DNA from: Pseudomonadota bacterium
GTDB lineage: Bacteria; Myxococcota_A; UBA796; GCA-2862545
Direction of reading: 5' to 3'
DNA length: 51,552 nucleotides
NCBI GenBank assembly: GCA_023954855.1
Contig: JAGSGY010000036.1
Span: 1-51,552, forward strand
Below, piece after piece: positions 1 through 51,552 of this stretch (position 1 is its first letter; each line of letters opens with the position of its first letter). Below the pieces are notes generated by a model. That model made no database searches. It had not been told where the DNA came from and worked only from the letters and a program-made list of their open reading frames with translations. A program made the translations under genes and the position numbers.

Positions 1-631
1 ACCCACCGGAACCCTGCGCATCACCTCACCCCGCCTGTTCGCCGAGGCGTTTCTGGTGCCCGTGCTCACGCCGTATCTGCAGGCCTACCCCGAGGTCTCC
101 GTTGAGCTGGACCTCACCGAGCGCAACGCCGACCTCGTGGGTGAAGGTTTCGACTTGGCCCTGCGCATCGGCGTTCCCGCCGACTCGAGCATGGTGATTC
201 GCCGACTCGGGGCTGCCCCGATGCTCTTCGTCGCCAGCCACGGCTACGTCGAGTCCCACGGGGTGCCCACCAAGGCTGAATCCTTCGGCAACCACCAGCT
301 GATCGTGGTGTCCTCAGGAGGAGACGTCCGCTGGCCGATCCGCCAGGGCGGCGACGTGCGACCGGTGCCGGTGCGCGGACGGCTGAAGGTGAACTCGCTC
401 GTCGTGGCCCGCCGGGCCGCCCTCTCAGGTCTGGGCGTCGCGTTCTTGCCCAGGTTCATGGTCCGCGATGACCTGGAGAGCGGCGAGCTCGTCGAGGTGC
501 TCGCGGGTCTCGGACCCGAGCCCATGCCGGTGTGTGCCCTGTACCCAAGCCGCGAGCAGCTCTCGCCACGCGTGCGCGTGTTCCTCGACCTTCTCGTCGC
601 CCACACGCGCGACCACAGTCCGTGGAGCTAG
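1..631 (+). CDS. LysR-type transcriptional regulator, C-terminal part (5' end outside window)
   Basis: The reading frame is open from base 2 and ends at a TAG at 629-631, so the start and the N-terminal winged helix-turn-helix lie to the left of the window. What remains (about 209 residues) looks like a LysR substrate-binding domain. It opens with TGTLRITSPRLFAE and runs on through LTERNADLVGEGFDLALRIG, a stretch typical of the CrgA/DsdC-like LysR subgroup. Its last bases overlap the convergent Sua5 gene by four (CTAG). The effector and target genes cannot be told, because the divergent partner that LysR regulators often control would also be outside the window. Confidence 0.85.
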   Translation, partial: PTGTLRITSPRLFAEAFLVPVLTPYLQAYPEVSVELDLTERNADLVGEGFDLALRIGVPADSSMVIRRLGAAPMLFVASHGYVESHGVPTKAESFGNHQLIVVSSGGDVRWPIRQGGDVRPVPVRGRLKVNSLVVARRAALSGLGVAFLPRFMVRDDLESGELVEVLAGLGPEPMPVCALYPSREQLSPRVRVFLDLLVAHTRDHSPWS

Positions 632-1581
632 CCTCGCGCCGCTCGGCGAAGTCGATCCCGAATCGCTTCGCCAACGCCGTCACTGGGGATGGCCGTCACC
701 ACGATCTGCGCCACGTCTTCGGCATCGAGCTGCCGCAGATAGGCGAACAGGTTGGCGGCCGCCTCGTCGAGGTCCCCAGCCGGCGAGAGGTTGAGCGTCG
801 CCGCACAGATCGGCGCGGCGACAGGCCCGAAGCCAAGCCAGGCGTCGCCCGGTTCACAGGTCTCGGCATCCAGACGAAGCGGGTGTGACGGCGCGTAGTG
901 CCGCAGCAGTTGACCCGGCGCGGACGGCAGGTCTGGGTTGCCCTCGGAGAGGGCGACCTCGCCGAGAACCGCGGTCAGGCGCGCTCGCGTCACCACTCCC
1001 CGGCGCAGGAGCACCGGTCCGGCACCGCTCAGATCGACGATGGTCGACTCGAGGCCCACTTGCGAGGGTCCGCCTTCCAGCACCAATGGAATGCGACCCC
1101 CGAGCGAGGCCGCCACGTGCGCCCCCAGCGTCGGCGACAGCGTGCCCGAGGCATTGGCACTGGGAGCCGCCACAGGGCCCGCAAAGGCCCTTAGAAGCTG
1201 TTGGGCGACCGGATGAGCGGGTGCGCGAACCGCAACCGTCTCGAGACCCGCCGTGACCGTTGGCGCGAGCCCAGAATCGACGCGCTTCGGAAGGACCATC
1301 GTCAGCGGTCCGGGCCAGAAGGCGGCGGCCAACCGCTCAGCCCTCTCATCGACCACCGCGTAGCGCCGGGCCTCTTCGAGATCCGCGACGTGCACGATGA
1401 GGGGATTGTGCGCGGGCCGGCCCTTGGCGACGAAGATCGACGCGACTGCAGACGCGCTTCGCGCATCGGCCCCAAGGCCGTAGACGGTCTCGGTCGGAAA
1501 CGCGACCAATCCACCGCCCAGCCACACCGCCACCGCGGTGGCGATGCCCGCAGCATCGGCTTCGAGCAACTCGGTCTTCAC
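628..1581 (-). CDS. Sua5-type L-threonylcarbamoyladenylate synthase
   Basis: A 317-residue protein. The N-terminal 200 residues form a YrdC/Sua5 fold with FPTETVYGLGADA near residue 29, the AKGRPAHNPL substrate loop near 52 and PSANASG near 140. The C-terminal third carries the extra Sua5 domain, introduced by APGQLLRHYAPSHPL. Sua5/TsaC enzymes make threonylcarbamoyl-AMP from threonine, bicarbonate and ATP, the first step of the t6A37 modification of ANN-decoding tRNAs. Its ATG overlaps the stop of the upstream mutase gene by four bases (ATGA), so it is probably the last gene of a three-gene operon. Its TAG overlaps the convergent LysR stop. Confidence 0.93.
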   Translation of the reverse strand: MKTELLEADAAGIATAVAVWLGGGLVAFPTETVYGLGADARSASAVASIFVAKGRPAHNPLIVHVADLEEARRYAVVDERAERLAAAFWPGPLTMVLPKRVDSGLAPTVTAGLETVAVRAPAHPVAQQLLRAFAGPVAAPSANASGTLSPTLGAHVAASLGGRIPLVLEGGPSQVGLESTIVDLSGAGPVLLRRGVVTRARLTAVLGEVALSEGNPDLPSAPGQLLRHYAPSHPLRLDAETCEPGDAWLGFGPVAAPICAATLNLSPAGDLDEAAANLFAYLRQLDAEDVAQIVVTAIPSDGVGEAIRDRLRRAARG

Positions 1582-3278
1582 GCGAGCCCGCCAAGCTCCG
1601 CGATCTCGGCGAGCAGCGCCTGAACACGGGCATCTGCACGCGCTTCATCCGACGCCATGTCGCCGGTCCACGGAACCACCGCCTCGGCATAGAACTTCAG
1701 CTTCGGCTCGGTTCCAGACGGGCGCGCGAGAATGCGGCCCCCATCTTCGAGCTCCCAGGCCAGGACATTGCTCGCCGGCAACACTTCGTCCTCGGTGGAG
1801 CCATCCGCTCGCGTCGCCTTTCGCGTCCACAGATCGCGACTACGCGAGACCGCACAGCCTCCAAGTGCGGTGGGTGGCGCGGTGCGAAGGTCTGCCATCG
1901 CCGCATCGATGCGCGCCTTGCCGGCAGCGCCGGGGAGCTTGATGGCCCGCTGTCCGCTGCGATGCACGCCGTGCCGCCGGTACAGATCGGCCAGGCGGTC
2001 GAGCAGGGTCTCGCCCTTGCGCTTGCAGTGCGAGGCGAGGTCGGCCAGGCGCACAATCGCGCTCACGCCGTCCTTGTCGCGAACGAGGTCTCCGACGCTC
2101 ACGCCGAGGGCCTCTTCGTAGCCGAGACCGACGCAGCCTCCGTCGGCTTCATGTGCGAAGCCGGCGTGAGCCAGCCACTTAAAGCCGGTGAGGGTCTCGG
2201 TGTAGGCGACGCCACGCTCCTTGGCGATGCGCGACAGCAGCACGCTCGAGACGATGGTCGTGGCCACCACGGGGTTCTCGAGCCCATCGTGGGCGAGCAC
2301 GTCATCGCCGAGCAGGCTGCCGACCTCGTTGCCGCTCAACACCCGAAAGCCGCCGTCGACGGGCAGGGCCACGCAGATGCGGTCGGCATCGGGGTCGTTT
2401 GCGAGGACGAGATCGGCGCCGACCTCGCTGGCGAGCTCGAGGACGAGGTCGAGCGCGCCTGGCTCTTCGGGGTTCGGAAACGCGACGGTCGGGAAGGCGC
2501 CGTCGGGCTCGGCCTGCGCGGCCACGGCGTGCACGTCGGCGTAGCCGGCATCGGCGAGTGCCTTTTGAACCGTCTTCCAGCCCACCCCGTGCAGTGCGGT
2601 GTAGGCAATGGTCAGCGACTCGGCCGCGTGCACGCGAAGCGCGCTGACGCCGTCAAAGTAGGCCGCATGGACTTCGCTGGGCACTGCGGTGACCTTGCCC
2701 TGGGCGCGCAGCTCACTCACATCGGTGAACGGCACATCCGCGAGAGAGGCAAAGCGGTCCACGGCCGCGGCGATGTCGGTATCGACCGGCGGAACGATCT
2801 GGGCGCCGTCGCCAGCGTAGACCTTGTACCCGTTGTCCTGCGGGGGGTTGTGGCTGGCGGTGACCATGACGCCGGCGACCGCGCCGAGGGCCCGCACCGC
2901 ATGCGCGAGTCGAGGGGTGGGGCAGACCTCGTCGAAGAGCACGAGCTCGAAGCCCATCGCACCGAGCACGGACGCGGTGTCTTCTGCGAACTCGAGGCTG
3001 TTGCGGCGACCGTCGAAGCCGATCACGACCGCGCCAGGATCGAACACCGTGCCTAGCGCAGCCGCGACCCGGCGTACCAACGCTCGGTTCATGCGATTGG
3101 GCCCCGCACCGAGGGCACCGCGAAGGCCGGCCGTTCCAAAGGCAAGGCGCGTGCCGAAGCGGTCCTCGAGTCCCACGAGGTCATTGGCCTCGAGCAGCCC
3201 GGCCACCTCAGCGCGGGTCTCGGGGTCGGGGTCCTCGGCCATCCATCGCTCGGCTGTCGCGCGAAGCTCCACGGTCAC
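1578..3278 (-). CDS. Phosphoglucomutase/phosphomannomutase (PGM2-like phosphohexomutase)
   Basis: A 566-residue alpha-D-phosphohexomutase with every signature of the family in order: GTAGLRG near 48-54, the phosphoserine loop TASHNP at 140-145 (Ser142 should carry the phosphate), the Mg2+ loop DPDADR at 295-300, the sugar-specificity loop GYEEALG near 386, and the phosphate-binding loop RPSGTEPKLKFY near the C terminus. Length and the GTAGLRG region fit the PGM2/PgcA branch, which interconverts hexose or pentose 1- and 6(5)-phosphates. Glucose-1-phosphate for envelope sugars is the likely use, but substrate cannot be fixed from sequence. It sits between and overlaps by four bases both neighbours (ATGA at each end), so translation is probably coupled. 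Confidence 0.92.
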   Translation of the reverse strand: MTVELRATAERWMAEDPDPETRAEVAGLLEANDLVGLEDRFGTRLAFGTAGLRGALGAGPNRMNRALVRRVAAALGTVFDPGAVVIGFDGRRNSLEFAEDTASVLGAMGFELVLFDEVCPTPRLAHAVRALGAVAGVMVTASHNPPQDNGYKVYAGDGAQIVPPVDTDIAAAVDRFASLADVPFTDVSELRAQGKVTAVPSEVHAAYFDGVSALRVHAAESLTIAYTALHGVGWKTVQKALADAGYADVHAVAAQAEPDGAFPTVAFPNPEEPGALDLVLELASEVGADLVLANDPDADRICVALPVDGGFRVLSGNEVGSLLGDDVLAHDGLENPVVATTIVSSVLLSRIAKERGVAYTETLTGFKWLAHAGFAHEADGGCVGLGYEEALGVSVGDLVRDKDGVSAIVRLADLASHCKRKGETLLDRLADLYRRHGVHRSGQRAIKLPGAAGKARIDAAMADLRTAPPTALGGCAVSRSRDLWTRKATRADGSTEDEVLPASNVLAWELEDGGRILARPSGTEPKLKFYAEAVVPWTGDMASDEARADARVQALLAEIAELGGLA

Positions 3279-4585
3279 GTCTCCTCCATGCGGGCAAGCA
3301 TGGCGCCTAGCACCTCATCGGCCCGCCGGCCCGGACGAAATGCGACAGCGTTGAGCATCAGCACCTTGGCGCCTATCCGTACGACAAAGATGCGCTCCTC
3401 GTTCGACGCCCTCGACCCCCCTTCGGACATGCCGGGCGCCCGGGTGATCTTGACTCCAGCATCCCCGTAGTCCAACGCATCGACCTGCCACTGGTCCGAC
3501 TCCGCCCCGGAGGCGAGGAAGTCCACAAAGGCGTCGGCCGCTTCGCTGTCTGCGAACCAGAGCTCCGAGAAGCGAGCGACACGATCGGGCAGCGTCGCCT
3601 CGCGCCTCCACCCCTCCTCGACCGAACGAATGAGTGGAAGAGCGGCCTCGCCGTGCTCGAACAGCATCTCGCGAAGATGCACCTCGCCGATGCGCCCCTC
3701 GAGCGCCATCCACGTGCCCTGGCCGAGCTTGGTCTCAAGGCCCGCAAAGCGCTTCTTTACGCCTACGGGAGCGAGGAGCGGGGCCGGCTCGTAGGTCGTT
3801 GGAGCGAAGATCATGCTGCTTCTCGGCGGAGGCTCGCTGACAGCCTGCCACTGAAGGGCGTGGCCCCCACGGTCGTAGAGACCCTGCATGAACACGTCGC
3901 CGGCGCCATATGCGGACCAGATCGTGAACGCCGCGGGGTGCTTCGGCCCCTCTTCGAAAGACCAGCCCTGCATCTCGATCATGGTCTCTGCGACGTCGTC
4001 GTGCCCCAGGCGAGCCGCCACCCGACGCTCGACCCACGATGCCTGGCCCTCGGTCACCGAGCGATAGGCCTCGAAGGCATCTGCGTCGGGCAGCTTGTCC
4101 CACACATCCCCCGAGTTCGCAGCCTGGTCTTGCAGTGCGTGCACGAGTTCATGAGCCAGCAGAACCTTCGCTACCGCCGGGACGCCTTCGGCACCGCCGT
4201 GGCTCTCCTCCGCGAGCTGCCAGATGGCGTCCACGTCGACGTACATGACCGCAGTGAGAATGCCGTACTTCCCCAGGATGCCCTGCACGGAGGTTCCAGA
4301 CAGCTGGTCACGCACCGCGCGCTCCGACAGCTCCGGGTACTGAGCGAGCGTCATGAGGACGGCCTCTTCAATCACGACCTGCGTCAGCTCGGGTCGCGTC
4401 GCTTCTCGCACATGGGGCGTCGTGGTGAACTCGGCGCCCGCCTCCTCCTCGATGAGTTCGCAGACCTCTTCAACCCACTGATTCAACACCTCCAAGGTGA
4501 GATCTTGCGGCGAGGCAATCACGGTCTCGACGGGCTTCTTCGGGCAGCCAGCCAGCAGCAGAAAAACGGGAAGAATGCGGTGCAT
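3275..4585 (-). CDS. Lipoprotein with HExxH zinc-protease-like motif
   Basis: A 436-residue protein with a short lipoprotein signal ending in the lipobox LLAGC (Cys14). A zinc-protease motif HELVHALQDQ lies at 145-154, followed some 25-30 residues later by VTEGQASWVERR, whose Glu near 179 is well placed as the third, gluzincin-type zinc ligand. An anchored envelope metallopeptidase, or a protein keeping that fold, is the natural reading; the exact family is not recognised. It is the first gene of an operon with the phosphohexomutase and sua5 (four-base overlap). A -10-like TATGAT lies six bases upstream of the ATG, which would give a leaderless transcript. Confidence 0.75.
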   Translation of the reverse strand: MHRILPVFLLLAGCPKKPVETVIASPQDLTLEVLNQWVEEVCELIEEEAGAEFTTTPHVREATRPELTQVVIEEAVLMTLAQYPELSERAVRDQLSGTSVQGILGKYGILTAVMYVDVDAIWQLAEESHGGAEGVPAVAKVLLAHELVHALQDQAANSGDVWDKLPDADAFEAYRSVTEGQASWVERRVAARLGHDDVAETMIEMQGWSFEEGPKHPAAFTIWSAYGAGDVFMQGLYDRGGHALQWQAVSEPPPRSSMIFAPTTYEPAPLLAPVGVKKRFAGLETKLGQGTWMALEGRIGEVHLREMLFEHGEAALPLIRSVEEGWRREATLPDRVARFSELWFADSEAADAFVDFLASGAESDQWQVDALDYGDAGVKITRAPGMSEGGSRASNEERIFVVRIGAKVLMLNAVAFRPGRRADEVLGAMLARMEET

Positions 4586-4591
4586 GACCCG

Positions 4592-4597
4592 ATCATA
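4592..4597 (-). promoter_or_regulatory. Candidate -10 element for a leaderless transcript
   Basis: On the minus strand TATGAT (5/6 match to TATAAT) is followed by six bases and then the ATG of the HExxH lipoprotein at 4585. Transcription starting about seven bases after the -10 would begin at the A of the start codon. No good -35 is seen at the usual distance, and no Shine-Dalgarno precedes the ATG, which agrees with a leaderless message. The intergenic gap to the divergent SprT-like gene is only 33 bases. Confidence 0.4.
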
Positions 4598-4618
4598 AGC
4601 GGGTTGAACGGGATAGAG

Positions 4619-5641
4619 ATGTCTATGGATGACACGGCCTGGCTACGAGCCTTGCAGACCCAGTGGCGCCTCGAAAACCACACCCTCTTTGGCAGTGGAC
4701 TTCGGCCCGTCGCGATGCGCCTCGACGACAGTCGAACCCAGTTCGCGAGCTGGGAGTTGGCGCCGCGCACCATCACCGTGTCGCGGCGACTTCTGACGCA
4801 TCCCTGGCCTGTGGTCGTCGAGGTGCTCAAGCACGAAATGGCGCATCAGTACGCCCACGAGGTGCTCCAGGCCACAGATGAGACCGCGCACGGACCCGCG
4901 TTCCGTAGGACCTGCGCGGAGCGAGGCATCGACTCCACGGCAGCCGGAACCCCCGAGACCGACCAGCCGGAGTCGCGGGTGCTCGACCGCATTCGCAAGC
5001 TGATGGCCCTGGCCGAGAGCCCAGAGCAACACGAGGCTGAGGCCGCGACGCGGCGGGCACAACGCATGATGCTCGAGCACCACCTCGAGCTGTCTGACCT
5101 GGACGAGCGGCCGTACCACGCTCGGCATGTGGGTCGCGTCTCCACGCGCTTCATGGCCCACGAGCGGTGGCTGGCCGGTCTGCTCGGACGCTACTTCTTC
5201 GTGCACTGCATCTGGGTGACCGCACGCATGCCCGACGGGCGCAGAGCCCGCATGCTCGAGATCTGCGGACACAGCGAGGACCTCGAGGTCGCTGTACACG
5301 TCCACGCCTGGCTCACCGCCACCGCCGAGCGGCTGTGGAAGGCCCACAAGAAGTCCGGCAAGGCCACTCCCCGGGGTCGCGGTCGCTTTCTCGCCGGCGT
5401 GGTCAAGGGCTTCAGCGAGCAATGCGCAGCGGAAGAGAAGGCTTGCGAAGAGACGGGACTCGTGCGCGTGAACGACCCCGCACTCCGTGACTTCATGGGA
5501 CGCCGACATCCCCGCACGCGGAGCACTAGAGGCCGTGGCGTCCGTGCCGACTCCAGCTTCGAGGCCGGTCGACGTGAGGGGCTGCGAGCGAAGTTGCGTC
5601 GCGGTCTACGCCGAGACGGTACGCGGTTGCTCAACGGCTGA
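4619..5641 (+). CDS. SprT-like / DUF2786 domain protein
   Basis: A 340-residue protein. Residues 1 to about 110 resemble a SprT-like zinc metallopeptidase, with HEMAHQYAHE at 72-81 (HExxH) and the downstream HGPAFRR at 91-97 supplying a third histidine. Residues about 125-170 look like DUF2786: a helical segment beginning VLDRIRKLMALAES, with QRMMLEHHLE. The basic C terminus (K/R-rich over the last 60 residues) suggests nucleic-acid contact. The frame is open further upstream, but the start at 4619 (or ATG 4625) is chosen because the upstream part is antisense to the lipoprotein gene. It is divergent from that gene. Function is unknown; SprT-like proteins include DNA-protein crosslink proteases, but no such role can be claimed here. 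Confidence 0.8.
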   Translation: MSMDDTAWLRALQTQWRLENHTLFGSGLRPVAMRLDDSRTQFASWELAPRTITVSRRLLTHPWPVVVEVLKHEMAHQYAHEVLQATDETAHGPAFRRTCAERGIDSTAAGTPETDQPESRVLDRIRKLMALAESPEQHEAEAATRRAQRMMLEHHLELSDLDERPYHARHVGRVSTRFMAHERWLAGLLGRYFFVHCIWVTARMPDGRRARMLEICGHSEDLEVAVHVHAWLTATAERLWKAHKKSGKATPRGRGRFLAGVVKGFSEQCAAEEKACEETGLVRVNDPALRDFMGRRHPRTRSTRGRGVRADSSFEAGRREGLRAKLRRGLRRDGTRLLNG

Positions 5642-5643
5642 CC

Positions 5644-5693
5644 GGGCCGGACACCACTGTCGCGCTCTGGCATCCGTGTCGGGCCCAGGTTTT
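5644..5693 (+). terminator. Rho-independent-like terminator after the SprT-like gene
   Basis: GGGCCGGACAC at 5644-5654 pairs with GTGTCGGGCCC at 5676-5686 (11-bp stem, one mismatch, 21-base loop). A run of four T at 5690-5693 follows. It begins two bases after the stop codon of the SprT-like gene and separates it from the sigma-54 promoter of the next gene. Confidence 0.55.
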
Positions 5694-5727
5694 CTGAAGA
5701 TCCCGACCACTGCGGCCTTGTCATCGC

Positions 5728-5743
5728 TGGCACGGCGATTGCT
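5728..5743 (+). promoter_or_regulatory. Sigma-54 (RpoN) promoter, consensus -24/-12
   Basis: TGGCACG-N4-TTGCT reads 5728-5743, an exact match to the sigma-54 consensus TGGCACG-N4-TTGCW. The invariant GG (5729-5730) and GC (5741-5742) are ten bases apart as required. The predicted start near 5754 gives a leader of about 47 bases ending in a strong AGGAGG (5791-5796) before the ATG at 5801. The beta-propeller gene is therefore probably under an activator (enhancer-binding protein), which is not encoded in this window. Confidence 0.8.
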
Positions 5744-5800
5744 TAGTAGGCAAGTGAGCCCACTTTGGGCATGTGCTGCGAACCCCTCAGAGGAGGATCT

Positions 5801-7810
5801 ATGTTCAAGAATCTCACCCGGACCGCGCTCGTCGCCGCTCCCCTCTTGGCCGCATCTCTCGCGGGCTGCGACAACGACCCCTTCGCCGAGTTCGGCCCCA
5901 ATGCCCTGCGCTCCTTCCGCAGCTGCGACGAAGTCAACGACTACATGGGCGATGTCGTACTCGAGACACTCGTGCGCTCCCGCTATGGCGGCTACTGGGG
6001 CATGATGGAGGACGACGTCGCCACGGCCGATGGCGGCGAGTCGAGTGACGCTGGCCCCACCGACTACACCACGACCAATGTGCAAGAGGCCGGTGTCGAC
6101 GAGCTCGACATCGTCAAGACCGACGGCCAGTACATCTACGTGGTCGAGGACGACGAGCTGATCATCCTCGACTCCTGGCCCATCGAGGACGCGAGCATCG
6201 TCTCGCGCGTGCAGCTCGACGGATGGGCACGCGGACTCTTCCTGGACGGCGACAACATCATCGTCTTCAACCAGCGCTACTACGACGACACCCAGTTCGC
6301 CGACCGCTGGTGGGGCGGCACCCAGGCCACCTTTGTGGACATCACCGACCGCGCCAACCCCGAGACCACGCGCAAGGTCGAGCTCGAGGGCTGGCTCACC
6401 GACGCGCGCATGATCGACGGCGAGGTCTACCCGGTGCTCAACACCTGGCTCGACATTCCGCAGCGCGCCTGGGAGCTCACCTGGGATGAAGACCTCGGCC
6501 TCCCCGAGATGGACTGGAACGCCTCCGACGCCCAGCAGGAAAGGATCCGCGAGCGGGCACGGGACATCCTCCGCCCGCATGTGCGCCGCATCATGGCCGG
6601 CACCCAGCTCGAGGACATGCTGCCCCTCAAGCGCGACACACGCACCGGCGACCCCACCGGAAACGTCGAGCTCATTCACGAGTGCACCGACCTGTACCGG
6701 CCGAACGACCTGTCGCAGCACGCGGTGCTCTCGCTTCTGCACTTCCCGATCGACGGAGAGCAGGACACCATCGAGGCCGCCGGCATCGTCTCGGACGGCT
6801 GGACGGTCTACGCCTCGCAAGAGAACCTGTACGTGGCCCAGACCAGCTGGTGGAGCTGGTGGGGATGGGGTGACCTCGAGCTCGAGACGCACATCCACAA
6901 GTTCGATCTTGGCGAGGGCGACCCGACCTACGTCGCCAGCGGCACGGTCGATGGCTGGCTGTGGAACCAGTTCGCGATGTCCGAGTACGACGGGTACTTC
7001 CGCGTCGCGACCACCACTTTCGACTGGTGGTGGGGAACGGCCGAGGGCGATGTCGAAGAGGGCTCGAACGTCTTCGTGCTGCAGGACGACAACGACGGAA
7101 GCCTGGAGCAGACCGGTTCCGTCGAGGGCCTCGCGCCCGGCGAGCAGATCCGCGCCGTCCGCATGATGGGCGAGAAGGGCTACGTCGTGACCTTCGAGCA
7201 GATCGACCCGCTGTTCACCATCGACCTGTCGGACCCCCACGCTCCCGAGCAGATCGGCGAGCTCGAGCTTCCCGGCTTCTCGGCGTACCTGCACCCGCTC
7301 GGCGACGACCACCTACTGGCGGTCGGCATGGCCGGTGATTGGGACGGCAACATCAGCGGCCTCGCGGTCACCGTGTTCGACGTCAGCGACTTCGCAAACC
7401 CGCGCATCGCGCAGCAGCTCGAGCTCGGCACCGAGGGCTGGGCCTGGTCCGAGGCCCTCTGGGACCACCACGCCTTCACCTACCACCGCGGCGTGCTCTC
7501 CATCCCGGCCACCACCTGGCAGGAGAACAGCTCAGGCGACTGGGACTACTTCAGCGGCCTGTACGTCATCAGCGTCGATGAGAACCACATCGAGCAGCTC
7601 GGCACCATCGACCACCGCGATCTGATGACCCAAAGCCACTGCTACTACGACTGGGAAGGCGCCTGCAACGACTACTGGTACGCCAGCCTGCGTCGCTCGG
7701 TCTACATCGAAGACAACCTGTTCAGCCTGTCCAACTACGGCGTGAAGGTCAACGATCTCAACGCTCCGGACACCGAACACACCCGCGTGCTGTTCAACCC
7801 CCTGAACTAG
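5801..7810 (+). CDS. Secreted beta-propeller domain lipoprotein
   Basis: A 669-residue protein. The start at 5801 is fixed by AGGAGG four bases upstream and by the signal it creates: MFKNLTR, a hydrophobic core, and the lipobox LAGC. The mature part has the hallmark of the secreted C-terminal beta-propeller family (distantly WD40-like): TTNVQEAGVDELDIVKTDGQ followed by YIYVVEDDELIILD near residue 90-110. Repeated blades follow, and many Asp and Trp residues. It is very acidic, as exported proteins of this kind often are. Members are widespread in bacteria and archaea but of unknown function; binding of a protein or polymer outside the cell is inference. It stands alone, between a terminator on each side, under a sigma-54 promoter. 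Confidence 0.88.
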   Translation: MFKNLTRTALVAAPLLAASLAGCDNDPFAEFGPNALRSFRSCDEVNDYMGDVVLETLVRSRYGGYWGMMEDDVATADGGESSDAGPTDYTTTNVQEAGVDELDIVKTDGQYIYVVEDDELIILDSWPIEDASIVSRVQLDGWARGLFLDGDNIIVFNQRYYDDTQFADRWWGGTQATFVDITDRANPETTRKVELEGWLTDARMIDGEVYPVLNTWLDIPQRAWELTWDEDLGLPEMDWNASDAQQERIRERARDILRPHVRRIMAGTQLEDMLPLKRDTRTGDPTGNVELIHECTDLYRPNDLSQHAVLSLLHFPIDGEQDTIEAAGIVSDGWTVYASQENLYVAQTSWWSWWGWGDLELETHIHKFDLGEGDPTYVASGTVDGWLWNQFAMSEYDGYFRVATTTFDWWWGTAEGDVEEGSNVFVLQDDNDGSLEQTGSVEGLAPGEQIRAVRMMGEKGYVVTFEQIDPLFTIDLSDPHAPEQIGELELPGFSAYLHPLGDDHLLAVGMAGDWDGNISGLAVTVFDVSDFANPRIAQQLELGTEGWAWSEALWDHHAFTYHRGVLSIPATTWQENSSGDWDYFSGLYVISVDENHIEQLGTIDHRDLMTQSHCYYDWEGACNDYWYASLRRSVYIEDNLFSLSNYGVKVNDLNAPDTEHTRVLFNPLN

Positions 7811-7847
7811 GCAAGCAGGCCGCATAGCGGCATCTCCGCTCGTTATA

Positions 7848-7875
7848 GAGACCCTGGGGCTTTCCTCGGGGTCTC
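7848..7875 (+). terminator. Rho-independent terminator after the beta-propeller gene
   Basis: A 12-bp stem with GAGACCC (7848-7854) pairing with GGGTCTC (7869-7875), extended inward by four or five further pairs including two G-T, closes a four-base loop CTTT. GTCGTTT follows, a weak T tract. It lies 37 bases after the beta-propeller stop and 17 bases before the grpB-like ATG. Confidence 0.7.
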
Positions 7876-7892
7876 GTCGTTTCTGGAGCCAC

Positions 7893-8426
7893 ATGGCCAT
7901 CGTTGTCCTCGACTATGACCCCACCTGGCCCGCCGCCGCCAAAGTGCTCACCGCGATGCTCTGGCCCCACGTGAACGGCTTGGCGAAGGCCATTGAACAC
8001 GTCGGCAGCAGCTCCGTCCCCGGCCTCGCTGCGAAGCCCGTCATCGACCTGGACATCATCGTGGACGCCAATGCGTTGCCGGCCACCCTCGAGGCGCTGG
8101 CGCCGCTTGGCTACCAACACCGCGGCGAGCTCGGCATTCGCGGGCGACACGCCTTCACCCGGCCCAAAGGTGCCGTCGCACACAACCTCTACGTCTGCAT
8201 CGACGGCAGCCTGGGCCTGCGCAACCATCTCGCGCTCCGCTCGCACCTGCGTGCCCACCCAGAGGACGCTGCAGCCTACGGCGCATTGAAGAAGAAGCTC
8301 GCGGCCGAGCACGCCGACATCGACGCGTACGTCGAGGGCAAGACCGCGTTCATCACCGGCATCCTGGCCAGGTACAGCCTGAGTGAGGACGACCTGCGCG
8401 AGATCGAGACCAGCAATCAAGCCTAG
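7893..8426 (+). CDS. GrpB family (UPF0157) nucleotidyltransferase-fold protein
   Basis: A 177-residue protein matching the GrpB/UPF0157 family along its length: VVLDYDPTWPAAAKVL at the N terminus, then EHVGSSSVPGLAAKPVIDLD, the GSS plus DxD pattern of a nucleotidyltransferase-like active site, then NLYVC and LRNHLALRSHLRAHP near residue 110-130. Family members resemble the CoaE C-terminal domain; their substrate is generally not known. It is preceded by a terminator and followed 35 bases later by an AraC regulator in the same direction. Confidence 0.9.
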   Translation: MAIVVLDYDPTWPAAAKVLTAMLWPHVNGLAKAIEHVGSSSVPGLAAKPVIDLDIIVDANALPATLEALAPLGYQHRGELGIRGRHAFTRPKGAVAHNLYVCIDGSLGLRNHLALRSHLRAHPEDAAAYGALKKKLAAEHADIDAYVEGKTAFITGILARYSLSEDDLREIETSNQA

Positions 8427-8461
8427 AGACCGCACCGAGTATTCTGGGCGGGGAGGGCTGC

Positions 8462-9229
8462 ATGCGTGAGAGCGCCGTGTTCGTGTGGTCGGACCGCGCG
8501 TTGTTCATCGGCGCACGCTCCGAGACCGCAGTCCATGACCACCATGCCATCGAGCTGTGCATCGCCCTCGACGCCCTCGGAATCGACATGCGCGCAGTGG
8601 ACGGGCCGAGCCTCTCTGGCGTGCCTGCGGCTCTCGTGCGGTCCTCCGCACCCCACCAGCTCGCCATTCCCGGTCCGCGCGTCGCCGTCTTCTACGTCGA
8701 GCCACACAGTCCTCTCGGCGCCGGATTGCATCGATGGCTCGGCGATGCCCCCATCGCGCCCCTCCCCCTGAACCTGGTCGAGGCCGCTCGGCCTGGCCTT
8801 ATGCGTCTCTTCGACGTCGACAGCGGACTCGACGACTCCACGCGGGCTCTCACGCCTCTGATCAGCGTCTTGAGCCCGGACCCCCCCCGTCCCGCCGTTG
8901 ACTTCCGCGTGAAGAAGGCGCGTCGCTTCTTGGACGAGCGTCTGGACTGTCCACCGACCCAAGCCGAAGTCGCCGCCCACGTCGGCCTCTCCTCAAGCCG
9001 CCTCGGCCACCTCTTCAGTGCGCAGGTCGGCCTCCCGATTCGGCGATACCGGCTGTGGATGCGCCTGAGAGCCGCCTTGGGCCATGCTGTCTCGGGAACA
9101 CCGATGACCGATGCTGCGCTACTCGCCGGCTTCAGCGATGGTGCCCACTTCACCCGGACCTGTAAGCGAATGTTCGGCCTTCCACCGACGGCTTTCGCCC
9201 CCGTCGATGCCGTCTTCATGGGCGAGTAG
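8462..9229 (+). CDS. AraC/XylS-family transcriptional regulator
   Basis: A 255-residue protein with the C-terminal double helix-turn-helix of the AraC family over residues about 155-250: PPTQAEVAAHVGLSSSRLGH, then SAQVGLPIRRYRLWMRLRAA, then TPMTDAALLAGFSDGAHFTR and KRMFGLPPTAF. The N-terminal 140 residues (FVWSDRALFIGARSETAVHD) look like a small cupin-type sensing domain with His-rich DHHAIEL. The flavin monooxygenase gene starts 71 bases downstream in the same direction and could be co-transcribed or its target. Confidence 0.88.
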   Translation: MRESAVFVWSDRALFIGARSETAVHDHHAIELCIALDALGIDMRAVDGPSLSGVPAALVRSSAPHQLAIPGPRVAVFYVEPHSPLGAGLHRWLGDAPIAPLPLNLVEAARPGLMRLFDVDSGLDDSTRALTPLISVLSPDPPRPAVDFRVKKARRFLDERLDCPPTQAEVAAHVGLSSSRLGHLFSAQVGLPIRRYRLWMRLRAALGHAVSGTPMTDAALLAGFSDGAHFTRTCKRMFGLPPTAFAPVDAVFMGE

Positions 9230-9300
9230 GACGACGCGACCCGTTCGTTCAAGCAGGTGTTCTGGGTCCTGGCCTAGGTGAAGGGGGTCAAGGAGCGCGC

Positions 9301-10608
9301 ATGAGTGAGTCGACCCTTCCCTGGTGCATCATCGGTGCAGGACCTGCAGGTCTGCTGGCCGCGAGGGCCTTGAAGCGGGCCGGAATCGCGTACGAGCAGT
9401 TCGAGAAGAACCCCGATGTCGGTGGCATCTGGGACATCCGGAACGACGGGTCGCCCATGTACGAGTCGGCACACTTCATCTCGTCCAAGCAGGTCTCCCA
9501 CTTGCCTGGCTACCCCATGCCCGAGGACTACCCGGACTATCCCAATCATCGGCAGGTCTTCGCCTACCTTCAGGCGTTCGCGAAGCACTACGACCTGCTC
9601 GACGGCATTCGCTTCGACACCGCGGTGGAGCGTGTCGAGCGGGATGGCGAGCAGTGGGTCGTCGACATCGGCGAGGGCGAACCACGGCGCTACGCCGGCC
9701 TGTTCCTCTGCAGCGGCAACACCTGGGACCCGAACCTTCCGGACTACCCGGGCGAGCTCAGCGCCGAGAGCTTCCACTCCGTTCGCTACCGCGACGCCCA
9801 CGTCTTCGAGGGAAAGCGGGTCCTCGTCGTCGGTGGAGGCAACTCCGGCTGCGACATCGCCTGCGACGCCGCCACCTACGCCAACGGCGCGCTGATCAGC
9901 CTGCGCCGCGGCTATCACTTCATTCCCAAGTACATCTTCGGCACCCCGACCGACCTGTTCGCAGAAGGCGTGAAGCTGCCGTTCTGGCTCGAGAAGCGCA
10001 TCTTCAAGCTGCTCGTCAAGGGACTCGTCGGCGACCTCACCCGCTACGGCCTGCCCAAGCCCGACCACGCGTTGCTCGAGTCCCATCCCATCATGAACAC
10101 CCAGGTCCTGCACCACCTCGGCCACGGCGACCTCGCCTACCGACCCGACGTCGCCCGCTTCGACGGCAATACGGTGCACTTCACCGACGGAAGCCAAGAC
10201 CAAGTCGACCTCGTCGTCTTCGCCACCGGGTACAAGGTCACCTATCCGTACATGGACAAGACCCACTTCGAGTGGATCGGCAAGTACCCCGACCTCTACC
10301 TCTCCGCGCTGCACCGCACCTACGACAGCGTCTGCTGCCTCGGCCTACACCAGACCGACGGCGGAGCCTTCGACTTCTTCGCCATGCAGGCCGACATGAT
10401 GGCCAACTTCATTCTCGACAAGCGCCGCAACCCCGAGCGCGCCCAGCGCTTCTCGGACCTCAAGCGAACCGACCGCCCCGCCCTCAACGGCGGCCTTCGG
10501 TACGTCCGCTCCGATCGGCACGCCACCTACGTCAAGAAGTCCGTCTTCAAGAAGCACTGCGAACGCATCTTCAGCGACTTCGGCTGGCAGCGCTTCGCAT
10601 CCGTCTAA
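9301..10608 (+). CDS. Flavin-containing monooxygenase (FMO-like)
   Basis: A 435-residue flavoprotein monooxygenase. The FAD Rossmann motif GAGPAG is at 12-17, a second dinucleotide motif VLVVGGGNSGCDIA (NADPH) lies near 177-190, and between them PDYPGELSAESFHSVRYRD fits a diverged FMO identifying motif (FxGxxxHxxxY/F). FATGYK near 305 is the C-terminal ATGY signature. FMOs oxygenate soft nucleophiles (N, S) or carry out Baeyer-Villiger reactions using NADPH and O2; the substrate cannot be read from the sequence. AAGGAG five bases upstream supports the ATG at 9301. It is followed by the repeat region rather than by an ordinary terminator. Confidence 0.9.
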   Translation: MSESTLPWCIIGAGPAGLLAARALKRAGIAYEQFEKNPDVGGIWDIRNDGSPMYESAHFISSKQVSHLPGYPMPEDYPDYPNHRQVFAYLQAFAKHYDLLDGIRFDTAVERVERDGEQWVVDIGEGEPRRYAGLFLCSGNTWDPNLPDYPGELSAESFHSVRYRDAHVFEGKRVLVVGGGNSGCDIACDAATYANGALISLRRGYHFIPKYIFGTPTDLFAEGVKLPFWLEKRIFKLLVKGLVGDLTRYGLPKPDHALLESHPIMNTQVLHHLGHGDLAYRPDVARFDGNTVHFTDGSQDQVDLVVFATGYKVTYPYMDKTHFEWIGKYPDLYLSALHRTYDSVCCLGLHQTDGGAFDFFAMQADMMANFILDKRRNPERAQRFSDLKRTDRPALNGGLRYVRSDRHATYVKKSVFKKHCERIFSDFGWQRFASV

Positions 10609-10622
10609 ACCCGGAGCGCAGC

Positions 10623-10754
10623 GACGGTAGGCCGCAACCGGACCGAAGGGACGCGCGGCCGCCAGGCCGCAACCGGACCGAAGGGACGGTAGGCCGCCAG
10701 GCCGCCACCGGACCGAAGGGACGGTAGGCCGCCAGGCCGCCACCGGACCGAAGG
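10623..10754. repeat. 35-bp tandem direct repeats (3 full copies, 1 short)
   Basis: Copies begin GACGGTAGGCCGCCAGGCCG and end ACCGGACCGAAGG. Full 35-bp units lie at 10650-10684 (variant, GACGCGCGGCC start), 10685-10719 and 10720-10754; the last two are identical. A 27-bp copy lacking the internal repeated CAGGCCGC block precedes them at 10623-10649. There are no spacers, so it is a tandem repeat and not a CRISPR. It begins 14 bases after the FMO stop. All six frames are open across it only because the unit is GC-rich and lacks stop codons. Confidence 0.95.
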
Positions 10755-10774
10755 GGCGCCGCGAAGGCGTGCAA

Positions 10775-10895
10775 GGACGGTGGGCCAGCTGGCTGCTGGG
10801 CCACTGGACGCCGTCACAAGCGACGAGCGCACTCTTGTGCGCGACAGAGCGAAGGGACAAGTCCAGTGGCTCAGCAGCCGCTGGACCATCCGTCC
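10775..10895. repeat. Long imperfect inverted repeat (35-bp arms, 51-base loop)
   Basis: The left arm 10775-10809 starts GGACGGTGGGCCAGCTGGCT and ends GCCACTGGAC. The right arm 10861-10895 starts GTCCAGTGGC and ends CCATCCGTCC. Its reverse complement matches the left arm except for two substitutions and two one-base indels. The loop holds a second small hairpin, GCGCAC (10827-10832) with GTGCGC (10837-10842), and a CGAAGGGAC like that in the neighbouring tandem unit. The right arm ends at the first base of the dksA stop triplet, so the structure fills the space between two convergent genes. It could act as a bidirectional terminator or be a mobile palindromic element. Confidence 0.9.
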
Positions 10896-11293
10896 TAAAA
10901 GGCGCGGCGCTTGCGCTCGAGCTGCTCAGCTTCGGTCTTGCAGTCGATGCAGTGCGTCGCGACAGGGCGAGCCATCAAGCGGCGCTCGGCGATGTCTTCG
11001 CCACAGGCCACACAGATTCCGTACTCACCATCGTCAACGCGCTTCAGCGCCTCACGGATCTTGACCACCAGACGGCGCTCACGATCTTGCAAACGGAGGG
11101 TGAAGTCGCGGTTGGACTCCATCGACGCGATGTCGATCGTGTCCGTCAGAGCCTCGCGCTCCTCGGTGAGGTTGCCGATGGTCGCCCCGGCCCCTTCGAG
11201 GAGTGCGGTGAGACGTTCCTTCAGGAGAGTGCGGAAAAACTCCAGACGTTCCTGGTCCAAGTGACCTCCATTTACTTCGCTGTCGTTGCCCAT
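10895..11293 (-). CDS. dksA: DksA/TraR-family RNA polymerase-binding transcription factor
   Basis: A 132-residue protein with an N-terminal coiled coil and a C4 zinc finger. Cys94, Cys97, Cys115 and Cys118 (CVACGE and CIDCK) would bind zinc, and DTIDIA at 51-56 keeps the DxxDxA coiled-coil-tip motif through which DksA acts in the secondary channel of RNA polymerase. DksA works with ppGpp in the stringent response. Conservation of the tip acids argues for true DksA function and not a TraR-like remnant; the genome may carry other copies. The ATG lies 29 bases from the divergent outer-membrane gene, and its stop touches the long inverted repeat. Confidence 0.92.
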   Translation of the reverse strand: MGNDSEVNGGHLDQERLEFFRTLLKERLTALLEGAGATIGNLTEEREALTDTIDIASMESNRDFTLRLQDRERRLVVKIREALKRVDDGEYGICVACGEDIAERRLMARPVATHCIDCKTEAEQLERKRRAF

Positions 11294-11322
11294 CGCGAAA
11301 GCCGCGACTAGTAAGCCGGTTC

Positions 11323-12237
11323 ATGAGTCACTGCAAACTCCCTTTCCTGCTGATCGCGATCACGGTCGCCTCCCCCGCAATAGCGGGCGAAGCACACCTT
11401 GGCGCAAACACCGTCGCAACCGGAGGCGCCTCCGCGGCGCTGACCCGCGAGAATGCGGCCGTGACAGCCAGCCCGGGCACCCTTGCCCTCACAGAGCGCT
11501 ACGACGGGATGGGCTTCGGCTCTCTCGGGCCGGGGCTCGACTACCGAGCGGGGGCCTCGGCCGTCGACTCACGGACTGGGCCTGTGGCCTTTGGCCTCGC
11601 CTATCGGAGGTCTCACAACAACCTACCGGTCACCGATCAAGATCAACCCGGCTGGCTCGTCGATGGCGCCCAAGCGACCAACAAAGAGCAGTCCCACGAC
11701 GTCACCATTGCGCTGGCTGTTCCAATCAGTGACCGCATGTTCTCGGTCGGCGTCAACGGCACGCTCCTGTGGTGGAAGCGCGAGCGACGCGGCAAGGGCT
11801 TTTCGGGCAATCTCGATGTCGGCTTCGCGGCCGCCCCGTCGAAGTACTTCACGGCGAGCCTCACCGGTCGCAACCTGATCTACATCATCGAAGACGAGGA
11901 CATGCCCGTTGGCGGCGTCCTAGGCCTACGAGCGGGCGACCGTGAGATCTTCCATGGCGTGGCCGACATCGAGTACTCGGTGCCATATGGACTGAGCGTG
12001 CGCACCGGCGTCGACGGAAGCGCCGGCCCAACTCGCCTTCGAGGTGGCTACGCTTGGGACGCGGAGCTCTCGCAGCATCACGTGACGTGGGGGCTCGGCA
12101 TGGAGAACACCGCCGGCGCTTTCGAGTACGCGATGCGCATCCCCGTGACCAACAACAACCACGGCTTCGCGGGAATCCTGCACACGATCTCGTTCCGGGT
12201 CTACCCGCCACCGCTCGAGCCCCCAGCCCCGAGATAG
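11323..12237 (+). CDS. Exported, probable outer-membrane beta-barrel protein
   Basis: A 304-residue protein with a clear signal peptide (MSHCKLPFLLIAITVASPAIAG, cleavage after AIA). The mature N terminus GANTVATGGASAALTRENAA with downstream VTASPGTLALTERYDGM resembles the start of PorV/FadL/UPF0164-type barrels, where small residues precede NPA-like turns. The rest alternates polar and hydrophobic residues in strand-like runs, with an aromatic-containing end (SFRVYPPPLEPPAPR). Family assignment is by general appearance only. The TetR regulator starts four bases after its stop, so the two are likely one operon and TetR may control it. No Shine-Dalgarno is obvious before the ATG. Confidence 0.7.
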   Translation: MSHCKLPFLLIAITVASPAIAGEAHLGANTVATGGASAALTRENAAVTASPGTLALTERYDGMGFGSLGPGLDYRAGASAVDSRTGPVAFGLAYRRSHNNLPVTDQDQPGWLVDGAQATNKEQSHDVTIALAVPISDRMFSVGVNGTLLWWKRERRGKGFSGNLDVGFAAAPSKYFTASLTGRNLIYIIEDEDMPVGGVLGLRAGDREIFHGVADIEYSVPYGLSVRTGVDGSAGPTRLRGGYAWDAELSQHHVTWGLGMENTAGAFEYAMRIPVTNNNHGFAGILHTISFRVYPPPLEPPAPR

Positions 12238-12241
12238 TCGA

Positions 12242-12865
12242 ATGGGTCGTCGCGAAGAGAAGAAGCGACAGAAACGAGAGGCCATCGAATCGGCCGGTCT
12301 CGAACTGTTCCTAAGCCAGGGCTACGAGCGAGCCTCGATCGAGCAGATCGCTGCCAGCGCCAGCATCGCGCGCGGCACCTTCTACCTCTACTACCCGACC
12401 AAGCTCGAGCTCTTCGAAGCCCTGGTCGACGTCTGGTTCGAGCCCCTTCTCAAGCTGCTTGACGAGGCAGAAGCACGGCTTGCCATCAGCCACACGCGAG
12501 AGGAGTCTCTGGCGATCTACGGCGAGATGACCCTCGGCCTCGCGACCCTCGGCCTCAACCATGAGTCGGCCGTCGAGCTTGCATTCCGTGAGTCACGGGG
12601 CGGCGGAGAGGCCGGAGCGGCCGTTCGAACACGAGAGCTTCGCCTGCAGGCCGCCTCCCTTCGCCTCACGGAAGTTGGTGCGGAGCGCGGCCTGATCACG
12701 GCTCCGAATCCGAGGCTAGCAAGTTTGCTGATTCTCGGCGCCATCGAGCGCCTGTTCTTCGAGGTGCTCTCGGACGCTGAGGGCTTAGACGACCCACTCA
12801 CCCTCGCCTCGGGCGCGCTCGCCATGCTCGGCAACATGCTCGACCTACCGACCGGAATCGTCTAG
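12242..12865 (+). CDS. TetR/AcrR-family transcriptional regulator
   Basis: A 207-residue protein. The N-terminal DNA-binding domain is typical: basic start MGRREEKKRQKREAIESAGL, then LFLSQGYERASIEQIAASA and ARGTFYLYYPTKLELFEALV over residues about 20-65. The C-terminal ligand-binding part is helical and specific to this protein, so the inducer is unknown. It lies four bases downstream of the outer-membrane protein gene. Its TAG overlaps the TAG of the convergent GGDEF gene in a shared CTAG. Confidence 0.92.
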   Translation: MGRREEKKRQKREAIESAGLELFLSQGYERASIEQIAASASIARGTFYLYYPTKLELFEALVDVWFEPLLKLLDEAEARLAISHTREESLAIYGEMTLGLATLGLNHESAVELAFRESRGGGEAGAAVRTRELRLQAASLRLTEVGAERGLITAPNPRLASLLILGAIERLFFEVLSDAEGLDDPLTLASGALAMLGNMLDLPTGIV

Positions 12866-14124
12866 CGATCGCTCACCACGATCTGGTTGCGGCCCGCGAG
12901 CTTTCCGCGATGGACCCGACTCTCCGCGGTAAAGGTCAGAGCACGGCCGCTCGTGCATTCAGGCTCCACTTCAGCCACGCCCGCCGTGAACGTCACGTCA
13001 GGGAGCGCCGGATCGGCGTTGGCGAGGGCGGCCCGAAGGCGACGTCGCACGGCAGTCGCCACAGCATGACCGCGAGCCGTGCCTCCATGGTGCAAGAACA
13101 ACACGTACTGGTCATCTGCGTAGCGAACCATCAGGTCCTGACTCGACGCTTCATCGAGCAGGGTGAGGCCGAGTACCCTTGGAATGCGCCCGGCTATCTC
13201 GGGCCCATACAAGCGCGTGTAGGCGCGGAACTGATCCAGATCGAGCAGTACCAGCACGGCGTCACGCTCGGCCCGCAAGGCTTTGGTGACCTCCATGTCG
13301 AGCACGTCCAAGAAGAATGAAGCGCTGTACAGACCCGACTCGGCGTCGCGAATCTTCTTCACGGCGTCGTCGTCCACCGCATCGAGCCCCCAATCGGCCA
13401 GCACCCCTCGAATCGGTCCACGCCCCACCTGGGCATAGTGAGCGCCCGCGGCATGCAGCCACGCGCCGAACACCAGGCCGTACACCAGCGCGCACCAGCT
13501 CTTGCCGAGAAGGCCACTCACGAGGATTGGCAGCCAGAGGTCCGTGCCTCCGAAGGCCCCCGTCGCGAACAGAAACGTGTCGGTCGCAAGCACGAGAACA
13601 AGCGACAGCACCGCACGCAAGGTCAGCCAGTCCGGCACAAGCCGCCCCAAGACCTCCCACACCATCGAGACGATCACCACGTCCAGTGCGGTCACCAACG
13701 TCCCCACGAGCATCGTACGGGCGTTCACCGCGAAGATACTCATCGGCACGCCCAACAGGTTCACGGTCTCGCCAGCGGCGAGGTGCCAACCCAACAGCAG
13801 TGTCCACACGGTGAGGATCAGGTTCGCGACAATCAGGCCAAACACGAGGCGGCGGGTCTGTACGACCCCCACGCGCACGTACACGGCGAGCACCGCAAAC
13901 AGGTTGCCCGCAAACAGGGATGTGGAGCCGGGACTCACGCTGAAGTCGCCGCCAATCGGTACGTAGAACGAGATCGCCAGCAGGGTCTGGAGGAACTGCC
14001 ACGACCCGAGCACGACGAAGAGCGGCCCCAGGCCGAGAGGCTCTCGAAGCCGAACCAGCGCCAGCACGAAGGCGGCGCCCACCAGGCATTCCACGGTGAG
14101 AAAGCCGAATTGAATCCAGTCCAT
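12862..14124 (-). CDS. Membrane protein with degenerate GGDEF domain
   Basis: A 420-residue protein. The start MDWIQFGF at 14124 is preferred over earlier in-frame codons because these lie inside the preceding gene. Residues 1 to about 250 hold seven or eight hydrophobic helices. From about residue 270 a GGDEF-like domain follows: LVLLDLDQFRAYTRLYGPEI matches the DxDxFKxxND region, but the signature loop is ADDQY (in VRYADDQYVLFLH) instead of GGDEF. Catalytic diguanylate cyclase activity is therefore doubtful; it may bind nucleotide, or act as a sensor. It ends a minus-strand run that also includes FHA proteins, and starts 28 bases after the HEAT-like lipoprotein. Confidence 0.75.
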   Translation of the reverse strand: MDWIQFGFLTVECLVGAAFVLALVRLREPLGLGPLFVVLGSWQFLQTLLAISFYVPIGGDFSVSPGSTSLFAGNLFAVLAVYVRVGVVQTRRLVFGLIVANLILTVWTLLLGWHLAAGETVNLLGVPMSIFAVNARTMLVGTLVTALDVVIVSMVWEVLGRLVPDWLTLRAVLSLVLVLATDTFLFATGAFGGTDLWLPILVSGLLGKSWCALVYGLVFGAWLHAAGAHYAQVGRGPIRGVLADWGLDAVDDDAVKKIRDAESGLYSASFFLDVLDMEVTKALRAERDAVLVLLDLDQFRAYTRLYGPEIAGRIPRVLGLTLLDEASSQDLMVRYADDQYVLFLHHGGTARGHAVATAVRRRLRAALANADPALPDVTFTAGVAEVEPECTSGRALTFTAESRVHRGKLAGRNQIVVSDR

Positions 14125-14152
14125 GTGGCAGCGTACCAGCCGAAGCACACCG

Positions 14153-15280
14153 CTACTGCGACAACGCCAACAATGCGCCCAGAGCCTCGACCTGGACGCC
14201 ACGATCGTCATCCCGGGCAAGGACCTGTAAATAGGGCAGCGCCTGCTCAAATGGCGCTTTCTGCACGGCACGAGCGGCCTCGAGGCGCACCTCCGCACTC
14301 TCGTCGGCCAAACCCACCAGTAGAATGCGCTCGAGCAACACGCGGTTCCTCGGATCGTCCGCCACCGCGACGGCGCAGCGCATCGCCAGGGCGCGCACTT
14401 CCTCCACCTCCGAACTCACGACGGGAATGAGCTTTCGAAGGGCCACGCTCCCCTGCCTCACACGCACGCAGGTCGCGCTCTGAGCCACCATCTCGGTCCC
14501 GACGCTCACGCGCTTGAGCGCACCATCCGCCGCGGTCGTGTCTACGGCCATCAGGGCGTCAATCACCGCGAGTCGCTCCTCGTCGTCGCTCGCGGCGAGC
14601 CCAGCACGAACCGCCTGGAGGCCTCCGAAGTCTCCCAAAACGAGCCGGGATGCCGCCCAGGCCGGGGAAATCTCCGGTTCGATTCGTGCGCTACCCTCTG
14701 CCATCGCGGCCACGAGGACGTCGCCGTGACCCACCCGAGCGACATCGGCGATAAACCGAAGCTCGAGGGGAATCGTGCCGGCGCGAAGCTCGCCTGCGAG
14801 CACCTCTTCCGCCCCTTCGACGCCCACCGCGACGCCAGCCAGTGCGATCGGAGCGCGAGACCACGACGGGCCCGAACCCAGTGCCTCTCCAAGGGCCTGC
14901 TGGGTGGCCTCCGAGGCCTGAACGCCGAGCACCACCGCCCCTGCCGCTCGCGCAAAGGGGTCGTGTTCACCCGCGACCCATGCATCGAGTACGGAGGCCC
15001 CATCGCTCCGACTGGCCATGGCGTCGATCACGGCCATCTGGACCCAGGGCTCGGGATCGTAGAGTCCTCGCCCTGCCCAGTCGAGACCGTCGGGTTGACG
15101 TACGCGAAGGGCCAGCGCCCGCGCGCGGAGGTAGGGCTCGAGACTCCCGCCGAGCGCCTCCAACTGAACCAGCGCATCTGCCGGCGCCACCGCGGCCACG
15201 GCTGCCGGCGTCTCGGGCGACACCAGGGCTTTTGAACACCCTGCAAGCAAGGCGACCCACACAAGAAAGCGACGAGCTAT
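14153..15280 (-). CDS. HEAT-like repeat lipoprotein
   Basis: About 375 residues. The reading has a clean lipoprotein signal (ARRFLVWVALLAGC) and mature Cys, then alanine/leucine-rich helical repeats of HEAT/armadillo type: DPEPWVQMAVIDAMA, DPFARAAGAVVLGVQ, DDEERLAVIDALMA and LADESAEVRLEAARAVQ. Such proteins are usually scaffolds or binding partners. The start is difficult: no ATG, GTG or TTG gives a normal signal peptide. The only in-frame start giving a basic n-region is ATA at 15280, which overlaps the upstream FHA stop by four bases (ATAG). GTG at 15262 would leave a signal of only about eight residues. Located between the FHA/TPR gene and the GGDEF gene on the same strand. Confidence 0.7.
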   Translation of the reverse strand: MARRFLVWVALLAGCSKALVSPETPAAVAAVAPADALVQLEALGGSLEPYLRARALALRVRQPDGLDWAGRGLYDPEPWVQMAVIDAMASRSDGASVLDAWVAGEHDPFARAAGAVVLGVQASEATQQALGEALGSGPSWSRAPIALAGVAVGVEGAEEVLAGELRAGTIPLELRFIADVARVGHGDVLVAAMAEGSARIEPEISPAWAASRLVLGDFGGLQAVRAGLAASDDEERLAVIDALMAVDTTAADGALKRVSVGTEMVAQSATCVRVRQGSVALRKLIPVVSSEVEEVRALAMRCAVAVADDPRNRVLLERILLVGLADESAEVRLEAARAVQKAPFEQALPYLQVLARDDDRGVQVEALGALLALSQ

Positions 15281-16821
15281 GGCGCGCTTCCCGTGCGTAC
15301 GGCGATGCTGGGATTCTTGGGGTCCATGTCGAGTACCTTCTGGAACTCGGCCTTCGCGGCTGCACCGTCTCCGGCAGACTGCGCCAATACGCCACGCCGC
15401 CACCGGCTCGCCACCTCTTCGGCTTGGAGCTTGCGTGCCCGAACCATGCCCGCTCGGGCGGAAGCGAGCGTGTCCTCGTGGACGGCCTCAGCCTCGATGC
15501 TGCGGTACAGCTTCATCGCCGGGTAGGCGTTGCCCTGAATCAGCAGGGCGTTCGCTTCGTCGAGACGCTCGACCAGGGCCGTTTGCTCGTCCGTACGGTC
15601 CCAGCCCATATGAGCCTGAGCCAGGGGGTCGGCGCGGTACTCGGCTCGGATGACCTGCACGGCACGGCGGGCGCGAGCCGTCCGCGTCAGAGTGACCTCG
15701 AAGAGCGCATCGCGCTTGGCGGCAATCGTCTCTCTTTCAAGGGCACGGGACTCCATGGTCCCCTGAAGCTGGTCGAGAACCTGGAATTCGGCGGCGAGCA
15801 GCGCAAAGCGCTCAGCCGACGGGTCACCCGGCTTCTTGCTCAACACGTGCGAAAAGGCCGCGAAGGCCTCGTCGGGCTTCGAGTTCTCGATCGCGGTGCG
15901 TCCCAGCTCGAAGAGCTGATCCGGGGCCCCCTCATTCGGGATGGCGTTGGCCTTCCAGTGCGGCGCTCCGGACGGACTGGTGCTGACCACAATGCGCTGA
16001 CGCTGCTGCAGCTGCACCATGAGCAACATGACCAACGCGAGAATCAGCGCGACCAGCACGAGCGATGCGGATGCGGCGGCGAAGAGCTGGACCCGGGAGG
16101 AGCCCGCACGCCGACGAGGGGCGAGCGGCGTCGGAGACTCGGGCAGTGGCAGCGGCATGTCGCGGCTCGGACCACCCCAGTGAACGGGCGCATCGCCGGT
16201 CGCGAAGCGGAACTCGGAGTTGCCAATGCGCACCCGATCGCCATGGCGAAGCGGTGCGTCGTATGCGCGGCGTCCGTTGAGGTACACGCCGTTCGCACTG
16301 CCTCGGTCGACGAGCACAAAGCCGCTTCCGCGGGCCTCGATGCGGCAGTGCTGCCGAGAGGCGGCAGGGTCGGGGAGAATCACATCCTGATCGTCAGCCC
16401 GGCCAATGCCGAGGCCAGCCCTGTCGATGGGGAAGTAGCTGCGCTGAATGCCGGGCGCGCTCACGACGTCGAGGCGCGCCGGAGAACCATCGAGCGTGGA
16501 GTCGACCAGCTCGACTTGGCCCGCGCCGCGAAGGCGAAAAGTGAGCACGAAGGGGTCAATCATGACCTCATCGTTGTTCTGGACGGGGTGCTCTTCGATG
16601 CGGCGACCCCGCACGTAGCTGCCGTTGCCACTACCGAGGTCGATGTAGGAGACGCCCTGTTCGCGGACCATGATGCGAGCGTGGCGGCGGGAGACCCCGA
16701 CATCGGACAACACGACATCGTTGTCCTCGGCGCGACCGAGCCGCGTCTCGCCCGGCCTGATCCTAACCATCCGGTCGGGATGACCAGGCTGGCGGATGAT
16801 GAGCTCAACCCCTTCAATCAC
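15277..16821 (-). CDS. Twin-FHA membrane protein with C-terminal TPR-like region
   Basis: A 514-residue protein from a GTG at 16821, chosen because AGGA lies about eight bases upstream and the earlier ATG would overlap the neighbouring FHA gene. Domains: FHA1 at about 5-100 (TRLGRAEDNDVVLSDVGVSR, GSGNGSYV), FHA2 at about 120-215 (GIGRADDQDVILPDPAASRQ, GSANGVYLNGR), one transmembrane helix near 255-285, then a helical C-terminal part with TPR-like pieces (FELGRTAIENSKPDEAFAAF; AEFQKVLDMDPKNPS) probably in the periplasm. FHA domains bind phosphothreonine peptides, so it could relay Ser/Thr kinase signals across the inner membrane. The gene is followed at once by the HEAT-like lipoprotein. Confidence 0.85.
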   Translation of the reverse strand: MIEGVELIIRQPGHPDRMVRIRPGETRLGRAEDNDVVLSDVGVSRRHARIMVREQGVSYIDLGSGNGSYVRGRRIEEHPVQNNDEVMIDPFVLTFRLRGAGQVELVDSTLDGSPARLDVVSAPGIQRSYFPIDRAGLGIGRADDQDVILPDPAASRQHCRIEARGSGFVLVDRGSANGVYLNGRRAYDAPLRHGDRVRIGNSEFRFATGDAPVHWGGPSRDMPLPLPESPTPLAPRRRAGSSRVQLFAAASASLVLVALILALVMLLMVQLQQRQRIVVSTSPSGAPHWKANAIPNEGAPDQLFELGRTAIENSKPDEAFAAFSHVLSKKPGDPSAERFALLAAEFQVLDQLQGTMESRALERETIAAKRDALFEVTLTRTARARRAVQVIRAEYRADPLAQAHMGWDRTDEQTALVERLDEANALLIQGNAYPAMKLYRSIEAEAVHEDTLASARAGMVRARKLQAEEVASRWRRGVLAQSAGDGAAAKAEFQKVLDMDPKNPSIAVRTGSAP

Positions 16822-16831
16822 GCCTGGTTCC

Positions 16832-17209
16832 TCACGTCTTGAATGGCCACCACCAGCGGCCTCCAGGGGAGGGTACGCCGTGGAACGACGCCGTGTCCTC
16901 TTCATCGGAGAGCCAACGCAGGGTGAACTCGCTCTCGGCCACGCGAATCACGTCGCCAACCCGCAGAGCATGGTGATCGGTCACGCGCAGGTCGTTCACG
17001 AAGACACCGTTTCGCGAACCTGCATCGCGAAGCCAGAGCGTGCCGTTGTCGTTGTGCAGCCGAGCGTGGAAACGCGAGACACCATCTTCGATCAGGATGA
17101 TCTGATTCTCATCCGACCGCCCGATCGAGATCTCACTGCCATCGAGCACGGTGTAGCGATTGCCCTCGAGCGAACCCGCCGTGCACACCAGGACTGGTAC
17201 GTCCGCCAT
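16832..17209 (-). CDS. Small FHA-domain protein
   Basis: A 125-residue protein that is little more than one FHA domain: YTVLDGSEISIGRSDENQII at 19-38 with the phosphothreonine-binding GRS, VSRFHARLHND, and DAGSRNGVFVNDLRV with the SRNG loop. The C-terminal tail is Pro/Gly/Trp-rich (GVPSPGGRWWWPFKT). It lacks a signal peptide and should be cytoplasmic. It lies ten bases upstream of the twin-FHA gene and likely forms an operon with it. The 112-base gap between it and aroE may hold its promoter. Confidence 0.9.
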   Translation of the reverse strand: MADVPVLVCTAGSLEGNRYTVLDGSEISIGRSDENQIILIEDGVSRFHARLHNDNGTLWLRDAGSRNGVFVNDLRVTDHHALRVGDVIRVAESEFTLRWLSDEEDTASFHGVPSPGGRWWWPFKT

Positions 17210-17321
17210 GTGTTCTCGTCTCCCGCGCGGAGTCTAGCGCGAAGGACAGCGGATGTGCGCTGCGGGCAGGCGGAGTGAGTCGCAGCCCGGCCGGAAGTTC
17301 GCGTTCTGTGCGGAGTCCCCG

Positions 17322-18119
17322 CTAGGTCGGGACTGTCGGCTGCCGTCCCGTGAACAACTCGAAGGCGAGGGCCCCTTGGTGCACGAGCATGCGATGGCCC
17401 GTCTGGACCTTGAGACCACGCGCAGCAGCAGCGGCCAGCGCAGGCGGCTCGGCCATCCAGTAGTTGAGGTCGATCCAAGCCGAGGAGACGGGCAGCCGCG
17501 TCACATCGAATGCGGCGATGGTCTCGCTCGCCGGCCCGGAAGCGGCGTTCACCACGAGGGTCACATCCGAGGCGACGCTTGCGAAGGCATCGGGGCTGAG
17601 CGGCTCAGCGGTGATTTCGATCGAAAGGCCCAGCGCGTCGATGGCCCGCTGCGCGGTGGCCACGGTGCGATTGAGCCAGGTGATGCGCCGCACGCCTCGC
17701 CGAACGAGCGCAAGCACCACGGCGCGCCCTGCACCACCGGCACCGAGGACGACGGCGTGGCTGTCCACGAGGGAAAGCTCCAGCTCGTCGGCAGCGCGAC
17801 CGAAGCCCTCAACGTCGGTATTCCGCCCAATCAGCTGGCCATCGCGGCGCACCACCGCATTGGCCGCCCCAGTGGCGAGCACGTCGGGCCCAGCCTCGTC
17901 CAGCAGCGGGACCACGTCGAGCTTATGCGGGATGGTGAGATTGGCCCCGGCCAGCGTCTGGAGCAGCGGCTCGAGCGCGCCGGCGCGACCTACCTCGAGG
18001 GCCACATAGACCCCGTCGATGCCACACTCGGAGAACCACCGATTGTGCATGGCGGGCGACAGGGAGTGGGCCACCGGAGACCCCAGCAGCGCAAACACCG
18101 TGGTGTGACCGGTGATCAC
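17322..18119 (-). CDS. aroE: Shikimate dehydrogenase (NADP+)
   Basis: A 265-residue AroE with the expected motifs: SLSPAMHN at 19-26 and NLTIPHK at 60-66 (catalytic Lys66), GRNTDVEGF with Asp102, and the NADP-binding GAGGAGRA in the second domain. It reduces 3-dehydroshikimate to shikimate in the chorismate pathway. The ATG overlaps the ribF stop by four bases (ATGA), so ribF-aroE are coupled. Three other shikimate-pathway enzymes (AroB, AroQ, AroK) are encoded about 20 kb to the right in a separate cluster. Confidence 0.95.
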   Translation of the reverse strand: MITGHTTVFALLGSPVAHSLSPAMHNRWFSECGIDGVYVALEVGRAGALEPLLQTLAGANLTIPHKLDVVPLLDEAGPDVLATGAANAVVRRDGQLIGRNTDVEGFGRAADELELSLVDSHAVVLGAGGAGRAVVLALVRRGVRRITWLNRTVATAQRAIDALGLSIEITAEPLSPDAFASVASDVTLVVNAASGPASETIAAFDVTRLPVSSAWIDLNYWMAEPPALAAAAARGLKVQTGHRMLVHQGALAFELFTGRQPTVPT

Positions 18120-19030
18120 CCGAGAAGCTCGCGCGCCCGGGCCACGTCGAGGGCGATCTGGTGCTTGAGTTCCTCGAGGCCAGCAAAGGCCTTCTCGGCG
18201 CGCACGAAGTCGACCAGACCGACGTGAAGGCGCTTGCCGTAGAGATCCCCCGCGAAGTCGAACAAGTGGACCTCGAGACGGCGGGTCTCGCCACCAAAGG
18301 TCGGCCGCTTGCCCAGGTTCGCGACGCCCTCAACCACTTGACCATCGATCTGAACGCGCACCGCGTACACACCGTCGGGTGGCAACAGCGCGGTCTCTGT
18401 GGTCACGTTGGCAGTCGGAAAGCCGATGGTGCGCCCTCGCGCATCGCCGTGCAGCACCTCGCCGACCACCTCGTGGGGCCGGCCGAGCAAGACACCCGCT
18501 TCATGGATCCGCCCGTCGAGCACGGCCTGCCGGATGCGAGAGCTCGAGACCACAGCACCTTCGAGCTCGAAAGGCGAGACCTGCTCGATGTCGATGTCGA
18601 GCCAATCGCGAAGTTTCTCGACCGTGCCCTCTCGACCGCGGCCGAAGCGAAAGTCCCAGCCGAGCACCAGGGCCGAGGCCTGAAGGCGAGCACCGAGGAT
18701 CTCCCGCGCAAACCACTCAGCGCTGTGGGCACCGAAGTCGAGCGAGAACGGCTCCACGACGACGTGGTCGATTCCGACCTCGGCGAGACGCGCCGCCTTG
18801 TCCTCAAGGGTCTGGATCCGACGAATCGGATTTCCCGGACGGAGCACGTCGCGCGGGGCCGGATCGAAGGTGTAGACCACCGCCGGAGCGCCGATCGAGC
18901 GGGCTTTCGCCAGGGTCGCTGCGAGCAAAGAGCGGTGTCCGAGATGCACGCCGTCGAAGTTGCCAATCGTCACCACCGGTCCCGGGGACGGGGCGCGATA
19001 CGCGGCAGATCCTGCGATGATGGCGGACAT
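18116..19030 (-). CDS. ribF: Bifunctional riboflavin kinase/FAD synthetase
   Basis: A 304-residue RibF. The N-terminal nucleotidyltransferase (FMN adenylyltransferase) domain has TIGNFDGVHLGHRSLL near residue 20-35; the C-terminal riboflavin kinase domain has GRTIGFPTANV with DGVYAVRV. The protein makes FMN and FAD from riboflavin. Start 19030 (MSAIIAG) is chosen because GGAAG precedes it and the conserved part begins immediately after; the frame is open further upstream but without homology features. Overlaps aroE by four bases. Divergent from the small secreted-protein gene at 19134. Confidence 0.93.
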   Translation of the reverse strand: MSAIIAGSAAYRAPSPGPVVTIGNFDGVHLGHRSLLAATLAKARSIGAPAVVYTFDPAPRDVLRPGNPIRRIQTLEDKAARLAEVGIDHVVVEPFSLDFGAHSAEWFAREILGARLQASALVLGWDFRFGRGREGTVEKLRDWLDIDIEQVSPFELEGAVVSSSRIRQAVLDGRIHEAGVLLGRPHEVVGEVLHGDARGRTIGFPTANVTTETALLPPDGVYAVRVQIDGQVVEGVANLGKRPTFGGETRRLEVHLFDFAGDLYGKRLHVGLVDFVRAEKAFAGLEELKHQIALDVARARELLG

Positions 19031-19089
19031 GGGCTTCCTTCCGAGGGCGACCGAGTAACCGAAGCCAGACCGAAGGGCACTCCGGCAGC

Positions 19090-19117
19090 TTGACACCGAG
19101 GACCCGCGCAATAACGC
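19090..19117 (+). promoter_or_regulatory. Candidate sigma-70-type promoter
   Basis: TTGACA (19090-19095, perfect -35) is followed 16 bases later by TAACGC (19112-19117), a poor -10. It faces the small secreted-protein gene, whose ATG at 19134 has GGAGG at 19125-19129. The -10 is weak, so this is only a candidate. Confidence 0.4.
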
Positions 19118-19133
19118 TGGCCACGGAGGTTCG

Positions 19134-19544
19134 ATGCGCCTGTTCACACTCGCCCTTGCCCTTGTCCTCGGCTCGACTGCGGTGGCCGGCGGCATCATGG
19201 GCGGCGATGCCCCGAGTCGAATCCCGATTCCAGCCGAAGAGTTCTCGGCGAGCGTCGAGGACACATCGGGAACCATCGTCAGCGTCGAGCGCGTCACCTA
19301 CAACGGCGAAGTCTTCCTCTACGGCAACCTGGGCGAGGCCCAGGTGACGATTCCGTTCGAGCGCATCTCCGAGGTCCGCGTCGAGCCGCACCCCGACAAG
19401 GACAAGGTCACCGTGATGGCTGTTCTGAAGGACGCAGACCCAGTCACCATCACCGCTGAGCACGACATGCCCTGCTATGGCGCAACCCCGTTCGGCAACT
19501 ACAAGATCGAGATCGAGAAGGTTCGCCGAATCGCCTTCCCGTAG
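19134..19544 (+). CDS. Small exported protein of unknown function
   Basis: A 136-residue protein starting with a good signal peptide (MRLFTLALALVLGSTAVAGG, cleavage after AVA) and RBS GGAGG four bases before the ATG. The mature part is a compact beta-rich sequence (GTIVSVERVTYNGEVFLYGN, VTIPFERISEVRVEP, VTVMAVLKDADPVTITAEHD). The FERISEVRVEP region looks like a small beta-barrel or Sm-like fold, but no family is recognised. It is followed 33 bases later by a TPR-like exported protein, perhaps as an operon. Confidence 0.75.
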   Translation: MRLFTLALALVLGSTAVAGGIMGGDAPSRIPIPAEEFSASVEDTSGTIVSVERVTYNGEVFLYGNLGEAQVTIPFERISEVRVEPHPDKDKVTVMAVLKDADPVTITAEHDMPCYGATPFGNYKIEIEKVRRIAFP

Positions 19545-19577
19545 GAACCAAGAGCGCTCGAAGAGGTCAGTAGCGCC

Positions 19578-20567
19578 ATGCTCACCACCCTCTTCGCCCT
19601 TCTGCTCATCCTGCCGCTCTGGGCCCAAGAACCCGCACCGCTCAGTTTCGACGACGCCGAGTCGCTCAACATTGAAGAGAGCAGCCCCAGCTTTCAGCGA
19701 GCCGTTCGCAAGCGCTCCGAGGCCATCTCCACAGTGGAGTCCGCGGCGCTCGCGGTCGAGCTGCCCTCCGCCGACCGGTACGACCTAAGACTAAAGCTGG
19801 CCCACCTGCAGCACGAGCAGGCCCGCGCGACACGTGACGAGACGTTGCTACTGGCCGCCGCCCAAATCTATGGGCAACTGTACGCCGAGTCGCCCCGCCA
19901 CCCACAGGCTGCACACGTGCTGTTCTTCCTGGGCTTCGCGCTGCACGGACTCGGTGAAGCGTCAGCGAACGACGTGCTCTACCAGGTGCTGACCACCTTC
20001 CCCTCGTCGGAGTACGTTCCGCATGCGTTGCTTCACACCGGCGAGTCCGAGTTCGCCAACGAGCGCTGGGAGCACGCTGCCGGACGGTACGAAGTCGCCG
20101 CGGAGTACACCTTCCCGTTCCGGGACTTCGCGCTCTACAAGCTCGCGTGGACGCATCGAAAGCGCGGAGACACCCGCGCCGCCGTCGACACGATGACACG
20201 CGCCATCGAGAGTGCTCGTCCGGGCCTTGCCCAGGTCGCGCTCACCGCCCTCACCTACTGGAGCGAAGAGCAAGGCTGGAGCGTGGACCCCGCTCTGGGA
20301 ACGCCGCGTGCACAGCCGACGTGCCTCGACGACATCCCCGGTCAGAGGGCCGCCATCGCCGCGCAGCCGATGGCCCCGCAGGCGCTGTCTCTACAACACG
20401 ACATCGTGCGTTGTGTCGACGAGCGAGCCGCCCCGATGCTGCAGGCCGAGCTGCGACGGTTGATCAGCGGCTATGGCCGCGACTCAAACTGGTGGAAGCT
20501 ACAGGACAAGTCCACCCGGCGGCAGGCGAAAGAGCTGCTTCGCACAGCCGAGGCTCGACTTCCTTGA
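19578..20567 (+). CDS. Exported TPR-like protein
   Basis: A 329-residue protein with an N-terminal signal (MLTTLFALLLILPLWAQ). The mature chain is helical, with TPR-like pieces such as AAQIYGQLYAESPRHPQAAH, VLFFLGFALHGLGEASANDV and FALYKLAWTHRKRGDTRAAV, a spacing seen in periplasmic TPR proteins of the Tol/BamD/YbgF type. C-terminal basic tail (RRQAKELLRTAEARLP). It probably binds proteins in the periplasm; no enzymatic motif is seen. The next gene downstream (MBL fold) has its own likely promoter. Confidence 0.75.
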   Translation: MLTTLFALLLILPLWAQEPAPLSFDDAESLNIEESSPSFQRAVRKRSEAISTVESAALAVELPSADRYDLRLKLAHLQHEQARATRDETLLLAAAQIYGQLYAESPRHPQAAHVLFFLGFALHGLGEASANDVLYQVLTTFPSSEYVPHALLHTGESEFANERWEHAAGRYEVAAEYTFPFRDFALYKLAWTHRKRGDTRAAVDTMTRAIESARPGLAQVALTALTYWSEEQGWSVDPALGTPRAQPTCLDDIPGQRAAIAAQPMAPQALSLQHDIVRCVDERAAPMLQAELRRLISGYGRDSNWWKLQDKSTRRQAKELLRTAEARLP

Positions 20568-20642
20568 GCAACACGATGGAACGCGTTGCATCAAACTGAA
20601 ACCAGGCTTGGCCCTGCGACCAGCGATGACGGCTTCCCCTAG

Positions 20643-20658
20643 CGGCACGAATCCTGCA
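20643..20658 (+). promoter_or_regulatory. Sigma-54-like promoter candidate before the MBL-fold gene
   Basis: CGGCACG-AATC-CTGCA at 20643-20658 keeps the invariant GG (20644-20645) and GC (20656-20657) at ten bases apart and matches 10 of 12 consensus positions, missing the first T and the T of TTGC. The predicted start near 20669 leaves about 16 bases to the ATG at 20685, with GAGGTG as RBS. Weaker than the site at 5728. Confidence 0.45.
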
Positions 20659-20684
20659 CTCTCCTAAGCATTGCGAGGTGCCCG

Positions 20685-21545
20685 ATGCAGACCGAAGCCT
20701 TCTACGACAAAGCGACCGGAACGATCAGCTACGTGGTGTTCGATGATGAGAGCAAGGACGCCATCATCATCGATCCCGTGCTCGACTTCGACCCCATCGC
20801 GGTCCGCGTCACGCACACGTCGGCACAACGGCTGCTCTCCTTCGTCAGCGACCATGAGCTCAAGGTGCACTACATCGTCGAGACGCACGCCCACGCCGAT
20901 CATCTGTCCTCATCGCAGCTACTGAAGGCTGAGTTGGGCGCGAAGATCGCCATCGGCGAGCACATCCAGACGACACAGGCCACCTTCAAGGCGGTGTTCC
21001 AGCTCGAAGACGACTTCAAGACGGACGGCTCGCAATTCGACCGCCTGCTTGGGGATGGCGAGACGCTCGAGGCGGGAAGCCTCTCCTTCCAGGTCTTGCA
21101 CACGCCAGGTCACACCCCCGCCGACATCTCGCTCTACACCGAGGGTGCCGTCTACACGGGCGATGCCCTGTTCATGCCGGACTTCGGCACGGGACGATGC
21201 GACTTTCCCGACGGCAGCGCCGAGAATCTCTACACCTCGATTACCGAGAAGCTGTACACCCTTCCCGAAGACACCACGGTCTACGTCGGACACGACTACG
21301 GCACCGCCGACCGCGGGCCCGCTTGGGTCACGACGATTGCGGCGTGCCGGGCCGAGAACAAGCAGCTTCGCGCGGGCGTCGACCGCGAGACCTTCGTCGA
21401 TTGGCGCAAGGCCCGAGACGCTGTGCTCAAGCCGCCGCGCCTGCTCTTCCAGAGCGTGCAGGTGAACGTCCGGGCCGGACAGATGCCGCCGGCCGAGGAA
21501 AATGGACGGAGCTACCTCAAGATCCCAGTCGGCCTGTTCGACTAG
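20685..21545 (+). CDS. MBL-fold hydrolase, ETHE1/Blh-like (possible persulfide dioxygenase)
   Basis: A 286-residue metallo-beta-lactamase-fold protein. The zinc/iron motif THAHADH at 67-73 (H68, H70, D72, H73), HTPGHTP further on, TGDALFMPDFGTGRCDFPDG, and VGHDYG make the full ligand set, and the DFGTGRCDF stretch is typical of the persulfide dioxygenase (ETHE1/Blh) branch. That family oxidises glutathione persulfide to sulfite and uses one mononuclear iron; whether this one does so or is a glyoxalase II-like hydrolase is not decidable here. RBS GAGGTG is well placed, and its stop overlaps the convergent gene by CTAG. Confidence 0.85.
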   Translation: MQTEAFYDKATGTISYVVFDDESKDAIIIDPVLDFDPIAVRVTHTSAQRLLSFVSDHELKVHYIVETHAHADHLSSSQLLKAELGAKIAIGEHIQTTQATFKAVFQLEDDFKTDGSQFDRLLGDGETLEAGSLSFQVLHTPGHTPADISLYTEGAVYTGDALFMPDFGTGRCDFPDGSAENLYTSITEKLYTLPEDTTVYVGHDYGTADRGPAWVTTIAACRAENKQLRAGVDRETFVDWRKARDAVLKPPRLLFQSVQVNVRAGQMPPAEENGRSYLKIPVGLFD

Positions 21546-22627
21546 AGAGCGCTCGCCTTCAGAGGCCCGCTCGGCCCATCGGGAGACTGCAAGACGCACC
21601 CCTCGATGGTGTAGGCGCCAAAGGGCTGCTCCAGGCCATCGAGCTCCAGGCGCTCGAGGTCGGCCGGGCAGGCCCCGTAGGTGCGACGAAAGCGGGCTGC
21701 GCGGGCAGCGAGCTGGATCAGCTCGAGCTTTGCGCGGTGGGCGGCGGCGATGCGCTCAATGTCGAGGATCGCTCCGCCCTGCAGCTTCTTGTAGATCGGG
21801 TGGGCATAGCCATCGACCTCGATCTGCCAGCTCTCGAGCCCTGTGCTTCGCTCGGCCCAAGGCAGCTCGCGTAGCGCCACATAGCGGTCATAGACGGGAT
21901 GAAAGACGTTCACGGCCTGAGCGAGTCCGAGGCCAGTGAAGCCGGCGAGGAGCCCCGACGCGGAGTCATCAAAGGCCTCAAGCTCTCCCGTGTAGACCGC
22001 GTAGTCGAGCACTGCGTGCAGATCGGGTCCGACGCGGACGAGCCCATCGATGCGCTTGACCGCCGAGTCATAGCTCGCCGGGGAAGCGCCGCGAAGCAGA
22101 GGAAGCATGCTCTCACTAGCGGTCTCGACCAGACCTGCGCCCTGTTCCCACGTTCCGAGGTCGGACTGGAGCACATGTCCGACCCGCCACAGGGACTCGA
22201 GGTCGGTGAGCGCCGAGACGACATCGCCCCCCGCCGCAGCAAGCTCAGCCCGCGACTTCACCAGGACGAGCCAGCCCTGCCAGTGTGCGGGCTCGGTGAT
22301 GCGGTCTGAGGCGCGGGCACAGGTGTGGGTGGCCAGCACCCCATCGATCTGCAAGTCGAGAGACCGTACGAACTCGGCGTGTTCGGCGGATGTACCGCCC
22401 TCTCCCCGAAGGAACTTCGCATCGGCGGTGCGCATCTTGGACAAGGCCGGCGACAGGGCGTCAATCTGATCGAAGACCGCACAGTCGTCGCCATCGACGG
22501 GCGAAGCGACCTGACGCGACACTACGGTGGCCCGCGTATCGCCAGACACCTTCGTGCCGTAGGCCCAGAAGCCAATCAGAAGAAGCAGCACGGCCGAGAT
22601 GGCCGCGAGGATTCCACGAGTCTGCAG
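21542..22627 (-). CDS. Single-pass membrane protein of unknown function
   Basis: About 361 residues if started at the CTG at 22627, or 349 from the GTG at 22591. The CTG start has a GGAGG six bases upstream (22634-22638) and gives QTRGILAAISAVLLLLIGFW, a natural signal anchor with a basic N terminus; the GTG cuts the anchor and has no RBS. After the anchor the chain is mostly helical, alanine- and leucine-rich, with a C-terminal motif FRRTYGACPADLERLELDG seen in short, barrel-associated or secretion-like hypothetical proteins. The function is not recognised. Convergent with the MBL-fold gene, sharing CTAG. Confidence 0.65.
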   Translation of the reverse strand: MQTRGILAAISAVLLLLIGFWAYGTKVSGDTRATVVSRQVASPVDGDDCAVFDQIDALSPALSKMRTADAKFLRGEGGTSAEHAEFVRSLDLQIDGVLATHTCARASDRITEPAHWQGWLVLVKSRAELAAAGGDVVSALTDLESLWRVGHVLQSDLGTWEQGAGLVETASESMLPLLRGASPASYDSAVKRIDGLVRVGPDLHAVLDYAVYTGELEAFDDSASGLLAGFTGLGLAQAVNVFHPVYDRYVALRELPWAERSTGLESWQIEVDGYAHPIYKKLQGGAILDIERIAAAHRAKLELIQLAARAARFRRTYGACPADLERLELDGLEQPFGAYTIEGCVLQSPDGPSGPLKASAL

Positions 22628-22678
22628 AGCACACCTCCGGGCGCAGCCTACCCGACGACGACGCGCTGAGCACGCCGG

Positions 22679-23494
22679 TCAGCTGCCGAGGGCTCCGGCG
22701 CTGGCCAGAGACTCGAGGGCCGTTCGAACCTCGTCTTCACCCCAGCCGGTCTCAAGAACGAGCTCCTCGACCGTGCTCGCCTCGTCGATGGACTCAAGAA
22801 GGTGCATGGCACCGGGATGCACGGGTCGCGGTGGGTGCGGCCCATCCCAGAGCAGCCAGCCCACCTCGCTCTTGTCGCCCCGAGCCAGACGCTCAGGGGA
22901 ACCGGGCAGACTCGCGGTGTGGCAGAGCAGGTGGACGCGCTCACCGATTTCCTGCGCGGGCGCCGGCCAGAGCCTGTCGGCCCAGGAAGGCATCGCCTCG
23001 GGGAGTTCCTCATCGCTGTACACGACCTCTCCGACCGTAGTGCCGAGCATCGCCGCGATCTCTTCGCTGCCGTCGGCCTCACCGCGACTCACCACCACGC
23101 CCGTCTCGCGCAGAACGCCCGCAAGCCAGGAGCCATCTGGCATGAGGGCCATGCCGCTCTCGAGAACGGGCCAGCCGCGAGCCAGTGCGTGGAGCTCGGT
23201 CACGCGCTCGAGCACGGCGCGGGTCTCTGCGCTGGGCTCTTGGGTCCATGCGACGCGGGCGTCATCGACAAGTGCCGCAGCCGGCCACGTCTCGAGCCAG
23301 GCTTGGCAGATGCGCGAGGCCGCCTCGTAGTCCTCGTGGTGAAGCACCACCGGAAGCAGGTGACCCAGAGACTCGCGCGATGCGACGAGCGCCTCTTTGG
23401 TGTAGAAGGCCTCGCGCAGCCGAATGCCAATGTCGACGGTACCCTCGGCCTCGGTGCCGCTCGGAAGCCATGGTCCGGGAGGGAGAATCCTCAC
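22679..23494 (-). CDS. Hypothetical protein (271 aa) coupled to an aldehyde dehydrogenase
   Basis: A 271-residue protein with no signal peptide. The only recognisable feature is a C-terminal 40-residue segment (ESIDEASTVEELVLETGWGE, DEVRTALESLASAGALGS) with the shape of a winged-helix or helical binding domain. The remainder shows no known motif. The ATG overlaps the aldehyde dehydrogenase stop by four bases (ATGA), so translation is probably coupled. Codon use looks normal for the window. Confidence 0.75.
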   Translation of the reverse strand: MRILPPGPWLPSGTEAEGTVDIGIRLREAFYTKEALVASRESLGHLLPVVLHHEDYEAASRICQAWLETWPAAALVDDARVAWTQEPSAETRAVLERVTELHALARGWPVLESGMALMPDGSWLAGVLRETGVVVSRGEADGSEEIAAMLGTTVGEVVYSDEELPEAMPSWADRLWPAPAQEIGERVHLLCHTASLPGSPERLARGDKSEVGWLLWDGPHPPRPVHPGAMHLLESIDEASTVEELVLETGWGEDEVRTALESLASAGALGS

Positions 23495-25029
23495 TTGCCC
23501 GAGACCTTGGCCACCCGCTTGCGGAGCAGGCCGAGCAGACGGAACACCCGCGTGAACGACCCGAGCTGGAACTCGGCCAGCGTGTGGCCCATGTCGAGCA
23601 GCTCAGAAGACACGGGAAGCCAGAAGGCCTCGGGAGCGCTGTTCTTGTCGACGATGACGGTTCGGGGACGCGCAAAGGTGTGGTACGCGTGTCTCGACGC
23701 CGCGATGCCCGTCCCAGTCTCTTTGGTTCCCGTCCATGGAATCGACGGAATGACGCCGGCGAACTTGTGGGTGTTTACGTGCGCTAGCCCGACCTCGAGG
23801 CGGCGGGCAATCTGCTCACCGCGGCGAAGGTCACGCGTCCACACCGACCCGCCCAAGCCGAAGCGCGAGGCGTTGGCCCGACTCACGGCCTCGTCGGTGT
23901 TGGCGACCCGGACAATGGCCACGACCGGTCCGAAGGTCTCTTCGGTGACGACGTCCATGCCCATGTCGCAGTGATCGAGGACGGTCGGCAGGTAGCCGTA
24001 GCCCGTGCCCGTCGCCTTGCCGCCGCATCGCAACGTCGCGCCCTTCTCGACGGCATCCGCCACATGGGCCTCGACGATGCGGAGCTGGTTGATGTTCTGG
24101 AGGGGACCCACGTCGACCTCTTCGGAGGGCGTGGTACGCAGACGCTCCACCGAGGCGGTGAACTTGTCGATGAACGCGTCGGCCACGGCATCCTCGACGT
24201 AGATGCGCTCAACCGCACTGCAGTCCTGCCCCGCATTGTGCATCGACGCCCAGACGAGGCCCTGCACCGTGCGATCGAGATCACAGTCGGCCAGCACGAT
24301 GGCCGCATCCTTGCCACCGAGTTCGACCGAGAATGGAATCAGGCGCTCGGCGGCGCGGGCCGCCACCTTCTTGCCCGTCGCGACCGAGCCCGTGAACACC
24401 AGGCCGTCGATGTCGCCCTCGACGAGAGCCGCGCCCACCGCGCCGCCGCCCACCACGATGCCGACGAGGCCAGCCGGAAAGAGGTCTTCACAGAGCTTGG
24501 CGAGCCAAAGAGCCGTGCGAGGCGTGTGCTCGGAGGGCTTGAGCACCACGCCATTTCCGGCGAGCAGCGCCGGGAAGATTGACTTGTGGAACTGAAGCAG
24601 CGGGTAGTTCCACGGCTCGATGATGCCGATGACACCGCGAGGAACCTGCTCGACCACCGCCTTCTTGCCGGGGAAGGTCAGCGCCGAGAGCGACACGCGC
24701 TCAGGACTGAGAGCCTGGGAAGCCACCGCCACCGCGCCCTTGGTGTAGTCGACGATCGTGGCGACTTCGCTGATCAGGCTGTCAGCCGAGGCGCGTCCCA
24801 TCTCGATGTCGAGCAGGGCCAACACTTCGTGGCGTTGCTCAGCGATCCGCCGGCCGAGATCGAGAACCCGGCGCGATCGCTCGGCGAGCGGAGTCGCCGC
24901 CCAGCCGCGCTGGGCCGATCGCGCGCGTTCGATGACCGCGGCGACCTCACTAGGCTCGTTCCAGGGGACATCATCAAGGGCTTCGCCGGTGGCGGGATTG
25001 ACGGAGCCGGGACGGGGATCTGCGCTCAT
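23491..25029 (-). CDS. Aldehyde dehydrogenase family protein
   Basis: A 512-residue NAD(P)-dependent aldehyde dehydrogenase. Motifs are IIEPWNYPLLQFH, VLKPSEHTPRTALW, FTGSVATGKKVA (cofactor loop), VELGGKDAAIVLADCDLD with the general-base Glu, and HNAGQDCSAVERIYV with the catalytic Cys. It oxidises an aldehyde to the acid; the substrate is unknown. The C-terminal ~40 residues (LDMGHTLAEFQLGSFTRVFR) extend past the usual fold. The start 25029 (MSADPRPG) has GAGG four bases upstream; an ATG at 25053 lacks an RBS. It is followed by the coupled 271-residue unknown. Confidence 0.9.
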   Translation of the reverse strand: MSADPRPGSVNPATGEALDDVPWNEPSEVAAVIERARSAQRGWAATPLAERSRRVLDLGRRIAEQRHEVLALLDIEMGRASADSLISEVATIVDYTKGAVAVASQALSPERVSLSALTFPGKKAVVEQVPRGVIGIIEPWNYPLLQFHKSIFPALLAGNGVVLKPSEHTPRTALWLAKLCEDLFPAGLVGIVVGGGAVGAALVEGDIDGLVFTGSVATGKKVAARAAERLIPFSVELGGKDAAIVLADCDLDRTVQGLVWASMHNAGQDCSAVERIYVEDAVADAFIDKFTASVERLRTTPSEEVDVGPLQNINQLRIVEAHVADAVEKGATLRCGGKATGTGYGYLPTVLDHCDMGMDVVTEETFGPVVAIVRVANTDEAVSRANASRFGLGGSVWTRDLRRGEQIARRLEVGLAHVNTHKFAGVIPSIPWTGTKETGTGIAASRHAYHTFARPRTVIVDKNSAPEAFWLPVSSELLDMGHTLAEFQLGSFTRVFRLLGLLRKRVAKVSGK

Positions 25030-25059
25030 GAAAACCTCGTGCGCCGAAGGCATACCGCG

Positions 25060-25635
25060 TCAGGGGCGGTCGCGGGGTCCAAAGACAAAGGTGTAGCCGA
25101 CCTCGGCCCGCAGCAGCATGGTCTGGAGGTGCAGGCCAAAGTCGATCGCACCCGTCAGACCGGTGCGATGGCGAAGGGAAACGCGCGCCCGTGGCCGGAT
25201 CGCCATGCGATCGCCGAGGGCCCGGGAGAGTTCGGTTCCGAGCGCAATGTCGAGCTGATCGGCATCGCTATCGGTGGGCTCACCCCGCCGGGCAGCCACC
25301 GAGAGGGAAGCGCCGTCGCAGAATGGCGGTGAGGTTCCCGTGCACCTCGCTCCGTCCACATCAAGGGCGAGGACGGGTCCCAGGCGCCACTGATCGGCCA
25401 GTCGTGGGCGCCAGCCAAGCTCGACAGTACCGATGCCCGTCGCCTGAAACTCCATGTTGAAGACGGCCAGCACCCGGGCGCGCAGCTCAAAGCCGTGGTC
25501 TTCGCCGATCGACGTATCGATGACGGCCCCAGCCAAGGGAGCAAAACCATCGCTCGGGTCGACCAGAAAGGTGAGCCCCGGCGCGAAGGTGACCCAGGGT
25601 CCGGCAAAGGCGGTGGTGAGCAGAAGAGCGAGCAT
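25060..25635 (-). CDS. Small outer-membrane beta-barrel-like protein
   Basis: A 191-residue protein with a short signal (MLALLLTTAFAG) and alternating hydrophobic strands ending in an aromatic residue near the C terminus (LLRAEVGYTFVFGPRDRP). The pattern VTFAPGLTFLVDPSDGF and LGPVLALDVDGA fits a barrel of about eight strands; the C terminus ends in DRP and not in the usual Phe, so outer-membrane assignment is tentative. It follows, on the minus strand, the 420-residue exported protein by 31 bases, and precedes the aldehyde dehydrogenase. Confidence 0.65.
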   Translation of the reverse strand: MLALLLTTAFAGPWVTFAPGLTFLVDPSDGFAPLAGAVIDTSIGEDHGFELRARVLAVFNMEFQATGIGTVELGWRPRLADQWRLGPVLALDVDGARCTGTSPPFCDGASLSVAARRGEPTDSDADQLDIALGTELSRALGDRMAIRPRARVSLRHRTGLTGAIDFGLHLQTMLLRAEVGYTFVFGPRDRP

Positions 25636-25666
25636 TCTCCCCGGTTAGCCCACTTCGACGCGCCGG

Positions 25667-26929
25667 TCAGCGCACCCGGCCTAGGACGGCGCCCACGCGC
25701 AGGCCGATGCGAATGTTGTAGGGCACGACCTGGAGCGCATAGGTCGCCTCTTCCCGACCAAAGTTGGCCACCGCAATCGCCGTCGTCGCCGTATACCGCC
25801 ACCGTGCTCCACGGCGGCTCGGCGGAGGCTCCACACCGACTGAGGCCTCGAAGCGCCCCATGGTGGGACCCGCGCCAATCAGGAGCATCGGCTCTGGGAT
25901 CCAGGGCTTGGTCGTACGCAGCCACATACGCCCGTAGCCATACGCGAGCGGGACCGAGCGAGGCGTCGCTTCGGTCACGCAGGTCTCTGCATCTTCGGAA
26001 GCGACACCGGGTGGCTCATCGATCTCGCCGAGCACCCGGCACCCGCCTTCGAAGATCTCGAAGCTCTGCACGCCGAACCCGAGAGACGCCACCAGTGGTC
26101 CCGCCGAGAACGAAGGCCCTGCGTAGGCCGTACCCGCGGTGCTTCGCGACAGCCCAGCCCAGGAGATGTCGGCGTGTCCCAGTAGACCGAGACGGCCGTA
26201 CTGAAGCAGACCATCGACGCTGGCCAGGGGCATCAGGCCGACCCAGTAGCCATTGGCGGCGTAGTCCGAGAACTCGGGCACATCGGCGCCTTCGACGAGC
26301 GGCACATACGAGGCGGTCTGTCCGAGCGCGCCAATCGCCACTCCGCCCGAAGCGTAGAGCCAAGTCTCCGTCCGGCGCGGTCGCTCCACGGGTGCGGAGA
26401 CCCAGGCGGGATCCACCGCCTCGCCGTGCAGCCAACGGGTCTCGAACCAGCCCTCCTCCTCTTTTTGGACCAGGTACATGCCGCCGGCTGGGGGCAAGGT
26501 CTCCGAGAGTTCACCGTCCACATAGAGGACGACGCCCTCCGGCGCTGGCGGCCAAACCTCGCTCTGGACCGGCGGTTCCCAGCGGTTGAGCGGGTGTGCA
26601 CCCGAGACCAGTCGGTCGACGTTCGGACGAATGCGCAGGGCGGCCGCCATCGGGCCTTCCCACTCCCCGCCATGTGAGAACTCGACCACAGCGACCCCCA
26701 CGAGAAAGTCGGCCCACAAGCGCGGAGGTGGCGCGAAGGTCAGGCACTCGATTCGCCCGCGAACCTCCTCGACGATCGACGCATGGAGGGCGGCATCGTC
26801 TCGGTCAATCGCCGCCAGGGCGTCGAGAAACAGCGTGCGGAAGGCCTCTTCTTGGAGAGGCTCGCAGTCCGACGCGGCATGGGCGAGCGGAGAGCAGACC
26901 ACCGCCCAGAGAAGCAGGAGGACACGCAT
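25667..26929 (-). CDS. Exported protein of unknown function (420 aa)
   Basis: A 420-residue protein with signal MRVLLLLWAVVCSPLAHAAS (cleavage near AHA). The mature part has a helical N-terminal third (LFLDALAAIDRDDAALHASI), then a beta-rich region with many glycines and aromatics (SVDGLLQYGRLGLLGHADIS, PSFSAGPLVASLGFGVQSFE, YNIRIGLRVGAVLGRVR) resembling an outer-membrane barrel. Its ATG overlaps the kinase stop by one base (TGATG), so the two are coupled. Possibly an envelope target or partner of the kinase; this is inferred only from position. Confidence 0.75.
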   Translation of the reverse strand: MRVLLLLWAVVCSPLAHAASDCEPLQEEAFRTLFLDALAAIDRDDAALHASIVEEVRGRIECLTFAPPPRLWADFLVGVAVVEFSHGGEWEGPMAAALRIRPNVDRLVSGAHPLNRWEPPVQSEVWPPAPEGVVLYVDGELSETLPPAGGMYLVQKEEEGWFETRWLHGEAVDPAWVSAPVERPRRTETWLYASGGVAIGALGQTASYVPLVEGADVPEFSDYAANGYWVGLMPLASVDGLLQYGRLGLLGHADISWAGLSRSTAGTAYAGPSFSAGPLVASLGFGVQSFEIFEGGCRVLGEIDEPPGVASEDAETCVTEATPRSVPLAYGYGRMWLRTTKPWIPEPMLLIGAGPTMGRFEASVGVEPPPSRRGARWRYTATTAIAVANFGREEATYALQVVPYNIRIGLRVGAVLGRVR

Positions 26930-28632
26930 CAGTACTTGGGCTCACAAGTGAAGCGGATCCCGTTGCACTGAATGCGCACCACTGCCCCCGCAATCACCTC
27001 GGCCTTACCGACCGCGCTGAGCGGACCGTCACCTTCATCGCTGAAGTCCGCCCAGATATCGTAGACCCCTGCAGGCACCTCTCCGAGAGCTCTGTCCCCG
27101 CCCGCGGCGTCGCGAAGCACGATGCGAACGCCCGCGGGTCCAAGGACGGAACCAAGGCGGACGGGCACGGGCTCTGGGGCAGGCTCGACCACCACCGGCT
27201 CCAGCTCGACGGGCTCCGGGACTGGCTCGGGCACCACGACGGGCCGCGGGCGCGGTCGAGGCGCGACCGCCACGGGTTCCGGTGCGACAACGGCCGGCTC
27301 CGCAATGGGCTCGGGGATGACCTCGGCGACCTCAACAGGCTCCGCCGCGGGCTCCGCCGCAGGCTCCGCCGCGGGCTCGACTGGGGGCACCGCGGGCTCC
27401 TCGATGACGGTGGACGCCACGCCGGTCTCATTGGGAATGACCCACCACAGGCCGCCCAAGAGCAGCGGAATCACGAGTAGAACTGGCCACGGGAAACGTC
27501 GCTCCGCTGGACCCTCTTCGACGGACACCGCCTCCGCGACATCGACGGTGGAACCCCAAGTCCCGGACAGGCCCAGATCAATGGTCCGGTCCACGGAGTT
27601 CGTCGGCTGCGCATCCGAAAAGTCAGAGCTCCGACCCGAGAGCATCGACAGCGTCTGCTCGGTCAGCGTCTGACCGCTAAGGGGGCCGCCCGACCGTGCT
27701 GCACCCCAGTCAAAGGCACGAGACCAAGCCTTGAGCCGAAGTCCGGCAGCCCGATCGGCGAGCTCGTCGCACCGGCTGGCGACCTCCTCGGCGCCGGGCC
27801 GCTTCGTCGGGTCGAACGCGAGCATCTCGGCAATCAGCGGCACCGCGACCTGTGCGTCAGGAGGCAAGCTGGCGAGCGCAGCCTGGATGTGGGCGTCATG
27901 CAGCTCTTGCGAGGCCGCCGTTCGCGCCATGTCGACCGGCGACGCATCCGGGAACAAGCGCTCCCCACAGAGCGCCTCGTAGGTCGTGCATCCCAGCGCG
28001 TAGATGTCGGATGCCGGATGGGCCGCACTCCTCGCGAAGCGCTCTGGGGCCATGTACGGCAGGCTTCCCATCATCGCCGTCGCGTTCGTCTGCGCTTCAC
28101 GCCCCGCGACAGCAGCCCAGGCAATGCCAAAGTCGAGGAGCTTCACCTCGCCGTGCCGGCCCACCCGAATGTTCGAGGGCTTCACGTCGCGATGCACGAG
28201 CCGCATCGGTGCAATGCCGTCCGCGGGCACGGTAGTGAAAGCCACATGCAGTGCCTCGGCCACCACCGCCACCACCTCGAGCACAGCGCGCGGCGGAAGC
28301 GGACGACCGCTCGGATCGGTCAGGTCGTTGAGGTCCGCGCCGTCGACGAACTCGGTGACCAGCGCGACATTGCCATCGAGTCCCGCAAGGTCGAGGGCCC
28401 GCAGAATGGCCGGGTGGTTGAGCGCCGCGAGCAGCTTGCCCTCATCGCGCAGCCGCCGAAGCGCATCGGGATTGGCATCGCGGAGAAGCTTGACCGCGAC
28501 ATCACTCTTCAGTCCCCCCGGCGAGACCATCGTCGCCAAGTAGACCTCTCCGAACCCGCCTCGCCCGAGGCAATCGCGCATATGGAAGCGCCGCTGCCGG
28601 TCAGCTCCGGGAGTGATGCGGGAGTTCTTCAT
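26929..28632 (-). CDS. Membrane Ser/Thr protein kinase with Pro/Glu-rich stalk
   Basis: A 567-residue Hanks-type kinase. Catalytic elements: G-loop GRGGFG at 23-28, Lys48, HRDVKPSN from 147, DFG at 167-169, and MAPERFA with APE at about 195-197. After a linker, one transmembrane helix lies near 382-400 (PVLLVIPLLLGGLWWVI), then an extracytoplasmic stalk of AEP/PEP repeats at about 410-490, and a small C-terminal beta-domain (VRIVLRDAAGGDRALGEVPA) ending with VVRIQCNGIRFTCEPKY, which resembles a PEGA-like module. Likely a sensor of the envelope that phosphorylates cytoplasmic targets, such as FHA proteins. Divergent from tamB; coupled to the exported protein. Confidence 0.92.
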   Translation of the reverse strand: MKNSRITPGADRQRRFHMRDCLGRGGFGEVYLATMVSPGGLKSDVAVKLLRDANPDALRRLRDEGKLLAALNHPAILRALDLAGLDGNVALVTEFVDGADLNDLTDPSGRPLPPRAVLEVVAVVAEALHVAFTTVPADGIAPMRLVHRDVKPSNIRVGRHGEVKLLDFGIAWAAVAGREAQTNATAMMGSLPYMAPERFARSAAHPASDIYALGCTTYEALCGERLFPDASPVDMARTAASQELHDAHIQAALASLPPDAQVAVPLIAEMLAFDPTKRPGAEEVASRCDELADRAAGLRLKAWSRAFDWGAARSGGPLSGQTLTEQTLSMLSGRSSDFSDAQPTNSVDRTIDLGLSGTWGSTVDVAEAVSVEEGPAERRFPWPVLLVIPLLLGGLWWVIPNETGVASTVIEEPAVPPVEPAAEPAAEPAAEPVEVAEVIPEPIAEPAVVAPEPVAVAPRPRPRPVVVPEPVPEPVELEPVVVEPAPEPVPVRLGSVLGPAGVRIVLRDAAGGDRALGEVPAGVYDIWADFSDEGDGPLSAVGKAEVIAGAVVRIQCNGIRFTCEPKY

Positions 28633-28753
28633 CGCGCCGATGATCGCTCACGGACGCCCCACTCGCAACCTTGCTCTCCAGGCAGCGCCCGCACCGCCTA
28701 AACTTATGGGCAATGCAGCCGAATCCGATCCCCGCCGCGAGCGTCTAGTAGGA

Positions 28754-31700
28754 ATGCGTTCCGAGGCCCCAAGTCGCACCCCGTTTGCGCGTCGCCTACG
28801 CGTTTTCGCCGTAGTGACCGCGCTGTCGCTGGCCTTGGTCCTGGTCGCACTCGTCGTCTACACCCAGACAGCCGCCTTTCAGCGGCAGGTCGTGCCGGTC
28901 GTCGAGACCCTCGTGTCGCAGCAAACCGGCGAGGTCTGCGAGATTGAACGGGTCAACATCAGCTTCTGGCCCCCCGGCGCCACGCTGCGCGGCGTTCGGC
29001 TCTGGAACCCCGACACGAGCGACGAAATCGTGAGCGTGGACCGCCTTCGCGCCCCGATCGTCTTGCGCCAAGGAGGCATCAAGCTCGGGCGACTCGAAAT
29101 CGATGCCCCCAAAGTGCACCTGCACCTCGAAGAGGACGGCAAGCTGCGCGAGTTCCGAAATGTCTACCGTCCGCCAGAGATCGCGCGACCGTCTCCCGAG
29201 CTGCCCTGGTCGACCCTGGAGATCGTCGGGGGCGAAGTGCGCGTCGATCTGGCGAAGGACCAAGGACACATCGCGATTCGCCGCCTCGAGAGTCGCAGCG
29301 ACAAGGAGCTGGCCGACATCTCGCTGCTCGTGCAAGTCGAGGTCGGCGACGTCTCGGAGAGCATTCCGCTGCGGGTGCCCAACGCCCGGATCGGCGGTAA
29401 GGTGCTCGATCTGCCGTCGATCCTCATCGAGCACCGCGTCGGCACCCTGGAGGGCTCACTCAACCACACCCTCGGCGGTGCGATTGCCGCGAGTCTGAGC
29501 GGCAACGTGGTGCTCGACGAAACCGAGCCCTGGCTCAAGGAACCTCGCGCCGTTCACGGTGACGCCCACCTCGATCTGCAGCTGACGGGAACGCCCAAGG
29601 ACCCGAAGGTCGAGGCCGTCGTCATGGCGCAGGGTATCGAGCTGCAGCTCCCCGGCATCGCGTGGCCCGTGCTCTCATACCGGATCGGCGATGTGGTCGT
29701 CGCGGCGGACGCCACGAAGGAAGGCATTCGGATCGAACGGTTGGTGCTCACCTCAGGGCCCGGCAAGGCGAGCGTGTCGGGATTCATCACCCCAGAACTC
29801 GAGCTCGTCGGTGGACGCGTCATCATCGAGGACCTGTCCCTTGCGCACGAACTCCAGTCTAAGGATGCCGCCCCCACGCCGTGGGTCGACCTGCTTGGTG
29901 ATGCCGAGGTCAGCGTGGAAGGCACGCTCAATCCCCTGCATCTCGAGGGCCCTTTCGACCTCTCGGTCGCGAACCTGCGCGTGGGCGACCGACCGATCGC
30001 AGACCCGAATGTGTACGCGGTTCTCGACATGCCGCACGCGTATGCCCGCGGCATCTTGACCCTCGAGAAGGACCACATTCGCCTCAAGTCCCGCGAGGTC
30101 CAAGGCCCGAAGTCACGGGGCGCGGCGAACGTGCGCATCGGCTTTGGACCCGGCGGGCCTCTCGATCTGCGCTTCGTGCTCAACCAAGCCGACCTGTCCG
30201 ACTTTGCACCCCTTGGTGGCTCGCGCCTTCAAGGCAAAGGCCGCGTGTCTGGACGCATCCACGGCTTGTTCAAGGAGCTGTCGTTCGAAGGCCACGGCGA
30301 CGTGCGCGGCTTCTCGGTCACCGGCATCCCCTATGCCGACCGCCTCGTGACTCCGCTGTCGTCTCCGGACCTCAAGCGCCTGATGTTCACCGACGCCCGC
30401 GCCTGGCTCGGAGAGTCAACTTATGGCGGCACCTTCGAGATGGACTTCCAGTCGCCCCTGTCGCTCGACACCTCGCTGACCGTCGACAAAGGCCGCATCC
30501 AGGACTTCGTCGGCATGTTCGTGGAGCTCGAGGGCCTGACGGGCGACATGACCGGCAGCCTCGACTTGCACGGTCCTCTCTTCGACCTCGACGGCGAAGC
30601 CCACTTCGATCTCGCGGACATTGGGCTCTACGGCGAGCAGTTCCCCGTCGGCGCGGGCCATGGCTACATGGACACAGGCATCTTCACGCTCGATGACCTG
30701 CGGGTCACCCGAGAAGACGGGGACGAAGGCATCTTCTTGCGAGGAACCGTCGGTCGCGACTACGCGCTCAATATGGAGCTCGTGGCGGATGGTCTCACCC
30801 TCCAGACCCTCGATGCCCTCGAGGCCGCTGAGGTGCCTGCGACCGGCGATCTGTCCCTGTTCGCTCGCATCGACAACAAGATCTATGACCCAGCGCCGCA
30901 CGGCCAGCTCATGCTCACGAACACCCGCTGGCAACGCTCCGAGATCGACGACTCCACCGTGCGGTTTCGCACCACCCACGGGGTCGCGAGCTTCGAGGGC
31001 TCCTTGCTCGGCGGCACCACCGCAGTCGCGGGCACCCTGGGCCTCTGGGAAGAGCAACCCTACGAGATCTTCGCGTCCCTCTCCCGCTTTCCGGCCCACG
31101 TGCTCTACCCCGTCGCCGCGGACGGAAAGCCGATCGAGGCCCTCGGCACCGGCCAGCTGAATCTGTCGGGCCACTTCGGCGAGACACCGAGCCCTGTCGA
31201 CATCAACGCGGACGTACGCCAGTTCACCGTGAACTGGGACCACCACACCCTCGAGAACACCGGGCCCTGGCACTACGCACAGCTGGGAGACAGCTTCCAG
31301 CTCGACAACCTCACCCTCGCGGGCGGCGAGACGCGCATTCATCTCGAAGAGCTCCGTGGCGGCAACGGTGTGCGCGCCAAGGGCAATGGCGTGATGGACC
31401 TCGATCTACTGCGTGCCCTCGTGCCCGGGCTGACGCGCGCTGACGGCATGGCCACCTTCACCCTCGACGCCGAGGGAACTGCGCCGGACGTGCAGGCCGT
31501 CGCGGACGTCTGGATTGAGGGCGACCTCGTTCGCCACTGGTCCTTCCCCGAGTCCTTCGAGAACGTCACCGCGCGCCTCGTGGCCCGGCCCTCGGGCTAC
31601 CAGCTGGTCCGAGCCGATGCGGGACTTGGCGGTGGCTCGATTTCGTCGTGGGGCACCATTGACGCCAAGAACTGGACCCCCAGTCGCTACGACCTCCTCG

Positions 31701-32704
31701 CCACCGCCACCGACGCCCAAGTTCAGTGGGTCGACTACCTGCCAGCCGCCATCGGCGACGGAAACCTCGCCTTCTCGGGCCCCGCTGAGGACCCCCTGCT
31801 CGCCGGCAACATCGAGATCTCCGAGATGATGTTCTCAGACCGCATCGACTGGGAGGACTGGGTCGTCGAGTTTCGCGATGAGCTGCTCGTCGACGCCGTC
31901 ACGGGTGAGCAGTCCTACTTCTCACTCGACGTGAAGCTCGCCGCTGACCGCACCATCCATCTGCGAAACAACGTCGCCGACGGCACGGCCTCCGCAGAGC
32001 TGACCGTCCTCGGCAACACCGCCCGACCTGGGCTTTCCGGATGGGTCAAGATCGAGGACGGCGTCGTCTTCCTCGCCGACCGCGAGTTCTCGGTCGAGCG
32101 TGGCGACATCCTGTTTCGCGACCCCTTCACCTGGGACCCCGACCTGGACTGGGACCTGCTCACCCAGATCGAGAGCCGCGACCGCGACTATCGGGTCAAC
32201 TACATGGTCCGGGGCCCGTTTTCAGACTGGCGCACAGAGACCCGCTCGGACCCGCCGCTCGCCCAGGCGGACGTCAACACGCTGCTCTGGTTCGGCGTGA
32301 CGGCCGACGACCTCGAGGACATGGGCGAGCTCCCGCAGGCTGTCGCCCAAGGCGTCGCCGATCTGATCCTGGCTGACCTGTTCATCTCGACGCAGGCTAG
32401 CGACCTACGCGACGACATCTCGATCTTCGACCAAGTGGAGATCGTGACCGGCGTGAACGCGCGAGGCGACTACTCATCCGAGCCGCGCCTGCTCGTGAGA
32501 AAGCGCCTAGCTGAAGCCGCAGATCTCGAGATCACCGGCGAGATCAACCTGATCCGGCCCGACGACCAGTACTATCGCATCGATCAACCCCTCACCGACG
32601 CGTGGAGTCTCTCTGGGTGGTACGCGACCTACCAGCGCGACCGCACCCTCCCGATTGGCGGCGCCTACGGCATCGACCTGCGCGCGCAGTGGGAGTCGGA
32701 CTGA
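28754..32704 (+). CDS. tamB: TamB-like translocation and assembly module inner-membrane protein
   Basis: About 1316 residues. An N-terminal signal anchor (RLRVFAVVTALSLALVLVAL) is followed by an AsmA-like start (CEIERVNISFWPPGATLRGV), then a long run of beta-rich repeats, and a C-terminal DUF490/TamB domain with GWVKIEDGVVFLADREFSVE, VNYMVRGPFSDWRTETRSDP and DQVEIVTGVNARG. TamB spans the periplasm and works with an Omp85 protein, and AsmA-like relatives are now linked to glycerophospholipid transport. Starts at 28754 (MRSEAPSR) or 28706 (MGNAAESD) are both possible; neither has a well-spaced RBS. The next gene, an Omp85 member, overlaps its end. Divergent from the kinase. Confidence 0.9.
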   Translation: MRSEAPSRTPFARRLRVFAVVTALSLALVLVALVVYTQTAAFQRQVVPVVETLVSQQTGEVCEIERVNISFWPPGATLRGVRLWNPDTSDEIVSVDRLRAPIVLRQGGIKLGRLEIDAPKVHLHLEEDGKLREFRNVYRPPEIARPSPELPWSTLEIVGGEVRVDLAKDQGHIAIRRLESRSDKELADISLLVQVEVGDVSESIPLRVPNARIGGKVLDLPSILIEHRVGTLEGSLNHTLGGAIAASLSGNVVLDETEPWLKEPRAVHGDAHLDLQLTGTPKDPKVEAVVMAQGIELQLPGIAWPVLSYRIGDVVVAADATKEGIRIERLVLTSGPGKASVSGFITPELELVGGRVIIEDLSLAHELQSKDAAPTPWVDLLGDAEVSVEGTLNPLHLEGPFDLSVANLRVGDRPIADPNVYAVLDMPHAYARGILTLEKDHIRLKSREVQGPKSRGAANVRIGFGPGGPLDLRFVLNQADLSDFAPLGGSRLQGKGRVSGRIHGLFKELSFEGHGDVRGFSVTGIPYADRLVTPLSSPDLKRLMFTDARAWLGESTYGGTFEMDFQSPLSLDTSLTVDKGRIQDFVGMFVELEGLTGDMTGSLDLHGPLFDLDGEAHFDLADIGLYGEQFPVGAGHGYMDTGIFTLDDLRVTREDGDEGIFLRGTVGRDYALNMELVADGLTLQTLDALEAAEVPATGDLSLFARIDNKIYDPAPHGQLMLTNTRWQRSEIDDSTVRFRTTHGVASFEGSLLGGTTAVAGTLGLWEEQPYEIFASLSRFPAHVLYPVAADGKPIEALGTGQLNLSGHFGETPSPVDINADVRQFTVNWDHHTLENTGPWHYAQLGDSFQLDNLTLAGGETRIHLEELRGGNGVRAKGNGVMDLDLLRALVPGLTRADGMATFTLDAEGTAPDVQAVADVWIEGDLVRHWSFPESFENVTARLVARPSGYQLVRADAGLGGGSISSWGTIDAKNWTPSRYDLLATATDAQVQWVDYLPAAIGDGNLAFSGPAEDPLLAGNIEISEMMFSDRIDWEDWVVEFRDELLVDAVTGEQSYFSLDVKLAADRTIHLRNNVADGTASAELTVLGNTARPGLSGWVKIEDGVVFLADREFSVERGDILFRDPFTWDPDLDWDLLTQIESRDRDYRVNYMVRGPFSDWRTETRSDPPLAQADVNTLLWFGVTADDLEDMGELPQAVAQGVADLILADLFISTQASDLRDDISIFDQVEIVTGVNARGDYSSEPRLLVRKRLAEAADLEITGEINLIRPDDQYYRIDQPLTDAWSLSGWYATYQRDRTLPIGGAYGIDLRAQWESD

Positions 32705-35700
32705 TCCTTCTCGCCCTGCTTCCCACGCTGGCTCTGGCCCAGTCCCCCGCCGAGACCTTCGGCGGCGTGGAGATCGCCGACGTGCGTCTGCTCGCCCCAG
32801 AAGGCGGCCTACCGGACGAGAGCCTCGACGCCCTGTTGCGCGCGCAGGCTGGCGACGCGCTCTCGGTCTTTGCCGTGCGCACGGACCTCGCCACGCTGAT
32901 GCGCGTGGGCGAGTTCTCAGCCGCCGAAGCCGAGGCCGAGCCCTGGTTCACCCAAGACGCCAACGGTGACCTCAGACAGGCGGTGATGCTCACCTACAAG
33001 GTCTGGCCGGCTCCTCGCGTGGCCTCCGTGAACCTCAGCGGCGTCGAGGCCCTGAAGGCCCGCGACGTCCGCTCTGCGTTGGGCCTCGACCAGGGCGATG
33101 CGTTCTACGAGGAGCTCGATGCACCGACAACGTCAGCCCGAATGCGTCGCTACTACGCCAATCAGGGCTACCCACGCGCCCGGATTGACGTGCTCGCAGC
33201 CCCCACCGATGACGGCGTCGTCGTCGACGTCCTCGTCCAAGAAGGTGCACCCCAGAACTTGTCGCGCCTTAGCTTCGCCGGAGAGCTCCCGGTACCGGAC
33301 AAGGTGCTGCGCCGGTGGGCCCGCCGAGACGGCCTGCGTGACGGCAAGCCCATCGCCGCGGGAGCCATCACCGCGGCTCAGCGACGCATTCGAACTCGGC
33401 TCGCGCGCTTCTCGGCGTTCCGGCCCGAACGCACCGGATGGGTTCAGGCTCGCGTCACCCCCGCTTGGGTCGAGGAGGGCGACGACCTCGGCGTGACCTA
33501 CTCCATCGAACCGGGCCGGCGGCTAGACTTGGAGGTCAGCGGTATCCCCTGGCGCCCCAAGGCCAAGGTGCGACAGGCCCTGGGCATCAACGAGCGCGTC
33601 CGCCTCACCCGCGGCTTCATGGACGTCGCGCCCGACAAGGTCGCCTACTCGCTGGCAGAGCATGGCTTCTATGAGGCCTCCGCGGACGTCGCCTTGATTC
33701 CCGGGGACGAGGTCCAGACCTTGAAGGTCGACGTCACGCGCGGACGACGCCACGTCTTGCGCGGCGACCTGCCGTGGGGAAAGCGCGGCATCGCGTTCAC
33801 CGGCAACGAGGACTCGGACCACACCGCTCTTCGCACCGTGCTCGAGCAGGCCTCGCCCGAGGTCTTGCGTCTCGGCCGCATCACCGATGAGGAGCTCGAC
33901 AAGGGCATCCACGCCGCCGAGAAGTACTACGAGTCGCGCGGCCATCTCGACGCCGAGCTCGAGCTGACATCCTTCGAGGTCCGGCCTCGCCGCTTTCCGC
34001 GCTCGGTGATCGACGCCATCGCCCGGGCCATCCCCGGCGCCGCAGAGCGCGTGCTGGTCGACATCGAGATCGAGGTGAGGGAAGGCGATCTCACGACCCT
34101 CTCGGCGCTCACCGTCGAAGGCGCGGCCGAAGACGCCCAGCTCGACTTCGTTCAGGCCGAGGTCGCCGAGCTCGAAGGCGCCCCCTACTCACCCCAAGCC
34201 CTCGAGGTCCTCGCCAGGCGCATCGTCTCCGCACACCGCGATGCGGGCTATCTCGAGGCCGATGCCCGCGTCGTCAGTCGGCTCTACGACGCGTCCAGCT
34301 ACAACGCGACACTCGAGGTCACGAGCGGAGACCAGATCTTGCTCCGTTCAGTCGTGACGCGAGGTGCCCGGCGCACCCGCAACGGCTTCCTTCGGCGGGA
34401 GGTCGACCAGCAGGTGGGAACCGCAGTCACCTCCGAGAGCCTCGACGACCTGCGCCGGCAGCTGGTCGACCTGGGGATCTTCCGGACTGTCGACCTCGCC
34501 CTACTCGGCGATGAACCAGGCCGAGACCTGCTAATCACCGTCGAGGAACGCCCCATCCACTCGTGGGAGGTCGGCGGCGGTGGCTCGACCGACCAAGGCA
34601 TCCGCGCCTTTGGGCGGTACACCCGTCACAACCTGTGGGGACGCGCCCACCGACTCGATGTCTTCGGTGCCGTCGGCGTGGAGTACGCCAGTGACTCCCT
34701 CTCCGACTGGCGCCCAGACTTCCGGACCGAACCCGAGTGGCGAGCTGGGCTGACCTACACGGCACCGCGCTTTCCGCTGCGCTCACAGCGGGTCGTCATC
34801 GACTTGCTTCTGCGCGAGCAGCGCTTCGAGCGCACCTATGAGATGGGCCAGTTCGGCGTTGCAGCAGGCTTGATCACCGCCCTGCCCAGCAAGACTCAGA
34901 TCCGGCTCGGCGCACGCCTTGAAGGCCGACGACTCGAGGAAGCCGACGTCGGAGCCTTGCTGCCTGGAGAGGTCTGGACCGAGCACCTCCGTCCCGGAGA
35001 TGGCCCGCTGACGCGCTGGCGTGTCCAAGACACCCTCGAAGCTATTGCCCTACAGGACTGGCGCGACGACCCCCTCTCCCCGACTCGCGGCGCAGTCGTA
35101 CGCCTGCTCGGTGAGATCGCCCCAGGTGGCGTCGGCATCTCCGGGAGCTCCGTGTCGTTCATGAAGACGGAGGCCCGCGTCACCGGCTGGATCCCGCTTC
35201 GCGGCGCCACGCTGCGCATCACCGCGGAGGGCGGCCACGCGTTCATGCTCGCAGACGGCCTGCTGCCCCTCGAGGACCGCTATCGCCTGGGCGGCACCGG
35301 CTCCCTTCGCGGCTTTCGGCGCGACGCCGTCGGCCCTCGACGCCAAGTTGGACAGGTCGACGTCGACTGGCCTTCAGGCCTCGAGCCGATGCTCGCGCAG
35401 GCCACGCGCGACCACCCGACCCGCTGGGTCCCAGTGGGCGGCGACACCGTCGCACTCGGCATCTTCGAGTTGGTGCTCCCGCTGCCTGTACTCGGCATGA
35501 GTTCGTGGGACGGCTACGCACTGCGCCTGTTCACCGACGTGGGCAATGTCTGGCTCGTGCGCGGGCGCGACCTCGCCCACTCCGAGTCGGACGCCGTCCG
35601 GTCGATCTTCTCAGCCCCCGTTCGGGCCTCAGTCGGCGCAGGCATCTCGATCGAGACGCCCATCGGCCCGTTGGGTATCGATGTGGCCACCAACTTACAG

Positions 35701-35796
35701 AGCCTGAGCGCGAGCGGGGCCACCCAGGTCCTTCTGCGAGAAGACTGGGAAGAGCCGCCGGTGCGCATTCACCTGTCGCTTGGCGCGCTGCAGTAA
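32689..35796 (+). CDS. Omp85/TamA-like outer-membrane assembly protein, multi-POTRA
   Basis: About 1035 residues from a GTG at 32689 that overlaps the tamB stop by 16 bases; a GTG at 32602 would extend it by 29 residues. A signal (GLILLALLPTLALAQ) leads to about 630 residues that I read as about seven POTRA domains (repeat starts at VEIADVRLL, VASVNLSGV, LSRLSFAGE, LDLEVSGI, IAFTGNEDS, LSALTVEGA and LRSVVTRGA). The C-terminal barrel of about 370 residues has the YRLGGTGSLRGF loop of Omp85 proteins. E. coli TamA has three POTRA domains and BamA five, so this is large. It may be a TamA, a BamA paralogue or a fusion of roles; pairing with tamB favours TamA. Confidence 0.88.
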   Translation: MGVGLILLALLPTLALAQSPAETFGGVEIADVRLLAPEGGLPDESLDALLRAQAGDALSVFAVRTDLATLMRVGEFSAAEAEAEPWFTQDANGDLRQAVMLTYKVWPAPRVASVNLSGVEALKARDVRSALGLDQGDAFYEELDAPTTSARMRRYYANQGYPRARIDVLAAPTDDGVVVDVLVQEGAPQNLSRLSFAGELPVPDKVLRRWARRDGLRDGKPIAAGAITAAQRRIRTRLARFSAFRPERTGWVQARVTPAWVEEGDDLGVTYSIEPGRRLDLEVSGIPWRPKAKVRQALGINERVRLTRGFMDVAPDKVAYSLAEHGFYEASADVALIPGDEVQTLKVDVTRGRRHVLRGDLPWGKRGIAFTGNEDSDHTALRTVLEQASPEVLRLGRITDEELDKGIHAAEKYYESRGHLDAELELTSFEVRPRRFPRSVIDAIARAIPGAAERVLVDIEIEVREGDLTTLSALTVEGAAEDAQLDFVQAEVAELEGAPYSPQALEVLARRIVSAHRDAGYLEADARVVSRLYDASSYNATLEVTSGDQILLRSVVTRGARRTRNGFLRREVDQQVGTAVTSESLDDLRRQLVDLGIFRTVDLALLGDEPGRDLLITVEERPIHSWEVGGGGSTDQGIRAFGRYTRHNLWGRAHRLDVFGAVGVEYASDSLSDWRPDFRTEPEWRAGLTYTAPRFPLRSQRVVIDLLLREQRFERTYEMGQFGVAAGLITALPSKTQIRLGARLEGRRLEEADVGALLPGEVWTEHLRPGDGPLTRWRVQDTLEAIALQDWRDDPLSPTRGAVVRLLGEIAPGGVGISGSSVSFMKTEARVTGWIPLRGATLRITAEGGHAFMLADGLLPLEDRYRLGGTGSLRGFRRDAVGPRRQVGQVDVDWPSGLEPMLAQATRDHPTRWVPVGGDTVALGIFELVLPLPVLGMSSWDGYALRLFTDVGNVWLVRGRDLAHSESDAVRSIFSAPVRASVGAGISIETPIGPLGIDVATNLQSLSASGATQVLLREDWEEPPVRIHLSLGALQ

Positions 35797-36933
35797 CTAG
35801 CGGGCGGCACAGTCGATGGGTCCGAGGTCGACCGTCTGGTCGACGAGGAAGCCCATGATCAGGTCGTCGCGGTGGCCCGTGCCGAGGTGGTGGTGAATCT
35901 CTTCGACGGCGCCGCCAATCGCGGTGTTCGCCCCGGGACCCGTCTCGTACCCACCACTCGCCACCACGGCGTCTCCAGTGAGCGGGTTCATCACCAAGAT
36001 CCGGGTGCCGCGGGCAGGCCGATTGCGCCAGTACATGTTCACGTACCAGGCCTCGTCAGCGGCGGGCACGGGGGACCCCGTCGATCCTTGTCCGAACTCA
36101 GAGCCCCCCTCGCCTGCGGGAGCCCAGGGCTCGGACCGCGTCATCGCGTAGCTCGTCACACCTTGCGAGAGGCTGTAGTGGGCAGCGATGCCATCGGTGA
36201 ATGACGTCGGCCAGGAACCCGAGTACTCCTCGGTGGTCACGAGGTGAGCCTCCAGCACGACGGGTCCGACAGAAGGCGTGTGCAGGAGAACGTCCCCGTC
36301 GTCGACGGCGCAGTCAATGCCCGGCGCACAGCCACTCCAGAACATCGACAGGTCGCGCTCCTCCATCGCACAGTCACCGCCGGGAAGGGGCTGGAAGTCC
36401 ACTTCGAGCGTGTACGCCCCCTCCAGAGCCGTACCGCTGCTGTTCACGAAGCTGTCGGCGACGATGAACCACCGTCCCGGCTGAACGACCCACGAGGTCT
36501 CGATGTGGTCGCGCGCCACGCAGCTGGCTGCCGCGGCGTCGGAGAGCAGATGCACGTCAATGTCGACGCCACCCGAGTTCCCTGAGGTCAGCCGAGCCGA
36601 GACAATGCCCGCTGACGCCACATCCAGGGCGTACACCCACTCGCCACCCGATTCGTCGGTATCTGGGGCACAGGCGTAGCTGTCGGCCATGTCCGAGACG
36701 GCGGTCTGCGTGTCGCGACCGTCGCTGTATGGGAAGGCTTCGATGACGATGGGACACGCGAAGGTGCCCACGGGCATGCAGGCCTCACCGGTGTCGGAGC
36801 CCGTGTCACCGGTGTCGGAACCCGAGTCGCCAGTCTCGCCACTGTCTTGCAGGGTCGAGTCCGGGAGGTCCTCGCCCGAGTCAGAGGACCCCGTCGGGGT
36901 ACAGGCCAGGAAGAAGAACAGAAGAAAGCGCAT
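35797..36933 (-). CDS. Secreted lipoprotein with Asp/Ser/Thr/Gly-rich linker
   Basis: A 378-residue protein. Start 36933 (MRFLLFFFLACTPTG) creates a short lipobox with Cys; an ATG 45 bases earlier would bury the signal. Mature residues about 15-60 are a low-complexity acidic linker of D, S, T and G (DSGETGDSGSDTGDTG), as often seen in Myxococcota lipoproteins. The rest is rich in beta structure (GVDIDVHLLSDAAAASCVAR, VQPGRWFIVADSFVNSSGTA), resembling the bacterial pre-peptidase C-terminal domain or a similar carbohydrate-like module, and ends EEIHHHLGTGHRDDLIMG. Function unknown; surface exposure is inferred. Its stop abuts the Omp85 gene stop (TAACTAG). Confidence 0.75.
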   Translation of the reverse strand: MRFLLFFFLACTPTGSSDSGEDLPDSTLQDSGETGDSGSDTGDTGSDTGEACMPVGTFACPIVIEAFPYSDGRDTQTAVSDMADSYACAPDTDESGGEWVYALDVASAGIVSARLTSGNSGGVDIDVHLLSDAAAASCVARDHIETSWVVQPGRWFIVADSFVNSSGTALEGAYTLEVDFQPLPGGDCAMEERDLSMFWSGCAPGIDCAVDDGDVLLHTPSVGPVVLEAHLVTTEEYSGSWPTSFTDGIAAHYSLSQGVTSYAMTRSEPWAPAGEGGSEFGQGSTGSPVPAADEAWYVNMYWRNRPARGTRILVMNPLTGDAVVASGGYETGPGANTAIGGAVEEIHHHLGTGHRDDLIMGFLVDQTVDLGPIDCAAR

Positions 36934-37013
36934 AGGCACCCCAAAGATGACGACACCGTCATAATTGAAGGACCCCAAGCCGTCGACTCATCGGAGAAAG
37001 AGAGCGACGGACC

Positions 37014-38375
37014 CTAGTTCTTCTTCTGGTCGTCCGGCAGCGTGGCGAGCCAGCCATCGAGGAACTTCGTGAAGTAACGAAACTCCTGGAACTCATCGGT
37101 CTGCAGCAGCGTGCGCTGCATCGGGATGGTCGTCTTGATGCCTTCGACCACGAACTCGTCGAGAGCCCAAAGCATCTTCTTGATGGCGTGCTCGCGGTCC
37201 CGCCCGTACACGATCAGCTTGGCGACAAGCGAGTCGTAGTAGGGCTGCACCATGGCGTGTTCGTGCACCGCAGAGTCGATGCGCACGCCGGGCCCGCCGG
37301 GCTCGTGGTACCCGGTGATCAGTCCAGGCGATGGGATGAACGTCCACGGGTCTTCGGCATTGACGCGAATCTCGATGGCATGGCCGTTCGCGACGACCTC
37401 TTCCTGCTTGACCGAGAGAGGCTCTCCCGCCGCGAGGCGGATCTGCTCCTGGATGAGGTCAATGCCGTAGACCTCTTCGGTGACCGGGTGCTCGACCTGG
37501 ATGCGTGGGTTCACCTCGAGGAAGAAGAACTCTTCGCCCTCGACGAGGAACTCGACGGTACCGACCGTGCGGTAGCCCACCGTGCGGACCAGCTCTGCGG
37601 CCGCGGTCGAGATGCGCTCACGCAGCGAGTCCGAGAGGAACGGCGCCGGAGCCTCTTCGATCACCTTCTGGTGCCGGCGCTGCATCGAGCAGTCGCGCGT
37701 ACCAAAGTGAATCGCCTGGCCGTGGGCGTCGCCCGCGACCTGAACCTCGACATGCCGCGGCGTGCGCAAGAAGCGCTCGACAAACACCTCGGCAGAGCCA
37801 AAGGCAAGCCGGCCCTCTTCCTGGGCGAGGGGCAGCTGGCGCGCGAGGTCATCTGCTGACTCGACGACACGCATGCCCTTGCCGCCACCACCGGCCGCGG
37901 CCTTGACGATGACTGGGAAGCCGCATGCGTTGGCCGCCTCGAGGGCCTCTTCGACGGTCTCGACCGCACCTTCGGAGCCATCGAGAAGCGGAAGGCCTGC
38001 TTCGCGGGCCGCCGCCTTTGCGGACAGTTTGTCGCCGAAGGTCTGCAAGTGCTCGACGTCGGGACCGATGAACTCCATCCCCATCTGACGCACTGCACTG
38101 GCGAACTGGGCGTTCTCGGCCAAGAAGCCGTAGCCGGGATGCACGGCGTCGGCGCCACAGATCTCGGCCGCGGACAGCACGGCGGGCTGGTACAGGTAGG
38201 ACTGCAGCGCGTTCGCCGGTCCAATGCACACAGCCTCGTCGGCGAAACGCACGTGCAGTGCGTTCTCGTCGGCCTTCGAATAGATCGCCACAGTCGGGAT
38301 TCCGAGCTCGCGGCAGGCGCGAATCACACGCAGTGCGATCTCGCCCCGATTGGCGATGAGGATCTTCTTGAACAC
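37014..38375 (-). CDS. accC: Acetyl-CoA carboxylase, biotin carboxylase subunit
   Basis: A 453-residue ATP-grasp enzyme of usual length. Motifs: ANRGEIALRVIRACRELGI at the N terminus, HPGYGFLAENAQFA, KAAAGGGGKGMRVV (ATP lid), and EEFFFLEVNPRIQVEHPVTE with the catalytic Glu-Asn-Arg set. It carboxylates the biotin of AccB using ATP and bicarbonate to feed malonyl-CoA into fatty acid synthesis. It lies 16 bases after accB on the same strand. The carboxyltransferase subunits AccA and AccD are not in the window. Confidence 0.97.
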   Translation of the reverse strand: MFKKILIANRGEIALRVIRACRELGIPTVAIYSKADENALHVRFADEAVCIGPANALQSYLYQPAVLSAAEICGADAVHPGYGFLAENAQFASAVRQMGMEFIGPDVEHLQTFGDKLSAKAAAREAGLPLLDGSEGAVETVEEALEAANACGFPVIVKAAAGGGGKGMRVVESADDLARQLPLAQEEGRLAFGSAEVFVERFLRTPRHVEVQVAGDAHGQAIHFGTRDCSMQRRHQKVIEEAPAPFLSDSLRERISTAAAELVRTVGYRTVGTVEFLVEGEEFFFLEVNPRIQVEHPVTEEVYGIDLIQEQIRLAAGEPLSVKQEEVVANGHAIEIRVNAEDPWTFIPSPGLITGYHEPGGPGVRIDSAVHEHAMVQPYYDSLVAKLIVYGRDREHAIKKMLWALDEFVVEGIKTTIPMQRTLLQTDEFQEFRYFTKFLDGWLATLPDDQKKN

Positions 38376-38391
38376 CGCGACCTCCGCGGGT

Positions 38392-38838
38392 TTAGTTCGG
38401 CTGAATCGTGAACAGCGGCTGACCGAACTGAACCGGCTGCGCGTTCTCGACGAGGACCTCGACGATGGTGCCGGACACCTCGGCTTCGATCTCGTTCATC
38501 AGCTTCATGGCCTCGACGATGCAGACCACCGAGCCGGCGGAGACAGTGTCGCCCACCTTGACGAAGGGCGCAGCGTCTGGCGTGGGGGCACGGTAGAACG
38601 TGCCGACCATGGGCGACTCAATCGCGGGCAGGCCCGCTTCGCCACCAGCCGCGGCTGCAGCAGGGGCTCCGGCGGCGGCCGCAGCCATGGGGGCCATCGG
38701 AGCCGCAGCCATCACAGGCGCCACTGGCACTGCGCCGAGGCGCAGCTGCAGTGAGTGGGAATCGTCCTTGTACTTAAACTCGGAGACGTCGTGCTCAGCC
38801 AGCAGGGTGAGCAGTGCTTCGATGCGTTCCAGGTCCAT
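38392..38838 (-). CDS. accB: Acetyl-CoA carboxylase biotin carboxyl carrier protein
   Basis: A 148-residue BCCP. Residues 1-40 form the N-terminal AccC-binding part, 40-72 an alanine/proline-rich mobile linker, and 75-148 the biotinyl domain with [14 protein letters not shown] and [11 protein letters not shown]; Lys112 is the biotinylated residue. It carries carboxybiotin between AccC and the carboxyltransferase. The aroQ-accB-accC order is common in bacteria. A 77-base gap upstream separates it from aroQ and may hold a promoter. Confidence 0.97.
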
Positions 38839-38915
38839 CCGTAACTCCGGGAAGGCGGGGGCTATACCTCAGCCCGAACGGCCAGACCAGCGCCACCGCA
38901 TCAATGAATGACTAT

Positions 38916-39353
38916 TCAGCGGGAGAGCTTGCCCACCAGCCCGCGAAGTGCGAGCTCGTAGCCGTGCACTCCAAGCCCAACGACGCCGCCTAGGGCCACG
39001 TCTGCGAGCAGATTCGTCTTGCGAAACGGTTCTCGCGCGTAGACGTTCGACACATGCACTTCGACGAATGGGAGCTCACAGCCCACGAGCGCATCGCGCA
39101 GCGAGACCGAGCTGTGCGTCAGCCCGCCGGCGTTCACCAGCGCACCGTCCATTCCCTCGTCACGAGCCTGCTGGACCCGATCGACGAGGTCGCCCTCATG
39201 GTTCGACTGAAAGTGCTCGAGCACCACGTCGAGCTCGCCGGCGAGTGCATCGAGATCGCGCTGCACATCGTCGAGCGTGGCGGAGCCGTAGATCTCGGGC
39301 TCGCGGGTGCCCAGCAAGTTCAGATTAGGCCCCTGCAGAACGAGGATTTTCAC
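38916..39353 (-). CDS. aroQ: Type II 3-dehydroquinate dehydratase
   Basis: A 145-residue type II dehydroquinase with the full motif set: GPNLNLLGTREPEIYG (catalytic Tyr22), VNAGGLTHSSVSLRDAL with the Asn/His region, and EVHVSNVYAREPFR. It converts 3-dehydroquinate to 3-dehydroshikimate, the third step to chorismate. Its ATG overlaps the TPR gene stop by four bases (ATGA), placing it in the same operon as aroK and aroB. Confidence 0.96.
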   Translation of the reverse strand: MKILVLQGPNLNLLGTREPEIYGSATLDDVQRDLDALAGELDVVLEHFQSNHEGDLVDRVQQARDEGMDGALVNAGGLTHSSVSLRDALVGCELPFVEVHVSNVYAREPFRKTNLLADVALGGVVGLGVHGYELALRGLVGKLSR

Positions 39354-40270
39354 CGGCCGCTCTTGTTCGTGCCGCGACGCGCCGCACTGGCAGCGGGAGT
39401 ACGCGTACCCCGGAACGGAATCATCTCAGTGCGAGCCTCGTCATCGTCGACGTCATCGCCCTCTCCGTACTCGTAGTCAGAGGCTGGCTCGGACATCAGA
39501 GCCTCGCGACGACGCGACAGTTCACGCAGCGTGCGCTCGATCTCCTCGATGGAGTGCGGCTGAGTCATCTCCTCATCGGGATGACCGATGGACGGCGCGG
39601 GCATGTTGATGTCCGGCGCGGGCCCGGTCGCCGTCAGATCGGCCGCGAGAATCTCTTCGGAGAGATCGTCGCTGAGCCAGTCGTGATCGTGCGGCATGTC
39701 GATCAACTCGAAGAGCCGCTTCTCGAGGCCACGATCACGTGGATGGTGATGCAAGATGCGGCGGTAGGCGCGGATGGCTTTATCGAGTCGACCGTGCAGT
39801 ACGTACTCCTCGGCCCGCTTCACCGTGAGAAACGGGTCCCGAGCGGTGCGCGCCACCGACGGCGGAGGTGCGTCGAGCATCTCGAGGACGTGTCTCACCG
39901 CGGCGTCACCGGGGTGCACTTCCAGGAACCGGTTGCAGGCAGAACGCACGCGCGTCGCCTGACCGGTGCGGTCGAGGGCCGTGATGCGCGACCGTGCCAG
40001 GTCGGGGTTCACCGAGGGGTCGGCGTCGACATTCTCGAGAGCCTCGAGAACCGCCACGTAGTCCTGCGTCGCCTCGGCGGCAGCCACGAAGGCGAGCCAA
40101 CCGGCGTCGAGATGTGGATTCGCACCGACGCCCCGACGCAGCACGTCGTAAGCCTCCTTGGCACGTCCACGACGCAGCAATTCCTCACCCACTCTAGGAA
40201 AGGAATCGGCCCCGGGGTCATCGGCAACAAGCTCAGTGAGGAGCTCGAGTTCAGGATCGGTCAGCGGCAA
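39350..40270 (-). CDS. TPR-like protein in the aro cluster
   Basis: A 306-residue, acidic, helical protein without a signal peptide. Repeats such as PRVGEELLRRGRAKEAYDVL, VGANPHLDAGWLAFVAAAEA and VLHGRLDKAIRAYRRILHHH followed by PRDRGLEKRLFELIDMPHD look like TPR units. The C-terminal third is disordered, Asp/Glu-rich, then basic at its end (RGTRTPAASAARRGTNKSGR). Lies between the aroB-coupled lipoprotein and aroQ; overlaps the former by ten bases and aroQ by four. An envelope or scaffold role is inferred, and a direct role in aromatic synthesis is not supported by any motif. Confidence 0.78.
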   Translation of the reverse strand: MPLTDPELELLTELVADDPGADSFPRVGEELLRRGRAKEAYDVLRRGVGANPHLDAGWLAFVAAAEATQDYVAVLEALENVDADPSVNPDLARSRITALDRTGQATRVRSACNRFLEVHPGDAAVRHVLEMLDAPPPSVARTARDPFLTVKRAEEYVLHGRLDKAIRAYRRILHHHPRDRGLEKRLFELIDMPHDHDWLSDDLSEEILAADLTATGPAPDINMPAPSIGHPDEEMTQPHSIEEIERTLRELSRRREALMSEPASDYEYGEGDDVDDDEARTEMIPFRGTRTPAASAARRGTNKSGR

Positions 40271-40737
40271 AGCACCCTCGGCGCGATCGGTATGGTGAGC
40301 GATTCGTCTGCAGCGTCTACCACGAGTTCAAGCGGCAGGTAACAGTCCCCGATGAGCGGGAAGCGATCGACCAGCACGATGACGCGCACAGCCCCCATGT
40401 CGTCGGCGTCGATCTCGAGAAGATTGGCGCTGTCGAGCACCTCGATGTCGCGCCCAGAGAGCGCGTTCCACTGCTCGCCATGATCGAGGATGTCGGCCGG
40501 TGTCGCGAGCGTCGCACCCTCGATGCTCAGCTGAAGCGGCTCGTGCGGCAGGGCCGAGCCGTCGGCGGCAGCGTAGGCCAGCAAGTCGACGGGAATCGCC
40601 GCGATCATGCCGTCATCGACCGAGTCGTGTGCCTCGTCCCACTGAATCTCGACGCGCTCCGGCCCGAGCACCCGCACCCCATCCTCTGCGCCCGAACAGG
40701 CGACGGCGAGAAGGAGTAGCGGAAAGGCTCTGTTCAT
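40261..40737 (-). CDS. Small lipoprotein in the aro cluster
   Basis: A 158-residue protein with a lipoprotein signal (MNRAFPLLLLAVACSG, Cys14) and a beta-rich mature part (RVLGPERVEIQWDEAHDSVD, NLLEIDADDMGAVRVIVLVD, DCYLPLELVVDAADESLTIP), possibly an Ig-like domain. No family is recognised. Its ATG overlaps the aroB stop by four bases (ATGA), and its stop overlaps the TPR gene start, so translation is coupled along aroB-lipoprotein-TPR-aroQ. Confidence 0.8.
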   Translation of the reverse strand: MNRAFPLLLLAVACSGAEDGVRVLGPERVEIQWDEAHDSVDDGMIAAIPVDLLAYAAADGSALPHEPLQLSIEGATLATPADILDHGEQWNALSGRDIEVLDSANLLEIDADDMGAVRVIVLVDRFPLIGDCYLPLELVVDAADESLTIPIAPRVLCR

Positions 40738-41807
40738 CCGAGAAGCTCGTGAAGTTCGTCGTTGGAGACCGACACCTGGACGGTCTCACCCACCCGCGTG
40801 GGGACGGGTACGCGTACAAATGTAGCACGCGCCTTCTTGTCGAGCCGCATTGCGGCGGCAACAGCGGCCCGATCGACGGCTGGAATCTCGTGTGCAAGGC
40901 CGAGTTCGCCGAACAACTGTGCGACACGGTCCGCGACGCCAGCCTCGCAAAACCCCTTCGCCTCGGCCCAGCGCGCTTCGGCAACGAGGCCGATGGCCAC
41001 AGCTTCGCCATGCCGAAGAGCTCCGTACCCGAGCACACGTTCGAGCCCGTGAGCCACCGTGTGACCAAGGTTCAAGATGGCGCGCACCCCGGCCTCGCGC
41101 TCGTCCTCGGCGACGACGGCAGCCTTGATGCGAACACAGTTCCGAACGACATCGGCCAAGGCACCCACATCGGCCCCGGCGAGGGCCCCGGCACTCTTCT
41201 CGAGACGCTCGAAGAACGCGGCATCGCCCAGGAGCGCGGTCTTCACCACCTCACCGAGGCCGGCGCGAACCTCGTCGGTGGGCAGGGTCCGAAGCGTGCG
41301 CATGTCGGCGTACACCAGCTTCGGCTGATGAAACGCGCCGACCAGGTTCTTGCCCGCGGCGTGGTTCACGGCGGTCTTGCCGCCCACGGACGAGTCGACC
41401 ATCGCGAGGAGGGTCGTGGGCACCTGCACGAAAGGAAGCCCGCGCAGCGTCGCCGCGGCGGCGAAGCCCGCCATGTCGCCCACCACGCCGCCGCCGAGCG
41501 CGACCACCGGGGTGCGGCGATCGACGGGTGCAGCGAGCAGTTCATCCACCAAGGTCGCCCAGGTCGCCAGGTTCTTGTTCGCCTCACCCGCGGGCAGGGT
41601 GTGCAAGGAAAGGCCAAAGCCGGCGCCGCGAAGCGAGGCGGTCGCGCGCTCAGCCCAGAGGGGTCCCACATTGGAGTCGGTCACCAGCGCGACGCGCTCA
41701 GCCTTCACGACGCTTCGGAGCGCCTGGCCCAGTCCCGAGAGTTCATCCTCAACGACGTGAACCGGATAGCCGCGGTCCCCCAGCTCGACGGTCAGCGCTC
41801 CAGCCAT
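40734..41807 (-). CDS. aroB: 3-dehydroquinate synthase
   Basis: A 357-residue AroB. Diagnostic runs are ALGGGVVGDMAGFAAAATLR, FVQVPTTLLAMVDSSVGGKT, KNLVGAFHQPKLVYAD, and AILNLGHTVAHGLE with the metal-binding His. It converts DAHP to 3-dehydroquinate using NAD+ and a divalent metal, the second step of the shikimate pathway. The start overlaps the aroK stop by 16 bases; its stop overlaps the downstream lipoprotein start. Confidence 0.97.
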   Translation of the reverse strand: MAGALTVELGDRGYPVHVVEDELSGLGQALRSVVKAERVALVTDSNVGPLWAERATASLRGAGFGLSLHTLPAGEANKNLATWATLVDELLAAPVDRRTPVVALGGGVVGDMAGFAAAATLRGLPFVQVPTTLLAMVDSSVGGKTAVNHAAGKNLVGAFHQPKLVYADMRTLRTLPTDEVRAGLGEVVKTALLGDAAFFERLEKSAGALAGADVGALADVVRNCVRIKAAVVAEDEREAGVRAILNLGHTVAHGLERVLGYGALRHGEAVAIGLVAEARWAEAKGFCEAGVADRVAQLFGELGLAHEIPAVDRAAVAAAMRLDKKARATFVRVPVPTRVGETVQVSVSNDELHELLG

Positions 41808-42280
41808 GCGGCGATCTCCTCGACCAGCGCATCGACCGGGCGCTGGGCATCCAGTTGGAGCTCGGCGTCGGCGTAGGCTGGCCTTCGGCTCTCGTAGCGC
41901 GCCTCCACCTCGGCGTCCCAGAGTGGACGTCCACCCTCGGCCACCCGCTGGCGTAGCACCTCGATGGGGGCGGAGAGCACCACGGTGCGGTAGCTCGAGC
42001 GAAGGCAGCGTCGATTCACCGGCGAGACCCAGGCCCCGCCACCCGTCGACAGCACGCGGGCCTCGCCGTCACAGAGCTCTGCGATCAGAGCCGACTCACG
42101 CTGGCGGAACACGGCCTCGCCTTCGTCCCGGAACTGTGCAGGGATCGAGCCGAAGCGCCGCTCGAGTTCCTCGTCGAGGTCGACGAACGCCAGGTCGAGC
42201 CGGCTCGCCAGAGCCCGTCCCACCGTGCTCTTTCCCGTGGCCATGAAGCCGCCGAGAGCCACTGCCCGCTTCTTTGCCAT
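41792..42280 (-). CDS. aroK: Shikimate kinase
   Basis: A 162-residue P-loop kinase of the AroK type: GGFMATGKSTVGRALASRL contains the Walker A motif, FVDLDEELERRFG the shikimate-binding DxD, REXE-like FRQRESALI and the lid region RVLSTGGGAWVSPVNRRCLR with GGG. Phosphorylates shikimate (fifth step to chorismate). First gene of the minus-strand aro/acc cluster, 44 bases from the divergent YbjN-like gene, so both promoters must lie in or near that gap. Confidence 0.95.
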   Translation of the reverse strand: MAKKRAVALGGFMATGKSTVGRALASRLDLAFVDLDEELERRFGSIPAQFRDEGEAVFRQRESALIAELCDGEARVLSTGGGAWVSPVNRRCLRSSYRTVVLSAPIEVLRQRVAEGGRPLWDAEVEARYESRRPAYADAELQLDAQRPVDALVEEIAAWLER

Positions 42281-42324
42281 GTCCCCCCCGCGACGATCCT
42301 GTCCACGTCGGATATCACTCGTTC

Positions 42325-42741
42325 ATGCCCAAGCTGTCTCCGCTACGCAAGGTCGTCGAGGGCTACCTCGACGAAATGGACCTCACCTACGAGGGGGGCG
42401 GCCCCTACTTGTTCCGCGTAGGCCGCAGTGCGGTGGTGATCTCGCTATTCACCCACGGCGATGACACCTTTTGTCGCTTCGCGGCCATCTTGCTCGAGGA
42501 CGTCGATCCCACCCTCGAGATGTTGCAGCGCCTGCTTCGACTCAACACCGAAGTGCTCTTCGGAAGCTTCCTTCTCTTCGAGGAAGACACACTCGCGTTT
42601 TCGGCCACGCTGCTCGGCAACCATCTCGACCTCGACGAGTTCGCCAAGACCCTTCGCTACGTCGCTCACGTCGCCGACCGGTACGCCGACGAGCTGCGCC
42701 GCCTGGCGAGCGGTGTCAGTCCCCTGCCACCCCTTCACTAG
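42325..42741 (+). CDS. YbjN-like small protein
   Basis: A 138-residue, soluble protein starting at 42325 (MPKLSPLRKVVEGYLDEMDL). Sequence features such as YLFRVGRSAVVISLFTHGDD, DVDPTLEMLQRLLRLNTEVL and LEEFAKTLRYVAHVADRY-like C-terminal helix (DEFAKTLRYVAHVADRYADE) recall the YbjN/T3SS-chaperone-like fold, a small alpha-beta domain. YbjN proteins have unclear roles, some in stress response. It is divergent from aroK. Confidence 0.65.
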   Translation: MPKLSPLRKVVEGYLDEMDLTYEGGGPYLFRVGRSAVVISLFTHGDDTFCRFAAILLEDVDPTLEMLQRLLRLNTEVLFGSFLLFEEDTLAFSATLLGNHLDLDEFAKTLRYVAHVADRYADELRRLASGVSPLPPLH

Positions 42742-42774
42742 TCACGGCGACGAGCCCACTGCGCGGATGCGTCT

Positions 42775-42789
42775 GAGCCTGTGAGGCTC
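42775..42789 (+). terminator. Weak terminator candidate after the YbjN-like gene
   Basis: GAGCCT (42775-42780) pairs with AGGCTC (42784-42789) around a three-base loop. The T run afterwards is only TTT in GCCTTTAC, so this is a weak hairpin and could be part of the promoter region starting at 42793. Confidence 0.35.
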
Positions 42790-42792
42790 GCC

Positions 42793-42821
42793 TTTACAGC
42801 AGCAACCGTGCCCGTTAGCAT
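42793..42821 (+). promoter_or_regulatory. Sigma-70-type promoter of the beta-helix gene
   Basis: TTTACA (42793-42798) and TAGCAT (42816-42821) are separated by 17 bases, the optimal spacing. The -35 matches 5/6 and the -10 4/6. Transcription would start near 42828, followed by AGGAG at 42833-42837 nine bases before the ATG at 42847. It probably drives the block of envelope genes to 47464. Confidence 0.6.
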
Positions 42822-42846
42822 CCGCACCACTCAGGAGTCCCCGCAG

Positions 42847-44001
42847 ATGGCCAAATCCGCCAGCTTCACCCTCCCCGCCGGCGTCGACCTCTCGGTCGAG
42901 GACAACAAGCTCAATGTCCGCTACGACGGCGATGTCTCGCTTGAACAGAGCATGGGCCTGGAGCTCGGTTCTGTCACCGCAGGTGGAGATCTCCACGTTG
43001 CGCTCGAGAAGATCACGGGCGCACTGTCCGCAGGCGGCAAGCTGTCGCTCGAAGGCGCTGTCGACGCGAGCTCCATCGAAGCTCCTACGCTGACGCTTCC
43101 GGACGGTGCTTCGGTCCAGACGCTGAACGTCGCGGGCGACCTCACCGCCTCCGATGTCACCGTGACCGACGCCACCATCGGTGGCAACGTCAAAGCGGGC
43201 ACCATCAACGCCACGGGCACCGTAACGATTAGCGGCACCGTCGAGGTGACGAAGATCACCGGACGCGTGGTCGAGATTTCGGGCGCGACGCTCAAGGCCA
43301 AGGCCATTTCCGCCACCGAGCGGATCACCATCGGTCCGGGCAAGCTCCAGATCGACGTCGTTGTCGCCCCGGAGGTCACGTTCGACGCTGGCGCCTCCGG
43401 TCGCATCACGGTCATCGAGTCCCGCAACGACCGCGGAGCCTCGAAGATCAAGGGCGGGCTGTCGGCCTCCGACTACGAAGAGATCATGGGCGGAGCCGAC
43501 GAGTTCCTCGCCGCGCGCGGCGTAGCCCCGCTGGGTGCCGAAGACGCCGATGCCACGCAGATCCCTGACGAGGTGGAAGAGCCTCAAGCCGACGAGCCCG
43601 AGGCGGAAGAGCCCGAGGCGGAAGAGCCTGCGGCTGAGGAGCCTGTCGTCGACGAGGCACCCGTGGTCGACGAGGACTTCGGTGAGGAAGAGGACGAAGA
43701 CCCGCTCTCCGTCTCCATCGACGATCTCGAGCCGATCGGCGCGAGCGTCGACGAAGAGCTGCTCGGCAAGCTCGAAGCGGCGATGACCAAGATTCGCTCG
43801 CTCTACAAGGCTGGCGACGAGCCGCCCGCCGTGACCCAGCTCGGCGCCTACATCGACAGCCGCGAGCTGGACGATCTGCGCGAGAACATCACCGGGATCT
43901 GGAACGGTCTGCTGACCTTCCACCAGAAGAAGGGCATTCGCCCCCACCACCAGGTGACCCACGCGTTCAACGTGATTCACGGCCTGGTCCAAGAGGCCTA
44001 G
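42847..44001 (+). CDS. Bactofilin-like beta-helix protein with acidic linker and helical C-terminal domain
   Basis: A 384-residue protein starting at 42847. Residues about 20-195 are a regular alternation of short beta strands with glycines (GSVTAGGDLHVALEKITGAL, ATIGGNVKAGTINATGTVTI), the pattern of a right-handed beta-helix such as bactofilins. Residues about 235-290 form an acidic linker rich in E, P, D and A (EPEAEEPEAEEPAAEEP). Residues about 300-384 are helical (LDDLRENITGIWNGLLTFHQ, THAFNVIHGLVQEA). Bactofilins polymerise on membranes, but typical ones are shorter and lack this tail. The function is inferred from fold only. The next gene, a vWA-like lipoprotein, starts 25 bases later. 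Confidence 0.65.
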   Translation: MAKSASFTLPAGVDLSVEDNKLNVRYDGDVSLEQSMGLELGSVTAGGDLHVALEKITGALSAGGKLSLEGAVDASSIEAPTLTLPDGASVQTLNVAGDLTASDVTVTDATIGGNVKAGTINATGTVTISGTVEVTKITGRVVEISGATLKAKAISATERITIGPGKLQIDVVVAPEVTFDAGASGRITVIESRNDRGASKIKGGLSASDYEEIMGGADEFLAARGVAPLGAEDADATQIPDEVEEPQADEPEAEEPEAEEPAAEEPVVDEAPVVDEDFGEEEDEDPLSVSIDDLEPIGASVDEELLGKLEAAMTKIRSLYKAGDEPPAVTQLGAYIDSRELDDLRENITGIWNGLLTFHQKKGIRPHHQVTHAFNVIHGLVQEA

Positions 44002-44026
44002 GCCCACGCCGTGTAGAGTGAGCGCG

Positions 44027-45283
44027 ATGCGACTGCTTCTGCCACTCCTCGCGCTCTGCACCGCCTGCAACAGCTACCAGCCGTTTCGGGTCAGCGGTAC
44101 GCAACAAGAGAGCTTCACCAACCGGGTGGATCTGCTCTTCGTCGTCGACAACTCCACCTCGATGACCGAGGAAGGGGCAGAGCTCGGCCTGCGTTTCGAC
44201 AGCTTCATCCGCGAGCTGACCGGCGACGATGCCCCAGCGACCGACGGGCTCGCCGATGCGGTCGACAACTACATTGCGTTTGCGAGCCGAGACTCCGGTT
44301 TCATCAACTTCAACATCGGCATCACCACGCTCGATGTCGGCCTGAACCAAGGGCAGGTACTCGGCCCTTATGCGCGCCTCGGTGACCCGGGCGCCGCCGC
44401 CGCGTTCCAGCGCACCCTGCTCTGCGATGTCGTCTACTTCGACCCGAGCGCGATTCCGGCAGACGCCTCGTACACCTGCGACGAGCTCGACCCCGCTCCG
44501 GCCGATGCCATCAGCTCCGACTACCTCGACTGCATCTGCGGCCCCGGCGAGTGGATTCACGGTTCTGGCGGCGGCAACGAAGAGGGCCTCGAAGCCGTCT
44601 TTCAGGCCATGTGCCGGGCCGAGGACAATCCGCCCGGTGTCTGCTTCGGTCGGGTCGATGCTGACGGGGCCGACATTCTCTCGCCCTTCGATGACTCCAA
44701 CGTCGGCGAGAACCAGGGCATGCTCCGCGATGACGCGGTGTTCGTCCCGGTGCTGATCACCGACGAGGGCGACACGAGCCGTGGACTCGCCGGTGGCGAA
44801 GGCGACCCCCGCCAGTACGAGACCTGGTTCGCCGCCTTCCAGCGTCGCATGGTCTGGGCGGTGATTGGCGGCCAAGCCGGCGTCTGTGACTCCGATGCGC
44901 CGATCCCCGACTGGGCCGCGGATCGCTACACGAACATCGTCGACGATACCAATGGCCTGTTCGCACCCATCGTCGACGAGTCCGACTGCAGCGTGACCGA
45001 CTTCGACCAGACGCTCCGGGACCTCGGCGACCTTCTCAACCGCCTGGACCGGTACTTTCCGCTCCGCGCAGTTCCGGACCCCGACACGGTTCTCGTGTTC
45101 GTGAACGGTAAGCGCGTCGACCCGGCCGAGCAGAACGGCGACGGGTCCTACGAGGACGGCTGGAGCTACGAGCCCACCGACAACGCGGTGCTGTTCCACG
45201 GGTCCGCGATTCCCGACTTCCGCGAGTCGGTCAAGATCTACTACTTGCCGCTCGAGGGCAATCCTCGCGAACTCCCCTTCTAG
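44027..45283 (+). CDS. vWA-like lipoprotein
   Basis: A 418-residue protein from 44027 (MRLLLPLLALCTAC, lipobox Cys14). VDLLFVVDNSTSMTEEGAEL near residue 34-53 contains DNSTS at 41-45, which matches the MIDAS motif DxSxS of von Willebrand A domains. Cysteine-rich middle (YTCDELDPAPADAISSDYLD, DCICGPGEWIHG) and a C-terminal part that ends with NPRELPF. vWA-like domains bind proteins, often metal-dependently. It is 25 bases downstream of the beta-helix gene and eight bases upstream of the outer-membrane barrel gene; all lie on one strand and look like an operon. Confidence 0.8.
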   Translation: MRLLLPLLALCTACNSYQPFRVSGTQQESFTNRVDLLFVVDNSTSMTEEGAELGLRFDSFIRELTGDDAPATDGLADAVDNYIAFASRDSGFINFNIGITTLDVGLNQGQVLGPYARLGDPGAAAAFQRTLLCDVVYFDPSAIPADASYTCDELDPAPADAISSDYLDCICGPGEWIHGSGGGNEEGLEAVFQAMCRAEDNPPGVCFGRVDADGADILSPFDDSNVGENQGMLRDDAVFVPVLITDEGDTSRGLAGGEGDPRQYETWFAAFQRRMVWAVIGGQAGVCDSDAPIPDWAADRYTNIVDDTNGLFAPIVDESDCSVTDFDQTLRDLGDLLNRLDRYFPLRAVPDPDTVLVFVNGKRVDPAEQNGDGSYEDGWSYEPTDNAVLFHGSAIPDFRESVKIYYLPLEGNPRELPF

Positions 45284-45290
45284 GCCACCG

Positions 45291-45956
45291 ATGACCCTGT
45301 TCCTCTCGCTGCTGCTGTCTGGCGCCCAGGCCCAAGAGACCGTCGACATCGGCGTTCTCAAGGACTCGGACGTGCAGGTCGTCCAGAAGCTGTTGTACCC
45401 GAAGACCGGACGCGCCGAGTTCGGCCTGCACCTCGGCTACATGCCCTTCGACTTCGCGACCAAGACGCCCAACGCGCAGGTCTCCGTTCAGCTGCACAGC
45501 TCTGAGACCCTGTCCTTCGGGGCGGTCGTCGGCGCGGGCTACGGCTTCGCCTCTCGCACCTACCGCGAACTCGAGGGCCCGCAGTACGGCATCGCCTACT
45601 ACGCCTACCGCTACCTGGGCTCGGCCCTCGTCGGCGCGGAGTGGGCACCGATCTACGGCAAGAACAGCCTCTCGCACCGCCAGGTGGTGCACCACGACCT
45701 CTACGGTGCCCTCAGGGCTGGAGCGACCCTCGAGTCGTCCTTGATCCCCACCGGAGGCGTGTCGCGCCTGGCCCTCGGACCCACGGTCTCACCGGCCGTC
45801 GGCGCACGCATCTGGATGAGCGACGGCACCGCACTGCGCCTCGAGGTTCGCGACGACATCCAGCTGCAACGACGGGCTCTCACCAGCACGTGGGCCGTGA
45901 AGCAAAACGTGAACGTGACCCTCGGCTACACGGTACTCACCGGGAAGTCCGAGTGA
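45291..45956 (+). CDS. Outer-membrane beta-barrel-domain protein
   Basis: A 221-residue protein with signal MTLFLSLLLSGAQAQE and a barrel-like sequence: VQVVQKLLYPKTGRAEFGLH, LSFGAVVGAGYGFASRTYRE, LVGAEWAPIYGKNSLSH and the ending NVNVTLGYTVLTGKSE. The start resembles the family of outer-membrane barrel-domain proteins common in Myxococcota and related lineages, where a paired TPR protein often follows. Its TGA overlaps the GTG of the next gene (GTGA at 45953-45956), indicating translational coupling. Confidence 0.78.
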   Translation: MTLFLSLLLSGAQAQETVDIGVLKDSDVQVVQKLLYPKTGRAEFGLHLGYMPFDFATKTPNAQVSVQLHSSETLSFGAVVGAGYGFASRTYRELEGPQYGIAYYAYRYLGSALVGAEWAPIYGKNSLSHRQVVHHDLYGALRAGATLESSLIPTGGVSRLALGPTVSPAVGARIWMSDGTALRLEVRDDIQLQRRALTSTWAVKQNVNVTLGYTVLTGKSE

Positions 45957-47464
45957 GGGTTGCGTGGCTGGCGATGCTGCTGCTCACCGGGCCTGCCTGG
46001 GCTCAGGAGCCAGAGGTCGAGCCGACAGTCGAGGCCGGTCCGACCTTGCCGGAACGACCGACCGACGCCGAGCGTGAGGAGAGCCTCAAGCCGATTCAAC
46101 AGGCCCTCGCAGCGAACCCGACGAGCGCCTTGCCCCTCGCTCAGGCCCTCATCGGTGACGCCACCAAGCCCCAGCTGCACGCAGATGCCTGGGCCCTCAC
46201 CGGAGCCGCACTCGACGCCGCTGGCTACCCACACGCCGCAGTCGAAGCCTGGGCGAAGAGCCTGAGCATCGACCCACGTGCCCTCGATCAGCGCATCGAC
46301 GTGGTGATTGACCGTGCCGAGAGCACGGGACTGACGCGCATCCTCGAAGCCGGCCTCTTTGCATCGACGGCGAAGGACCCCCGCGTAGCCCTGCACGCCG
46401 CCAGGCACGGCCTGCGCACCGACGACCGAGCCGCGGCCCTCGCCCGGCTCGCGACCATCGACAAGGGCTCCAAGCACTTCCCCGAGGCCAAGCTTCTCGA
46501 GGGGGTCATTCGGTCCCAGGACCGGGACCACCAGGGTGCTCTCGCCGCGCTGGCGACCGCGCAAGCCCGCGGCACGGACCCCTCCGACCGATGGCAGCGC
46601 ACCCTTGATGTGAACCTGGCGCGCACCTACTTCGCACTCGGCAACCAACCGAAGGCCCTGGTGCACTACGCCCGCATCGACCGCGAGGCTCCGGGCTGGC
46701 TGCACGTGCACTTCGAGACCGCGTGGGCACACTTCCGCATGGGCGACATGAGCGGCACACTCGGCGCGCTGCACTCGATCCGAAGCCCCTTCTTCGCAGA
46801 CGGATACTGGGCAGAGGCCGAGCTTCTCGAAGCCTACGCGCTGTTCTACATGTGCAAGTTCCCGTCCGCACGCGAGCGCATCGAGTCGTTTGAAGCGAAG
46901 TGGAAGCCGGTGCGCGCCAAGCTCGATGGCATCGCCAGAGTCAGCGCCGAACAAGCCTGGCAAGACTTCGAGCGGGTCGCCGCCGGTGAGCCCGCTGCCA
47001 CCCTGCCGATTCAGGTACTCGACCGGTACAGCTGGGATGTGCGGACCGGCGACACCCTCACCACGGTCCAAGCCATTCGCGACGAGCGAAGCACGCTGGT
47101 TGCCGAGGGTCTGAGCGCCGTCTCGACGCGCCTCGCCACCCTGGAGCGCGAGCTGACCGAGGCCGAAGGCGAGCGCATCCTCACCACCGCACGGGCCATT
47201 CGCAGTGAGCTGAACGAGATGCTTCAGGACATCGAGATCACCAAGCTCGACCTGCTCGACCTCGAGAAGCGCCTCTACCAGTCCGCGTCAGTCACCGGCG
47301 ACCTCGGCATGGGCAATCCTCTCGGCGACATCCGCGAGCTCCGGCGAAAGCGCGGGCATCAGGTGTGGCCGTTCCAGGGTGAGTACTGGGCCGATGAGGT
47401 CGGCTACTACCGGGTGACCGCTCGTCCCGAGTGTCCCGTCGACCTGCAGATCGGCGGGCGCTAG
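45953..47464 (+). CDS. Exported TPR protein coupled to the outer-membrane barrel
   Basis: About 503 residues from GTG 45953 (VRVAWLAMLLLTGPAWAQEP signal). Long helical chain with TPR-like units (ALTGAALDAAGYPHAAVEAW, LNLARTYFALGNQPKALVHY-type: VNLARTYFALGNQPKALVHY, FETAWAHFRMGDMSGTLGAL), then a coiled coil near 400-470 (ATLERELTEAEGERILTTAR, IEITKLDLLDLEKRLYQ) and a conserved end HQVWPFQGEYWADEVGYYRV. Architecture (signal, TPR, coiled coil, next to a barrel) is like the gliding-motility component GltC of Myxococcus, but homology is not proven. Its TAG shares CTAG with the convergent lipoprotein. Confidence 0.78.
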   Translation: MRVAWLAMLLLTGPAWAQEPEVEPTVEAGPTLPERPTDAEREESLKPIQQALAANPTSALPLAQALIGDATKPQLHADAWALTGAALDAAGYPHAAVEAWAKSLSIDPRALDQRIDVVIDRAESTGLTRILEAGLFASTAKDPRVALHAARHGLRTDDRAAALARLATIDKGSKHFPEAKLLEGVIRSQDRDHQGALAALATAQARGTDPSDRWQRTLDVNLARTYFALGNQPKALVHYARIDREAPGWLHVHFETAWAHFRMGDMSGTLGALHSIRSPFFADGYWAEAELLEAYALFYMCKFPSARERIESFEAKWKPVRAKLDGIARVSAEQAWQDFERVAAGEPAATLPIQVLDRYSWDVRTGDTLTTVQAIRDERSTLVAEGLSAVSTRLATLERELTEAEGERILTTARAIRSELNEMLQDIEITKLDLLDLEKRLYQSASVTGDLGMGNPLGDIRELRRKRGHQVWPFQGEYWADEVGYYRVTARPECPVDLQIGGR

Positions 47465-49236
47465 CGGGCCGCGGTGCCCTCGACGAGATTGGACTCGAGC
47501 ACCAGCCATCGGTCCGAGGCGAAGGATGCATCGACATCCTCCATCTTCCAGACCACGCCCTGGAGAGCGGCCGCATCGCTGGTCTCGCCGACCGGCAGCT
47601 CGATGGCCGGCAGGGCTGGAAACAACGCGGACGACTGCCCCATCAGCGTGGGCGTCGTGAGTCGAAACAAGCTCGCCAGGTCACCCGGATCGAGCGCCTC
47701 TGGATAGGCGAGCATGCCGGCGTGGACGGGCATGTAGGCCGGTCGGTTGTCGAGCATCAGCGACAGGCCGCCAGACTCGGAGGCTAGCGACGCTGGGGCG
47801 CGAATGTTCAGTGAGGCCTCGAGGCGCTCGCCGTCCTCGCGATCAATGCCGAGGTGGAACTCGCCGATCGCCAGGTCGATGACCAGCTCGCCCGATGGCG
47901 GCATGATCACCGGCGGAAGGTGCAGATCGAGCTGCGCTTCGGACACGGGACCGAGTGGCGCTGGCAGGTCGCCGCCTGCCATCAGCATCAGCTGCTCGCG
48001 AGAGATGGTCTGGCCAGACATGCCGCCTCCCGCCCAAAACGCAAACAGCAGCTGGTTGAAGAAGTCGTCGTCGATGGCGGTGACGAACGGACGCGTCGTC
48101 TGAATCGGCAGCGTGGTCCCGGTGAAGTCGGTGCGCAATGAGCCCGCTCCGGGTGGGAGGTCGCGGGTCACGTCCTGGGCGACCGCTCGCGCATCGAGCC
48201 AGAGCAGAAGGCCCTCATCTGCAGCTTCAGCCCTTGCCAGCTTGAGCGACAGGCTGACTTCCTCGGCAGGTCCGAAGGTCTGATCGAGCTCGAAGCCGGC
48301 CAAGGCCTCGGCGAACATGGCGCCAACGCGGTCGGAAGCCTGCTGGGACATCTCGGCTTCGATGGCCAGACGCACGTCGTCCTGCATCAGCGACTCGATG
48401 AACTCGGGGACCCAAGCCACGTCCCAGTCGAAGCGCGTGGTGGTCGCACTGGCGCTGATGACCTCAACCTCGACGCCATCCGCGGTGTTGACCAAGCGAA
48501 GCTCGGTATCGAGCACCAAGTCCATCTCGGCCCAGCCGGAGACCGTGATGAACAGGCTGTTCACGTAAGCGTCGAACTCGGTGTGCACCCCGTATAGGGT
48601 CACATCGTTGTCGAGGGCGCCGTCACGGGAGACCAGGTCCACCCCCGCCGAGTCCATCGCGAACGAGGTGATCGTGACCTCGTAGCTGTCTGATGGAATC
48701 GTCGCGCCCACGAAGTCCGCGCCAAAGGCCGGGTCTTCGACAATCAGCTCGCTCACCCGTGCGAAGTCGTCGATGTCCGGCGCGTCGTCGTCGAGCGTCT
48801 CGGGCCCCATCTGCATGGCCACAGCTTCGGACAGCCACTGTCCGGCATCGTGGGTGCGACCGACCTGCACGCTGCGCCCGTCGACGGCTCGCTCACCCAG
48901 CGAGTCCTCGACCCGGATGCCAAAGCTGAGAATGCCTGGCTCGGCGGGAAGCGTGACCGAGAACGAGCCGTCGGCATCCATCTGGGCGGGTGCGCCACCG
49001 ACCGTCAGCCCCGCGAGATCGCCGGTTCCGGCAATCGCTTGACCCGTGACGACCACATCGCCCTCGGGCAAGAAACTCGCGCGCGCTGGGGAGTCGACCC
49101 GAAGCGTGGGCAGCTCGGGAGGAGGAGGAAGCCTGGCGGGCGCCTCGGGGGTACACGCAGCGAGTACCATCACCAGCGACGCCATCCAGAACGGAGCGCG
49201 CAGAGACCGGGAACCGATGCCCACCACCCGAGCCAT
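47461..49236 (-). CDS. Large lipoprotein with Ig-like N-terminal domain
   Basis: About 591 residues. The N terminus MARVVGIGSRSLRAPFWMAS leads to the lipobox LAAC; a start at 49185 (MASLVMVLAAC) would lack basic residues and is less likely. Starting at 49236 overlaps the divergent kinase-like gene by 20 bases, so the start remains unsettled. After the Pro-rich spacer (PARLPPPPELPTLRVDSPAR) an Ig-like domain follows (FLPEGDVVVTGQAIAGTGDL, ADGSFSVTLPAEPGILSFGI), then a long beta-rich part (SGELVIDLAIGEFHLGID). Possibly a surface or periplasmic lipid- or polymer-binding protein; function not recognised. Convergent with the TPR gene through CTAG. Confidence 0.75.
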   Translation of the reverse strand: MARVVGIGSRSLRAPFWMASLVMVLAACTPEAPARLPPPPELPTLRVDSPARASFLPEGDVVVTGQAIAGTGDLAGLTVGGAPAQMDADGSFSVTLPAEPGILSFGIRVEDSLGERAVDGRSVQVGRTHDAGQWLSEAVAMQMGPETLDDDAPDIDDFARVSELIVEDPAFGADFVGATIPSDSYEVTITSFAMDSAGVDLVSRDGALDNDVTLYGVHTEFDAYVNSLFITVSGWAEMDLVLDTELRLVNTADGVEVEVISASATTTRFDWDVAWVPEFIESLMQDDVRLAIEAEMSQQASDRVGAMFAEALAGFELDQTFGPAEEVSLSLKLARAEAADEGLLLWLDARAVAQDVTRDLPPGAGSLRTDFTGTTLPIQTTRPFVTAIDDDFFNQLLFAFWAGGGMSGQTISREQLMLMAGGDLPAPLGPVSEAQLDLHLPPVIMPPSGELVIDLAIGEFHLGIDREDGERLEASLNIRAPASLASESGGLSLMLDNRPAYMPVHAGMLAYPEALDPGDLASLFRLTTPTLMGQSSALFPALPAIELPVGETSDAAALQGVVWKMEDVDASFASDRWLVLESNLVEGTAAR

Positions 49237-50500
49237 CGTCGACGCGTTGCGTGCAGATGCCGTTGGGGCCGCGGTGATCTCGGTGGCGATTCTCTTGCTC
49301 TTCGTGGGTGCCGAGCTGTTCGGACGCTTCACGCGGGCGCCCACGGAGTGGACGCGCAAGGGCACGCACGTCGGCGCGGGAGCCGTCGTGCTCTGCTTTC
49401 CGTGGCTCGTGCAGCACACCGAGACGGTGGTGGTGCTTTCGAGTACCTTCGCAGGCTTGTTGGTCGGCGGCCGAGTCACGGGCCTGCTCTCCTCGATTCA
49501 CAACGTGGAACGCCGAACAGGCGGTGCCTACTATTACCCCTTTGCGGTGCTTCTGGCGTGGATCCTGTCCGGTGGAGAGGCGTTGACCTTCTGCGTGCCC
49601 CTCGCCGTGATGGCGGTCGCAGACACCGGAGCCGCTCTCGTAGGGCAACGAGCCGGGGAGACGACCTTTCGGGTGATGGACGGCAGCCGAAGCGTCGAGG
49701 GATCGCTCGCGTTCTTTGGCCTGGCTTTCGGGGTGGTGCTCACCGGCTGCGCGCTGGACGGACGCCCTGGTTGGCCTGGCATCTTGCTAGTGACGCTGGT
49801 CGTGGCCATTCTCACCACCAGCGTCGAGGCCATCAGCGTTCGCGGCTCCGACAATATCCTCATTCCCTACGCGGCCTGGCTCGGCCTCGATCGCACTCTG
49901 CGGTTGGGCCTGTCGGACCTCGGCGGCTGGGTCGAGGGCATGATCCTCGCGATTGGCGTGCTGCTCGCGACCCGAGAGCGGGCCGGACTCGACGTGGCGG
50001 GCGGCGTGACTGTGTTCTTGATCGTGACGCTGACCTGGGCACTCGGCGGCACCACCTGGCTGCTGCCGCTCCTCGGTTTGTACGCACTCGTCGTGTTCTT
50101 CCGTCCGGATCGCCTCGAAGGACGCGTCGAGATGGTGTTCCCGACCGCGGCCGGAGCGCTGGTCTGGGTGCTCGCCTTCGCCCATTCCGGCGCGCCGGAG
50201 CTGCATGCGCCCTACGTCAGCGCGGTCGCTGCCAATGGCGCCATCGCTGGCTTGTTGCTCGCGCCTGCGAGCGTGCTCGGCCGCGTCACTGGAGTCGCTG
50301 TCGGGCTGCTCGTTCCCTCGGTCACGATGGCGTGGGCGGTTCCGGGTACACCCCTCGTCGCGGTAGTGCTGACGGCGTTCATGGGACTCGGCCTGTACCG
50401 CCTTCTCGAGCGCACGCCGCTGATGGGCAAGCGGCTTGTCGCCACGGCGAGTTCCGGCCTACTACTGCTCGGCATTCAAGCGATGCGGGAGATGGCATGA
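49217..50500 (+). CDS. Dolichol/phytol kinase-like membrane protein
   Basis: A 427-residue protein with about ten membrane helices. RAPTEWTRKGTHVGAGAVVL near residue 42-61 and MAVADTGAALVGQRAGETTF near 138-158, followed by DGSRSVEGSLAFF, match the SEC59/VTE5 family of CTP-dependent lipid kinases (RKxxH and DxxAxxxGxxxG...KSxEGS patterns). It may phosphorylate an isoprenoid alcohol or resemble a phosphatidate cytidylyltransferase. The start 49217 is the first ATG after the divergent lipoprotein's promoter zone. It overlaps the next gene by four bases (ATGA), so it is coupled to the GNAT gene. Confidence 0.8.
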   Translation: MPTTRAIVDALRADAVGAAVISVAILLLFVGAELFGRFTRAPTEWTRKGTHVGAGAVVLCFPWLVQHTETVVVLSSTFAGLLVGGRVTGLLSSIHNVERRTGGAYYYPFAVLLAWILSGGEALTFCVPLAVMAVADTGAALVGQRAGETTFRVMDGSRSVEGSLAFFGLAFGVVLTGCALDGRPGWPGILLVTLVVAILTTSVEAISVRGSDNILIPYAAWLGLDRTLRLGLSDLGGWVEGMILAIGVLLATRERAGLDVAGGVTVFLIVTLTWALGGTTWLLPLLGLYALVVFFRPDRLEGRVEMVFPTAAGALVWVLAFAHSGAPELHAPYVSAVAANGAIAGLLLAPASVLGRVTGVAVGLLVPSVTMAWAVPGTPLVAVVLTAFMGLGLYRLLERTPLMGKRLVATASSGLLLLGIQAMREMA

Positions 50501-51414
50501 TCACGAGTCCAACGGCCTGGGGCAACGTCGGCGGCAACAGCGCCCGCTTCGCGCTCTACGCACAGCTAGGCACGGCACGCGGCTTCGCTGATGACTCCGG
50601 CCGCTGCCTTGCGACCATCCATCCAGCCCTCCCCCATGTCGGAGCTCTGGGCGACTGGGTCGGCGGCCCAGGTCCTCGCCAGGCGGCGGAACGCTGGCTT
50701 CGGGAGCAGGGATGCACCGTGCTGCGCGGCCCAATGGAGCTGTGCACCCACTTCAGCTACCGGGCGTCACTGGGTCCAGCTGGAGACGCACCCTTCTTCC
50801 TCGAGCCCACCGAGCCGGCACAGCGATGGATCGAGGCCGGGTATGCGCCAGCGGCCCACTACGTGTCCGATCACGCCGACCTCGACGCACTTCGCGACAA
50901 TGGAGAGGCAGCGGGAGAGCGGCTGAAGGCCGAGGGCTGGACCTGCGGTGCTTGGGGTTCCGGCGGCTTGGGCACGGTGACGGAAGCGGACTACCGCGCC
51001 GGTGTGACGCTGGTCCATCGACTCACGGAGGCCAGCTTCCTGGATGCGTACAGCTACGCGCCCGTCCCAGAAGAGGCCCTGCAAGCGCTCTATGCACCGC
51101 TTCGGCCTCTCGTCGACCCACGCATCGTCCTGTTCGCCACCGCTCCCGACGGCATCGTCGGAGGCTTCTTCTTTGGGCTTCCCGACGCGAGTCGACCGGG
51201 TCGCTTCCTACTGAAGACCCTGGCCGTCGACCCGATTCATCGCCGAAAGGGCCTCGGCGCCTGGCTCACCGGTGAGCTCGCCCGCTCAGCCCTCGCCGCC
51301 GGCTACACCGAAGGCATCGCGGCGCTAATGGCCGACACCAGCCACTCGCTAAATCTGTCGGCGTACGGCGGCTCGTTGTTCCGTCGGTACGCGCTGCTCG
51401 AGAAGACCGCGTGA
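50497..51414 (+). CDS. GNAT-family N-acetyltransferase-like protein
   Basis: A 305-residue protein with the GNAT fold in the C-terminal half: IVGGFFFGLPDAS, then LLKTLAVDPIHRRKGLGAWL, whose RRKGLG is the acyl-CoA-binding motif A, and LNLSAYGGSLFRRYALLEK. The N-terminal half (VGGNSARFALYAQLGTARGF, MELCTHFSYRASLG) is a second, less clear acyltransferase-like part, so it may be a tandem GNAT. Two-base-scale spacing with both neighbours: ATGA overlap upstream and GTGA overlap downstream (51411-51414). The acceptor is unknown; the context suggests a lipid or amine. Confidence 0.85.
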   Translation: MITSPTAWGNVGGNSARFALYAQLGTARGFADDSGRCLATIHPALPHVGALGDWVGGPGPRQAAERWLREQGCTVLRGPMELCTHFSYRASLGPAGDAPFFLEPTEPAQRWIEAGYAPAAHYVSDHADLDALRDNGEAAGERLKAEGWTCGAWGSGGLGTVTEADYRAGVTLVHRLTEASFLDAYSYAPVPEEALQALYAPLRPLVDPRIVLFATAPDGIVGGFFFGLPDASRPGRFLLKTLAVDPIHRRKGLGAWLTGELARSALAAGYTEGIAALMADTSHSLNLSAYGGSLFRRYALLEKTA

Positions 51415-51552
51415 AGCCTCACGTATGCAGACTTCTCGAAGCCCTCGCCGAGTCACACCCCGACCGCCTGGCCATCGTCGAGCCGGGGGGACGCACAGTG
51501 ACCTTTGCGCAGCTTGCCGAGAACGCGGCATGCATCGCCGGGGGGCTTCGGG
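51411..51552 (+). CDS. AMP-dependent synthetase/ligase, N-terminal fragment (truncated by window)
   Basis: A GTG at 51411 overlaps the GNAT stop (GTGA), and the frame is open to the end of the window (47 codons). The translation VKPHVCRLLEALAESHPDRL followed by AIVEPGGRTVTFAQLAENAA is the usual N terminus of acyl-CoA ligases and other ANL-superfamily adenylating enzymes (LLxxLAxxHPDRxAI, xGRxxTFxxL). It would activate a carboxylic acid with ATP. The fatty-acid or aryl substrate cannot be told from this part. Confidence 0.75.
   Translation, partial: MKPHVCRLLEALAESHPDRLAIVEPGGRTVTFAQLAENAACIAGGLR

Follow-up and report, generated by a model that had tools for sequence, protein, structure and literature searches.

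What is the structured DNA that separates two convergent genes, an FMO-like monooxygenase gene (9301..10608, + strand; PF00743, E 2.5e-50) and dksA (10895..11293, - strand; DksA_N and zf-dskA_traR domains, PF21157 and PF01258), in the 51,552-nucleotide stretch analysed here (the window)? A preliminary description had noted three full 35-bp units and a short one, followed by a 121-base inverted repeat with nearly matching arms and a nested hairpin in its loop, and all of these parts were located. The tandem array (10629..10759, + strand) holds 3.7 copies of the 35-bp unit (repeat family D1) and is the strongest tandem repeat of the window, with 93% matches and a TRF score of 213; weaker repeats with 15-bp and 12-bp periods lie at 43569-43643 and 27338-27378. 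The hairpin itself measures ~120 nt (121 nt, 10775..10895, + strand), with arms of 36 nt each at 10774-10809 and 10861-10896 and 51 nt between them, and the pairing of the arms, which is close to that described, includes one G.A mismatch as well as single-base bulges and a few G.U pairs. The nested hairpin is GCGCAC-TCTT-GTGCGC (10827..10842, + strand), a tip found identically in relatives. As had been claimed, the arm ends on the dksA stop triplet: C10895 belongs both to the hairpin foot and, as the last base of TAG on the - strand, to the stop codon at 10895-10897. The + strand of the region has a folding energy of -175.3 kcal/mol, compared with -132.2 +/- 5.8 in shuffled sequences (z -7.4), and the - strand also folds better than its shuffles (z -4.6). 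The statement that the other convergent junctions of the window have no intergenic space holds for the single junction looked at, where the TetR and GGDEF genes overlap (12865/12862).

By sequence the region stands by itself, and whole-region BLAST in its own 6.1-Mb genome (G000) matched only the region itself. A relative (G006) gave short BLAST matches located within the nested tip, and the tip pattern is present at 37 places in that genome. When aligned, the G006 copies form a hairpin of ~120 nt with a loop spacing equal to that of the window hairpin, and 18 of the 38 pairs in this alignment (A2) have changed on both sides, compared with 6.4 in shuffles. A covariance model in whose building the window sequence was included (R1) finds four copies in G000, counting that of the window, and copies in 7 of the 20 other members of the bacterial family; it finds none in 37 genomes of the same order outside that family and none in G001, which is of the same genus. 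The preliminary description had proposed to look for further copies, and to take uniqueness in the genome, if joined by absence from relatives and a lack of RNA 3' ends, as a sign of local sequence decay. The sequence is indeed unique by BLAST, and no other 35-bp unit was found, but the hairpin recurs once it is searched by structure, so that a uniqueness test would mislead.

When about 85,000 species genomes were scanned for a 23-base pattern of the tip, 104 stretches emerged, and the 80 listed come mostly from Collinsella, Slackia, Gordonibacter and other Coriobacteriia, along with Sulfurimonas and other Campylobacterales, Lentisphaerae and delta-group genomes. A second covariance model (R2) was built from 25 Coriobacteriia copies only, with no delta-group sequences, and in its alignment (A4) 30 of 39 pairs show double-sided changes. 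Applied to the 51.5-kb window, R2 has a single match at E <= 5, at 10791-10885 (E 1.5e-7), and it also recovers most of the other delta-group, Sulfurimonas-type and Lentisphaerae copies. Those other distant copies had been chosen by the tip pattern whereas the window copy had not, and its match to R2 is therefore independent evidence. Realignment of 53 matches from three genomes (A5), which include a few weak reverse-strand matches to the same palindromes, kept the structure, with double-sided change in 36 of 39 pairs, and no shuffle reached the covariation observed in A2, A4 or A5. The design common to most of the cross-phylum stretches that were folded consists of a conserved 6-bp tip, short helices, small internal loops rich in tandem G-A, and long, variable outer arms that covary; the Coriobacteriia copies also conserve tandem U-G/G-U pairs. 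Since it is mainly the shape that is conserved, the family escapes sequence search. Its members are structure-conserved hairpins of ~100-120 bases whose sequence changes; they occur in several phyla, at genes that are unrelated to one another, and lie behind the stop codon. The window hairpin is placed among them by its fold and by A2, R1 and R2.

The copy number of the family is high and patchy. With R2, as many as 44 copies were found in one Coriobacteriia genome and 31 in C. aerofaciens (G058), and one genome has at least 62 copies of the family, whereas 44 of the 59 Coriobacteriia genomes have none in the R2 search; some genomes rich in copies have near relatives with none. In Coriobacteriia, two hairpins that differ in their arms often follow one gene as a direct tandem pair, ~105-140 bp apart (L302, L303, L305, L308, L295, L298). 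Parts of the hairpin are also tandemly repeated beside it in G002 (L163 4968-5270, L154 6726-6834) and in the flank of one G000 copy (L121). The viral contigs and phages searched contained no hairpin copies, and the plasmids searched contained one Collinsella record with nine hairpin places (NZ_OY725717.1). This record (L413), titled 'plasmid 6' and 899,693 bases long, carries common genes, pstA/pstC among them, and may be part of a chromosome. Another record, CAMASI010000126.1 (L151 / L074), is titled as a Klebsiella pneumoniae MAG and is apparently G005 of the window's own family, with which it shares a contig of 8668 bases; it seems to be mistitled.

Comparison of equivalent sites shows some that are occupied and others that are free of the element. 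At the ileS-lspA junction of Collinsella six genomes are without it and nine others carry three distinct variants, and the extra stretch starts directly behind the ileS stop codon. Copies from different Collinsella loci reach 97-99% identity across about 113 bp, which indicates recent spread. In the window's own genome a copy behind nrdJ is absent from G001, and in G013, a more distant genome, nrdJ is directly followed by a copy of its own (a weak match to R1, E 0.05; E 1.7e-4 with R2). Element-free sites could be losses, and the nrdJ hairpins of G000 and G013 could reflect ancient inheritance followed by losses instead of repeated insertion. The dksA region of G001 (L042) has no hairpin and there dksA is convergent with a GGDEF gene. 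Against L042, the corresponding part of the window (10895-14298) has the GGDEF gene at 12862-14298, beyond the TetR gene, and dksA faces the FMO-like gene. As dksA faces different genes in the two genomes, the site of hairpin and array is a rearrangement breakpoint.

In G006 the hairpin makes up the right-hand half of an element of 219 bp whose ends are inverted (GGCAC.../...GTGCC). The 8-bp flanks match at 7 or 8 positions in 26 of the 35 copies examined, where 0.7 would be expected, and there are 134 matches to the left end of this element in the genome; among the 30 of these loci that were read (L383-L412) no autonomous or coding partner was found. Copies in genomes other than G006 showed no clear target duplication. 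The check for a flanking duplication that had been proposed thus gave a divided answer, with 8-bp duplications in the G006 form and none evident at the window copy, which has inverted arms between the flanks GCGTGCAA and TAAAAGGC.

The copies also share a position and an orientation. When the tip is read in the + direction of the window, the neighbour on the 3' side is usually an opposite-strand gene whose stop codon is turned toward the hairpin, as judged with flanking genes called by a simple coding score. In the window the 3' side of the hairpin faces the opposite-strand dksA stop at 0 nt, and in G000 and G008 together the distance is 0 nt at dksA, nrdJ, a rubrerythrin-like gene and two others. 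The spacing is 1 nt at a groEL in G020, -1 to 66 nt in G002, and -8 to 5 nt in the remaining cases, two of which have doubtful reading frames (L121, L128). Gene names other than dksA and FMO were read from C-terminal peptides. On the + strand, isolated mismatches in the arms are G.T rather than A.C (74 versus 18), and all arm mismatches together are G.A rather than T.C (307 versus 20). These excesses suggest that it is the antisense strand of the gene that folds, either as RNA or as single-stranded DNA, a reading drawn from base-pair statistics that is firmer for the delta group because in the 53-row Coriobacteriia set (A5) the G.T excess is due to two conserved wobble pairs.

Our preferred reading, to which we give a probability of roughly 0.6, takes the window hairpin as one copy of a dispersing element that is non-autonomous, is or once was mobile, and is associated with the 3' ends of genes. 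An enzyme acting in trans would recognise one folded strand and insert copies behind stop codons, where they would do little harm and would join the 3' untranslated region of the upstream gene. The obvious type of enzyme would be a reader of folded single strands, as a candidate type only, and no mobilising gene was found among those examined, namely Y1 genes and the G006 loci that were read. The preliminary description had offered a terminator, a REP/REPIN-like or MITE-like element, or a structured RNA; of this range, a dispersed, structured and probably mobile element is supported by the R1 copies, the cross-phylum tip scan, the R2 copy counts, the Collinsella variants and the G006 duplications.

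It is rather unlikely, in our judgement, that the hairpin is instead an RNA element serving the host in the mRNA of the upstream gene, by protecting the 3' end, affecting ribosome release or blocking read-through, with spread being secondary. Placement at 0 nt from the stop codon of several unrelated genes, the preferred orientation and the compensatory changes that keep the structure are all consistent with such a role, but the patchy occurrence, with the element missing from most Coriobacteriia genomes and from the same-genus G001, and the fact that the better-folding strand is antisense to the gene and not the mRNA strand speak against it. The antisense strand and the conserved tandem U-G/G-U pairs of Coriobacteriia would suit a family of small RNA genes transcribed from the + strand, antisense to the 3' end of the neighbouring gene. 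We consider this improbable, since the left gene points away in many copies, so that no ordinary transcript yields the + strand, and the G.T excess in A5 comes down to two pairs, no Rfam family matched (there were sub-threshold chance matches only and none above a gathering threshold), and a scan with a sigma-70 pattern was negative. A bidirectional intrinsic terminator, which the preliminary description had offered, agrees with a strong hairpin between the convergent FMO and dksA genes, but it is very improbable: the stem is not followed by a U-tract, no terminator-like site was found at the locus, a U-tract follows the hairpin in 2 of 52 copies in gene sense and 1 of 52 in antisense (at most 2/52 on either side), and many copies lie between co-directional genes. 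Local decay or a chance palindrome without relatives would fit a sequence that is unique in its own genome, yet it is hardly credible given the model matches there and in other phyla, the covariation of the arms and, already contradicting it, the independent match of R2 to the window hairpin.

Several known systems resemble the hairpins in part. Integron attC sites are long, imperfect single-strand hairpins behind stop codons, with variable arms, a strand orientation, RYYYAAC and GTTRRRY boxes and cassette arrays. The hairpins share the long imperfect fold, the place behind a stop codon, the variable arms and the strand orientation but are dispersed behind chromosomal genes and not in cassette arrays, and they lack the boxes, the window hairpin ending in GGACGG / CCGTCC; an attC identity was rejected. 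Type III toxin-antitoxin RNAs have tandem repeats of ~35 nt followed by a hairpin, with a toxin gene downstream on the same strand. The arrangement of array and hairpin in the window is similar, but there is no same-strand toxin gene and the next gene is the convergent dksA, so this identity was rejected as well. With MITEs and the ERIC/RU elements (about 100-170 bp) the hairpins share size, an imperfect palindrome, intergenic position and multiple copies, and the G006 form has the inverted ends and 8-bp duplications of a MITE, whereas at the window copy no TIR or TSD was seen; ERIC/RU elements are intergenic repeats described from enterobacteria (PMC2759123), and the hairpin family spans phyla by structure.

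The preliminary description also likened the feature to REP/REPIN sequences. Those with GTAG and CGTC tags are dispersed palindromes, mostly downstream of genes and suspected of single-strand hairpin mobility (PMC3733652, PMC3116915), as the hairpin family also is dispersed, palindromic and mostly downstream of genes. But REPs are 20-40 bp long with stems of 5-13 bp and a terminal GTAG/CGTC tag (PMC3733652), while the hairpins measure ~100-120 nt, their long arms covary, and they have tandem G-A loops as well as a conserved tip. The + strand hairpin of the window ends in CGTCC, with these bases paired where a REP tag would be unpaired. With a length of 121 nt, arms of 36 nt and no hairpin beside the Y1 (RAYT) transposase genes examined, the published definition does not apply and the REP/REPIN reading was abandoned. 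REPs of the CGTC type likewise have no linked transposase (PMC3733652). A RAYT/REP mobiliser was likewise rejected: Y1 genes occur without adjoining hairpins, none was found in G000, and several hairpin-positive genomes are without one. Within Coriobacteriia Y1 genes are present in 11 of 15 hairpin-positive genomes and 4 of 27 negative ones (5/27 counting G066; Fisher p 4e-4 for the 4/27 tally), an association uncontrolled for ancestry and mixing Y1 types that we regard as a lead only. No description of the hairpin family was found in the literature searched, to which the tables of PMC8040213, on structured RNAs predicted in human microbiomes including Collinsella, did not belong.

The tandem array appears to be a local addition beside the window hairpin. 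Its units hold a 17-nt mini-hairpin built as stem-GA-stem-GNA-stem-GA-stem, and three strict matches to this grammar are present in the window, all on the + strand and all inside the feature, where 0.04 would be expected: CCG-GA-GC-GCA-GC-GA-CGG preceding the array (10611..10627) and CCG-GA-CC-GAA-GG-GA-CGG in one unit (10673..10689) and in the following one (10708..10724), with near-matches read from the sequence at 10638-10654 and 10743-10759. The grammar accounts for the word that the preliminary description saw as common to unit and loop: the units have GACCGAAGGGAC, the hairpin loop GAGCGAAGGGAC. The common origin proposed for the two is only suggested, by the GA/GNA design on the same strand in both; no further copy of the 35-bp unit was found, and a genome-wide word search for GAGCGCAGCGAC-type motifs gave 69 places against 49 for a reversed-pattern control, with no clear family. 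The mini-hairpin grammar was not found at the other hairpin loci tested and was rejected as a feature of the family.

It is possible, though doubtful, that the hairpins make up a new class of mobile nucleic-acid element that extends across phyla, in which shape is what marks an oriented hairpin for recognition and insertion is specific to sites behind stop codons, perhaps tied to transcription or RNA. The alignments A2, A4 and A5 are directly usable for annotation. If the mobile reading is true, many genes of uncultured delta-group bacteria, and of such common gut bacteria as Collinsella and Eggerthellaceae, would be followed by an unlabelled mobile element, which would serve as a test case for the way in which the ends of genes are found in a preferred orientation.
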